IMG/VR virus record: IMGVR_UViG_3300043773_000599
Coordinates: 1-30,214 of that record
Strand: one strand, 5' to 3'
DNA: 30,214 nt
Source: a virus
Positions 1 to 30,214 of this stretch are shown piece by piece. A model generated the notes under the pieces. That model was not told where the DNA came from. It did not search any database and saw only the letters and a program-made list of their open reading frames with translations. The number at the start of each line of letters is the position of its first letter. The stretch's first letter is position 1. The position numbers were made by a program, and so were the translations under genes.

Positions 1-2
1 CC

Positions 3-644
3 GGAACGGTCACGATTGGCACCACGAGTTCCGAACTGTTCGATGGTGGCACTACCAAGGCTTTTGCCCCTGGAGAGTCTGCCTTTATCGTCTGCACCGG
101 AACTGCGTTCGTCACGATCGGCTACGGTCAGAGTTCTGACTTCCAGTTCAACGTCCTGACAAAACCGGTCACGGGCGGTCCTTACACACTGACGGCCAAC
201 GAAGCCTCGAACACGATCCAGTTCTACACGGGAACCTTGGTATCGAACGTCACGGTCACTTACCCGCCTGTGGCGAACCTGTATGTGATCTCCAACCAGA
301 CGGTTGCCGGTGGTTTCACTCTGACAGTGACTACTGGGGCGATTGGCGCTGCAGATGCTGTGATACCTGCAGGCGGTCAGGCCACGGTGATCTGCGATGG
401 AACGAACTTCTACAACGCCAACACGACTCAGGCGGGCGCTACGGCGCTTTCTCTGTCCAACGGCACTGCGGGATCTCCCAGTCTGAACTTTGCATCTGAG
501 ACCAACACCGGTGTGTATCGTCCTGGTGCAGGTCGATTCGGCATCTCGATTCTTGGCAACCTCGTGCTTGACACGACTGCATCAGGCGTGAGCGTGACAG
601 GGTCTGGAAACTTCACCACCGGCATCTCCGGCGGAGCATTCTGA
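3..644 (+). CDS. phage tail fibre / tail spike protein, C-terminal part (5' end outside window)
   Basis: The reading frame is open from the first bases, so the gene starts upstream of the window; the internal TTG at 237 is not a convincing start. The visible 213 residues are rich in Thr, Gly, Val and Asn and contain repeated beta-type segments (FTLTVTT, VIPAGGQATVICDGTNFYN) like those of collar and fibre proteins in podophages and siphophages. The last 70 residues (ETNTGVYRPGAGRFGISI, then VSVTGSGNFTTG) match the usual end of tail fibres that carry picture-frame or trimerisation repeats. It lies 1 base before the next virion gene. The role, host attachment on the outside of the virion, is inferred from family resemblance. 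No chaperone or peptidase domain is visible. Confidence 0.75.
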   Translation, partial: GTVTIGTTSSELFDGGTTKAFAPGESAFIVCTGTAFVTIGYGQSSDFQFNVLTKPVTGGPYTLTANEASNTIQFYTGTLVSNVTVTYPPVANLYVISNQTVAGGFTLTVTTGAIGAADAVIPAGGQATVICDGTNFYNANTTQAGATALSLSNGTAGSPSLNFASETNTGVYRPGAGRFGISILGNLVLDTTASGVSVTGSGNFTTGISGGAF

Positions 645-645
645 A

Positions 646-2904
646 GTGACGAAGAAGGTATTCGCCCTCGACACAAAACCCGGTATTCAGCGGGACGGAA
701 CTCTTTTTGACAAGGAGTTCTACGCTGACGGCCGGTGGGTGCGGTTTCAGCGCAAGCGCCCTCGCAAGATGGGCGGATACCGGGAGATCACTCCAGACCT
801 GTCAGGCCCCTCTCGCGGGGTCTTTGTCGTTCCACGCGACAACTTCAACAACGTCTACAACGGCTACGCTGACGGTGTTCAGGTCGTTCCTGTCAACAAC
901 AACGGCATCGGATCTGGCATCTCTGATTTCCAGATTGGCGGGCCTATCACCACCCTGGCCATCCTGGATGCGGGATCTGGGTACACGAACGGCACCTACA
1001 CGAACCAAGCACTGACCTACCCCGTCTCCGGCAGCGGAATGAGCGCCTACGCCACGATCGTGGTGGCAGGCGGGGTGATCACTTCCGTCACCATTACGAG
1101 CGGCGGGATGCGGTTTGCGGTCGGGGATCAAATCACGGCCTCCATCCCTGGCGGAACTGGCTTTCTGCTGCAGGTCAACGCCATCACGAGCCCCTTTGTG
1201 GCCAGTGATGACAACCTGTGGCAGTTTGATACCTTTGTGGACTCTGCCAACTCGCAGAACAACCTGCTCCTGGCTCATCCATCTCAAGACCTGAACAACA
1301 TCGACTCTCCGGTCGATACCTACCTGTTGGTGGGGCCGGTAGACGGGACGATCCTCTACGCCGCAGGTGTCTTTGCTCAACAGGCCGCGACAATCACTTC
1401 CGGCTCTCCAACGGTAACTCTTTCAGCGGCGAATCTGAACATCGCTGCAGGACAAGTTGTGACGGGGCCTGGAATCCCTGCCGGAACGAGGGTTCTATCC
1501 ATCAGCACCACGACGCTGACTCTGACTCAGAACGCCTCAGCAAACGGCTCCAACGTCGATCTGATCTTCGACAACGAGGTCAAGGTCTCTGGTGGGGTTG
1601 TGACTCTTCACCCTTACGTCTTCGTGTACGGCAACGACGGACTGGTGCGGAACTGCGCTGCAGGAAACATCGACGACTGGGTTTCTGCGGAAGCCAACGA
1701 GGTCAACGTCGCCACCGGAAAGATCGTCCAAGGCTTGCCGGTTCGAGGCGGTTCCAACGCTCCCTCGGGCCTCTTCTGGTCTCTGGATTCCCTCATTCGG
1801 GTGTCCTATGCCCCGACGAACGTTGTTGTGGGTGGGACGACGATCACCCAATACTGGCGCTATGACATCATCACGAGCCAGTCTTCTCTTCTGTCTTCTC
1901 AGTCGATCATCGAGTACGACGGCATCTACTTCTGGTGCGGTGTGGATCGATTCCTTCTCTACAACGGTGTGGTGAAGGAAGTCCCCAACGACATGAACCA
2001 GAACTACTTCTTCGACAACCTGAACTACACCCAACGCCAGAAGGTCTGGGCCAGTAAGGTTCCGCGGTTCGGAGAGGTTTGGTGGTTCTACCCCCGCGGA
2101 GATAACAGCGAAGCCACGGACGCGATCGTCTACAACATCCGTGAGAACGCTTGGTACGACACCGGAGAGGCTCTTGGGGCCAGAAGGTCTGCCGGATACT
2201 TCTCTCAGGTGTTCAGGTTTCCGGTTGCAGCGGGATGGGACGCCAATCAAACCGGCACGCTCAATGCCCTGTCGATCACCAACGCAGGGACTGGCTACAC
2301 CGACGGCACCTATTCCTACCAGACCCTTACCGGAGGCTCTGGAACGGGCGCCAAGGCCACTTTCGAGGTCAATAACGGGTCTATCACCAAGGTGACGATC
2401 GAAGACCCTGGATCGGGCTATACGGTCGGGAACACGCTCACGGCAACTTTCGGAAGCGGATCTAACCTTCAGGTCACGGTTGCCAAGATTGTTGGGCTGT
2501 TCTCCTTGTGGCAGCACGAGTTCGGCAAGGATGTTGTGAAAGGAACGACCGTCAATGCGATCGAGAGTTACTTCACCACTTCGGATCTTGGCGTCATTGC
2601 GGGCGGGCCTTCTCAGCCTTCTCCTGTGGGGGAAAACCGGTGGACTCGCCTCGAAAGGGTTGAGCCGGACTTCCTGCTTACTCAGACCATGGATCTGTAT
2701 ATCGTGGGACGTCCGTATCCGCAGCAGCCTGACAAGGTAAGCGGCCCCTACACGTTCGACGGCTCCACGAGCAAGATCGACATGAAGGAGCAGCGGCGCG
2801 TCTTGCAACTGAAGTTCGTCTCCGACATCGTTGGCGGGGACTATCAGACCGGCAAGATCATTGTCAATGCCGACTTCGGCGATGTCCGCGGGTACACGGT
2901 GTAA
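646..2904 (+). CDS. P22 gp10-like packaged-DNA stabilisation / tail hub protein with inserted beta domains
   Basis: This is a 752-residue virion protein. The N-terminus (PGIQRDGTLFDKEFYADGRW, residues 12-31) followed by RPRKMGGYREI is the signature of podophage tail proteins that plug the portal. The core (about 380-530, with YFWCGVDRFLLYNGVVKEV and EVWWFYPRGDNSEATDAIVY) and the C-terminus (WTRLERVEPDFL, then LQLKFVSD) resemble the beta-propeller architecture of P22 gp10-type proteins. The start is GTG at 646 (GTG ACG AAG), 1 base after the previous stop codon. Three segments look inserted: two copies of a Gly/Thr-rich module (residues 101-180 and 538-614) and one GSPTVT...GIPAGTRV module (247-309). 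The role in sealing the head-tail channel is inferred from weak similarity; it could equally be another tail tube or hub protein. Confidence 0.6.
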   Translation: MTKKVFALDTKPGIQRDGTLFDKEFYADGRWVRFQRKRPRKMGGYREITPDLSGPSRGVFVVPRDNFNNVYNGYADGVQVVPVNNNGIGSGISDFQIGGPITTLAILDAGSGYTNGTYTNQALTYPVSGSGMSAYATIVVAGGVITSVTITSGGMRFAVGDQITASIPGGTGFLLQVNAITSPFVASDDNLWQFDTFVDSANSQNNLLLAHPSQDLNNIDSPVDTYLLVGPVDGTILYAAGVFAQQAATITSGSPTVTLSAANLNIAAGQVVTGPGIPAGTRVLSISTTTLTLTQNASANGSNVDLIFDNEVKVSGGVVTLHPYVFVYGNDGLVRNCAAGNIDDWVSAEANEVNVATGKIVQGLPVRGGSNAPSGLFWSLDSLIRVSYAPTNVVVGGTTITQYWRYDIITSQSSLLSSQSIIEYDGIYFWCGVDRFLLYNGVVKEVPNDMNQNYFFDNLNYTQRQKVWASKVPRFGEVWWFYPRGDNSEATDAIVYNIRENAWYDTGEALGARRSAGYFSQVFRFPVAAGWDANQTGTLNALSITNAGTGYTDGTYSYQTLTGGSGTGAKATFEVNNGSITKVTIEDPGSGYTVGNTLTATFGSGSNLQVTVAKIVGLFSLWQHEFGKDVVKGTTVNAIESYFTTSDLGVIAGGPSQPSPVGENRWTRLERVEPDFLLTQTMDLYIVGRPYPQQPDKVSGPYTFDGSTSKIDMKEQRRVLQLKFVSDIVGGDYQTGKIIVNADFGDVRGYTV
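946..1185 (+). repeat. first copy of a Gly-rich beta module inside the gp10-like gene
   Basis: Residues 101-180 of the gp10-like protein read LDAGSGYTNGTY ... GSGMSAYATIVV ... GVITSVTITSGG ... VGDQITA. The same order of motifs recurs at 2257-2487. The copies are clearly homologous in protein but diverged in DNA. Confidence 0.65.
2257..2487 (+). repeat. second copy of the Gly-rich beta module inside the gp10-like gene
   Basis: Residues 538-614 read ITNAGTGYTDGTYSYQTLTG, then GSGTGAKATFEV ... GSITKVTIEDPGSGYTVGN, matching the copy at 946-1185 motif for motif. It falls in a loop between two core segments, as expected of a mobile surface domain. Confidence 0.65.
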
Positions 2905-3149
2905 TGTCTGTAGGTCTCATCTACGACCCCCGGTATCACACGTTCGAATCGTGGGCGGCGCTCATGGTGGAACTCTACGCCGCTCAGAGCCTGCAGATCC
3001 CCGATCCTTCTATAGACTGGAAATCCTGGGGTACTGGGCTGCTTGCGGTGGACATCTTCACCCGAGAAGGCGTTCCTAGCCCCTACAACTTCGATGACTG
3101 GCAAGAATGGGCGCAGGCGGTAGTCGGCGCTGTCAACCCGAGAAACTGA
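2904..3149 (+). CDS. small virion-module protein, unknown function
   Basis: This is an 81-residue acidic and aromatic protein. Its ATG shares one base with the stop of the gp10-like gene (TAATG), so it is probably translationally coupled to it. It begins MSVGLIYDPRYHTFESWAAL and contains SLQIPDPSIDWKSWGTGLLA and NFDDWQEWAQAVVGAVNPRN. There is no signal peptide or membrane segment. Proteins of this size and composition often sit between tail and ejection genes in podophages of Burkholderia and Ralstonia. No function can be named. Position suggests a minor virion or tail-completion protein. Confidence 0.7.
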   Translation: MSVGLIYDPRYHTFESWAALMVELYAAQSLQIPDPSIDWKSWGTGLLAVDIFTREGVPSPYNFDDWQEWAQAVVGAVNPRN

Positions 3150-3150
3150 C

Positions 3151-6100
3151 ATGGCACTGCCCACCGAACAACAGGTCAATCAAAGCATGACAGTAGGGGC
3201 TTATCAGCCCCCTTTGACTTTGTCGCCGGACATCGCAACCAAGTCGCCGCTTGAGAAGGCTGCCTACTACAACACCCTTCTTGGGCAAGGCTATTCTGAC
3301 GCGCAGATCCGTCAAGCAGCGGGGACTCAGACGGACACGGACTGGTCTGCCCTTCAAGGGCTTGCGTCCGGGCTTCAGCCGAAGACTCCTGCGCCTCCCT
3401 CTGCTTCAAGTGTGAATGCGCTCTCTGCGGCACCTGCTGCATCATCGTCTTTCAACGGCATGGTGCTGAATAATCTGTATCAGCAGATGCTAGGCCGTGC
3501 GCCAGACGAAAGCGGGTTCAACTTCTGGTTGAACGCCATGGAAAACCAAGGCTACACACCGACGATGGTTGCCTCGGAATTCATGCGTTCGCCGGAGTAT
3601 CAATCTCGATTTGCCGCTCCCGCTTCTGCAGCCGATTCTACTGTTGCAACTGCGGCCACAAGCCAAGCGCCTGCTGCAAGTGGGGCGCTTTCCACTGTTG
3701 GGAATGCGGCAACGAGTTCCGTTGATTCGGCTGTTGGCACAGGTGCCGCTGCTGATCAAAACGCTATAGACACTGGGTTGACCTCAACTCAGGCGCCTGC
3801 GACTGGCTCACCGGAATGGTTCAAGAACTATATGTATGCCGGTGGTGCAAACGATGCGATTGCAACTCAGCGAGGTCTTGAGTATGCAGAACAGCAGGGA
3901 TGGACTCCTGCTCAAACGGTTTCTGAATTTAATCGCGCACTTGGCACTCAGTTCAACATCAACGACTTCTATCGCGCAAGTGGCGATGATGCGCCGAACA
4001 CCACGACGGTGTTTGGTGACTCCATCAGTTCCGTTCTTGGCTACCGCATGGACGGGAGCGAGGACACATCTCGTGGCAACTCTCTAGAAGGTGTTCTGTC
4101 CGACTACACGGGCGGTGTTGTAAACAATGTCGCAACCGGTGGGCAGACATCTCAAGACGCACTGACCGGCAACACAGGCTATGGTAGTTTTGAGAACTAC
4201 ATCACCACCAACCGGCCAGATCAGGTGATCCTCCGTTATGGCGCAGCAGACGCCATCAAACTGGGAAATGCCAATCAGTCCCTGAGCAACATCGAGCAGA
4301 TGATCCAGATTGCCCAACGCAACGGATCAACGCCTGTTCTTGTCGGCGTCTCTCCGTTCTTCGGCGGCGCAGACTCGATTGGCGGAAATATTGCCGGTTA
4401 CTTGACGAGAGAGAGCGCAACGGTCGCAGACCAGATCAACGCAGGAATTGAGCAACTTGCTCAGAAGTATGGGCTGCAGTTCGTCAATGTCCGCGATGTA
4501 AGCATTCCGGCAGGTTCTCTGCTTGACGGTGTTCATCAAAATGCCGAACTTGGTCGCCTGATGGCAGACCGAATCGGATCGGCACTGAGTCAAACAGGCA
4601 CAGAAAGGCGCACGGTAACCGGAACCGGTACAACAATAGGTGAGACCGGCGCACTCGCACAAGCGGCTGCCCCCGCGCCTTCACCTGCTCCTGCTCCCTC
4701 TCCCGCTCCTGCACCTGCTCCCGCGCCTGCTGCGAGTACCCTAGAACAAGCAGCCGTTCCTGCTGCGGGCGGTTTGCCAACTGCCGCCCCTGCGGCAGCA
4801 TCTGCTGTTCAGCAGGCCGCATCTGCTTCTCCTCAGGCGCTCTTCACGACCCTGCTTGGCGCCGATCCAAACATCGCCGACCAACTGCGTGCGAACTACA
4901 ACCAAGCATTCAATCAGGGCGAAGGCTCAACCTTCAACGACCCCGGAATGCAGGTTGGTGAGTACACCTTGCGGTCGATGCCGATCTCGTATGACTTCGC
5001 AGGAGAGCGTCAGGGCGGTGGATTCCAAGCCACCAAGACTGCAACGAATGACCGCAACCTGCCGCTTGAGACGACCTACACCTACGATGACGGCGGTGCG
5101 ATAACCGGTGCTGAGGTTCGCTACTTCACGGGTGGTGATAGTGGTGTGGTCATCCGTTTTGATGGCCAGGGTAACAAGATCGACGAAGAGGGCTTTGACT
5201 ATTCGGAGTCTTGGAAAGGCGCTGTTGCTCCTCTAGTTTCGATGGCGGCCATGGCCTTTGCGGGCCCCATGGCCAAGAGTCTTGCCGCAACGATCGGCGG
5301 CGGCAGCGCGACGCTTGCTTCCAACATCGCTGCAAATGCGATCGTTCGTGGCGGTCTTGGGGCTGCCCAGGCAGGACTGATGGGCGGTGATGTACTGAAA
5401 GGTGCATTGACTGGTGCTGCTACTGGCGCCCTCGGAGCGGGTGGCGCAAGCCTTGCCAATACGGCCGCTGCAGAGACGCTTAATCTCACCGGAAGTCAGG
5501 TGGCTGCAGACGCCGTGCGCGGAGCGGTTCAAAGTGGCCTGAATGCTGTTCCTGGTGTTATCGCCTCAGGCGGAGATCTGAGCGACCTTGCTCGTGCAGG
5601 CTTGGTTGGAGGCATTACTTCTGGCACCGGAAGTGCAATCACCTCTGCCCTTGAGGGAACTGGGATCATTGGGGGACAAGTTTCCGCGGGACTTCGACTT
5701 GCTCAAGAGTTGAGTTCCGGGAAGCCAAACCTTTCTGCAATTGCTGATGCTGCGGCGGGACTTGTTAACAACCCCAACGCCACGGTTGCGGCTAAGGCGG
5801 TCGGTCTCTTGAACACCATTCAAAAGGCGGGCTCCAATCCTGCTGCCTGGATGGGCGTGATGGAAGCGGCGAGCCAGTTGTCTTCTGCTGTTGATCGAGC
5901 ATCTTTGCCGAGCGTGATGTCTGACAAGGAGGCAAACGCATTCCTTACTGCTAAACGCGCAGGAGCAAGCGACGAAGAGGCTCTGGCCACCGCTCGTGCG
6001 GCTGTTGGCGGAGATGCCATCGATCGCGCTACTGCTCGTGCAAAAGGTCTCCCCATCACTCAGATGGCCATCCCTGAGATCGAGATCTTCGATGAGGAGT

Positions 6101-9100
6101 GGGGAGATCTGACTCAAGCGCAGAAGGATGCTGCCAATCGGATGACCCTGAACATCGGGGCAGATAAGGCTTCTACGCCACAAGAGGCGGCCGCTCTGGC
6201 TAGGTCTCAGGGCTATGGAATGTTCACCTTTGGTGGCAACCGGTACACCCTGGGCGCAAGTGCCGATCAGATCTTGGCGCAAGATCCCAACTATGTGCCT
6301 CCGGCCGCCACAACCGGCGCAGCCGCTACAACCGGAGCAACTGGTGCAGCCAAGGTCGTTCCGGGTTGGGGCCGCGAGGGTAACCTGATTCAGGGCTTCA
6401 ACAACGCAACCGTTGGAACCACCAATCAAGCGCGTGCTGCTGAGATTCTTCGGGAAGTCTTCGGTGATGCGGTTGACTGGGTTGACCAGAACGCCATCAA
6501 TGCTGCGGCTTCGTATGTCTACGCCAATCGGGAAGACCTGCTGAGGCAGGATCTTGCTCAAGGCAATGTGCTTGGCATCGGAACTCGCGGACCTACCGCT
6601 CAGGACATCACAAGCGTCCGTAAAGACTACGCCGTTGAAGGCGCACGGATTGCCGGTCCTGCTGAGGTTGAAGGCGCCGATATCGGTTACGACGCCAACG
6701 GTGTTCCGATTGCTGTGGTGAAGACTGCCGGAGCCACGGAAGGCAAGAGGATGACGAAGGAAGAGCGTGACCGCTACGACTTCGAGCAGGGCCTGGCAGT
6801 CGCCCGGAATCAAACCGATCCCTTTACTGGGCAGTCTTTGGCCATCAATCCGGTCACCGGTAAAGAGATGACCTTCGAGGACTACCAAGCAAGCGACACC
6901 TTGCGGGAGACGATCCGAGGTCTTGCCGCTCCCGTGATGAAGGGGGTTGGTGAACTCGGTCAACTTGCCGGATATGCAACCGGCAACGAGGCGCTGACTC
7001 AAGCGGCCGCTAACTTAGAGGCTCAGGGTCGCTCAATCACCCCAGAAGTCGTTCGACAGGGAACTGCAAACCTGATCAACGACATTGATAACGCCGAAGG
7101 CATCACCGGTAAGGGTGCTGCGATCGTCAGGGCAGTCATTGACCGTCCGTGGCAGACGCTTGCTGCCGTTGGTGATCTTGCCGGTACCGAACTGGTGCAG
7201 GAAATCCTGCCGTTCGGCGCATCCTTCGCTGCGGGACGGGCTGTATCTGGCGCGATGAAGGCCAAGTTTGGCGAGATGATCTCTCAGCGTGCCGGAACCA
7301 TTGCAGGTGTGACGGCTAACGCAACTTCTGACGCTGTAGAGGCGGGATTGCAGTCTGCACAGCAGGTCTACAACGAACTGCGCGGACAGGGCTTCGGGCA
7401 CGAAAGAGCCTCTGAGATGGCTCTGAAAGCAGGTATTGCATCTGCTGCAGTGGAGACGGTTGCCTCAGTCGTGGGCGAGGGCCCGCTGATGAACTCCCTG
7501 GTGAGGGGTGTTCCTGGTAGTGTCGTGAGAACGACGGCCAGAGAAGGTATTTCTGAGTTCCCGGCGGGTTACTTGCAAACGGCCATCGGTGATGTTGCGA
7601 CCAATCGCCTTGGAACCTTCGATCCGAATGCTGCCCTGACTGGCGGATACCTTGAGACCCTGGCGGGCGGTCCTACTGCGGGTGTGATCCAAGCCGGTGG
7701 CAACTTGAACCTGGGTACAGAAGTCACCTCAGGAATAACCGCCGGAACCTCTACTGGAGGAGTGGATACCGGCGCGACCACTACCCCTGCAGCGACTGCC
7801 GGGACGACTGGCGTAACAGCCACTGGAGCGACTCAAGGTGCCGACACGACATCCATAGTCAATAACTATGTGACCACGGTTCTGCAGGGAGGAGATGCTT
7901 CTCAGGCTGCAAGCACTTCTGTTGGCAGCGTTATCAACAACGCCGTGACTTCTGGCGGTGATGTTTCTCAAGCGGCTTCTACGGCTGTTGGATCGATCAT
8001 CAACTCTGCAGCCTCTACTGGTGCAAATGTCGCGTCTGTCACCTCCTCCTCGGTGTCTGGTGCGGTCTCCTCTGCCGTGACTTCTGGTGCGGATGTCGCG
8101 GCAGTTACTCAAGGCGCAGTCTCATCTGCGGTGACTTCTGCTGTCGGATCTGGGCTTGATGTCACATCTGCCGTGAACTCGGCAGTTGGTGGCGCCGTGA
8201 CGAGCGCAGCGACTGCCGGAGGGAATGTTGCTGCGACTGTGACCAGTGCAGTTGGTTCTGCCGTGACATCTGCTGCGACATCTGGTGCTGATGTGACTGC
8301 AGCGGTGACAAGTGCGGTTGGTTCCGCCGTGACATCGGCAGTAACTTCCGGCTCTGATGTCGCGAGCGCAGTAACTTCAGCGGTTGGATCTGCTGTGACT
8401 TCTGCCGTCACAAGCGGCTCTGACGCTACAGCGGCCGTCACTAACGCCGTGTCTTCCTCTGTGTCGTCTGCAGTGACTTCTGCAGCCTCCACTGGAGCAG
8501 ATGTCGCGTCGACCATCACATCTTCTGTCGGGGCGTCTGTAGGCTCTGCGGTGACCTCTGCAGTTAACTCTGGGGCTGAAGCAACTGCGGCGGTTTCGAG
8601 CGCAGTCACATCTTCCGTATCCTCTGCGGTCAACTCTGCCGTCAACACCGGCGCGGATGTAGGAACAGCCGTGACATCGGCTGTGTCTTCCTCCGTAACC
8701 TCTGCAGTGACTTCTGCGGTCAACTCGGGTGTTGATGCATCTACTGCAATCAACTCCTCGGTAACGAGCGCAGTCAACTCTGCGGTCACCTCTGCTGTTA
8801 ACTCCGGTGCGGATGTGAGCACTGCAGTCACGAGCGCGGTCAACAGCGCCGTGAACTCTGCCGTGACATCCGCCGTTAACACGGGAACGAACGTCAGCAC
8901 TGCGATTGACACGTCCGTGAACTCTGCCGTTTCTACTGCTGTGAATGCTGCGGTTAATACGGGAGCGGATGTCAATACCGCCGTCAACACCGCGGTCAAC
9001 TCTGCTGTCACTTCTGCGGTTAACACAGCCACAAACACCGGCACGGATGTAAACACGGCCGTTACCGCCGCGGTGAATGCCGCAGTAAATGCGGCTGTCA

Positions 9101-10026
9101 ACACCGGCGTCAGCACCTCTACTGCAGTAAATGCCGCTGTAAACGCGGCGGTGAGTGTTGGAATAGCAACATCTGTTGCTGTCGATCTTGTCAATCAAGC
9201 GTTGACTTCAGGGGGCGGCACGCCTCCCGGAACTCCGCCTGGAACCCCTCCTGGTGAGCCAACCGTCGCGTCTAGCGTCCAGACGACAACCGCTCCAACA
9301 TCCACCACCAGAACAACGAGGCCAACCACTCCAAGCCTTCCGAGTGCTGCGTCGGCCGCTGCTTTGCCTGCCTTCTTCGGAGGCGGTCAGGAGATGGGGC
9401 GTCTTGCGCCCCAGATGCTCGAATCCCGAGTCACCCAAGGTTACGTTGATCCTCTTGCCCAGGTACGTCAGGCGCAAGAACAGTTTGAAAGAGATGCCAT
9501 GATGCAGAACATCGATCCCCGACTGATGCAGATCCTGTCCGAGCGGATGGGCACCCCTCAAGGAGGCTTGGGTCAGGCAGCCAACGAGCAGCCGTACTAC
9601 TCCTACGGCCAGGAGGACTCCATCGACGACATCATGGGCGGATCTCTGCCGGAAGCGGTGAACTACGCCAAGGGCGGGTACGTCGAGCCTCTGCAGGCCA
9701 AAGAGGGCGGAATGGCTCTACCCCTCCTGGCCAAGGCCGGTGGACTTCCAACCCACAAGGGTCGGGAGGACTTCAAGGGCGGGAAGCACGTCGCCGGCGA
9801 GGGAGATGGCCAGTCCGACGACATCCCTGCCTGGCTCGCTGACGGGGAGTTTGTCTTCCCGGCGGACGTGGTTTCTGCTCTGGGGAACGGTTCTACCAAG
9901 GCCGGAACCGACAAGTTGTACGAGATGATGCACGCCATCCGGAAGCGGGCTAGGTCAAAGGGGCCAAAAGATCTTCCGCCTGCCGCTTTGAAATCTCCGC
10001 TTGACTACTTAAAATCGAAGCGGTAA
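3151..10026 (+). CDS. giant modular virion protein: DUF4214 + SGNH hydrolase + Gly-zipper + repeats
   Basis: This is a 2291-residue protein starting 1 base after the previous stop. In order it shows: a DUF4214-type segment (101-154, LYQQMLGRAPDESGFNFWLN); an SGNH/GDSL hydrolase-like domain (285-480) with FGDS (Ser291), the block II Gly near 330, block III as GAAD (364-367) instead of GxND, and DGVH (Asp459, His462); a Pro/Ala linker near 510-530; Ala/Gly-rich hydrophobic stretches about 690-900 and 1340-1500 of the kind seen in ejection proteins; a Ser/Val/Ala/Thr repeat region (1563-2020); PPGT repeats; and a conserved end with DDIPAWLADGEFVFPADVV. That end is common in large structural proteins of aquatic podophages. 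It probably enters the host envelope or acts as a tape-measure or ejection protein, with an esterase or deacetylase activity on surface glycans. The role is inferred; the domain calls come from motifs. Confidence 0.65.
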   Translation: MALPTEQQVNQSMTVGAYQPPLTLSPDIATKSPLEKAAYYNTLLGQGYSDAQIRQAAGTQTDTDWSALQGLASGLQPKTPAPPSASSVNALSAAPAASSSFNGMVLNNLYQQMLGRAPDESGFNFWLNAMENQGYTPTMVASEFMRSPEYQSRFAAPASAADSTVATAATSQAPAASGALSTVGNAATSSVDSAVGTGAAADQNAIDTGLTSTQAPATGSPEWFKNYMYAGGANDAIATQRGLEYAEQQGWTPAQTVSEFNRALGTQFNINDFYRASGDDAPNTTTVFGDSISSVLGYRMDGSEDTSRGNSLEGVLSDYTGGVVNNVATGGQTSQDALTGNTGYGSFENYITTNRPDQVILRYGAADAIKLGNANQSLSNIEQMIQIAQRNGSTPVLVGVSPFFGGADSIGGNIAGYLTRESATVADQINAGIEQLAQKYGLQFVNVRDVSIPAGSLLDGVHQNAELGRLMADRIGSALSQTGTERRTVTGTGTTIGETGALAQAAAPAPSPAPAPSPAPAPAPAPAASTLEQAAVPAAGGLPTAAPAAASAVQQAASASPQALFTTLLGADPNIADQLRANYNQAFNQGEGSTFNDPGMQVGEYTLRSMPISYDFAGERQGGGFQATKTATNDRNLPLETTYTYDDGGAITGAEVRYFTGGDSGVVIRFDGQGNKIDEEGFDYSESWKGAVAPLVSMAAMAFAGPMAKSLAATIGGGSATLASNIAANAIVRGGLGAAQAGLMGGDVLKGALTGAATGALGAGGASLANTAAAETLNLTGSQVAADAVRGAVQSGLNAVPGVIASGGDLSDLARAGLVGGITSGTGSAITSALEGTGIIGGQVSAGLRLAQELSSGKPNLSAIADAAAGLVNNPNATVAAKAVGLLNTIQKAGSNPAAWMGVMEAASQLSSAVDRASLPSVMSDKEANAFLTAKRAGASDEEALATARAAVGGDAIDRATARAKGLPITQMAIPEIEIFDEEWGDLTQAQKDAANRMTLNIGADKASTPQEAAALARSQGYGMFTFGGNRYTLGASADQILAQDPNYVPPAATTGAAATTGATGAAKVVPGWGREGNLIQGFNNATVGTTNQARAAEILREVFGDAVDWVDQNAINAAASYVYANREDLLRQDLAQGNVLGIGTRGPTAQDITSVRKDYAVEGARIAGPAEVEGADIGYDANGVPIAVVKTAGATEGKRMTKEERDRYDFEQGLAVARNQTDPFTGQSLAINPVTGKEMTFEDYQASDTLRETIRGLAAPVMKGVGELGQLAGYATGNEALTQAAANLEAQGRSITPEVVRQGTANLINDIDNAEGITGKGAAIVRAVIDRPWQTLAAVGDLAGTELVQEILPFGASFAAGRAVSGAMKAKFGEMISQRAGTIAGVTANATSDAVEAGLQSAQQVYNELRGQGFGHERASEMALKAGIASAAVETVASVVGEGPLMNSLVRGVPGSVVRTTAREGISEFPAGYLQTAIGDVATNRLGTFDPNAALTGGYLETLAGGPTAGVIQAGGNLNLGTEVTSGITAGTSTGGVDTGATTTPAATAGTTGVTATGATQGADTTSIVNNYVTTVLQGGDASQAASTSVGSVINNAVTSGGDVSQAASTAVGSIINSAASTGANVASVTSSSVSGAVSSAVTSGADVAAVTQGAVSSAVTSAVGSGLDVTSAVNSAVGGAVTSAATAGGNVAATVTSAVGSAVTSAATSGADVTAAVTSAVGSAVTSAVTSGSDVASAVTSAVGSAVTSAVTSGSDATAAVTNAVSSSVSSAVTSAASTGADVASTITSSVGASVGSAVTSAVNSGAEATAAVSSAVTSSVSSAVNSAVNTGADVGTAVTSAVSSSVTSAVTSAVNSGVDASTAINSSVTSAVNSAVTSAVNSGADVSTAVTSAVNSAVNSAVTSAVNTGTNVSTAIDTSVNSAVSTAVNAAVNTGADVNTAVNTAVNSAVTSAVNTATNTGTDVNTAVTAAVNAAVNAAVNTGVSTSTAVNAAVNAAVSVGIATSVAVDLVNQALTSGGGTPPGTPPGTPPGEPTVASSVQTTTAPTSTTRTTRPTTPSLPSAASAAALPAFFGGGQEMGRLAPQMLESRVTQGYVDPLAQVRQAQEQFERDAMMQNIDPRLMQILSERMGTPQGGLGQAANEQPYYSYGQEDSIDDIMGGSLPEAVNYAKGGYVEPLQAKEGGMALPLLAKAGGLPTHKGREDFKGGKHVAGEGDGQSDDIPAWLADGEFVFPADVVSALGNGSTKAGTDKLYEMMHAIRKRARSKGPKDLPPAALKSPLDYLKSKR
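7837..9210 (+). repeat. 22/26-residue low-complexity repeats (SAVT tetrads between G-x-D-V turns)
   Basis: Residues 1563-2020 of the giant protein consist of units that open with G(A/S/T)DV and continue with Ser-Ala-Val-Thr/Asn tetrads. After a 17-residue leader the units are 22 residues long eight times, then 26 residues eight times, then 22, 18 and a tail. The difference is one tetrad. Apart from the Asp/Glu near the start of each unit there are almost no charged residues. Synonymous codons vary freely between units, so the repeats are old and kept at protein level. Confidence 0.9.
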
Positions 10027-10036
10027 AGGAGCAATC

Positions 10037-11029
10037 ATGGGACTTTTTGATCCGGGCACTCCGCCACTTATCGAGACCAGTCGCACCACGGCGACGACTG
10101 CTCCTCAATACCTTACCGACTACCTCACCGACCTTGCAACCCAAGGTCGTCAGCAGTTGGGCACTCCCGGCGCTGAGATGGTGGCCGGACCTTCTGCGCT
10201 ACAGCAGCAGGCTTACCAGATGGCTCCTGGGGTGGCCACAGCCTACCAACCTGCGATGACTTCTGCCCTGACGGCAGGTCAGGCGGGAGCGGCTCCGATC
10301 ACTCAGGGCGACATCTCTGCGTTCTTCAACCCGTACGAGCAGTCGGTCGTGGACGAGATGTCCCGCCAGAGCGCCCAGAACGTCCAACAGCAGTACCTGC
10401 CGCAGTTGCGGGCTGCCTTTGGGGGAACTGGTGCTTTCGGAAGCCGCCGGTACGCCGGAGCGATTGGCCAGTCCCTAGCGGATGTTCAGGCTGATCTCCT
10501 GGGGCAGCAGGCCAAGTTCCGCGCTGCGGGCTACCAAAGTGCTCTGGATGCGGCTCTGAAGCAAAAGGCCGGTCAGACCTCTGCCGCTTCTGCTTTGGGT
10601 GGAATTGGCTCCCAGGCCGGAACGGCTGCCACGGGCGGTCTGAAGGCTCTGGCAGATCTTGGAGCAACTCAGCAGGCGTATGAACAAGCCAAGATTGAGG
10701 CCCCGACCGTTCGTGCTCAGAACGTCGCCCAGATCCTGCGCGGCTACACCTACCCGACGACGGTCTCTGAAACGGCGAAACAACCTGCGCCTGCATACGG
10801 CCCATCTCCCCTGTCCCAGATTGCCGGTCTTGGCTCACTGATCGGATCGGGCTTCAATACCGACAAGGGTTGGGGCAACCGCCTGTTTGACTTTATCGGC
10901 AAGCAGTTCGGCGGGACCGGCCTTAGTTATGAGCCCGGTTCTGGGTATGGAACGGGATACACCTCTACCGGCGTAAACATCTACGACCCAAACAACTATC
11001 CGCCCATTGATCCTGATGTTGGGCCGTAA
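10037..11029 (+). CDS. conserved phage virion / internal protein
   Basis: This is a 330-residue protein with a good ribosome site (AAAGGAG) 7 bases before its ATG. The central motif FFNPYEQSVVDEMSRQSAQN (about 96-115), followed by FGGTGAFGSRRYAGAIGQSL and GYQSALDAALKQKAGQT, is a hallmark of a family found in the late operons of many podophages and aquatic phages. The family is usually annotated as virion structural or internal core protein. The middle is Gln/Ala-rich and probably helical; the C-terminus is Gly/Tyr/Pro-rich and probably disordered. It sits between the giant protein and another Ala/Gln-rich protein, which suggests the three form part of an ejection or internal complex. Membership in the family is fairly sure; the role is inferred. 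Confidence 0.65.
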   Translation: MGLFDPGTPPLIETSRTTATTAPQYLTDYLTDLATQGRQQLGTPGAEMVAGPSALQQQAYQMAPGVATAYQPAMTSALTAGQAGAAPITQGDISAFFNPYEQSVVDEMSRQSAQNVQQQYLPQLRAAFGGTGAFGSRRYAGAIGQSLADVQADLLGQQAKFRAAGYQSALDAALKQKAGQTSAASALGGIGSQAGTAATGGLKALADLGATQQAYEQAKIEAPTVRAQNVAQILRGYTYPTTVSETAKQPAPAYGPSPLSQIAGLGSLIGSGFNTDKGWGNRLFDFIGKQFGGTGLSYEPGSGYGTGYTSTGVNIYDPNNYPPIDPDVGP

Positions 11030-11038
11030 GGAAAAAAG

Positions 11039-12502
11039 ATGGCAACCGCTCAACGGCCTCCTCTCTCGATGATTGCTGACACTCCTGAGGAGCAGGCCGC
11101 TCTTCAGAAGTTGATGGCAAGCCGAACGGCCCTGGAAAACGCCCTCAAGGCTCGGGAGAACCAGTTCTTCGATCCCGTTCTCCTGGCCATGGCTCAGGGC
11201 TTCCTGGCTCCCACAAAGACTGGATCTTTCGGCGAGTCCCTCGGGAACGTCGCAGCGATGGTCGGGCCTGCTCAGGCAGGAGAAGAGAAGCGGGCGATGG
11301 ATATCGCTCAAATGCGGTCGGAATTGGCTGCTCAGGAACTGGGCATGGCGCAGGCTACACGAGGAGAGCGTCAGTTTCAGAGCCTGCTTGGCGGGCGCCC
11401 TGCTGCTGCTCCTGCTGCTCCTGGTGCTGCTCCCGCGACGGCGCCTGCGCCCGCCGTTGCCCCTGGCTCCCCTCAACAAGGATTCAGACCGATTACTCCG
11501 AGGGACATTGCGGGTCTGGCTGCAATGCCTGGAATGGAAGGTAAGGCGAAGATTCTGTCTGACATGGTCAAGGCAGAGCAGGACCGGTACGTCATTTCGA
11601 TGCAGGGCATCGTCTTTGACCGGGCAACTCAGCAGTACCTGAATCTGCCGATTCCTGGCCAGAAGCAAGAGGAGTTCGCCACTCCTTATGGCACCTTCAA
11701 GATGACGCCTTACGAGTACGACCAGTACCGTCGGGCTGAAGAAGAAGGGAAAGGCCAGGATTGGATTGCCAACTTCCGCCGTCCTGGAGGAATGGCTCGT
11801 CCTGGCGCTGCGCCTGCTGACGTTGGTGCCGCGCCTGGGCGCAAGACCGTTTCTCAGTCTGAAGCCGAAAGCGCAGCACTGAAGACCGAGGCTGAAGCCA
11901 CCGCCAAGTCCCGAGCCGATCAAACCGCTCAGGTTCGTACTGCAGGCAAGGCTGCTCTTGGGCTCATTCCCATCTATGACCGGATGGAGGTTCTCCTGAA
12001 GGCTCCTGGAATGGATCAGGTTTTGGGTGTTCTGGAGCGCGGTGATGTGATCTCCGCTCTCGGCAACCTTGCCGAAGAGGCCATCCGTGTCGGGACGTTC
12101 TCTGTTGGTGTTCCTGCGGTTCGCAAGATCATCGCTCAGACTGGTGCCCCGCAGGATGTGATCGACCGTGCTGCTGAGTTGGGTCAACTCCTGGCCATCA
12201 CGCAGTTCGAACAGCGCAAGGGCCTGGGATCTGGAACCTCTGTGTCGAACTTCGAGCAGACCATGGTCAACGCCATGGGTCCGAACATGACCGACACGCT
12301 GCGGTCGTTTGGTCAGAAGTTGAACTTCCTGCGCGAGAAGGCCAAGTTTGAGAACGAACTGGCTGCTTCGTTGCGTAGGAGCAAGATGCAGTACGAGGAC
12401 TTTGAAGACACTCCGGAGTTCGCCAAGTTGTTCGGCGAGTATCAGCGCCGGGTGACGAACATCGTATATCCGGGGCAGAAGCCGTTTAAGGTGGTGAGGT
12501 AA
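11039..12502 (+). CDS. probable internal virion / ejection protein
   Basis: This is a 487-residue protein starting 10 bases after the previous gene. The N-terminal third is helical and rich in Ala, Gln and Glu (ALQKLMASRTALENALKARE; then FFDPVLLAMAQGFLAPTKTG). A Pro/Ala linker follows at about 121-142. The C-terminal half (residues about 320-470) contains GLGSGTSVSNFEQTMVNAMG and LNFLREKAKFENELAASLRR and is predicted helical. The SVSNFEQ segment resembles the region conserved in podophage virion proteins of this genomic position. There is no catalytic motif or signal peptide. It is co-directional with the two flanking virion genes and probably part of the same structure. The function is inferred from position and composition. 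Confidence 0.55.
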   Translation: MATAQRPPLSMIADTPEEQAALQKLMASRTALENALKARENQFFDPVLLAMAQGFLAPTKTGSFGESLGNVAAMVGPAQAGEEKRAMDIAQMRSELAAQELGMAQATRGERQFQSLLGGRPAAAPAAPGAAPATAPAPAVAPGSPQQGFRPITPRDIAGLAAMPGMEGKAKILSDMVKAEQDRYVISMQGIVFDRATQQYLNLPIPGQKQEEFATPYGTFKMTPYEYDQYRRAEEEGKGQDWIANFRRPGGMARPGAAPADVGAAPGRKTVSQSEAESAALKTEAEATAKSRADQTAQVRTAGKAALGLIPIYDRMEVLLKAPGMDQVLGVLERGDVISALGNLAEEAIRVGTFSVGVPAVRKIIAQTGAPQDVIDRAAELGQLLAITQFEQRKGLGSGTSVSNFEQTMVNAMGPNMTDTLRSFGQKLNFLREKAKFENELAASLRRSKMQYEDFEDTPEFAKLFGEYQRRVTNIVYPGQKPFKVVR

Positions 12503-12504
12503 TC

Positions 12505-13515
12505 ATGGCCGAGAAAAAGTTCAAGGTCCAGACCCCTGACGGGAAGTTCATCACCGTCACGGCGCCAGAGAACGCCACAGATGCCGAGATCGAGGGTCTG
12601 GCTGCGGCTCAGTTCTACAAGACGCCCACTCGGGAGAAAGTTGATCTGACCCCAGATCCAAACACAATCCGTGTTCTTCAGGCCGAATATCAAAGAGAAG
12701 TTCAACGTATTTTGGAAGCCAGGGCGAAGGGCGATACTGAGACTTTGCGAAGGGCTGAGGCCGATCGAGCATCTATTGCCAGAGAACTGCAGCGCCTAGG
12801 CCCGAACCTTATTCCCGGCTCAGACACGATGCCAGAGCCCAAGCCTGCCGCCCCTTCCCCGGCGCAATCTTTGGCCACTCAGGCTAGGCAGATGGCTCAG
12901 AACGTCGATCCCACCAGGGCGATGATTGACCTTGCTGCTGCCGCAGGCGGTGCAGGCGGTGCTCAGATGATGCAGAACCTGACGGCCAATGTGCAAGGCG
13001 GTCCGGCGACTACCCGCACGGGAACTCCCGTGGAGAAGTGGGCAGGAGCCATGGGCTATGGGAATCGCGGAGGAAGAACCTTCTCCGAGGCCCATCAAAT
13101 GGAGCAGGGCCTTCGCAAGGGCGCCAAGATCGGCGGGGTTCAGCCTGAGTTCCGCTTCGCCAAGCCCCCAACAGTTGAGCCGCCGCCTCTGCAGCGGATT
13201 GGTCAGCCCATGATGAATATGCCCAAGACCATGGGCGCCATGGGTGGCCTGAGTGCTGCCGAGTCTGGAATGGAAGTCATGAAGCGGGTGCAGCAGGGCG
13301 ACCCGATCGGTGCTGCTGTGGCCGGTGCGGGGGCTCTTGGTGGTACTGCTGCCATGATCCCCACAATCCCGACCCGTTTGGGCGGTACGGCCCTGAGCAT
13401 TGGCTCCCCCCTGACCCTGTACCTACTGGACAAGATGCGTTCCCGAGGGGTTTCCGAAGAAGAAGCCCAACGCGCACTGACCAATGTAGATCCTATGGGC
13501 AGCCCGATGCCCTAA
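12505..13515 (+). CDS. probable internal virion protein with Gly/Ala membrane-active segments
   Basis: This is a 336-residue protein, the last gene of the rightward virion operon. It starts 2 bases after the previous stop with GAGG upstream. The N-terminus (FKVQTPDGKFITVTAPENAT, residues 6-25, then DAEIEGLAAAQFYK) is the short beta/alpha motif that often opens phage internal proteins. A helical charged segment follows at about 55-95. Two Gly/Ala/Met-rich hydrophobic stretches (about 137-165 and 265-320, including GAAVAGAGALGGTAAMIP) look able to insert in membranes. That fits a protein ejected with the DNA. A strong terminator lies 45 bases downstream. Assignment is by composition and position only. 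Confidence 0.5.
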   Translation: MAEKKFKVQTPDGKFITVTAPENATDAEIEGLAAAQFYKTPTREKVDLTPDPNTIRVLQAEYQREVQRILEARAKGDTETLRRAEADRASIARELQRLGPNLIPGSDTMPEPKPAAPSPAQSLATQARQMAQNVDPTRAMIDLAAAAGGAGGAQMMQNLTANVQGGPATTRTGTPVEKWAGAMGYGNRGGRTFSEAHQMEQGLRKGAKIGGVQPEFRFAKPPTVEPPPLQRIGQPMMNMPKTMGAMGGLSAAESGMEVMKRVQQGDPIGAAVAGAGALGGTAAMIPTIPTRLGGTALSIGSPLTLYLLDKMRSRGVSEEEAQRALTNVDPMGSPMP

Positions 13516-13559
13516 CAGAGTGTCTCTCCTCTCTCTCCAGTTGCCAAACCAGAGAGTTG

Positions 13560-13581
13560 GGCCCCTTCGGGGGCCTTTTTT
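13560..13581 (+). terminator. intrinsic terminator of the virion operon
   Basis: A 6-bp stem GGCCCC/GGGGCC with a TTCG loop is followed directly by six T residues. It lies 45 bases after the last rightward gene and touches the end of the convergent leftward operon. On the minus strand there is no T run after the stem, so it works for rightward transcription only. Confidence 0.92.
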
Positions 13582-13801
13582 ATGCGTGTCCGCCGGTGCA
13601 GGTAGCGAGGACAAGGAGCCTTCTGTTGTGCTCTTCCATGTCCACCAGGGCCTGTTCGTAACCCTTGTCGAAGATCAGCGAGAAGATCTTGCTCATGTAA
13701 GCATCTTCGGTGTTAGCCCCTTGGTCGAACTCGTCAGCCAGAGCGACGATCTCATCCCAGTTCGCTTCCAACTTCCCCTCGCTGATCTTGATGAGGATCA
13801 T
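13580..13801 (-). CDS. small phage protein, last gene of leftward operon
   Basis: This is a 73-residue acidic protein (MILIKISEGKLEANWDEIVA ... LVDMEEHNRRLLVLATCTG). The frame is open further upstream, but the ATG at 13801 overlaps the stop of the preceding gene as ATGA, like most junctions in this operon, so I chose it. It is probably helical, with no cysteine pairs, signal peptide or membrane segment. The end of the gene overlaps the T run of the rightward terminator. No family is recognised; it is one of the many tiny early proteins expected to act on the host or on phage regulation. Confidence 0.65.
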   Translation of the reverse strand: MILIKISEGKLEANWDEIVALADEFDQGANTEDAYMSKIFSLIFDKGYEQALVDMEEHNRRLLVLATCTGGHA

Positions 13802-13965
13802 TTCTGGGCCTTCAGCCACTTTTTGAGCACCACGCACTGCTCCATCAACTCATCAACTAGGGGAATGGCTTCCTTGTGCTGCTTCTCAAGGCACAGGTCG
13901 TGAATCCTGCGTTCGAGTTGATCGATCTTGATAAGCATCGGAGCGTAGTCAAACAGGTCCGGCAT
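13798..13965 (-). CDS. small helical phage protein, unknown
   Basis: This is a 55-residue protein beginning MPDLFDYAPMLIKIDQLERR and ending VVLKKWLKAQK. A longer version from 13992 is possible, but only the 13965 ATG has a well-placed ribosome site (GAGG, 9 bases upstream). It overlaps the preceding gene by 17 bases and the following gene by 4 (ATGA). The sequence looks like one long amphipathic helix with heptad-like Leu/Ile spacing, so a dimeric coiled coil is plausible. Function is unknown. Confidence 0.6.
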   Translation of the reverse strand: MPDLFDYAPMLIKIDQLERRIHDLCLEKQHKEAIPLVDELMEQCVVLKKWLKAQK

Positions 13966-14173
13966 ATCGGGCTGCCTCGTCAACCAAGTCATCAATTTCA
14001 CTGAGTTGCTCCCTAGTTGCAACGAACCCGTTTGTGTTGGCCAAGATGTCTCGGATCTCGTGATACCGCTTGGAGTCCCGGTCGAATCCCTTCAACACCT
14101 CAAGGAAGAGGGGCAGTTGGTCGTTCGTCCACCCCTCCCCAAACAGTGCATCGATGAACTCCTCAGGCGTCAC
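13949..14173 (-). CDS. small phage protein, GTG start, unknown
   Basis: This is a 74-residue protein opening with VTPEEFIDALFGEGWTNDQL (initiator GTG read as Met). The frame extends upstream, but that part overlaps the better-looking neighbouring gene in another frame. The GTG at 14173 has GGAG 7 bases before it and overlaps the previous stop codon region, so translational coupling is likely. Acidic residues dominate and several helices are expected (LPLFLEVLKGFDRD; REQLSEIDDLVDEAARYAG). No motif points to a function. Confidence 0.6.
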   Translation of the reverse strand: MTPEEFIDALFGEGWTNDQLPLFLEVLKGFDRDSKRYHEIRDILANTNGFVATREQLSEIDDLVDEAARYAGPV

Positions 14174-14384
14174 GGCGCTTCTCCTGCAGGGCGTCTGCGA
14201 CCACCCCGTTGAGAGACCGCACGAACTCGATGCACTTTTCTCGCTCTGCTCGGGCGATTTTAGGCGCAGCCGCAGCGATAAAGCCATTGGCGAGTTTCAC
14301 TAGGTCTTCTTCGAGGAAGGCGTAGTTTTCCTCCAACCAGATAGCCCGGAAGGCTTCTTTGACCTCTTCGGTTGTGAGCATCAT
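14163..14384 (-). CDS. small phage protein with AEREKC-type helix, unknown
   Basis: This is a 73-residue protein, MMLTTEEVKEAFRAIWLEEN followed by LVKLANGFIAAAAPKIARAEREKCIEFVRSLNG. The segment AxAREREACIxxVRxLxG is widespread in short phage proteins from Betaproteobacteria. ATG at 14384 overlaps the upstream stop as ATGA; a second ATG follows at once. It is probably all helical and soluble. The family recurs in early regions but has no established role that I can name. Confidence 0.65.
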   Translation of the reverse strand: MMLTTEEVKEAFRAIWLEENYAFLEEDLVKLANGFIAAAAPKIARAEREKCIEFVRSLNGVVADALQEKRRDA

Positions 14385-14638
14385 GCGCGGGCCTTTCGCA
14401 CGACTTTGGTGGTCTTACGGCCGGGACAAGCCTTCGGGGTGCCGTCCTTCTTCAGTCCGTAAGGCGCATCAACTTCCCACGGACGAGTGGGGATCTCCAC
14501 CGTAGCGGACGCATTTCCTTTGGTGACGGTGATCGTCTGAACATTCGGCTCCAAAGCCTTCATCAGACCGTCGCTGTAGGCCGCGACTGCAGCCTTGACG
14601 ATGTCGTACTGCACAGGGGTGAGTTGTAGGGTAATCAT
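14381..14638 (-). CDS. small phage protein with basic Gly-Arg-Lys C-terminus
   Basis: This is an 85-residue protein. The N-terminal half (MITLQLTPVQYDIVKAAVAA, then YSDGLMKALEPNVQTITVTK) looks folded. The C-terminal part (VDAPYGLKKDGTPKACPGRK, then TTKVVRKARA) is basic and resembles the APYGxKxDGTPxxxPGR tail found on many phage proteins, which could touch DNA or RNA. An excellent ribosome site (AAGGAG) precedes the ATG by 6 bases. It lies downstream of a small membrane protein gene. Nucleic acid binding is an inference from the basic tail. Confidence 0.65.
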   Translation of the reverse strand: MITLQLTPVQYDIVKAAVAAYSDGLMKALEPNVQTITVTKGNASATVEIPTRPWEVDAPYGLKKDGTPKACPGRKTTKVVRKARA

Positions 14639-14647
14639 GTTCTCTCC

Positions 14648-14815
14648 TTAGAAAAAGCCAAACCAAACACCAGTTCCGTGAACGCAGCCCACGGGGAAGA
14701 AGATCGCGCCTGCCAGTAGAAGAATCCACTTGCTAGACGAGATCGCCACCACGATATGTGTCAGCCAAGCCAACACAGTCCAGATCACGAGCGCAACGCT
14801 CCAGAAGTCGTTCAT
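14648..14815 (-). CDS. small two-helix membrane protein
   Basis: This is a 55-residue protein that starts directly after the exonuclease stop codon (TAAATG), with GGAG 7 bases upstream inside the exonuclease gene. Two hydrophobic segments are visible: residues 5-25 (WSVALVIWTVLAWLTHIVVA) and 30-45 (WILLLAGAIFFPVGCV), separated by a short Ser/Lys turn; the end is aromatic (VWFGFF). The size and topology resemble holin-like or host-membrane-acting early proteins, but the leftward early operon is an unusual place for a holin. Function is therefore left open. Confidence 0.7.
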   Translation of the reverse strand: MNDFWSVALVIWTVLAWLTHIVVAISSSKWILLLAGAIFFPVGCVHGTGVWFGFF

Positions 14816-15583
14816 TTATCTCTCCAGTCCTGACTTTGCGTACCAATAGTTCAGGAGAGACTCAAACATGAGTCTTCCCCTGCCGAGGTCTTCTTGTGAC
14901 CACTCCCTCACCACGACCAGTCCCGGCTCTGTCACCGAGACGAAGACGTTCGCGCATCGCGCATCAGGCAGATCCAACCCAACGCGGTAGGCAGCCAGTT
15001 GCATGAGATGCTCGTCGAATCCCTGTACCTTCTCCACTTGGTCACTTGTGAACTCCTTTGTCTTAAAATCGATCACTACCCCATTCCCGTCCGAGGAATG
15101 AAGGTCTACTTTTCCCCCAAAACCTAGGGGGTGACCAAAAGACTTCTCTGTAGACCACTCCAGATCGCCAAAAACTTTCACGATCTGGCTCTCAGTTCCC
15201 AGTACAGCGCCCGAGAACTTCGAGGTGACATGGCGTGTCTCGAAGAAGGATTCAAGGGCCGCATGGACCTCTGAGCCCCTTTCCGCTGCGGCTTTGGCCT
15301 GTTCCTTGGAGTCGGACTGAATCCGGCCAATGAAGGACTCTTCCGTCTCTTCTGGGGCCCTGGGAAGGGTCAGGGCCGCAAGCATCATCTGCTGCAGTTT
15401 CCAAGCCTCTAGACCCGGAGAAGCCGCGCATTTGATGATGGTGGTCACAGAGGGGACGAGCCCCAACTTCCGCGCATCCCGAAGGGTGGTTGGTCGCTGA
15501 TGCCCGTCCTTGTTCTTGACCGAGTAAGCCGGTTCCCCAGACTTGGTGTACCAGTGCTGCGATTCCGATGCTCTGACGATCAT
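14816..15583 (-). CDS. RecB/Cas4-like PD-(D/E)XK exonuclease
   Basis: This is a 255-residue protein with the motifs of the RecB-type PD-(D/E)XK family: RGSEVH (His107), Glu146 in the STEKSF segment, GGKVDL (Asp160), VIDFKTK (Asp172 and Lys174) and QLAAY (Gln195, Tyr199), all in the right order. Such enzymes cut DNA from ends using two metal ions. Phages use them in recombination, end processing or destruction of host DNA. The gene lies 12 bases downstream of an SSB-like gene, the usual exonuclease/ssDNA-binding pairing of phage recombination modules. No separate annealase (Beta/RecT) was found beside it. The nuclease fold is well supported; its substrate is inferred. Confidence 0.88.
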   Translation of the reverse strand: MIVRASESQHWYTKSGEPAYSVKNKDGHQRPTTLRDARKLGLVPSVTTIIKCAASPGLEAWKLQQMMLAALTLPRAPEETEESFIGRIQSDSKEQAKAAAERGSEVHAALESFFETRHVTSKFSGAVLGTESQIVKVFGDLEWSTEKSFGHPLGFGGKVDLHSSDGNGVVIDFKTKEFTSDQVEKVQGFDEHLMQLAAYRVGLDLPDARCANVFVSVTEPGLVVVREWSQEDLGRGRLMFESLLNYWYAKSGLER

Positions 15584-15595
15584 GTTAACTCCAAG

Positions 15596-16252
15596 TTAGA
15601 AGGGGATGTCCCCATCCAGATCGTTGTCCATGGATGAGAGGCTCTTCTTCTCAGAGGCTCCGGTGTTGGCCAGTGCCTTGTACTCGGGTGAGGACTCGAT
15701 CTTGGCCTTCAAACCTTTGGAGAAGGTCTCGAACAGTTCCCAGTCGGGATCTCCAAGACGGAACATCTGCAGTTCGTTGTGGCCTTCAGGAAGACCTTGC
15801 TTCTTCAGAAAGCCCGGAACAGGGGAGATGCCTGCGACGTTGGCAAACATCTTCCCGTCCTTGTTTCCCGGACGGTGAAGGACGTTCAACATACACCACT
15901 GACCCAGGACGTTCTTCAGGTCAAACCGAGCGGCTTCCTTGTCGGTCCAAGGCGTCCCTCTCCAAGCCTGCAGATCCTTCCGCAAGGTTGCGGCTTCGTT
16001 CCACGACAGGGTGTAGTTCTTGAAGACGGCCATCGGTTTTCCTTCTTCCGTCAGGAGAGGTGCGCCGTTATCGTCTTCGCCGTGGATCTCCCACCCGAAC
16101 ATCACCTTGCGCTGCATCTTCACTTCACCACCATCGAACTGGGAGGTTTGGGTTCCCAGGTCAACGATGCGGTACAGACGGGCCAAATGTGTGCCCGCGG
16201 GGACGGTCTTGAACTCGCGGCTGCCGCCAGATGCTTCTACGATAAAACTCAT
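15596..16252 (-). CDS. phage single-stranded DNA-binding protein (SSB-like)
   Basis: This is a 218-residue protein. The N-terminal part (residues about 10-150, e.g. VPAGTHLARLYRIVDLGTQT and KVMFGWEIHGE) fits the OB-fold-like phage ssDNA-binding family found next to RecB-like nucleases. The C-terminus ends SSMDNDLDGDIPF, an acidic tail with the DIPF tip that cellular and phage SSBs use to recruit partners. ATG at 16252 overlaps the previous stop (ATGA) and has AAGGAG about 9 bases upstream. It probably coats ssDNA during replication and recombination and may recruit the adjacent exonuclease. The tail is direct evidence; the fold is inferred. Confidence 0.8.
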   Translation of the reverse strand: MSFIVEASGGSREFKTVPAGTHLARLYRIVDLGTQTSQFDGGEVKMQRKVMFGWEIHGEDDNGAPLLTEEGKPMAVFKNYTLSWNEAATLRKDLQAWRGTPWTDKEAARFDLKNVLGQWCMLNVLHRPGNKDGKMFANVAGISPVPGFLKKQGLPEGHNELQMFRLGDPDWELFETFSKGLKAKIESSPEYKALANTGASEKKSLSSMDNDLDGDIPF

Positions 16253-16407
16253 TTCTGTTGCTCCTTAGAGAAAACTTTCTCAGTTACTTTCAACACTTCT
16301 TCCACACTCAAACCTGCATTACGCAGGGCTTCCTTCAGGCACCACTCCTGGTACTCGTCTTGGGCCTTGGGATCTTTCAACCACTCTAGGTATTCTTCGT
16401 CAGTCAT
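16249..16407 (-). CDS. small acidic phage protein, unknown
   Basis: This is a 52-residue protein starting MTDEEYLEWLKDPKAQDEYQ and continuing with LRNAGLSVEEVLKVTEKVF. The frame opens 9 codons earlier, but the ATG at 16407 has a strong AAGGAG 7 bases upstream and sits just past the preceding stop. It overlaps the SSB gene by 4 bases. Composition suggests a helical acidic peptide, perhaps a binding partner or DNA mimic, but nothing specific is visible. Confidence 0.6.
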   Translation of the reverse strand: MTDEEYLEWLKDPKAQDEYQEWCLKEALRNAGLSVEEVLKVTEKVFSKEQQK

Positions 16408-16417
16408 TCCTTGCTCC

Positions 16418-16876
16418 TTACTTGCGGGCATCAATGATCTTCATGATGGCCTTGACCGCATCTTCTCCGATCAAATCCTTAGCCTCAGCAATCGATCCAC
16501 GCAAACCATTCAGTCTTACATCCATTTCCGGCACAAATACCATTTCATCTAGCATGGCGATGCACTCATTCAGTTCTGCACGAAGGGCATCAAACATGGG
16601 CTTGTCCTCTTCAAGGAACGTATCTGTCCGCCCTAGCATCCAGTTGTGAATTGCGTTTTGCAACAAGTCTTTTGACAGCGAAAACTTCAAACGAATTTCC
16701 ATTGACCTTGTGTCTGTTTGTTCGACCATCCTCTGAAGATGCTTTATGGGAACCGTGTAGTCTTCGTTGTCAACACTGACATACATCGAAAGGATGTCGT
16801 TGTCAAAATTCATGTGGACATACGATTCTTCAACGACAAACTCTTCGTCATCTACCTGACTCGTGTTGGTTCTCAT
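16418..16876 (-). CDS. hypothetical acidic phage protein
   Basis: This is a 152-residue protein starting MRTNTSQVDDEEFVVEESYV. The ATG at 16876 overlaps the preceding stop (ATGA), so the longer frame to 16966 is rejected. The first half looks beta-rich (MNFDNDILSMYVSVDNEDYT); the second is helical (FDALRAELNECIAMLDEMVF; SIAEAKDLIGEDAVKAIMKI). By eye the region is more AT-rich than its neighbours, which may mean recent acquisition. No known domain is recognised. Confidence 0.65.
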   Translation of the reverse strand: MRTNTSQVDDEEFVVEESYVHMNFDNDILSMYVSVDNEDYTVPIKHLQRMVEQTDTRSMEIRLKFSLSKDLLQNAIHNWMLGRTDTFLEEDKPMFDALRAELNECIAMLDEMVFVPEMDVRLNGLRGSIAEAKDLIGEDAVKAIMKIIDARK

Positions 16877-17130
16877 TCCTGCCCCCTTGCTCTGATGGCG
16901 GCAGTCACATCTTTTAGGTTCTCGGACGCGCGATATACAAAAAGTTCGCTTGACATCTCTTCGCACAAAGCGCGTAAACGCTCTACTTCAGCACGCTCGG
17001 CAGCGGCAACAAGGGCGGCGAAGCGTTCAAGGTCTTCGATGCTGTCGGCTGTCCAGTACGGGTTGTAGTCCTCGGGAGAATCAGCAAGCCCAGCCTCCCG
17101 CGCCATTCGGATGATGTCGTCGCGGGTCAT
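16873..17130 (-). CDS. conserved small phage protein (MTRDDIIRMAREAG type)
   Basis: This is an 85-residue protein. MTRDDIIRMAREAGLADSPE, followed by DLERFAALVAAAERAEVERLRALCE, is a sequence type seen very often in phages of Betaproteobacteria and Gammaproteobacteria. Its role has not been established to my knowledge. It starts at ATG 17130, overlapping the previous stop as ATGA, with GGAG about 7 bases upstream; the longer frame is rejected. It is probably all helical and may oligomerise. Confidence 0.75.
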   Translation of the reverse strand: MTRDDIIRMAREAGLADSPEDYNPYWTADSIEDLERFAALVAAAERAEVERLRALCEEMSSELFVYRASENLKDVTAAIRARGQE

Positions 17131-17447
17131 GTCCCGCTCCCCCTTCTGCAAGGCCAGACCCTTTCCAATGCATTCTTTGCTAGGGATTCGGCAGTGAAAT
17201 GGCGAGTCTGCGGGTTGTCCACAAGGTAGCGCCGCACGATGTCATGGGCCTGCCCAAGAGTGACATTCTTCGGAGGGCAGACTGAAATGTTCGTCCAGAC
17301 ATCTGCCACCCCGGCCACAAAACCAAGCGCCAAACTTCGATCAGAAAACTCTCCGTCCATCTTCTGCAACAGATCGTTGCCCGAGTAGAACTCTGCCTGG
17401 ACAGGACCGCAGACAAGCGCCGCGGTCAGAAGTAGTCGCTTAATCAT
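17127..17447 (-). CDS. secreted Rap1a/Tai-like protein
   Basis: This is a 106-residue precursor. A signal peptide is evident (MIKRLLLTAALVCGPVQA, cleavage after residue 18). The mature part has the order of motifs of the Rap1a/Tai immunity-like family: FYSGNDLL, ALGFVAGVADV (40-50), CPPKNVTLGQAHDIVRRYL (57-75), NPQTRHFTAESLAKNALERV and a final WPC. Cys57 and Cys100 could form a disulphide. Bacterial members block cell-wall amidase toxins in the periplasm. A phage copy could protect the infected cell from rival toxins or control murein breakdown. The start at 17447 follows GAGGAAGAGA. The family assignment is by eye. Confidence 0.75.
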   Translation of the reverse strand: MIKRLLLTAALVCGPVQAEFYSGNDLLQKMDGEFSDRSLALGFVAGVADVWTNISVCPPKNVTLGQAHDIVRRYLVDNPQTRHFTAESLAKNALERVWPCRRGSGT

Positions 17448-17643
17448 TCTCTTCCTCCTCGCGCAGGGCGTTGGCGCAGGCAACCTTCGCATAGGTGACC
17501 ACTTCCATGATCTTGCGCCACTCCTCGGCGGTCAGGCCCTTGTTCATCACGAACGACAGGCGGGCTGCCTCAATAGCGGCATCGGCTTCTTGGGCAATCA
17601 TCCGAACGGATGTGCCCGACATCAGAACTCTCATGTTTCTCAT
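17440..17643 (-). CDS. small phage protein, unknown
   Basis: This is a protein of about 67 residues, MRNMRVLMSGTSVRMIAQEA with ARLSFVMNKGLTAEEWRKIM and an acidic end. The chosen ATG at 17643 overlaps the stop of the preceding gene (ATGA); another in-frame ATG follows three codons on. The middle looks helical. It overlaps the Rap1a/Tai-like gene by 8 bases, so expression is coupled. No domain is recognised. Confidence 0.6.
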   Translation of the reverse strand: MRNMRVLMSGTSVRMIAQEADAAIEAARLSFVMNKGLTAEEWRKIMEVVTYAKVACANALREEEEND

Positions 17644-17846
17644 TTCGTCACCCACATCAGAGCCACGATGAGAGCGACGCAAACAGCCGCAAGGCTCAGG
17701 TAGTAGCCAGGGGTGACTTCTCGCTTGGGAGACCCGATCAGGGCCGTTTGGATGCGTTCAGCATCACGGCTGAACTCGACCTTCGTGGAAGGCTCGTACC
17801 GGCATCCGATGAGGACTTTGCCAGTGTTGTAGGGCAGATGCTTCAT
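17640..17846 (-). CDS. small C-tail-anchored membrane protein, first gene of the leftward operon
   Basis: This is a 68-residue protein with a soluble N-terminus (MKHLPYNTGKVLIGCRYEPS, then SRDAERIQTALIG) and a single C-terminal hydrophobic helix (about residues 47-66, YYLSLAAVCVALIVALMWVT). It has AAAGG six bases before the ATG. As the gene nearest the leftward promoter it would be expressed first after infection. A tail-anchored early protein could act on the host inner membrane, for example in superinfection exclusion, but this is speculation from topology and position. Confidence 0.7.
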   Translation of the reverse strand: MKHLPYNTGKVLIGCRYEPSTKVEFSRDAERIQTALIGSPKREVTPGYYLSLAAVCVALIVALMWVTK

Positions 17847-17883
17847 TTCAACCTTTCAGTGACCGCCTCTTTGGCGTGAAGAC

Positions 17884-17912
17884 AGTGGATCACAACTCAA
17901 ACATCGTGTCAA
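17884..17912 (-). promoter_or_regulatory. candidate leftward early promoter
   Basis: Read leftward, there is a perfect -35 box TTGACA (17912-17907), a 17-base spacer and a weak -10 TCCACT (17889-17884) supported by an extended TG one base upstream. It would drive the leftward operon. The -35 overlaps the operator pair, so repressor binding would block it. Confidence 0.5.
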
Positions 17913-17922
17913 CATTGTGTTG
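17901..17922. promoter_or_regulatory. twin operator sites of the divergent control region
   Basis: Two palindromic 9-mers, ACATCGTGT (17901-17909) and ACATTGTGT (17912-17920), lie 11 bp apart, about one helical turn. The second extends to the 13-bp palindrome CAACA-TTG-TGTTG (17910-17922). A rightward -10-like TATAAA follows at 17923-17928, and the -35 of the leftward promoter is covered. The likely ligand is the Cro/YdaS-like protein encoded just downstream. Confidence 0.6.
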
Positions 17923-17949
17923 TATAAAAAGTTCAAGTAGACTGGAAGG

Positions 17950-18153
17950 ATGAACCTCAAACAATACTTTGACGAAGAGCCGATCGGAGCGATCAAGGAG
18001 ATGGCCGAGTACCTGGGTGTGACTCAGTCCTGGATGTCTCTGTTGATCCACGAGAAGCGCAAGTGCTCTGCAGCCCTAGCCAAGAGGATCGAGGAGGCCA
18101 CGCAAGGGCTTGTGACGCGCAGGGACTTGCGCCCAGACTTGTTTGGCGATTAA
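17950..18153 (+). CDS. Cro/YdaS-like helix-turn-helix regulator
   Basis: This is a 67-residue protein. MNLKQYFDEEPIGAIKEMAE, then YLGVTQSWMSLLIHEKRKCS and AALAKRIEEATQGLVTRRDL, shows the four-helix Cro/CI type of DNA-binding domain. It is closest to the YdaS family, which typically reads LxxYFxxxxGxxxxLAxxLGVxxxxVSxW...ISPxxAxxIExxTxGxVTRxxLRPD. It is the first gene of the rightward module, directly beside the paired operators and opposite the leftward operon. This matches the place of Cro in lambdoid phages. It should bind the ACAT(C/T)GTGT sites and control both directions. The fold is confident; target choice is inferred. Confidence 0.85.
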   Translation: MNLKQYFDEEPIGAIKEMAEYLGVTQSWMSLLIHEKRKCSAALAKRIEEATQGLVTRRDLRPDLFGD

Positions 18154-18202
18154 GATGCTCATCAGCGCCGTGGAAAGCGCATAAGGTGGGCTTGCAAGTC
18201 AG

Positions 18203-18295
18203 TGTCCTTGGGCGGACGGCTTCAGGCCCGATCAAGACCCGCAACGGGTTGGCCCGCCTCGGAATTTCCACCCTGAGGCTGTCCACCCAAGGACA
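18203..18295 (+). promoter_or_regulatory. long mRNA hairpin enclosing the ribosome site of the DUF1376 gene
   Basis: Bases 18203-18226 pair with 18272-18295 in one register over 24 positions with a single mismatch (18213/18285) and two G-U pairs. The loop (18227-18271) holds a smaller stem ACCCG-CAA-CGGGT. The 3' arm contains AAGGA (18289-18293), the ribosome site of the gene starting at 18300, paired with TCCTT (18205-18209). No T run follows, so this is not a simple terminator. Confidence 0.7.
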
Positions 18296-18299
18296 ACTG

Positions 18300-19064
18300 A
18301 TGCACTACTACCAGTTCCACATTGGTGACTACAGAGCCTCCACTGCTCACCTGAGCAATGAGGAGGACTTGGCATATCGGCGCCTGATCGATATGTACTA
18401 CGACCTTGAAGGCCCGATCCCTCTCGACATGGAGTGGGTCGCCAAGCGCATTCGCGTTGAGCCAAGCGTCATCCGGGATGTACTGAACGATATGTTCACC
18501 TACACCCCTGACGGGTACTTCCATGCCCGCTGTGATCAGGAGATCGCGCACTATCGCGGGAAAAAGGATCAGGCGTCACGCGCCGGTAAAGCGTCCGCAG
18601 AGCGTCGGCAGAACATCCGTAATGCATCTGTAGAACAGGCGTCCAACGGACGTTCAACGGACGTGCAACCAACCAATAACCAAGAACCAATAACCAAGAA
18701 CCAACAACCAGAAACCAAGGTTAGAAATACACGCACATCGACTGGCGTCGAGTGCTTCGATGGTGTTGAACCCCAAGTCTGGGAAGACTGGTTGGCCATC
18801 AGAAGAGCCAAGAAGTTGCCGTTGACCAAGACCGCCATGGCTCAAGTCGAGGCCGAGGTCGTCAAGGCAGGCATCTCGATGCAGGAGGCTTTGAAGGAAT
18901 GCTGCCTTCGCGGATGGGGTGGATTCAAGGCCAGTTGGCTGACAAGGGAAGGGGGCGTGACCCTGAACAAGCAGGAGGCCCTTGAGGCTCGAAACCGAGC
19001 GGTGGCCCAACGGTGGGTCGAAAAGATGCAACAGCAAATGGAGGCAAACGGTGAAGCAGAGTGA
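18300..19064 (+). CDS. DUF1376 (YdaU-like) replication protein
   Basis: This is a 254-residue protein. MHYYQFHIGDYRASTAHLSN, then EEDLAYRRLIDMYYDLEGPI and VAKRIRVEPSVIRDVLNDMF, is the DUF1376 domain (residues 1-85) found in phage replication proteins that take the place of lambda O. A polar linker rich in Asn, Gln, Pro and Thr (about 115-145) follows, then a C-terminal domain (VWEDWLAIRRAKKLPLTKTA ... GWGGFKASWL) typical of these initiators. The frame is open upstream, but the ATG at 18300 has AAGGA 6 bases before it. It overlaps the next gene by 14 bases. It probably recognises the phage origin and brings the host helicase. The family is clear; origin binding is inferred. Confidence 0.82.
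   Translation: MHYYQFHIGDYRASTAHLSNEEDLAYRRLIDMYYDLEGPIPLDMEWVAKRIRVEPSVIRDVLNDMFTYTPDGYFHARCDQEIAHYRGKKDQASRAGKASAERRQNIRNASVEQASNGRSTDVQPTNNQEPITKNQQPETKVRNTRTSTGVECFDGVEPQVWEDWLAIRRAKKLPLTKTAMAQVEAEVVKAGISMQEALKECCLRGWGGFKASWLTREGGVTLNKQEALEARNRAVAQRWVEKMQQQMEANGEAE
18671..18712 (+). repeat. 14-bp tandem repeats inside the DUF1376 gene (possible iterons)
   Basis: AACCAATAACCAAG occurs at 18671-18684 and again at 18685-18698, followed by a related third unit AACCAACAACCAGA. Fourteen is not a multiple of three, so the repeat is a DNA rather than a protein pattern. It encodes the flexible linker of the replication protein, the same place where lambda keeps its origin iterons in gene O. Confidence 0.6.
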
Positions 19065-19587
19065 CTTTCCAGATTTCGCGGCCCTTCTTTCCGATGTCAT
19101 GGCCTTCTACAAGCAGGATGTCTCGGACTTCGCCATGAGCGTCTGGTGGCAGGCTTGTCAGACTTTTGATCTTGAGCAGGTACGGAAGGCTCTGACCTCC
19201 CACGCCATGGACCCGGAGAAGGGCCAGTTCCCTCCAAAGCCTGCGGATCTGGTTCGGATGCTGCAGGGTACGCATACGGATAGGGCCTTGTTGGCGTGGA
19301 ATAGGGCCTACAAGGCGATTTCTCAGGTCGGGGCCTACCAGACTCTTGACCTAGGCGATCCGATCGCCCATGCGGCGATTCAAACCCTCGGAGGATGGCC
19401 AAAGTTCTGCCAGTCTCAGGTTGACGAGTTGCCGTTCCTGCAGAAGCGGTTCTGCGACTTCTACCGCACCTATACCACCCGCGGGGTGGAGGACGCTCCT
19501 GCGCGACTGTCTGGGATTTCTGCCACCGAAAACGGGGCCCGTGGGTTCATTGAATCCAATGTTCAACCTTTGCTGCTGAGGAACTGA
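19051..19587 (+). CDS. DUF6475-like replication-associated protein
   Basis: This is a 178-residue protein. FPDFAALLSDVMAFYKQDVS, then FAMSVWWQACQTFDLEQVRK, GQFPPKPADLVRMLQGT, DRALLAWNRAYKAISQVGAY and a GWPKFCQS segment match the DUF6475 pattern found directly after DUF1376 genes in Burkholderiales phages. The start is GTG at 19051 with GGAGG 7 bases upstream, overlapping the end of the DUF1376 gene. Its place after the initiator suggests a helicase-loader or primosome role, comparable to lambda P. That role is inferred, since no ATPase motif is present. Confidence 0.72.
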   Translation: MKQSDFPDFAALLSDVMAFYKQDVSDFAMSVWWQACQTFDLEQVRKALTSHAMDPEKGQFPPKPADLVRMLQGTHTDRALLAWNRAYKAISQVGAYQTLDLGDPIAHAAIQTLGGWPKFCQSQVDELPFLQKRFCDFYRTYTTRGVEDAPARLSGISATENGARGFIESNVQPLLLRN

Positions 19588-19588
19588 G

Positions 19589-19939
19589 ATGGAAGACGTA
19601 ATGCACCTGATGTGTGCAGCCAGGGGCTGCCCCAACCGTTGGACGGTTGATGCCGGTGACGGGCATCTTTGCTCCAGGCACGCATGGAAACCCGCTAAGG
19701 ACTGGCCATCCATCACCGAGGACATTAAGGCGGCTCCTGCCCAGACGATGTCTGCGGTCGAGTACAGGAAGGTCTCCGACGAGGAGAAGTTGGCCATCCT
19801 CCGCAAGGTTGAGGAGATGTTCTCCCACTCCAACCCCAAGCGATGGGCTCATGCGCTGAAGGAGCGGGAAGCCCGCGGGGAGCGGCTCACTCCGTACCAG
19901 AAGTCGGCCTGGAAGGAAGTCCTGGGGGTGAGGGAATGA
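19589..19939 (+). CDS. small zinc-binding phage protein
   Basis: This is a 116-residue protein. The N-terminus carries Cys9, Cys14, Cys28 and His31 (CAARGCPNRW ... HLCSRHAW), a CCCH set that should hold one zinc ion. The C-terminal half (SDEEKLAILRKVEEMFSHSN, then WAHALKEREARGERLTPYQK) is helical. It starts 1 base after the previous stop. Proteins like this commonly follow DUF1376/DUF6475 genes, so a part in replication or late regulation is possible. DNA binding has not been shown for the family as far as I know. Confidence 0.7.
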   Translation: MEDVMHLMCAARGCPNRWTVDAGDGHLCSRHAWKPAKDWPSITEDIKAAPAQTMSAVEYRKVSDEEKLAILRKVEEMFSHSNPKRWAHALKEREARGERLTPYQKSAWKEVLGVRE

Positions 19940-20157
19940 CCCGTGAAGAAGCCAAGAAAGTCCTCAACCAAACCCGCGAAGGGGTCGGAGCCTGGACTGG
20001 GGATCAGATTCGAGACGCTCTTACCGCCACCGGAGATCTGGAACCACATGAGGGACTGCGAAGCCCGTCACTGGCTCCGGCGCTTTCGGGAGATCGCCAG
20101 TACCTCGGGTGGAGCGCAGGCTCGACAGTGGTGGCAGAAAACCTGCGAGGACATTGA
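19936..20157 (+). CDS. small phage protein overlapping the next gene
   Basis: This is a 73-residue reading frame. MTREEAKKVLNQTREGVGAW, then TGDQIRDALTATGDLEPHEG, looks like a normal short phage protein, while the last 30 residues look random and overlap another frame with better coding character. ATG at 19936 overlaps the previous stop (ATGA) and has GAGG upstream. The gene may really be this length, or a frameshift near 20040 may once have joined it to the next frame. Confidence 0.5.
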   Translation: MTREEAKKVLNQTREGVGAWTGDQIRDALTATGDLEPHEGLRSPSLAPALSGDRQYLGWSAGSTVVAENLRGH

Positions 20158-20245
20158 GAAGCGCCGGGGGCCTGAGGCCCTGGCGGATCTGAGACGAAGG
20201 ATGAACGAGCAAAAGGTAATTGAAAGGAAAGAAGATGCAAGTTGA
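20048..20245 (+). CDS. conserved small phage protein (CEARxWL type)
   Basis: This is a 65-residue protein from the ATG at 20048: MRDCEARHWLRRFREIASTS, then ARQWWQKTCEDIEKRRGPEA and LADLRRRMNEQ. The pattern CEARxWL ... KRRG.EAxxxLRxxM recurs in Burkholderiales phages. The frame is open from 19943, but that upstream stretch overlaps the N-terminal half of the previous gene and looks non-coding. The ribosome site is weak (TGGAA). It is helical and basic. Function is unknown. Confidence 0.55.
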   Translation: MRDCEARHWLRRFREIASTSGGAQARQWWQKTCEDIEKRRGPEALADLRRRMNEQKVIERKEDAS

Positions 20246-20759
20246 ACTGTTCGAAGACGAGACCATCTGGCTTGCCCGGATGCGAAAGAACTGGCAGGAG
20301 TCGATCAAGAGCGGCTCCGCATACTGCCCCTGCTGCGAGAGAAGCGGCCGGATCAACAAGTACAGCCTCACCAAGACCCTGGTGCTGACCCTGCGGTGGA
20401 TCATGGTCCACGGCACAGACGACGGGTGGGTCAACGTCCAGAAGAGAGCCCCGCGGTGGGTGATGCGGAGCAAGAACTACTCGCTCCTGGAGCACTGGGG
20501 GTTCGTCGAGAGCAAGAAGTTCCGCTCAGGCGTCTGGCGCGTCACCCCCAAAGGGGCTTCCTTCGTCCATGGCCACATCTCCGAGCCCATGGCTGTGTAC
20601 ACCTACGACAACAAGGTCATCGCCCGCGAGTCCACAGAGACGACTTTCCGCGGCTGTTTTGACAAAAACTTTGACTTCGAAGCCATGATGTCCGAGTCTT
20701 ACGACTGGGCCAACGCGGTTCAAGAGCGCCAACCCAAACCCAAGAGGAGCAAGGCATGA
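20235..20759 (+). CDS. conserved phage protein with CPCC zinc half-site
   Basis: This is a 174-residue protein starting at ATG 20235 (MQVELFEDETIWLARMRKNW). Cys31, Cys33 and Cys34 (YCPCC) lead into a segment GRINKYSLTKTLVLTLRWIM and then WVMRSKNYSLLEHWGFVESK, with VWRVTPKGASFVHG after it. This order, a Cys knuckle followed by a winged-helix-like region, is shared by a broad phage family of unknown function. AAAGGAAAG precedes the start. It overlaps the genes on both sides. A DNA-binding role is plausible. Confidence 0.65.
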   Translation: MQVELFEDETIWLARMRKNWQESIKSGSAYCPCCERSGRINKYSLTKTLVLTLRWIMVHGTDDGWVNVQKRAPRWVMRSKNYSLLEHWGFVESKKFRSGVWRVTPKGASFVHGHISEPMAVYTYDNKVIARESTETTFRGCFDKNFDFEAMMSESYDWANAVQERQPKPKRSKA

Positions 20760-21043
20760 CCGACCTGACCGACTTCCAGAAGAACTTTCTACTCGGCCGC
20801 GGGGCCGGACAGACCCTGTACACCGAGAAGGAGTTCGAGGAGCGCCTAGCCCAAGCCAAGGCCGAAATCATGGCCATCGCCATCCAAACCTCCAAGCAGG
20901 CGATCCAGATCGAACGCCGAGCCTGCGCAGAACTCGTTTTAAGGCTCGCAAGCGAGGAGGATGAGGGTGAGGTATCAACCGCGCTAAAAAACGCCGCTAT
21001 GGCCGTTTTAAGGCGGATTCCGGGGCAGTTTGATGGCGAGTAG
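20756..21043 (+). CDS. small phage protein, unknown
   Basis: This is a 95-residue protein, MTDLTDFQKNFLLGRGAGQT, then helices such as FEERLAQAKAEIMAIAIQTS and IERRACAELVLRLASEEDEG. ATG overlaps the previous stop (ATGA). The region IERRACAELV is a common element of small early phage proteins. It is probably an all-helical soluble protein and overlaps the following gene by 11 bases. Confidence 0.65.
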   Translation: MTDLTDFQKNFLLGRGAGQTLYTEKEFEERLAQAKAEIMAIAIQTSKQAIQIERRACAELVLRLASEEDEGEVSTALKNAAMAVLRRIPGQFDGE

Positions 21044-21353
21044 TCTCTCCCCAACCCAACGAAGCCTCGCTTTTTTGCGGGAACAGGGGTATTTGGTGTC
21101 AATCGTGGAGCGTTGGAACCCCCATGCCCGGATTCGGCAAGACCTCTGGGGATGGTGCGACCTCCTGGCCATCCGCAAGGGGGAGGTTCTGGCGGTGCAG
21201 GTCACGGCGTCTGCCGTTTCTGCCCGGATCAAGAAGATCCAAGAGTCGGAAACCATCGCCGCGGTCAGGGATGCGGGTATCCGGGTGGAGGTGCATGGAC
21301 ATCGGAAGAACTCTAAGGGAAAATATGTCATGCGTATCGTTGACATCTCCTAG
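21033..21353 (+). CDS. PD-(D/E)XK-like nuclease domain protein with altered active site
   Basis: This is a 106-residue protein. LSPTQRSLAFLREQGYLVSI, then WNPHARIRQDLWGWCDLLAI and EVLAVQVTASAVSARIKKIQ, follows the core of small restriction-like nucleases (alpha-beta-beta-beta-alpha). Asp43 sits on the second strand, but the strand that normally carries (D/E)xK reads Gln56-Val-Thr58, so activity is uncertain. Related phage proteins often have this QVT variant. The start could be TTG 21030, but the ATG at 21033 is preferred. Its last 15 residues resemble the end of the next gene. Confidence 0.65.
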   Translation: MASSLSPTQRSLAFLREQGYLVSIVERWNPHARIRQDLWGWCDLLAIRKGEVLAVQVTASAVSARIKKIQESETIAAVRDAGIRVEVHGHRKNSKGKYVMRIVDIS

Positions 21354-21361
21354 GAGGAATC

Positions 21362-21823
21362 ATGAAATGGGCCGATGTTCCTTGGGCTACGAACTACGAG
21401 GTATCTGAACTTGGATTGGTCAGAAGGAAGCAACACACAGGTTGGCATCAACTCTATGGAGAAAGGCGTTTTTCTGAAAGGCCATTGAAGCCAATGAAGA
21501 ACGCAGACGGATACATCAGGGTCAAGATTAAAAAAAGGCTAGTCTTTGTTCACATCTTGGTGTTAGAGGCGTTCGTTGGGCCGAAGCCCGTAGGAATGCA
21601 ATGCTGTCACAACAACAATGTTCGGGACGACAACCGACTGGTCAATCTAAGGTGGGACACGCCAAAGAACAACGTCCATGACAGGAGGTTCCATGGCACC
21701 TATCAATACGATGAGCGCAACCCAAACTGGAAGCACGGCAACAGTTATAAGAGACAAAAACGACTCCAAGAAGAAGCCAACAGCCAGGGAAGGTATGTTC
21801 TCAGGGTTGAGGACATCTCTTGA
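21362..21823 (+). CDS. NUMOD4-HNH homing endonuclease
   Basis: This is a 153-residue protein. Residues 1-22 (KWADVPWATNYEVSELGLVR) form a NUMOD4-type motif. GYIRVKIKKR leads into an HNH_3-type core: VHILVLEAF (His64), CCHNN (His83), NRLVNLRW (Asn91, Asn95) and NN (103-104). Such free-standing endonucleases cut a target site and spread between phages by repair. The gene looks more AT-rich than its neighbours and has an independent strong ribosome site (TAGGAGGAATC). The last 15 residues (from 139) copy the end of the preceding nuclease-like gene, which suggests insertion at its 3' end. Confidence 0.85.
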   Translation: MKWADVPWATNYEVSELGLVRRKQHTGWHQLYGERRFSERPLKPMKNADGYIRVKIKKRLVFVHILVLEAFVGPKPVGMQCCHNNNVRDDNRLVNLRWDTPKNNVHDRRFHGTYQYDERNPNWKHGNSYKRQKRLQEEANSQGRYVLRVEDIS

Positions 21824-21850
21824 CTGGCCATGCGGTGGGAAGAAGACGGT

Positions 21851-21943
21851 ATGGAAGACGTGGGGCAGGTGCTGCTGATCCTTCTGCTGATCTTCGTCGT
21901 CCTGATCCCGGCAGTCATCATCTGGCTGCTGTTCAACGACTGA
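21851..21943 (+). CDS. 30-residue single-helix membrane peptide
   Basis: MEDVGQVLLILLLIFVVLIP followed by AVIIWLLFND is almost wholly a transmembrane helix. An in-frame ATG at 21830 would add 7 residues but lacks a ribosome site; GGGAAG lies about 10 bases before 21851. It fills the gap between the HNH gene and the next gene. Tiny membrane peptides are common in phage accessory regions; no role can be named. Confidence 0.55.
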   Translation: MEDVGQVLLILLLIFVVLIPAVIIWLLFND

Positions 21944-21991
21944 AGTTTGCCCTGTATGCGGTATGTGCCCTGGCGGTTTTGAGGGAATGGG

Positions 21992-22501
21992 ATGAGGAAG
22001 CGCAGCAAGTACAAGCCAAAGGGAACAAACCCCTCGGCACATCTGATGGCCATGCAAGGGGCGGCAAGGCTGACCACCACCGATGTCCTGAGGTTCATAG
22101 CCCCGCTTGACGCCGCGATCGAAGCCGCAAGGCAGGCCAAGGCAACGAAGCAGAACTGGCAGGCGGTCTTCAACGCCATCAACCTGATCGAGGCCCTGGT
22201 GGAGATGAAGGTCGCAAGGGACGAAGGTGGGGCGATAGACGCCCTGCAGCAGGCGGTGATCAGTGCTCTGGATCGATTGAAGGAGACAGGAAGCAAGACC
22301 CTCAAGGCTCAGGAAATCAGCGCCCTGATGGACCTCCTGGGGCTGTACTCGGAACTCCTGGCGGGGATCACCCACAGCGAACTGTTCGACGCGCAGGAGA
22401 AGGTAAGCAGAAGGATCATCCGGGTTCTAGCGCAGGGCCCGAACGGCAAGGATGTTTTGTTAAAGGTAACCGGAGAAAACTATGAGCGACAAGATCATTG
22501 A
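21992..22501 (+). CDS. conserved phage protein, helical, unknown
   Basis: This is a 169-residue protein. The basic start MRKRSKYKPKGTNPSAHLMA is widely shared by phage proteins of this region. The remainder is helical: DVLRFIAPLDAAIEAARQAK, NWQAVFNAINLIEALVEMKV and ALMDLLGLYSELLAGITHSE. It ends overlapping the next gene by 20 bases. The basic N-terminus could contact nucleic acid. No enzymatic motif is present. Confidence 0.65.
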   Translation: MRKRSKYKPKGTNPSAHLMAMQGAARLTTTDVLRFIAPLDAAIEAARQAKATKQNWQAVFNAINLIEALVEMKVARDEGGAIDALQQAVISALDRLKETGSKTLKAQEISALMDLLGLYSELLAGITHSELFDAQEKVSRRIIRVLAQGPNGKDVLLKVTGENYERQDH

Positions 22502-22826
22502 CCCAAACGACGCGATCGACTTCATGATCGCCAACTCGAAGAAGTACGCCCAGGCCAAGGCCAACCGGACGTACCTTGAGGAGTACCGCAAGACCATGAA
22601 GGCCGAACTGTGCAAGGAAGCCCTGACGCACGGGTTCGAGGCGGTCAACGCGCAGGAGAGGGAGGCATACAGCCACCCGGACTACAAGCAGCACCTCCTG
22701 GCCATCAAGGCCGCGATCGAGGAGGAAGAGCGGATGCGGTGGCTCATGGTGGCGGCGCAGGCAAGGATCGATGTGTGGCGTTCCCTTGAGAGTTCTGCAA
22801 GGGCGCAGGTGAAGAACACGCTATGA
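22482..22826 (+). CDS. conserved phage protein, helical (DNA replication region)
   Basis: This is a 114-residue protein. ANSKKYAQAKANRTYLEEYR, then KTMKAELCKEA, AQEREAYSHPDYKQHLLAIK and RWLMVAAQARIDVWRSLESS, gives the pattern of a family found beside Ref- or NinG-like nucleases in many phages (AQE.AYS.pxY...L..A...E...Rw...AAQ..i..WR). It is all helical, charged and likely oligomeric. GGAG precedes the ATG by 7 bases. A role near recombination is suggested by its neighbour only. Confidence 0.7.
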   Translation: MSDKIIDPNDAIDFMIANSKKYAQAKANRTYLEEYRKTMKAELCKEALTHGFEAVNAQEREAYSHPDYKQHLLAIKAAIEEEERMRWLMVAAQARIDVWRSLESSARAQVKNTL

Positions 22827-23116
22827 CAACGATCGCCGAGCGCAAGCACATGAGTAGAGTGGCCGATCTAGGCTGCTCTGTCTGCCGCAGAATGGGCTAT
22901 CCGGGGACACCAAGCGAATTGCACCACCCTAGATCCGGTGTCGGCATGGCCAAGAGGGCAAGCCACTTCGATGTCATCCCCCTGTGTCCCGAACACCACA
23001 GAGGAAAGACTGGGGTACACGGGTTAGGTACGAAGGGCTTCCCCAAGCATTGGGGCTTCACAGAGCAGGATCTCCTTGAGGACACGAAGGCTCTTTTAAT
23101 TCCGAGTGAAAGGTAG
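22823..23116 (+). CDS. Ref-like RecA-dependent HNH nuclease
   Basis: This is a 97-residue protein. RVADLGCSVCRRMGYPGTPS, then ELHHPRSGVGMAKRASHFDV, IPLCPEHHRGKTGVHGLGT and FPKHWGFTEQDLL, matches the Ref (recombination enhancement function) family first known from phage P1, a nuclease that cuts DNA at RecA-made D-loops. Cys18, Cys21, His34/35, Cys55 and His58/59 are the metal-binding and catalytic positions expected. It overlaps the previous gene by 4 bases (ATGA) and is the last gene before a new promoter. Family confidence is high; dependence on host RecA is taken from the P1 protein. Confidence 0.85.
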   Translation: MTTIAERKHMSRVADLGCSVCRRMGYPGTPSELHHPRSGVGMAKRASHFDVIPLCPEHHRGKTGVHGLGTKGFPKHWGFTEQDLLEDTKALLIPSER

Positions 23117-23126
23117 GGTTTATCGC

Positions 23127-23203
23127 TAGACACGGACTTTGATTTCAAATTAAAGTTCACACATCGCAACACGGTGTTGCGGGTAAATGAAAGGTAACTG
23201 ATC
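23127..23203 (+). promoter_or_regulatory. promoter-leader cassette A with operator palindrome
   Basis: A -35-like TAGACA (23127-23132), an 18-base spacer and a -10-like TAAAGT (23151-23156) are followed by a leader in which GGTAAATG and GGTAACTG precede the ATG. The leader holds the palindrome CGCAACAC-G-GTGTTGCG (23165-23181), whose core CAACA-N3-TGTTG equals the operator at 17910-17922. Related leaders lie before 24812 and 25376. Confidence 0.5.
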
Positions 23204-23497
23204 ATGGACGCAAACAACATCCCTCTCCTGGCTGCTGACGAACTCGGCCTGATCCTGGCGCAGATCGCCGAACTGACGGCCAAGGCCGAGGAGATCAAGG
23301 GCGCAATGAAGGATGTCGCCACCAACGGCGGCGGCTCGGTGTTCGAGGGCAACTACTTCAAGGCTTCGGTGATCGAGGCAAACCGCAAGGTCACGGACTG
23401 GAAGGCCATCGCCAAGGTCTGCAACATCCCCGAGGATGTGATCGTGGCCAACACCACCGTCACGGCCGTGTTCTCGGTCAAGACCAACCACCGCTAA
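23204..23497 (+). CDS. conserved small phage protein, unknown
   Basis: This is a 97-residue protein. ELGLILAQIAELTAKAEEIK, then GAMKDVATNGGGSVFEGNYF and VTDWKAIAKVCNIPEDVIVA, belongs to a pattern seen in many phages: a helix, a short beta part with G..fEG..F, and a DWKaIA segment. First gene behind promoter cassette A, with AAGG in the leader. No function is established that I can name. It is soluble, with no metal site. Confidence 0.65.
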   Translation: MDANNIPLLAADELGLILAQIAELTAKAEEIKGAMKDVATNGGGSVFEGNYFKASVIEANRKVTDWKAIAKVCNIPEDVIVANTTVTAVFSVKTNHR

Positions 23498-23510
23498 TCA
23501 GGAGGCCGAC

Positions 23511-23777
23511 ATGAGAGAAATCGTCAAGTCGGCTATGGCCATCGATGAGTTGGCCTACAGCCTCGACAACATCTCGACCGACGACAAGGTGGCTGTGGAC
23601 TCATACCCTGACGAGCAGATCGTAAAAGAGGCCAAGTACGTCCTTGACCTGTTCGTCAACCCGAGTCAGGGCCACATCAACAACGAGGCTCTGATGGGCG
23701 ATGAAGGCCCTCAGCAGCAGGTCTGGGCCCGCAAGCAAGTCCGCCAGTTGAAGGCGTTCATCAAAAAGTACCAGTGA
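23511..23777 (+). CDS. small acidic phage protein, unknown
   Basis: This is an 88-residue protein, MREIVKSAMAIDELAYSLDN, then VDSYPDEQIVKEAKYVLDLF and ARKQVRQLKAFIKKYQ. A strong ribosome site (AGGAGG) precedes it by 6 bases. It is probably three helices. A hairpin with a weak T-rich tail follows 6 bases after the stop. No family is recognised. Confidence 0.65.
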   Translation: MREIVKSAMAIDELAYSLDNISTDDKVAVDSYPDEQIVKEAKYVLDLFVNPSQGHINNEALMGDEGPQQQVWARKQVRQLKAFIKKYQ

Positions 23778-23783
23778 TCAACC

Positions 23784-23803
23784 GGGGGCTTTTGCCCCCT
23801 TCT
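23784..23803 (+). terminator. GC hairpin, weak terminator or translational element
   Basis: GGGGGC (23784-23789), loop TTTT and GCCCCC (23794-23799) form a 6-bp stem, followed by TTCT only. It lies between a stop codon and the ribosome site of the next gene, so it may terminate partially or isolate the two translation units. Confidence 0.5.
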
Positions 23804-23815
23804 CAGGAGACAGCC

Positions 23816-24487
23816 TTGACACCCCTGATCCGAGAGTTCGTCGCCATGAATCCGGCGGGCGCGGTGGAGTACCACTGGTTCGACATGACCGGCGCCTACC
23901 GCAAGGAGCAGGCCGTCATCAGCGAAATTCTGTCTCGGCCCTTGCCATATCCCAAAACGGCGTTGGTGTGCGCCTACGAGGACAAGAAGGCCTTCATGTT
24001 CATCTTCAGGTCTGACGATGTTACGGGGGTGGGTGCGTTTCAAATTGAAGACAAAAAGTTGCGCGAAGTCGCGCCGTTCTTTTTCACCGTTGATGATGAG
24101 GGGATCAAGGTAAGGCACAAGGATGGAACGCCGTTTGACTACCGCACCAGTCCTGCAACCGGAGTCCTGGCCTTTGTCGCGGCCTTCCTAGAGTCCTTGG
24201 AGATCTCGCCCGCTACCGGGTATCAGCCCATCAAGCGGGCCAACTGGGAGAAGAAAGCCCGTCAAGGCAAGACTCCGACCTACGACTGGAAGACCGTAGT
24301 CATTGAGCCTACCAAGCCCAGAAGCGCCGATCAAGGAGGAACGCACGCAAGCCCAAGATGGCACGAGCGTCGCGGGCATTGGCGCAACATGAAATCCGGC
24401 AAGAAAGTCTGGGTGAAGAACTGCGAGGTGGGCAGCAAGGCCCTTGGAGCAGTGTTTAAGGACTACAAAATCAAGGAGATAGTGTGA
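23816..24487 (+). CDS. conserved phage protein with C-terminal RRGHWR motif
   Basis: This is a 223-residue protein with a TTG start at 23816, placed behind AGGAGA (7 bases). The frame is open to a GTG at 23774, but that start has no ribosome site and would read through the hairpin. The C-terminus (HERRGHWRNMKSGKKVWVKN, about residues 178-197, then GSKALGAVFKDYKI) is a module shared by many phages, with conserved H..RRGH.R...SGK..WV....VG....G...K.Y. The N-terminal part looks like an unrelated alpha/beta domain (TALVCAYEDKKAFMFIFRSD). The C-terminal module may bind nucleic acid; this is inferred from basic conserved residues. Confidence 0.6.
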   Translation: MTPLIREFVAMNPAGAVEYHWFDMTGAYRKEQAVISEILSRPLPYPKTALVCAYEDKKAFMFIFRSDDVTGVGAFQIEDKKLREVAPFFFTVDDEGIKVRHKDGTPFDYRTSPATGVLAFVAAFLESLEISPATGYQPIKRANWEKKARQGKTPTYDWKTVVIEPTKPRSADQGGTHASPRWHERRGHWRNMKSGKKVWVKNCEVGSKALGAVFKDYKIKEIV

Positions 24488-24723
24488 ATGAAGACAGAAG
24501 AACGCATCGCCGCGGGCGTGTGCCTGTTGGGTTGGATACTGGTGTACCTGTTCGCCATCTCAGTGCTGCTGATGGATCTCCTGGTCTGGAGACCGGGCTA
24601 GTCCAAACACCGAACTGGTGGCCCTTTGCCTACACGACGCCTGACAACCTCAAGCGCCTGAAGCGGCAGAGGGCCATCATCAAGGTCAAGCAGTGGGTCC
24701 GATGGCCAGAGGCTCCGTTCTAG
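24484..24723 (+). CDS. uncertain reading frame; only its 3' half looks coding
   Basis: The frame gives 79 residues. The first half is out of phase with the convincing membrane peptide at 24488-24601 and looks like a shadow. The second half, from about 24602 (PNWWPFAYTTPDNLKRLKRQ, then AIIKVKQWVRWPEAPF), has normal composition and codon use but no good start of its own. It may be a separate gene with a rare start or a -1 frameshift extension of the membrane peptide. Confidence 0.3.
   Translation: MNEDRRTHRRGRVPVGLDTGVPVRHLSAADGSPGLETGLVQTPNWWPFAYTTPDNLKRLKRQRAIIKVKQWVRWPEAPF
24488..24601 (+). CDS. 37-residue single-helix membrane protein
   Basis: MKTEERIAAGVCLLGWILVY followed by LFAISVLLMDLLVWRPG is a charged N-terminus plus one long hydrophobic helix. 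The ATG at 24488 directly follows the preceding stop (TGAATG), and AAGGAGATAG lies 7-13 bases upstream, so translation is well supported. It overlaps a longer frame in another phase. Function is unknown. Confidence 0.6.
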   Translation: MKTEERIAAGVCLLGWILVYLFAISVLLMDLLVWRPG

Positions 24724-24736
24724 GGAAACCACCTAG

Positions 24737-24811
24737 TTGACCATAGGCTCTAACTTCGTGTTAAACTTGCGTCACTGCAATCGAGCAGGGTAACTGAACA
24801 AGGTAACTGAC
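24737..24811 (+). promoter_or_regulatory. promoter-leader cassette B
   Basis: TTGACC (24737-24742) and a -10-like TAAACT (24762-24767) are 19 bases apart. The stretch from CTTCGTGTTAAA to GCAGGGTAACTG is clearly related to cassette C. GGTAACTGA(A/C) occurs twice in a row, the second copy directly before the ATG at 24812. Confidence 0.55.
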
Positions 24812-25297
24812 ATGAACGCAATCAAGCAAATCTTCTCCTCCCTCGAAGAACTCTTCGCAGAGCAGGACAAGCAGATCGCCGACCGTGACGTTGAGTGGGC
24901 TCTGGGCCGCGCCAAGGCCGTCATTGAGTACCGCAGCAGCCCTGAGTACGCCGAGACCCGCAAGCGTGGCGCTCACGCCGTGTACAACACCCTGTTCGCC
25001 ATTGCCGGTGGCAAGACTTGGTACAACCTGTTCAGCGGCAACAGCAGCGCCGCGATCGAGGAGTTCATGCGGAAGAACGCCAAAGCCGTGGCTGAGAAGC
25101 GTAACGCCAAGATCGCTACCAAGTTGGTTGAGGCCGGTGTGGAGCAGGTTAACAGCGCCAAGGTCGGCTACTGCCCGGATGGCTTCCGCGGCCACTTCGA
25201 GATCAACGGCGACCGCCATGTCACGATCGAGGTGATCCTGGCAGGCGGCTACAACATCCAACGCCTGCATCAGCGGGTTCTGTGCAAGGTGAAGTGA
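24812..25297 (+). CDS. conserved phage protein, unknown
   Basis: This is a 161-residue protein, MNAIKQIFSSLEELFAEQDK and onward. Residues 20-110 are helical and charged (DRDVEWALGRAKAVIEYRSS; SSAAIEEFMRKNAKAVAEKR). The C-terminal part (GYCPDGFRGHFEINGDRHVT, then IEVILAGGYNIQRLHQRVLC) looks like a small beta domain that recurs in phage proteins of unknown role. It stands alone between its own promoter cassette and a terminator-like hairpin, so it is probably a single-gene unit. Codon use is strongly biased to G/C-ending codons, suggesting high expression. Confidence 0.7.
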   Translation: MNAIKQIFSSLEELFAEQDKQIADRDVEWALGRAKAVIEYRSSPEYAETRKRGAHAVYNTLFAIAGGKTWYNLFSGNSSAAIEEFMRKNAKAVAEKRNAKIATKLVEAGVEQVNSAKVGYCPDGFRGHFEINGDRHVTIEVILAGGYNIQRLHQRVLCKVK

Positions 25298-25302
25298 TGG
25301 AG

Positions 25303-25319
25303 GGGGCTTGCGCCCCTTT
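25303..25319 (+). terminator. weak intrinsic terminator
   Basis: GGGGC (25303-25307), loop TTGC and GCCCC (25312-25316) with TTTCC after it, 5 bases past the stop codon. The loop contains the -35 of promoter cassette C, so the terminator and the next promoter share bases. Confidence 0.6.
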
Positions 25320-25372
25320 CCAACTTCATATTAAAATGCAAGCACTGCACAACGCAGGGTAACTGGAGCAAG
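25308..25372 (+). promoter_or_regulatory. promoter-leader cassette C
   Basis: TTGCGC (25308-25313), 18 bases, TAAAAT (25332-25337, five of six matches to the -10 consensus), then CACTGCA and GCAGGGTAACTG as in cassette B. The ribosome site GGAG (25365-25368) follows within the leader. Confidence 0.55.
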
Positions 25373-25375
25373 ATG

Positions 25376-25597
25376 ATGAAAAAGAACCGTGAATACATCT
25401 ATGTGGGCGAAGAGTTGTTCGAGGTGGTGATCCACAAGGTCGCCCGCCATCCGCGCTGCCACCTCATGGAGTCCATCTATGACCTGGGTTGGCTTGAGAT
25501 CGACTACACGGTCCTCGACATGGACGGCAAGCGGGTGGATAGCGACACCTGCGACATGGAGTGCATCGAGCGCGAACTGCAGGAGATCTACGCATGA
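25376..25597 (+). CDS. small phage protein, unknown
   Basis: This is a 73-residue protein, MKKNREYIYVGEELFEVVIH, then KVARHPRCHLMESIYDLGWL and EIDYTVLDMDGKRVDSDTCD. Two ATG codons stand in a row; the second (25376) has the better spacing of 7 bases from GGAG. It is probably a beta-rich fold with a C-terminal helix (ECIERELQEIYA). Cysteines at HPRCH and DTCDMEC might bind metal, but the pattern is not a known one. Confidence 0.65.
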   Translation: MKKNREYIYVGEELFEVVIHKVARHPRCHLMESIYDLGWLEIDYTVLDMDGKRVDSDTCDMECIERELQEIYA

Positions 25598-25725
25598 GCC
25601 TGCAAGACCTGATCAGCCTGGACGAGGCCATCGCAGAGGCGGAGGGCCTTGTCTCTGCAGCACAGTGGTACTGGATGTGCGAGAGCGAGTCAGCATACTG
25701 GGCTTATCACTTCCCGTGGCTGTAA
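25594..25725 (+). CDS. 43-residue Trp/Tyr-rich peptide
   Basis: MSLQDLISLDEAIAEAEGLV followed by SAAQWYWMCESESAYWAYHF and PWL. The ATG overlaps the previous stop (ATGA), which argues for coupled translation. It is a helix followed by an aromatic tail. No family is recognised. Confidence 0.55.
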   Translation: MSLQDLISLDEAIAEAEGLVSAAQWYWMCESESAYWAYHFPWL

Positions 25726-25730
25726 AACAC

Positions 25731-25759
25731 TTGTGAAATCAATCACTTAACAGTAAAAT
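25731..25759 (+). promoter_or_regulatory. candidate promoter of the Cys-rich secreted protein gene
   Basis: TTGTGA (25731-25736), 17-base spacer and TAAAAT (25754-25759). A small GGGC/GCCC hairpin and TTCTC-AAG-GAGAA, an inverted repeat that includes the ribosome site, lie between it and the ATG. Confidence 0.55.
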
Positions 25760-25794
25760 CAGGGCTCTTCGTGGCCCTTCTCAAGGAGAAAACC

Positions 25795-25959
25795 ATGTTC
25801 AAGAAGATCGCCGCCATCCTGGCCATCACCACATTTGCCACTGCGGCCTATGCCTCGTGCCGGTTTTACACGGTTACCGTCAATGGCAAGACCATCAGTT
25901 GCACCGAGTGCTGCTACGGAACGGGCGCCGCCCGCACCTGCAACACCACTTGTAACTGA
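25795..25959 (+). CDS. secreted cysteine-rich microprotein
   Basis: This is a 54-residue precursor with a clear signal peptide (MFKKIAAILAITTFATAAYA, cleavage after residue 20). The mature 34 residues (SCRFYTVTVNGKTISCTECC, then YGTGAARTCNTTCN) hold six cysteines, enough for three disulphides in the periplasm. The ATG at 25795 has AAGGAG 7 bases upstream; the 8-codon upstream extension is rejected. It has its own promoter and a following hairpin, so it is a stand-alone cargo-type (moron) gene. The export signal is plain; the function is unknown, possibly an envelope-acting or toxin-like peptide. Confidence 0.75.
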   Translation: MFKKIAAILAITTFATAAYASCRFYTVTVNGKTISCTECCYGTGAARTCNTTCN

Positions 25960-26292
25960 ACCCGCGGCCCCGAAAGGGGGCCAACACGCATGGGGATTGG
26001 TGGGCAGGAGGCGTATGTATTCTGTCCGGTGCGTATGTACAAGCCAGTCCCCAGTCGTGTTGGTGAATGCGTCTCCGCTACTCCCCTAAGTCCGTGGAGG
26101 CAGGGACTCCTTGAGACACCAGTGGGAAATCAGCGCCCACCACCAACAACCAACACGCATGGGCATCGGGCAAATTCGGGCGGAGTGCAGACCGCGCCGA
26201 TGAGCCGCCTGCACAAGGTGCCCATCCTTGTTGGCCAAAACCTCAACCGCGAGTTAAACTCCCCGGCAGTCCAATGTCTCTGAAAGTACGAG
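25960..26292. other. noncoding region before the terminase genes; candidate packaging or regulatory site
   Basis: No convincing gene lies in these 333 bases. CCAACACGCATGGG occurs at 25981-25994 and 26150-26163. GCGTATGTA occurs at 26011-26019 and 26031-26039. Inverted repeats include GTGGG/CCCAC near 26122-26140 and CATCGG/CCGATG (26164-26169 with 26197-26202). A packaging site (pac or cos) often lies next to the small terminase gene, so this is a reasonable place for one. That is inference from position. Confidence 0.45.
25966..25982 (+). other. GC hairpin after the Cys-rich gene
   Basis: GGCCCC (25966-25971) pairs with GGGGCC (25977-25982) around GAAAG. No T run follows, so it is at best a rho-assisted or mRNA-protecting element. 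Confidence 0.5.
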
Positions 26293-26862
26293 ATGCCACG
26301 GAAAGCCACCAAAACCGCCGCAGAGCCTTCAAAAGCCCCTGACCAAGGGGTAGATACCACCCAGGCCGCGGAAACCCCTCAAGAGCCCAAGAAGATGGGC
26401 CGTCCCTCCAAGTACAACCCTGAGATCGCCCAGAAGATGTGCGAACTCCTAAGCGAGGGAGTGCCACTCAGGGAAATCTGCCGTATGGACGGTATGCCGT
26501 ATTGGCGGACGGTGTATCTGTGGATGGCTCAGGACGAAGAACTTTCTGCACACATCGCACGCGCACGGGAAGCCGGATACGACGCTATGGCTGAGGAATG
26601 CCTGCTGATTGCCGACAATCCCCAGTACGGCGAGAAGCAGGTTATGTCCGACCAGGGCGGCTCCACGACGGTTGAGGATATGTTGGGCCACCGGAAACTC
26701 CGGATCGAGACCCGGCTGAAACTCTTGGCCAAGTGGAACCCGAAGAAGTACGGGGACAAGGTGCAGGTGGGCGGAGATGCTGAGAATCCCCTGAAGGTTC
26801 AGACGGACCTGACCATCTTCGATACCGTCCTGAAGGGCATAGAGCAGTCCCGCCGTGGATGA
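26293..26862 (+). CDS. terS: terminase small subunit, Sf6-like
   Basis: This is a 189-residue protein. After a disordered N-terminus (1-33) it has GRPSKYNPEIAQKMCELLSE, then GVPLREICRMDGMPYWRTVY and LWMAQDEELSAHIARAREAG, the helix-turn-helix and following helices of Sf6-type small terminases. RKLRIETRLKLLAKWNPKKY follows, the conserved segment before the C-terminal oligomerisation part. It recognises the packaging site and hands DNA to the large subunit, whose gene overlaps its end by 8 bases. The ribosome site is weak. Confidence 0.9.
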   Translation: MPRKATKTAAEPSKAPDQGVDTTQAAETPQEPKKMGRPSKYNPEIAQKMCELLSEGVPLREICRMDGMPYWRTVYLWMAQDEELSAHIARAREAGYDAMAEECLLIADNPQYGEKQVMSDQGGSTTVEDMLGHRKLRIETRLKLLAKWNPKKYGDKVQVGGDAENPLKVQTDLTIFDTVLKGIEQSRRG

Positions 26863-28270
26863 ACTTGTCGCCGTCCTGAAGGACGAGGAGGTTCGGGAGA
26901 AGTTCAAGCGCCTCCCGGCTGACAGACAAGCCGCCTTCGCCTGGAGGGCGGGATGGCTCACCAAGGCTCACAAGCACCAGATCCTGCCTGACGGGGACTG
27001 GTGGAGCATCTGGCTACTCCTGGCAGGCCGTGGAGCCGGGAAGACCCGTACCGCTGCAGAGCAGATCGGATGGTGGGCCTGGGAGACTCCTGGCACCCGG
27101 TGGCTCGTGGCTGCGCCGACCTCCGCGGACGTTCGGGCTACCTGCTTCGAGGGGGATTCTGGTCTGATCGCTGTGATCCCCAACATCCTGATCGCGGACT
27201 ACAACCGGGCGTACCACGAGATCAAACTCACCAACGGCTCACTTATTAAGGGCATCCCTGCCTCAGAGCCGGAACGCTTCCGCGGTGGCCAGTGGCACGG
27301 TGCATGGTGTGACGAGTTGGCCGCCTGGGACTACCTGCAGGACGCCTGGGACCAGATCATGTTCTCGGTGCGCCTGGGCAAGCACACCCGCATCCTGGCC
27401 ACCACGACTCCGAAGCCTAAGGACTTGATCATCGACCTCATCGGCCGGGATGGGGACGACGTACAGGTCACGACAGCGAGCACTTACTCCAACCTGGACA
27501 ACCTTGCTCCGTCCTTTCAGAAGCAGATCCTGCAGTACGAGGGGACAAAACTCGGCCGCCAGGAGATCTACGCTGAGATCATCGACCCGGAAGAGGGTGG
27601 TATCGTCAACCGGGACTGGTTCCGTCTCTGGCCTGCAGACAAGCCCATCCCCAAACTGGATTTCGTCGTCCAGTCCTACGACTGCGCCTTCACCGAGAAG
27701 GCCCAGAACGATCCGACGGCCGCCATCACCTTCGGAGTCTTCCGCCAGGAGGACGGCCCTGGAAGCGTCCTGATCATCGACTGTTGGCAGGACCGCCTGC
27801 AGTACCCGGATCTCCGGCCCAAGGTCATCGACGAGTACGAGACCGTCTTCGGTGAGGGCAAGGACAGAAAGCGGGTAGATCTCGTCCTGGTGGAGGACAA
27901 AGCCGCGGGCATCTCCCTGATCCAAGACCTGCAGAGGGCCCATATCCCTGTCAGGGCCTACAACCCCGGCAGGGCGGACAAGGTCCAACGCCTGTCCATC
28001 GTGGCCAACATCATCCGAGCCGGGAGAGTCTGGGTTCCCGAGAGCAGCGTCAGGAAGGGATACGTTCGTGACTGGGCGGAGGGCATGATCTCTCAAGTGT
28101 GTTCTTTCCCCAACACCGACCACGATGACTTCTGCGACGCCATGTCACAGGCCCTGCGATACCTTCGAGATGCCGGGTTTCTGAACATCGATCCGATCCC
28201 CGACGAACTGGATGAGGACGACTACATCGATGCAGGGCAGCGCAGGAAAGTCAACCCATACGCCGAATGA
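26855..28270 (+). CDS. terL: terminase large subunit
   Basis: This is a 471-residue protein. The N-terminal ATPase shows Walker A GRGAGKT (58-64), Walker B WCDE (Asp153, Glu154) and coupling motif TTTPKP (183-188). The RNase H-like nuclease shows Asp276 (SYDCAF), Glu347/Asp348 (VLVEDKAAG) and DDFCDAM (424-430). It cuts concatemers and pumps DNA into the prohead at the portal. The start is GTG at 26855, within the end of the small subunit gene. The C-terminal tail DYIDAGQRRKVNPYAE (456-471) is repeated at the end of the next small protein. Confidence 0.95.
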   Translation: MDELVAVLKDEEVREKFKRLPADRQAAFAWRAGWLTKAHKHQILPDGDWWSIWLLLAGRGAGKTRTAAEQIGWWAWETPGTRWLVAAPTSADVRATCFEGDSGLIAVIPNILIADYNRAYHEIKLTNGSLIKGIPASEPERFRGGQWHGAWCDELAAWDYLQDAWDQIMFSVRLGKHTRILATTTPKPKDLIIDLIGRDGDDVQVTTASTYSNLDNLAPSFQKQILQYEGTKLGRQEIYAEIIDPEEGGIVNRDWFRLWPADKPIPKLDFVVQSYDCAFTEKAQNDPTAAITFGVFRQEDGPGSVLIIDCWQDRLQYPDLRPKVIDEYETVFGEGKDRKRVDLVLVEDKAAGISLIQDLQRAHIPVRAYNPGRADKVQRLSIVANIIRAGRVWVPESSVRKGYVRDWAEGMISQVCSFPNTDHDDFCDAMSQALRYLRDAGFLNIDPIPDELDEDDYIDAGQRRKVNPYAE

Positions 28271-28280
28271 AGGGGAAACC

Positions 28281-28541
28281 GTGATCCATTTCAAGAAAGA
28301 GGGCGACTACTTCAAACTGGGCCTGAACCTGTACAGGGCGCCGGGTGGGTTCGTGGCCATGTGGGTGTGGTTTGACTTCGCCAAGTGCGAGACATTCTGG
28401 GCCCGCCTGCGCCTACGCCTGAACCGCAGTCCTCGCATTCTGTGGTCGGTGAAGCGGATCAACATCATTGAGAACTACATTCCCAAGCACGACCACATCG
28501 ACGCCGGACAACGGAAAAGGGAAAACCCGTATGCGATCTGA
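28281..28541 (+). CDS. 86-residue protein ending in a copy of the terminase C-terminal tail
   Basis: The start is GTG at 28281 behind AAGGGGAAA, 10 bases after the large terminase stop. The body (residues 1-65: VIHFKKEGDYFKLGLNLYRA, then APGGFVAMWVWFDFAKCETF and ARLRLRLNRSPRILWSVKRI) contains a short hydrophobic aromatic stretch and a basic helix. Residues 71-86, DHIDAGQRKRENPYAI, match the last 16 residues of the terminase at 11 positions. Eight of those 11 codons differ synonymously. No known family is recognised for the body. The tail could compete with the terminase for its partner or reflect an old insertion at the gene end. Confidence 0.75.
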   Translation: MIHFKKEGDYFKLGLNLYRAPGGFVAMWVWFDFAKCETFWARLRLRLNRSPRILWSVKRINIIENYIPKHDHIDAGQRKRENPYAI

Positions 28542-28755
28542 TCTGCTCGTTGAGCGCCTGCAGATACCTGAAATACCGGCATTTGAGGTAACCGTGAAGG
28601 TGACCCAGTGCGAGAACCGGTTCGAGATCCTGGCCAAGCCTGGGGTTGAGATTGATTCCTGGCAGGTGCAGGCTTTACTGGCAAACTGGCTCCAATCCCG
28701 CATAGACTCAGAAAAGACTGGTGGGCATAATCCATCATCTTCCGAGCGAGGGTAA
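28531..28755 (+). CDS. small phage protein, unknown
   Basis: This is a 74-residue protein from ATG 28531 (MRSDLLVERLQIPEIPAFEV, then TVKVTQCENRFEILAKPGVE and IDSWQVQALLANWLQSRIDS). It overlaps the tail-mimic gene by 11 bases. The upstream part of the frame lies inside that gene and is rejected. A beta-hairpin followed by a helix is likely. No function is recognised. Confidence 0.6.
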   Translation: MRSDLLVERLQIPEIPAFEVTVKVTQCENRFEILAKPGVEIDSWQVQALLANWLQSRIDSEKTGGHNPSSSERG

Positions 28756-28758
28756 GCC

Positions 28759-30214
28759 ATGGCCGACCTAGGGCGACAACTGGCAGATTTGCTGTATGGG
28801 GAGTCCCAACAGCCTAAAGAGACAACCGGTCAAAAGATTGCCCGTCGCCTAACCGGTGCCGGTGAAACAGCAGCCACTATCGGCACTGGACTTCTCGGCT
28901 CCGTCCCTGCAGGTCTTGCAGGGCTTACTCAACTGATTCCCACCCGCGGTCGGGCTCCTGATGTCAACAGGGCCGCCCAGAAGGTTGAGGACGTTCAGAG
29001 CGCCCTGACCTACCTCCCCCGCACCGAGACCGGTCAGCGGTATCTGCAGAACACGGCAGGCGCACTGGAAATGCTCGGCGCTCCTGCTGAGTACCTGGGC
29101 GAGAAGGTTCTGGAGTACACCGGCTCTCCGGCCGCCGCGACCTTTACGAATGTCATCCTTGACCCCGTAAACGCTGTAGGTTTGCCTGGGAGTGGGAAGG
29201 CAACCGTTGCCGCCACCAAGGCCGCAGGAAGGGCCGCCATGGCCGCTCCTCGTGTTGCCGGAGACATCCTGTCAGAAGCCCTGACGCCTGCATCTCGGTT
29301 CGAGTCTCAGCGTGGGGCCATCAAGATGAAGGGTGGCAACTGGTTGGCCGGTGAGGTTGAGACGGCCGTTGACCCGCTTAAAACCAGAACAGGCGGCGGA
29401 ATGGATCAGGCGGATGCGCTTCAAGAGATGCGTCGCGTCTATCCGCCAGAGACTACCAATCCCGACATTCTGCGCCGCCAAGAGCCGATCATGCGTTCGC
29501 TTGAGCAAGGCGCTGCCATAAATAAGTGGATTGACAAGAAACTCGGCGGCTACATCCGAAACGAGATGGGCACGCCAGAAGATCCAGTTCGAAAGTTGGC
29601 GGATCAAGGGATTATTCACACTCAGGAACTGCGTGAGTTTGATGTTGAATACATGAGTCCGTCCCTAAAGCGTCACCGCAGACTGGCCGGATTCCCTGAA
29701 GAAGGGTATGCCTCCACGGATCTTGGTCGTGCTTGGGAGGCCGCGACCGATAAAAGTTTGATGTTTTCTCAGGCGGGCGACTATCAAGGATCGGACGCTC
29801 CCGGAATCCTCAGCCGCAATCCTTGGCTTCAAAAGGTTCCCGGTGAAACGCCTGTTTATGAAACTGCTGCAAGGTTTGATACCCGAGAATTTGGCTTCGA
29901 CCACCTGATCGACGAACTCAAGAACTCCATCGACCCCGCATCCGACCTCCCTGCCCGCCTGCGGTGGAAGCCCGAGGATCTGGATAAGGTCACGATGGAG
30001 CAGGCCGTCAAGCGCGTCCACGACATCAACGAGTACCGGGCAGCGAAGAAGGCGGAGGCCAACGAAGTCTTGGCCCGCAACCCTGCGACGGTTGACTTCA
30101 AGACCTACGAGACCGTTCCAGGCACCACTGAGCCCAACAAGATGGGCTTGGCGTGGAAGGAGATCGCTTATCCATTGGAGATGCCGCTGCCGGAAGGATA
30201 TTCCGTAAAACCAG
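28759..30214 (+). CDS. large polyvalent-type phage protein, N-terminal 485 residues (3' end outside window)
   Basis: The frame runs open from ATG 28759 to the window edge. Residues 1-30 are charged; 33-60 (GETAATIGTGLLGSVPAGLA, then GLTQLIP) form a Gly-zipper-like hydrophobic segment. TETGQRYLQNTAGALEMLGA, then PAEYLGEKVLEYTGSPAAAT (about 89-128), is characteristic of large polyvalent phage proteins that are injected with the DNA. WIDKKLGGYIRNEMGTPEDP (about 255-275), followed by VRKLADQGI, is another conserved segment of these proteins. It probably carries more domains past the edge. Being next to the terminase genes, it is likely a virion cargo protein; enzymatic domains cannot be seen in this part. 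Confidence 0.65.
   Translation, partial: MADLGRQLADLLYGESQQPKETTGQKIARRLTGAGETAATIGTGLLGSVPAGLAGLTQLIPTRGRAPDVNRAAQKVEDVQSALTYLPRTETGQRYLQNTAGALEMLGAPAEYLGEKVLEYTGSPAAATFTNVILDPVNAVGLPGSGKATVAATKAAGRAAMAAPRVAGDILSEALTPASRFESQRGAIKMKGGNWLAGEVETAVDPLKTRTGGGMDQADALQEMRRVYPPETTNPDILRRQEPIMRSLEQGAAINKWIDKKLGGYIRNEMGTPEDPVRKLADQGIIHTQELREFDVEYMSPSLKRHRRLAGFPEEGYASTDLGRAWEAATDKSLMFSQAGDYQGSDAPGILSRNPWLQKVPGETPVYETAARFDTREFGFDHLIDELKNSIDPASDLPARLRWKPEDLDKVTMEQAVKRVHDINEYRAAKKAEANEVLARNPATVDFKTYETVPGTTEPNKMGLAWKEIAYPLEMPLPEGYSVKP

What the first reader, a model, noticed from the sequence alone, without database searches (positions are those of the whole stretch)
21306..21823. HNH endonuclease ends with a copy of the C-terminus of its upstream neighbour
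The nuclease-like gene ends KNSKGKYVMRIVDIS and the HNH gene ends ANSQGRYVLRVEDIS, nine of 15 residues identical with several synonymous changes. This looks like a homing gene that entered near the 3' end of the nuclease-like gene and kept, at its own end, the tail of another allele, while the resident gene kept its tail. It is the same arrangement as at the terminase, so two events in one genome share one logic.
Basis: partly seen in the sequence, partly recalled or inferred. Interest (0 to 1): 0.65.

Follow-up and report, generated by a model that had tools for sequence, protein, structure and literature searches.

The report
HNH gene that re-caps its target
A DNA-cutting phage gene sits inside the end of a neighbouring gene and brings a rewritten copy of that gene's last codons, so the neighbour stays whole while its original ending is left stranded behind the nuclease gene.

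Summary
Confirmed, with one correction. Gene A (21033-21353, Hjc-like small nuclease) ends KNSKGKYVMRIVDIS and the HNH gene (21362-21823, I-HmuI-like) ends ANSQGRYVLRVEDIS. In IMG/VR relatives without the HNH gene, the gene A tail and the DNA after it match the window's SECOND copy (43/48 nt to L003; own tail 30/48), although the gene A body is 96% identical. The same tail+HNH unit sits in backgrounds whose gene A bodies differ by 27% (window, L006). In six insert/empty pairs both borders fall at one point, the Gly-Trp-Arg codons. Trp becomes His in inserts: of 19 contigs with the His-type tail in all IMG/VR, 18 carry the HNH and one another gene. The insert needs at least 7 gains or losses on the gene A tree. 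Best reading: a free-standing homing cassette with a recoded rescue tail, known from fungal mitochondria; I found no phage report. The terminase shows the same DNA logic with a non-nuclease insert.

The parts
21033..21353 (+). gene A: 106-aa small nuclease-like protein (Hjc-like, PD-(D/E)XK-type fold) that is the target of the insertion
   Evidence: ORF; no Pfam or PHROG hit; weak Foldseek matches to Holliday junction resolvase Hjc, best 4tkd_C E 9.6e-4, TM 0.47; 288 of 303 candidate stretches in IMG/VR encode relatives, 80 kept
21293..21353 (+). imported (recoded) tail of gene A, codons from about His-Gly-His to the stop
   Evidence: 30/48 nt to nearest empty allele L003 while the body is 96.0%; last 51 nt identical to L001 and 1 nt different from L006
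21352..21357 (+). AGGAGG Shine-Dalgarno-like motif overlapping the gene A stop; travels with the insert
   Evidence: sequence; same in L001 and L006
21362..21778 (+). HNH homing endonuclease gene proper: NUMOD4 + HNH_3, I-HmuI-like, without the C-terminal part of I-HmuI
   Evidence: Pfam HNH_3 9.5e-10, NUMOD4 1.5e-7; only PDB relative I-HmuI 1u3e residues 3-120 of 174, E 1.4e-14; dN/dS 0.06 against L006 over 139 codons
21779..21823 (+). native tail of gene A, left behind the insert and read in frame as the HNH C-terminus
   Evidence: 43/48 nt to the tail of empty allele L003; followed by the DNA that follows gene A in L003; in L001 a stop precedes it, in L006 it lies in another frame
26855..28270 (+). 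terminase large subunit, second gene with the same arrangement
   Evidence: Pfam Terminase_6N/6C
28234..28270 (+). imported tail of the terminase
   Evidence: 32/48 nt to empty alleles L250/L251
28281..28493 (+). inserted ORF X, truncated; full-length relatives (102-106 aa) follow the terminase in many other phages; not a nuclease by any search here
   Evidence: 18 relatives, context; no Pfam/PHROG hit
28494..28541 (+). native terminase tail behind X, in frame with it
   Evidence: 46/48 nt to L250/L251; next 200 nt 193/200 to L251

Best explanation
A free-standing HNH homing cassette that carries a recoded 3' end of its target gene. The mobile unit is [last ~17 codons of gene A in presumably cleavage-proof spelling, with Trp changed to His] + stop/ribosome site + HNH ORF. 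The HNH enzyme cuts empty gene A alleles at the Gly-Trp-Arg codons. Repair copies the unit from the donor: the left side pairs through the gene A body, and the right side joins at or near the break, through the tail copy of the donor or through microhomology. Gene A is thus rebuilt with the imported tail, and its own tail is pushed behind the HNH gene, where it is read through, stopped before, or out of frame. Shown: order and origin of the tails, fixed insertion point, movement between backgrounds, Trp/His association, selection on the HNH protein. Inferred: that this HNH makes the cut, where exactly it cuts, that the His spelling resists it, and the repair route.
For: Body/tail mosaic in five HNH cases plus L041: body 92-98% (L041 99.2%) to the nearest empty allele, own tail 30-36 of 48, second copy 38-48 of 48 (window, L166, L167, L171, L173, L041). 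Control: empty pairs with bodies in the 0.90-1.00 bins have mean tail identity 0.95-0.97. Both borders at one site, six pairs. Tail+HNH shared by window and L006 (HNH 343/417 nt) with gene A body 187/255, and no blastn match beyond gene A-HNH in L006's 6.3 kb. His-type tail pattern over IMG/VR: 19 contigs, 18 with the HNH directly behind (contigs matched by name; L341). Insert label needs 9 changes on the gene A body tree (7 forced), His goes with it in 6-7 of 7 independent pairs, 0 opposite, p 0.016-0.031. HNH dN/dS 0.03-0.07 between diverged pairs. The tail is the last strand of gene A in the model, so its loss would probably break the protein. The fused tail in the HNH model has pLDDT ~50 against 91-98 for residues 1-100.
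Against: 8 of 18 distinct HNH-bearing loci show no second tail copy (L026, L054, L056, L087, L162, L177, L181, L182). L087 has the HNH but keeps Trp (GWS). L168/L170, L172, L174, L176 have no near empty relative (body 68-75%), so the origin of their tails is not settled. L041 and L064 have the tail copy with a non-nuclease gene, and the terminase has it with X, so the layout can arise without a nuclease in the insert. The window HNH lacks the I-HmuI C-terminal part and has Cys where I-HmuI has the catalytic Asp, so activity is not certain. No cleavage was tested.
Confidence: 0.75

Rival explanations
1. Nuclease-independent gene capture: recombination or template switching between related phages enters a donor gene by homology, copies its tail and its downstream neighbour, and returns to the recipient by microhomology. 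The HNH is just the neighbour that happened to be copied.
For: Terminase: cargo X directly follows the terminase in 11 of the 16 relatives examined, here truncated after KHD and joined at ACGAC to the native tail. L041: donor-type gene as in L064 joined to the L120 tail across a shared 10-nt AGAACTCAAA.
Against: In gene A the cargo is HNH in 18 of 19 His-type contigs, always at one site, with 7-9 gains or losses on the tree; a neutral process has no reason to choose one gene or to change Trp to His.
Confidence: 0.2
2. The 15-residue end belongs to the HNH protein itself (an HNH C-terminal motif), and the likeness to gene A is shared ancestry of a domain or chance.
For: The tail is in frame in the window, L083, L084 and L171-L176.
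Against: 0 of 63 HNH relatives elsewhere carry their neighbour's tail; L001 stops before it, L006 has it in another frame; DNA behind it is the native gene A flank.
Confidence: 0.02
3. Tandem duplication of the gene A end within one genome, followed by HNH insertion between the copies.
For: Two copies flank the HNH gene.
Against: The copies are only 27/48 identical, and the upstream one matches an allele found with the same HNH in another background; 12 of 101 loci have a second copy, all with a gene between the copies.
Confidence: 0.03

Closest known systems
Mobile endonuclease ORFs (mORFs) in fungal mitochondria: Allomyces macrogynus atp6 and Glomus sp. atp6, atp9, cox2, nad3 (PMC3630166, passages read)
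   Same: Same order: gene core, inserted foreign C-terminal end, endonuclease ORF, native C-terminal end left behind; the native end matches close relatives, the inserted end does not; insertion attributed to the endonuclease.
   Different: LAGLIDADG or GIY-YIG endonucleases in mitochondrial genes; here HNH (I-HmuI-like) in tailed phages, a tail of only ~17 codons, many independent cases, and a marker residue (Trp to His) at the insertion point.
Intronless homing of free-standing phage endonucleases (T4 seg and mob genes; review PMC2988022, passages read)
   Same: Free-standing endonuclease gene near its presumed target, spread by break repair with co-conversion; junctions at microhomology are reported there for illegitimate repair.
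   Different: The passages read describe insertion between genes with distant cut sites; the word stem 'duplicat' does not occur in that review. Here the insertion lies inside the target gene and brings its 3' end.
I-HmuI of Bacillus phage SPO1 (PDB 1u3e; phage name recalled)
   Same: NUMOD4/HNH core, E 1.4e-14.
   Different: I-HmuI is intron-encoded (recalled) and has a further C-terminal region (121-174) missing here.
Engineered home-and-rescue (HomeR) gene drives (PMC7968924, abstract and outline read)
   Same: Works like it: homing cassette placed in its target gene with an encoded rescue of that gene.
   Different: Synthetic, Cas9 based, in flies; only an analogy of design.

Membership tests
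I-HmuI-like HNH homing endonucleases | NUMOD4 plus HNH_3 domains | tested here: met
   23 of 23 members of A4 match both
I-HmuI-like HNH homing endonucleases | catalytic Asp-His ... Asn (D74, H75, N96 of I-HmuI, from PMC12724721 passages) | tested here: inconclusive
   His and Asn aligned, Asp replaced by Cys, which is nearly invariant in this set
I-HmuI-like HNH homing endonucleases | C-terminal DNA-binding domain | tested here: not met
   match ends at I-HmuI residue 120 of 174; longer C-terminal ends occur in L181 and L162
I-HmuI-like HNH homing endonucleases | site-specific nicking or cutting | not testable with these tools
   needs an enzyme assay
intronless homing elements | presence/absence polymorphism between closely related alleles with movement between backgrounds | tested here: met
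intronless homing elements | insert-bearing allele resistant to its own enzyme | tested here: inconclusive
   Trp codon at the insertion point is His in inserts; resistance itself untested
intronless homing elements | biased inheritance in mixed infection | not testable with these tools
   needs co-infection
mORF type: foreign C-terminus + endonuclease + native C-terminus | inserted end joined to the gene core, native end behind the endonuclease | tested here: met
mORF type: foreign C-terminus + endonuclease + native C-terminus | native end still detectable in all carriers | tested here: not met
   10 of 18 distinct HNH carriers

The most novel reading that the evidence does not exclude
Natural home-and-rescue elements are common in tailed phages: a nuclease gene breaks a gene near its 3' end, supplies a cut-proof replacement end, and keeps the native end as the right-hand homology arm for the next move. 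The same break-and-re-cap route also carries passenger genes without a nuclease (L041, L064, terminase X), making gene 3' ends general landing sites for new phage genes.
Probability: 0.35. Interest if true: 0.75.

Novelty: new variant of a known kind. Interest (0 to 1): 0.62.

Why it matters
It gives a replicated set of natural insertions in which the donor tail, the native tail, the insertion point and the presumed cut-site residue can all be read from sequence. That makes a testable phage system for how a free-standing endonuclease can live inside a gene without an intron or intein, and it is a natural counterpart of engineered rescue drives. It also offers a mechanism for gene gain at gene ends in phages, and warns annotators that 'HNH C-termini' can be debris of the neighbouring gene.

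Tried and rejected
Annotated phages: no DNA match to 20756-22500; gene A relatives in 5 records at 50-54% identity; in the five regions read none has an HNH gene annotated directly behind gene A (Kintu has one in front). Genome contigs: 2 distant HNH relatives only. The first screen of HNH loci chose one upstream ORF per locus and missed known positives, so it was replaced; its stray hit (L167, wrong ORF) was dropped. Unrelated HNH genes near gene A in L046, L144 (about 195 nt off) and L058 (direct) carry no tail copy and keep Trp. The idea that the tail is an HNH motif was rejected. L064 was first counted as empty; it holds a decayed second copy behind a non-nuclease gene, and it is one of the 87 empties and of the empties of the tree. 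In one search the L251 terminase tail was offset by 3 nt; one search gives the right counts. In one search the printed body comparison of L041 with L064 was out of register and is not used. Literature: searches; searches (no paper; PMC3630166 the only relevant paper) found no phage report of tail replacement plus native tail; PMC10448857 and PMC12724721 were read by passages only. The library lacks most subscription papers, so 'not found' is not 'not known'.

Full report
What is there. The window is a 30.2 kb virus record. Gene A (21033-21353) is a 106-aa protein without Pfam or PHROG match; its AlphaFold model (pLDDT 75.8) resembles, weakly, archaeal Holliday junction resolvase Hjc (best E 9.6e-4, TM 0.47). 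Eight bases behind its stop begins an HNH gene (21362-21823) with NUMOD4 and HNH_3, whose only solved relative found is I-HmuI. The two ORFs end KNSKGKYVMRIVDIS and ANSQGRYVLRVEDIS: 9 of 15 residues, 27 of 48 nt.

Which tail is native. The nearest relative without the HNH gene, L003, is 96.0% identical to the window over 249 nt of gene A body. Its tail matches the window's second copy at 43/48 nt and the window's gene A tail at only 30/48, and the DNA after its stop continues as the DNA after the window's HNH gene. The same holds for L167/L006 (body 98.0% to L019; own tail 33/48, second copy 46/48), L171 (97.2% to L157; 33/48, 47/48), L173 (97.2% to L157; 33/48, 46/48), L166/L001 (92.4% to L009; 31/48, 38/48) and, with a non-HNH gene, L041 (99.2% to L120; 36/48, 48/48). 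For L168, L170, L172, L174 and L176 the nearest empty body is only 68-75% identical and the comparison does not decide. Among empty alleles in the 0.90-1.00 body bins, tails average 0.95-0.97 identity, so the tail is not simply fast-evolving.

It moves as a unit. The last 51 nt of gene A in the window are identical to L001 and one base different from L006, while the gene A bodies of window and L006 share 187 of 255 nt. The HNH genes of window and L006 share 343 of 417 nt, and blastn finds no likeness between the 3.7 kb around the window's insert and L006 outside gene A-HNH. L171 and L173 share HNH end and tail but have different DNA behind the tail stop. On a tree of gene A bodies (228 nt, 102 rows; 18 with insert, 77 counted as empty, 7 too short to tell) the insert needs 9 changes, 7 forced by well supported branches. 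One of the 77, L064, was later seen to hold a decayed copy.

One insertion point and a marker residue. In six insert/empty pairs the left border falls at or within a few codons of the His-Gly codons and the right border at the Lys-Asn codons, 43-53 nt before the stop; what is lost is about TGG-CGN. Empty alleles read HGWR; inserts read HGHR. Of 104 distinct gene A loci, His: 17 with HNH, 1 without (L041); Trp: 74 without, 4 with some HNH (L087 of this family; L046, L058, L144 of others), 8 too short (this set includes loci found through the HNH gene). A pattern scan for the His-type tail alone in the whole of IMG/VR gave 19 contigs: 18 have this HNH directly behind (17 matched by contig name to loci, and L341) and the other is L041. 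In independent pairs on the tree His goes with the insert in 6-7 of 7, never the other way (sign test p 0.016-0.031). The simplest reading is that the Trp codon lies in the cut site and the imported tail is proof against the enzyme.

The fused end is debris, the enzyme is kept. In the window the native tail is in frame with the HNH gene, in L001 a stop precedes it, in L006 and L168/L170 it lies in another frame. 10 of 18 distinct HNH carriers have a detectable copy; 8 have none. In the HNH model the core is confident (91-98 over residues 1-100) and the last 13 residues are not (about 50). Of 63 HNH relatives elsewhere, 60 with a testable upstream ORF, none carries its neighbour's tail. The HNH reading frame is under selection: dN/dS 0.06 (window-L006), 0.03 (L171-L172), 0.07 (L168-L170). 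The window HNH lacks the C-terminal part of I-HmuI; L181 and L162 have longer ends. Cys stands where I-HmuI has Asp, so activity needs a test.

Not only HNH. L041 has the recoded tail, a small non-nuclease gene otherwise found behind gene A in L064/L099, and then a native tail identical to L120; donor-type and recipient sequences share 10 nt at the right junction. L064 itself keeps a decayed second tail. No HNH of this family was found in L041's 26.3 kb record. In the window the terminase has the same layout: second copy 46/48 to empty alleles L250/L251, own tail 32/48, next 200 nt 193/200. The inserted ORF X has 18 relatives, 16 of them examined: in 11 (L352-L358, L360-L362, L369) X directly follows the terminase, in 5 (L359, L363, L366-L368) it does not; L364 and L365 were not examined. 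In the window X is cut short and joined at ACGAC. So the end product can arise without a nuclease in the insert; a break made by another phage's enzyme, or plain recombination, would do. L249, on the same contig as L001, has a terminase without the insert, so the two events in the window are separate.

Mechanism. Most likely: cut at TGG-CGN of an empty allele; the left end pairs with the donor gene A, the imported tail and the HNH gene are copied, and the right end is rejoined through the donor's tail copy or by microhomology. Illegitimate repair with microhomology junctions is described for T4 introns (PMC2988022, passages). Cutting, site, resistance and repair route are inferred.

Comparison. 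The same architecture is known in fungal mitochondria (PMC3630166, passages; it cites the Allomyces atp6 case, which I otherwise only recall). Searches found no phage case. It works like engineered home-and-rescue drives (PMC7968924, abstract and outline). I file it as a new variant of free-standing (intronless) homing.

Noticed in passing
28234-28541: Terminase tail replaced and native tail left behind a truncated non-nuclease ORF X, in frame; X is full length behind terminases of other phages.
   Followed up: yes
L041:1648-1965: Same layout at gene A with a small non-nuclease gene as insert, native tail 48/48 to empty L120; donor-type gene in L064.
   Followed up: yes
L064, about 210 nt behind gene A (which ends at 3306): Decayed second gene A tail behind the same passenger gene, on a Trp-type allele.
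   Followed up: partly
L046, L058, L144 behind gene A: HNH genes of other families also sit next to gene A (0-195 nt), without tail copies: the spot may be a general landing site.
   Followed up: partly
L171 and L173, behind the tail stop: Same HNH end and tail but different next genes, so recombination right after the tail seems frequent.
   Followed up: partly
22823-23116: Small ORF matching the RecA-dependent nuclease family (RecA_dep_nuc, E 1.1e-7).
   Followed up: no
3151-10026: 2291-aa ORF with a long Ala/Thr/Ser/Val-rich repetitive stretch (TSAVNSAV-like).
   Followed up: no
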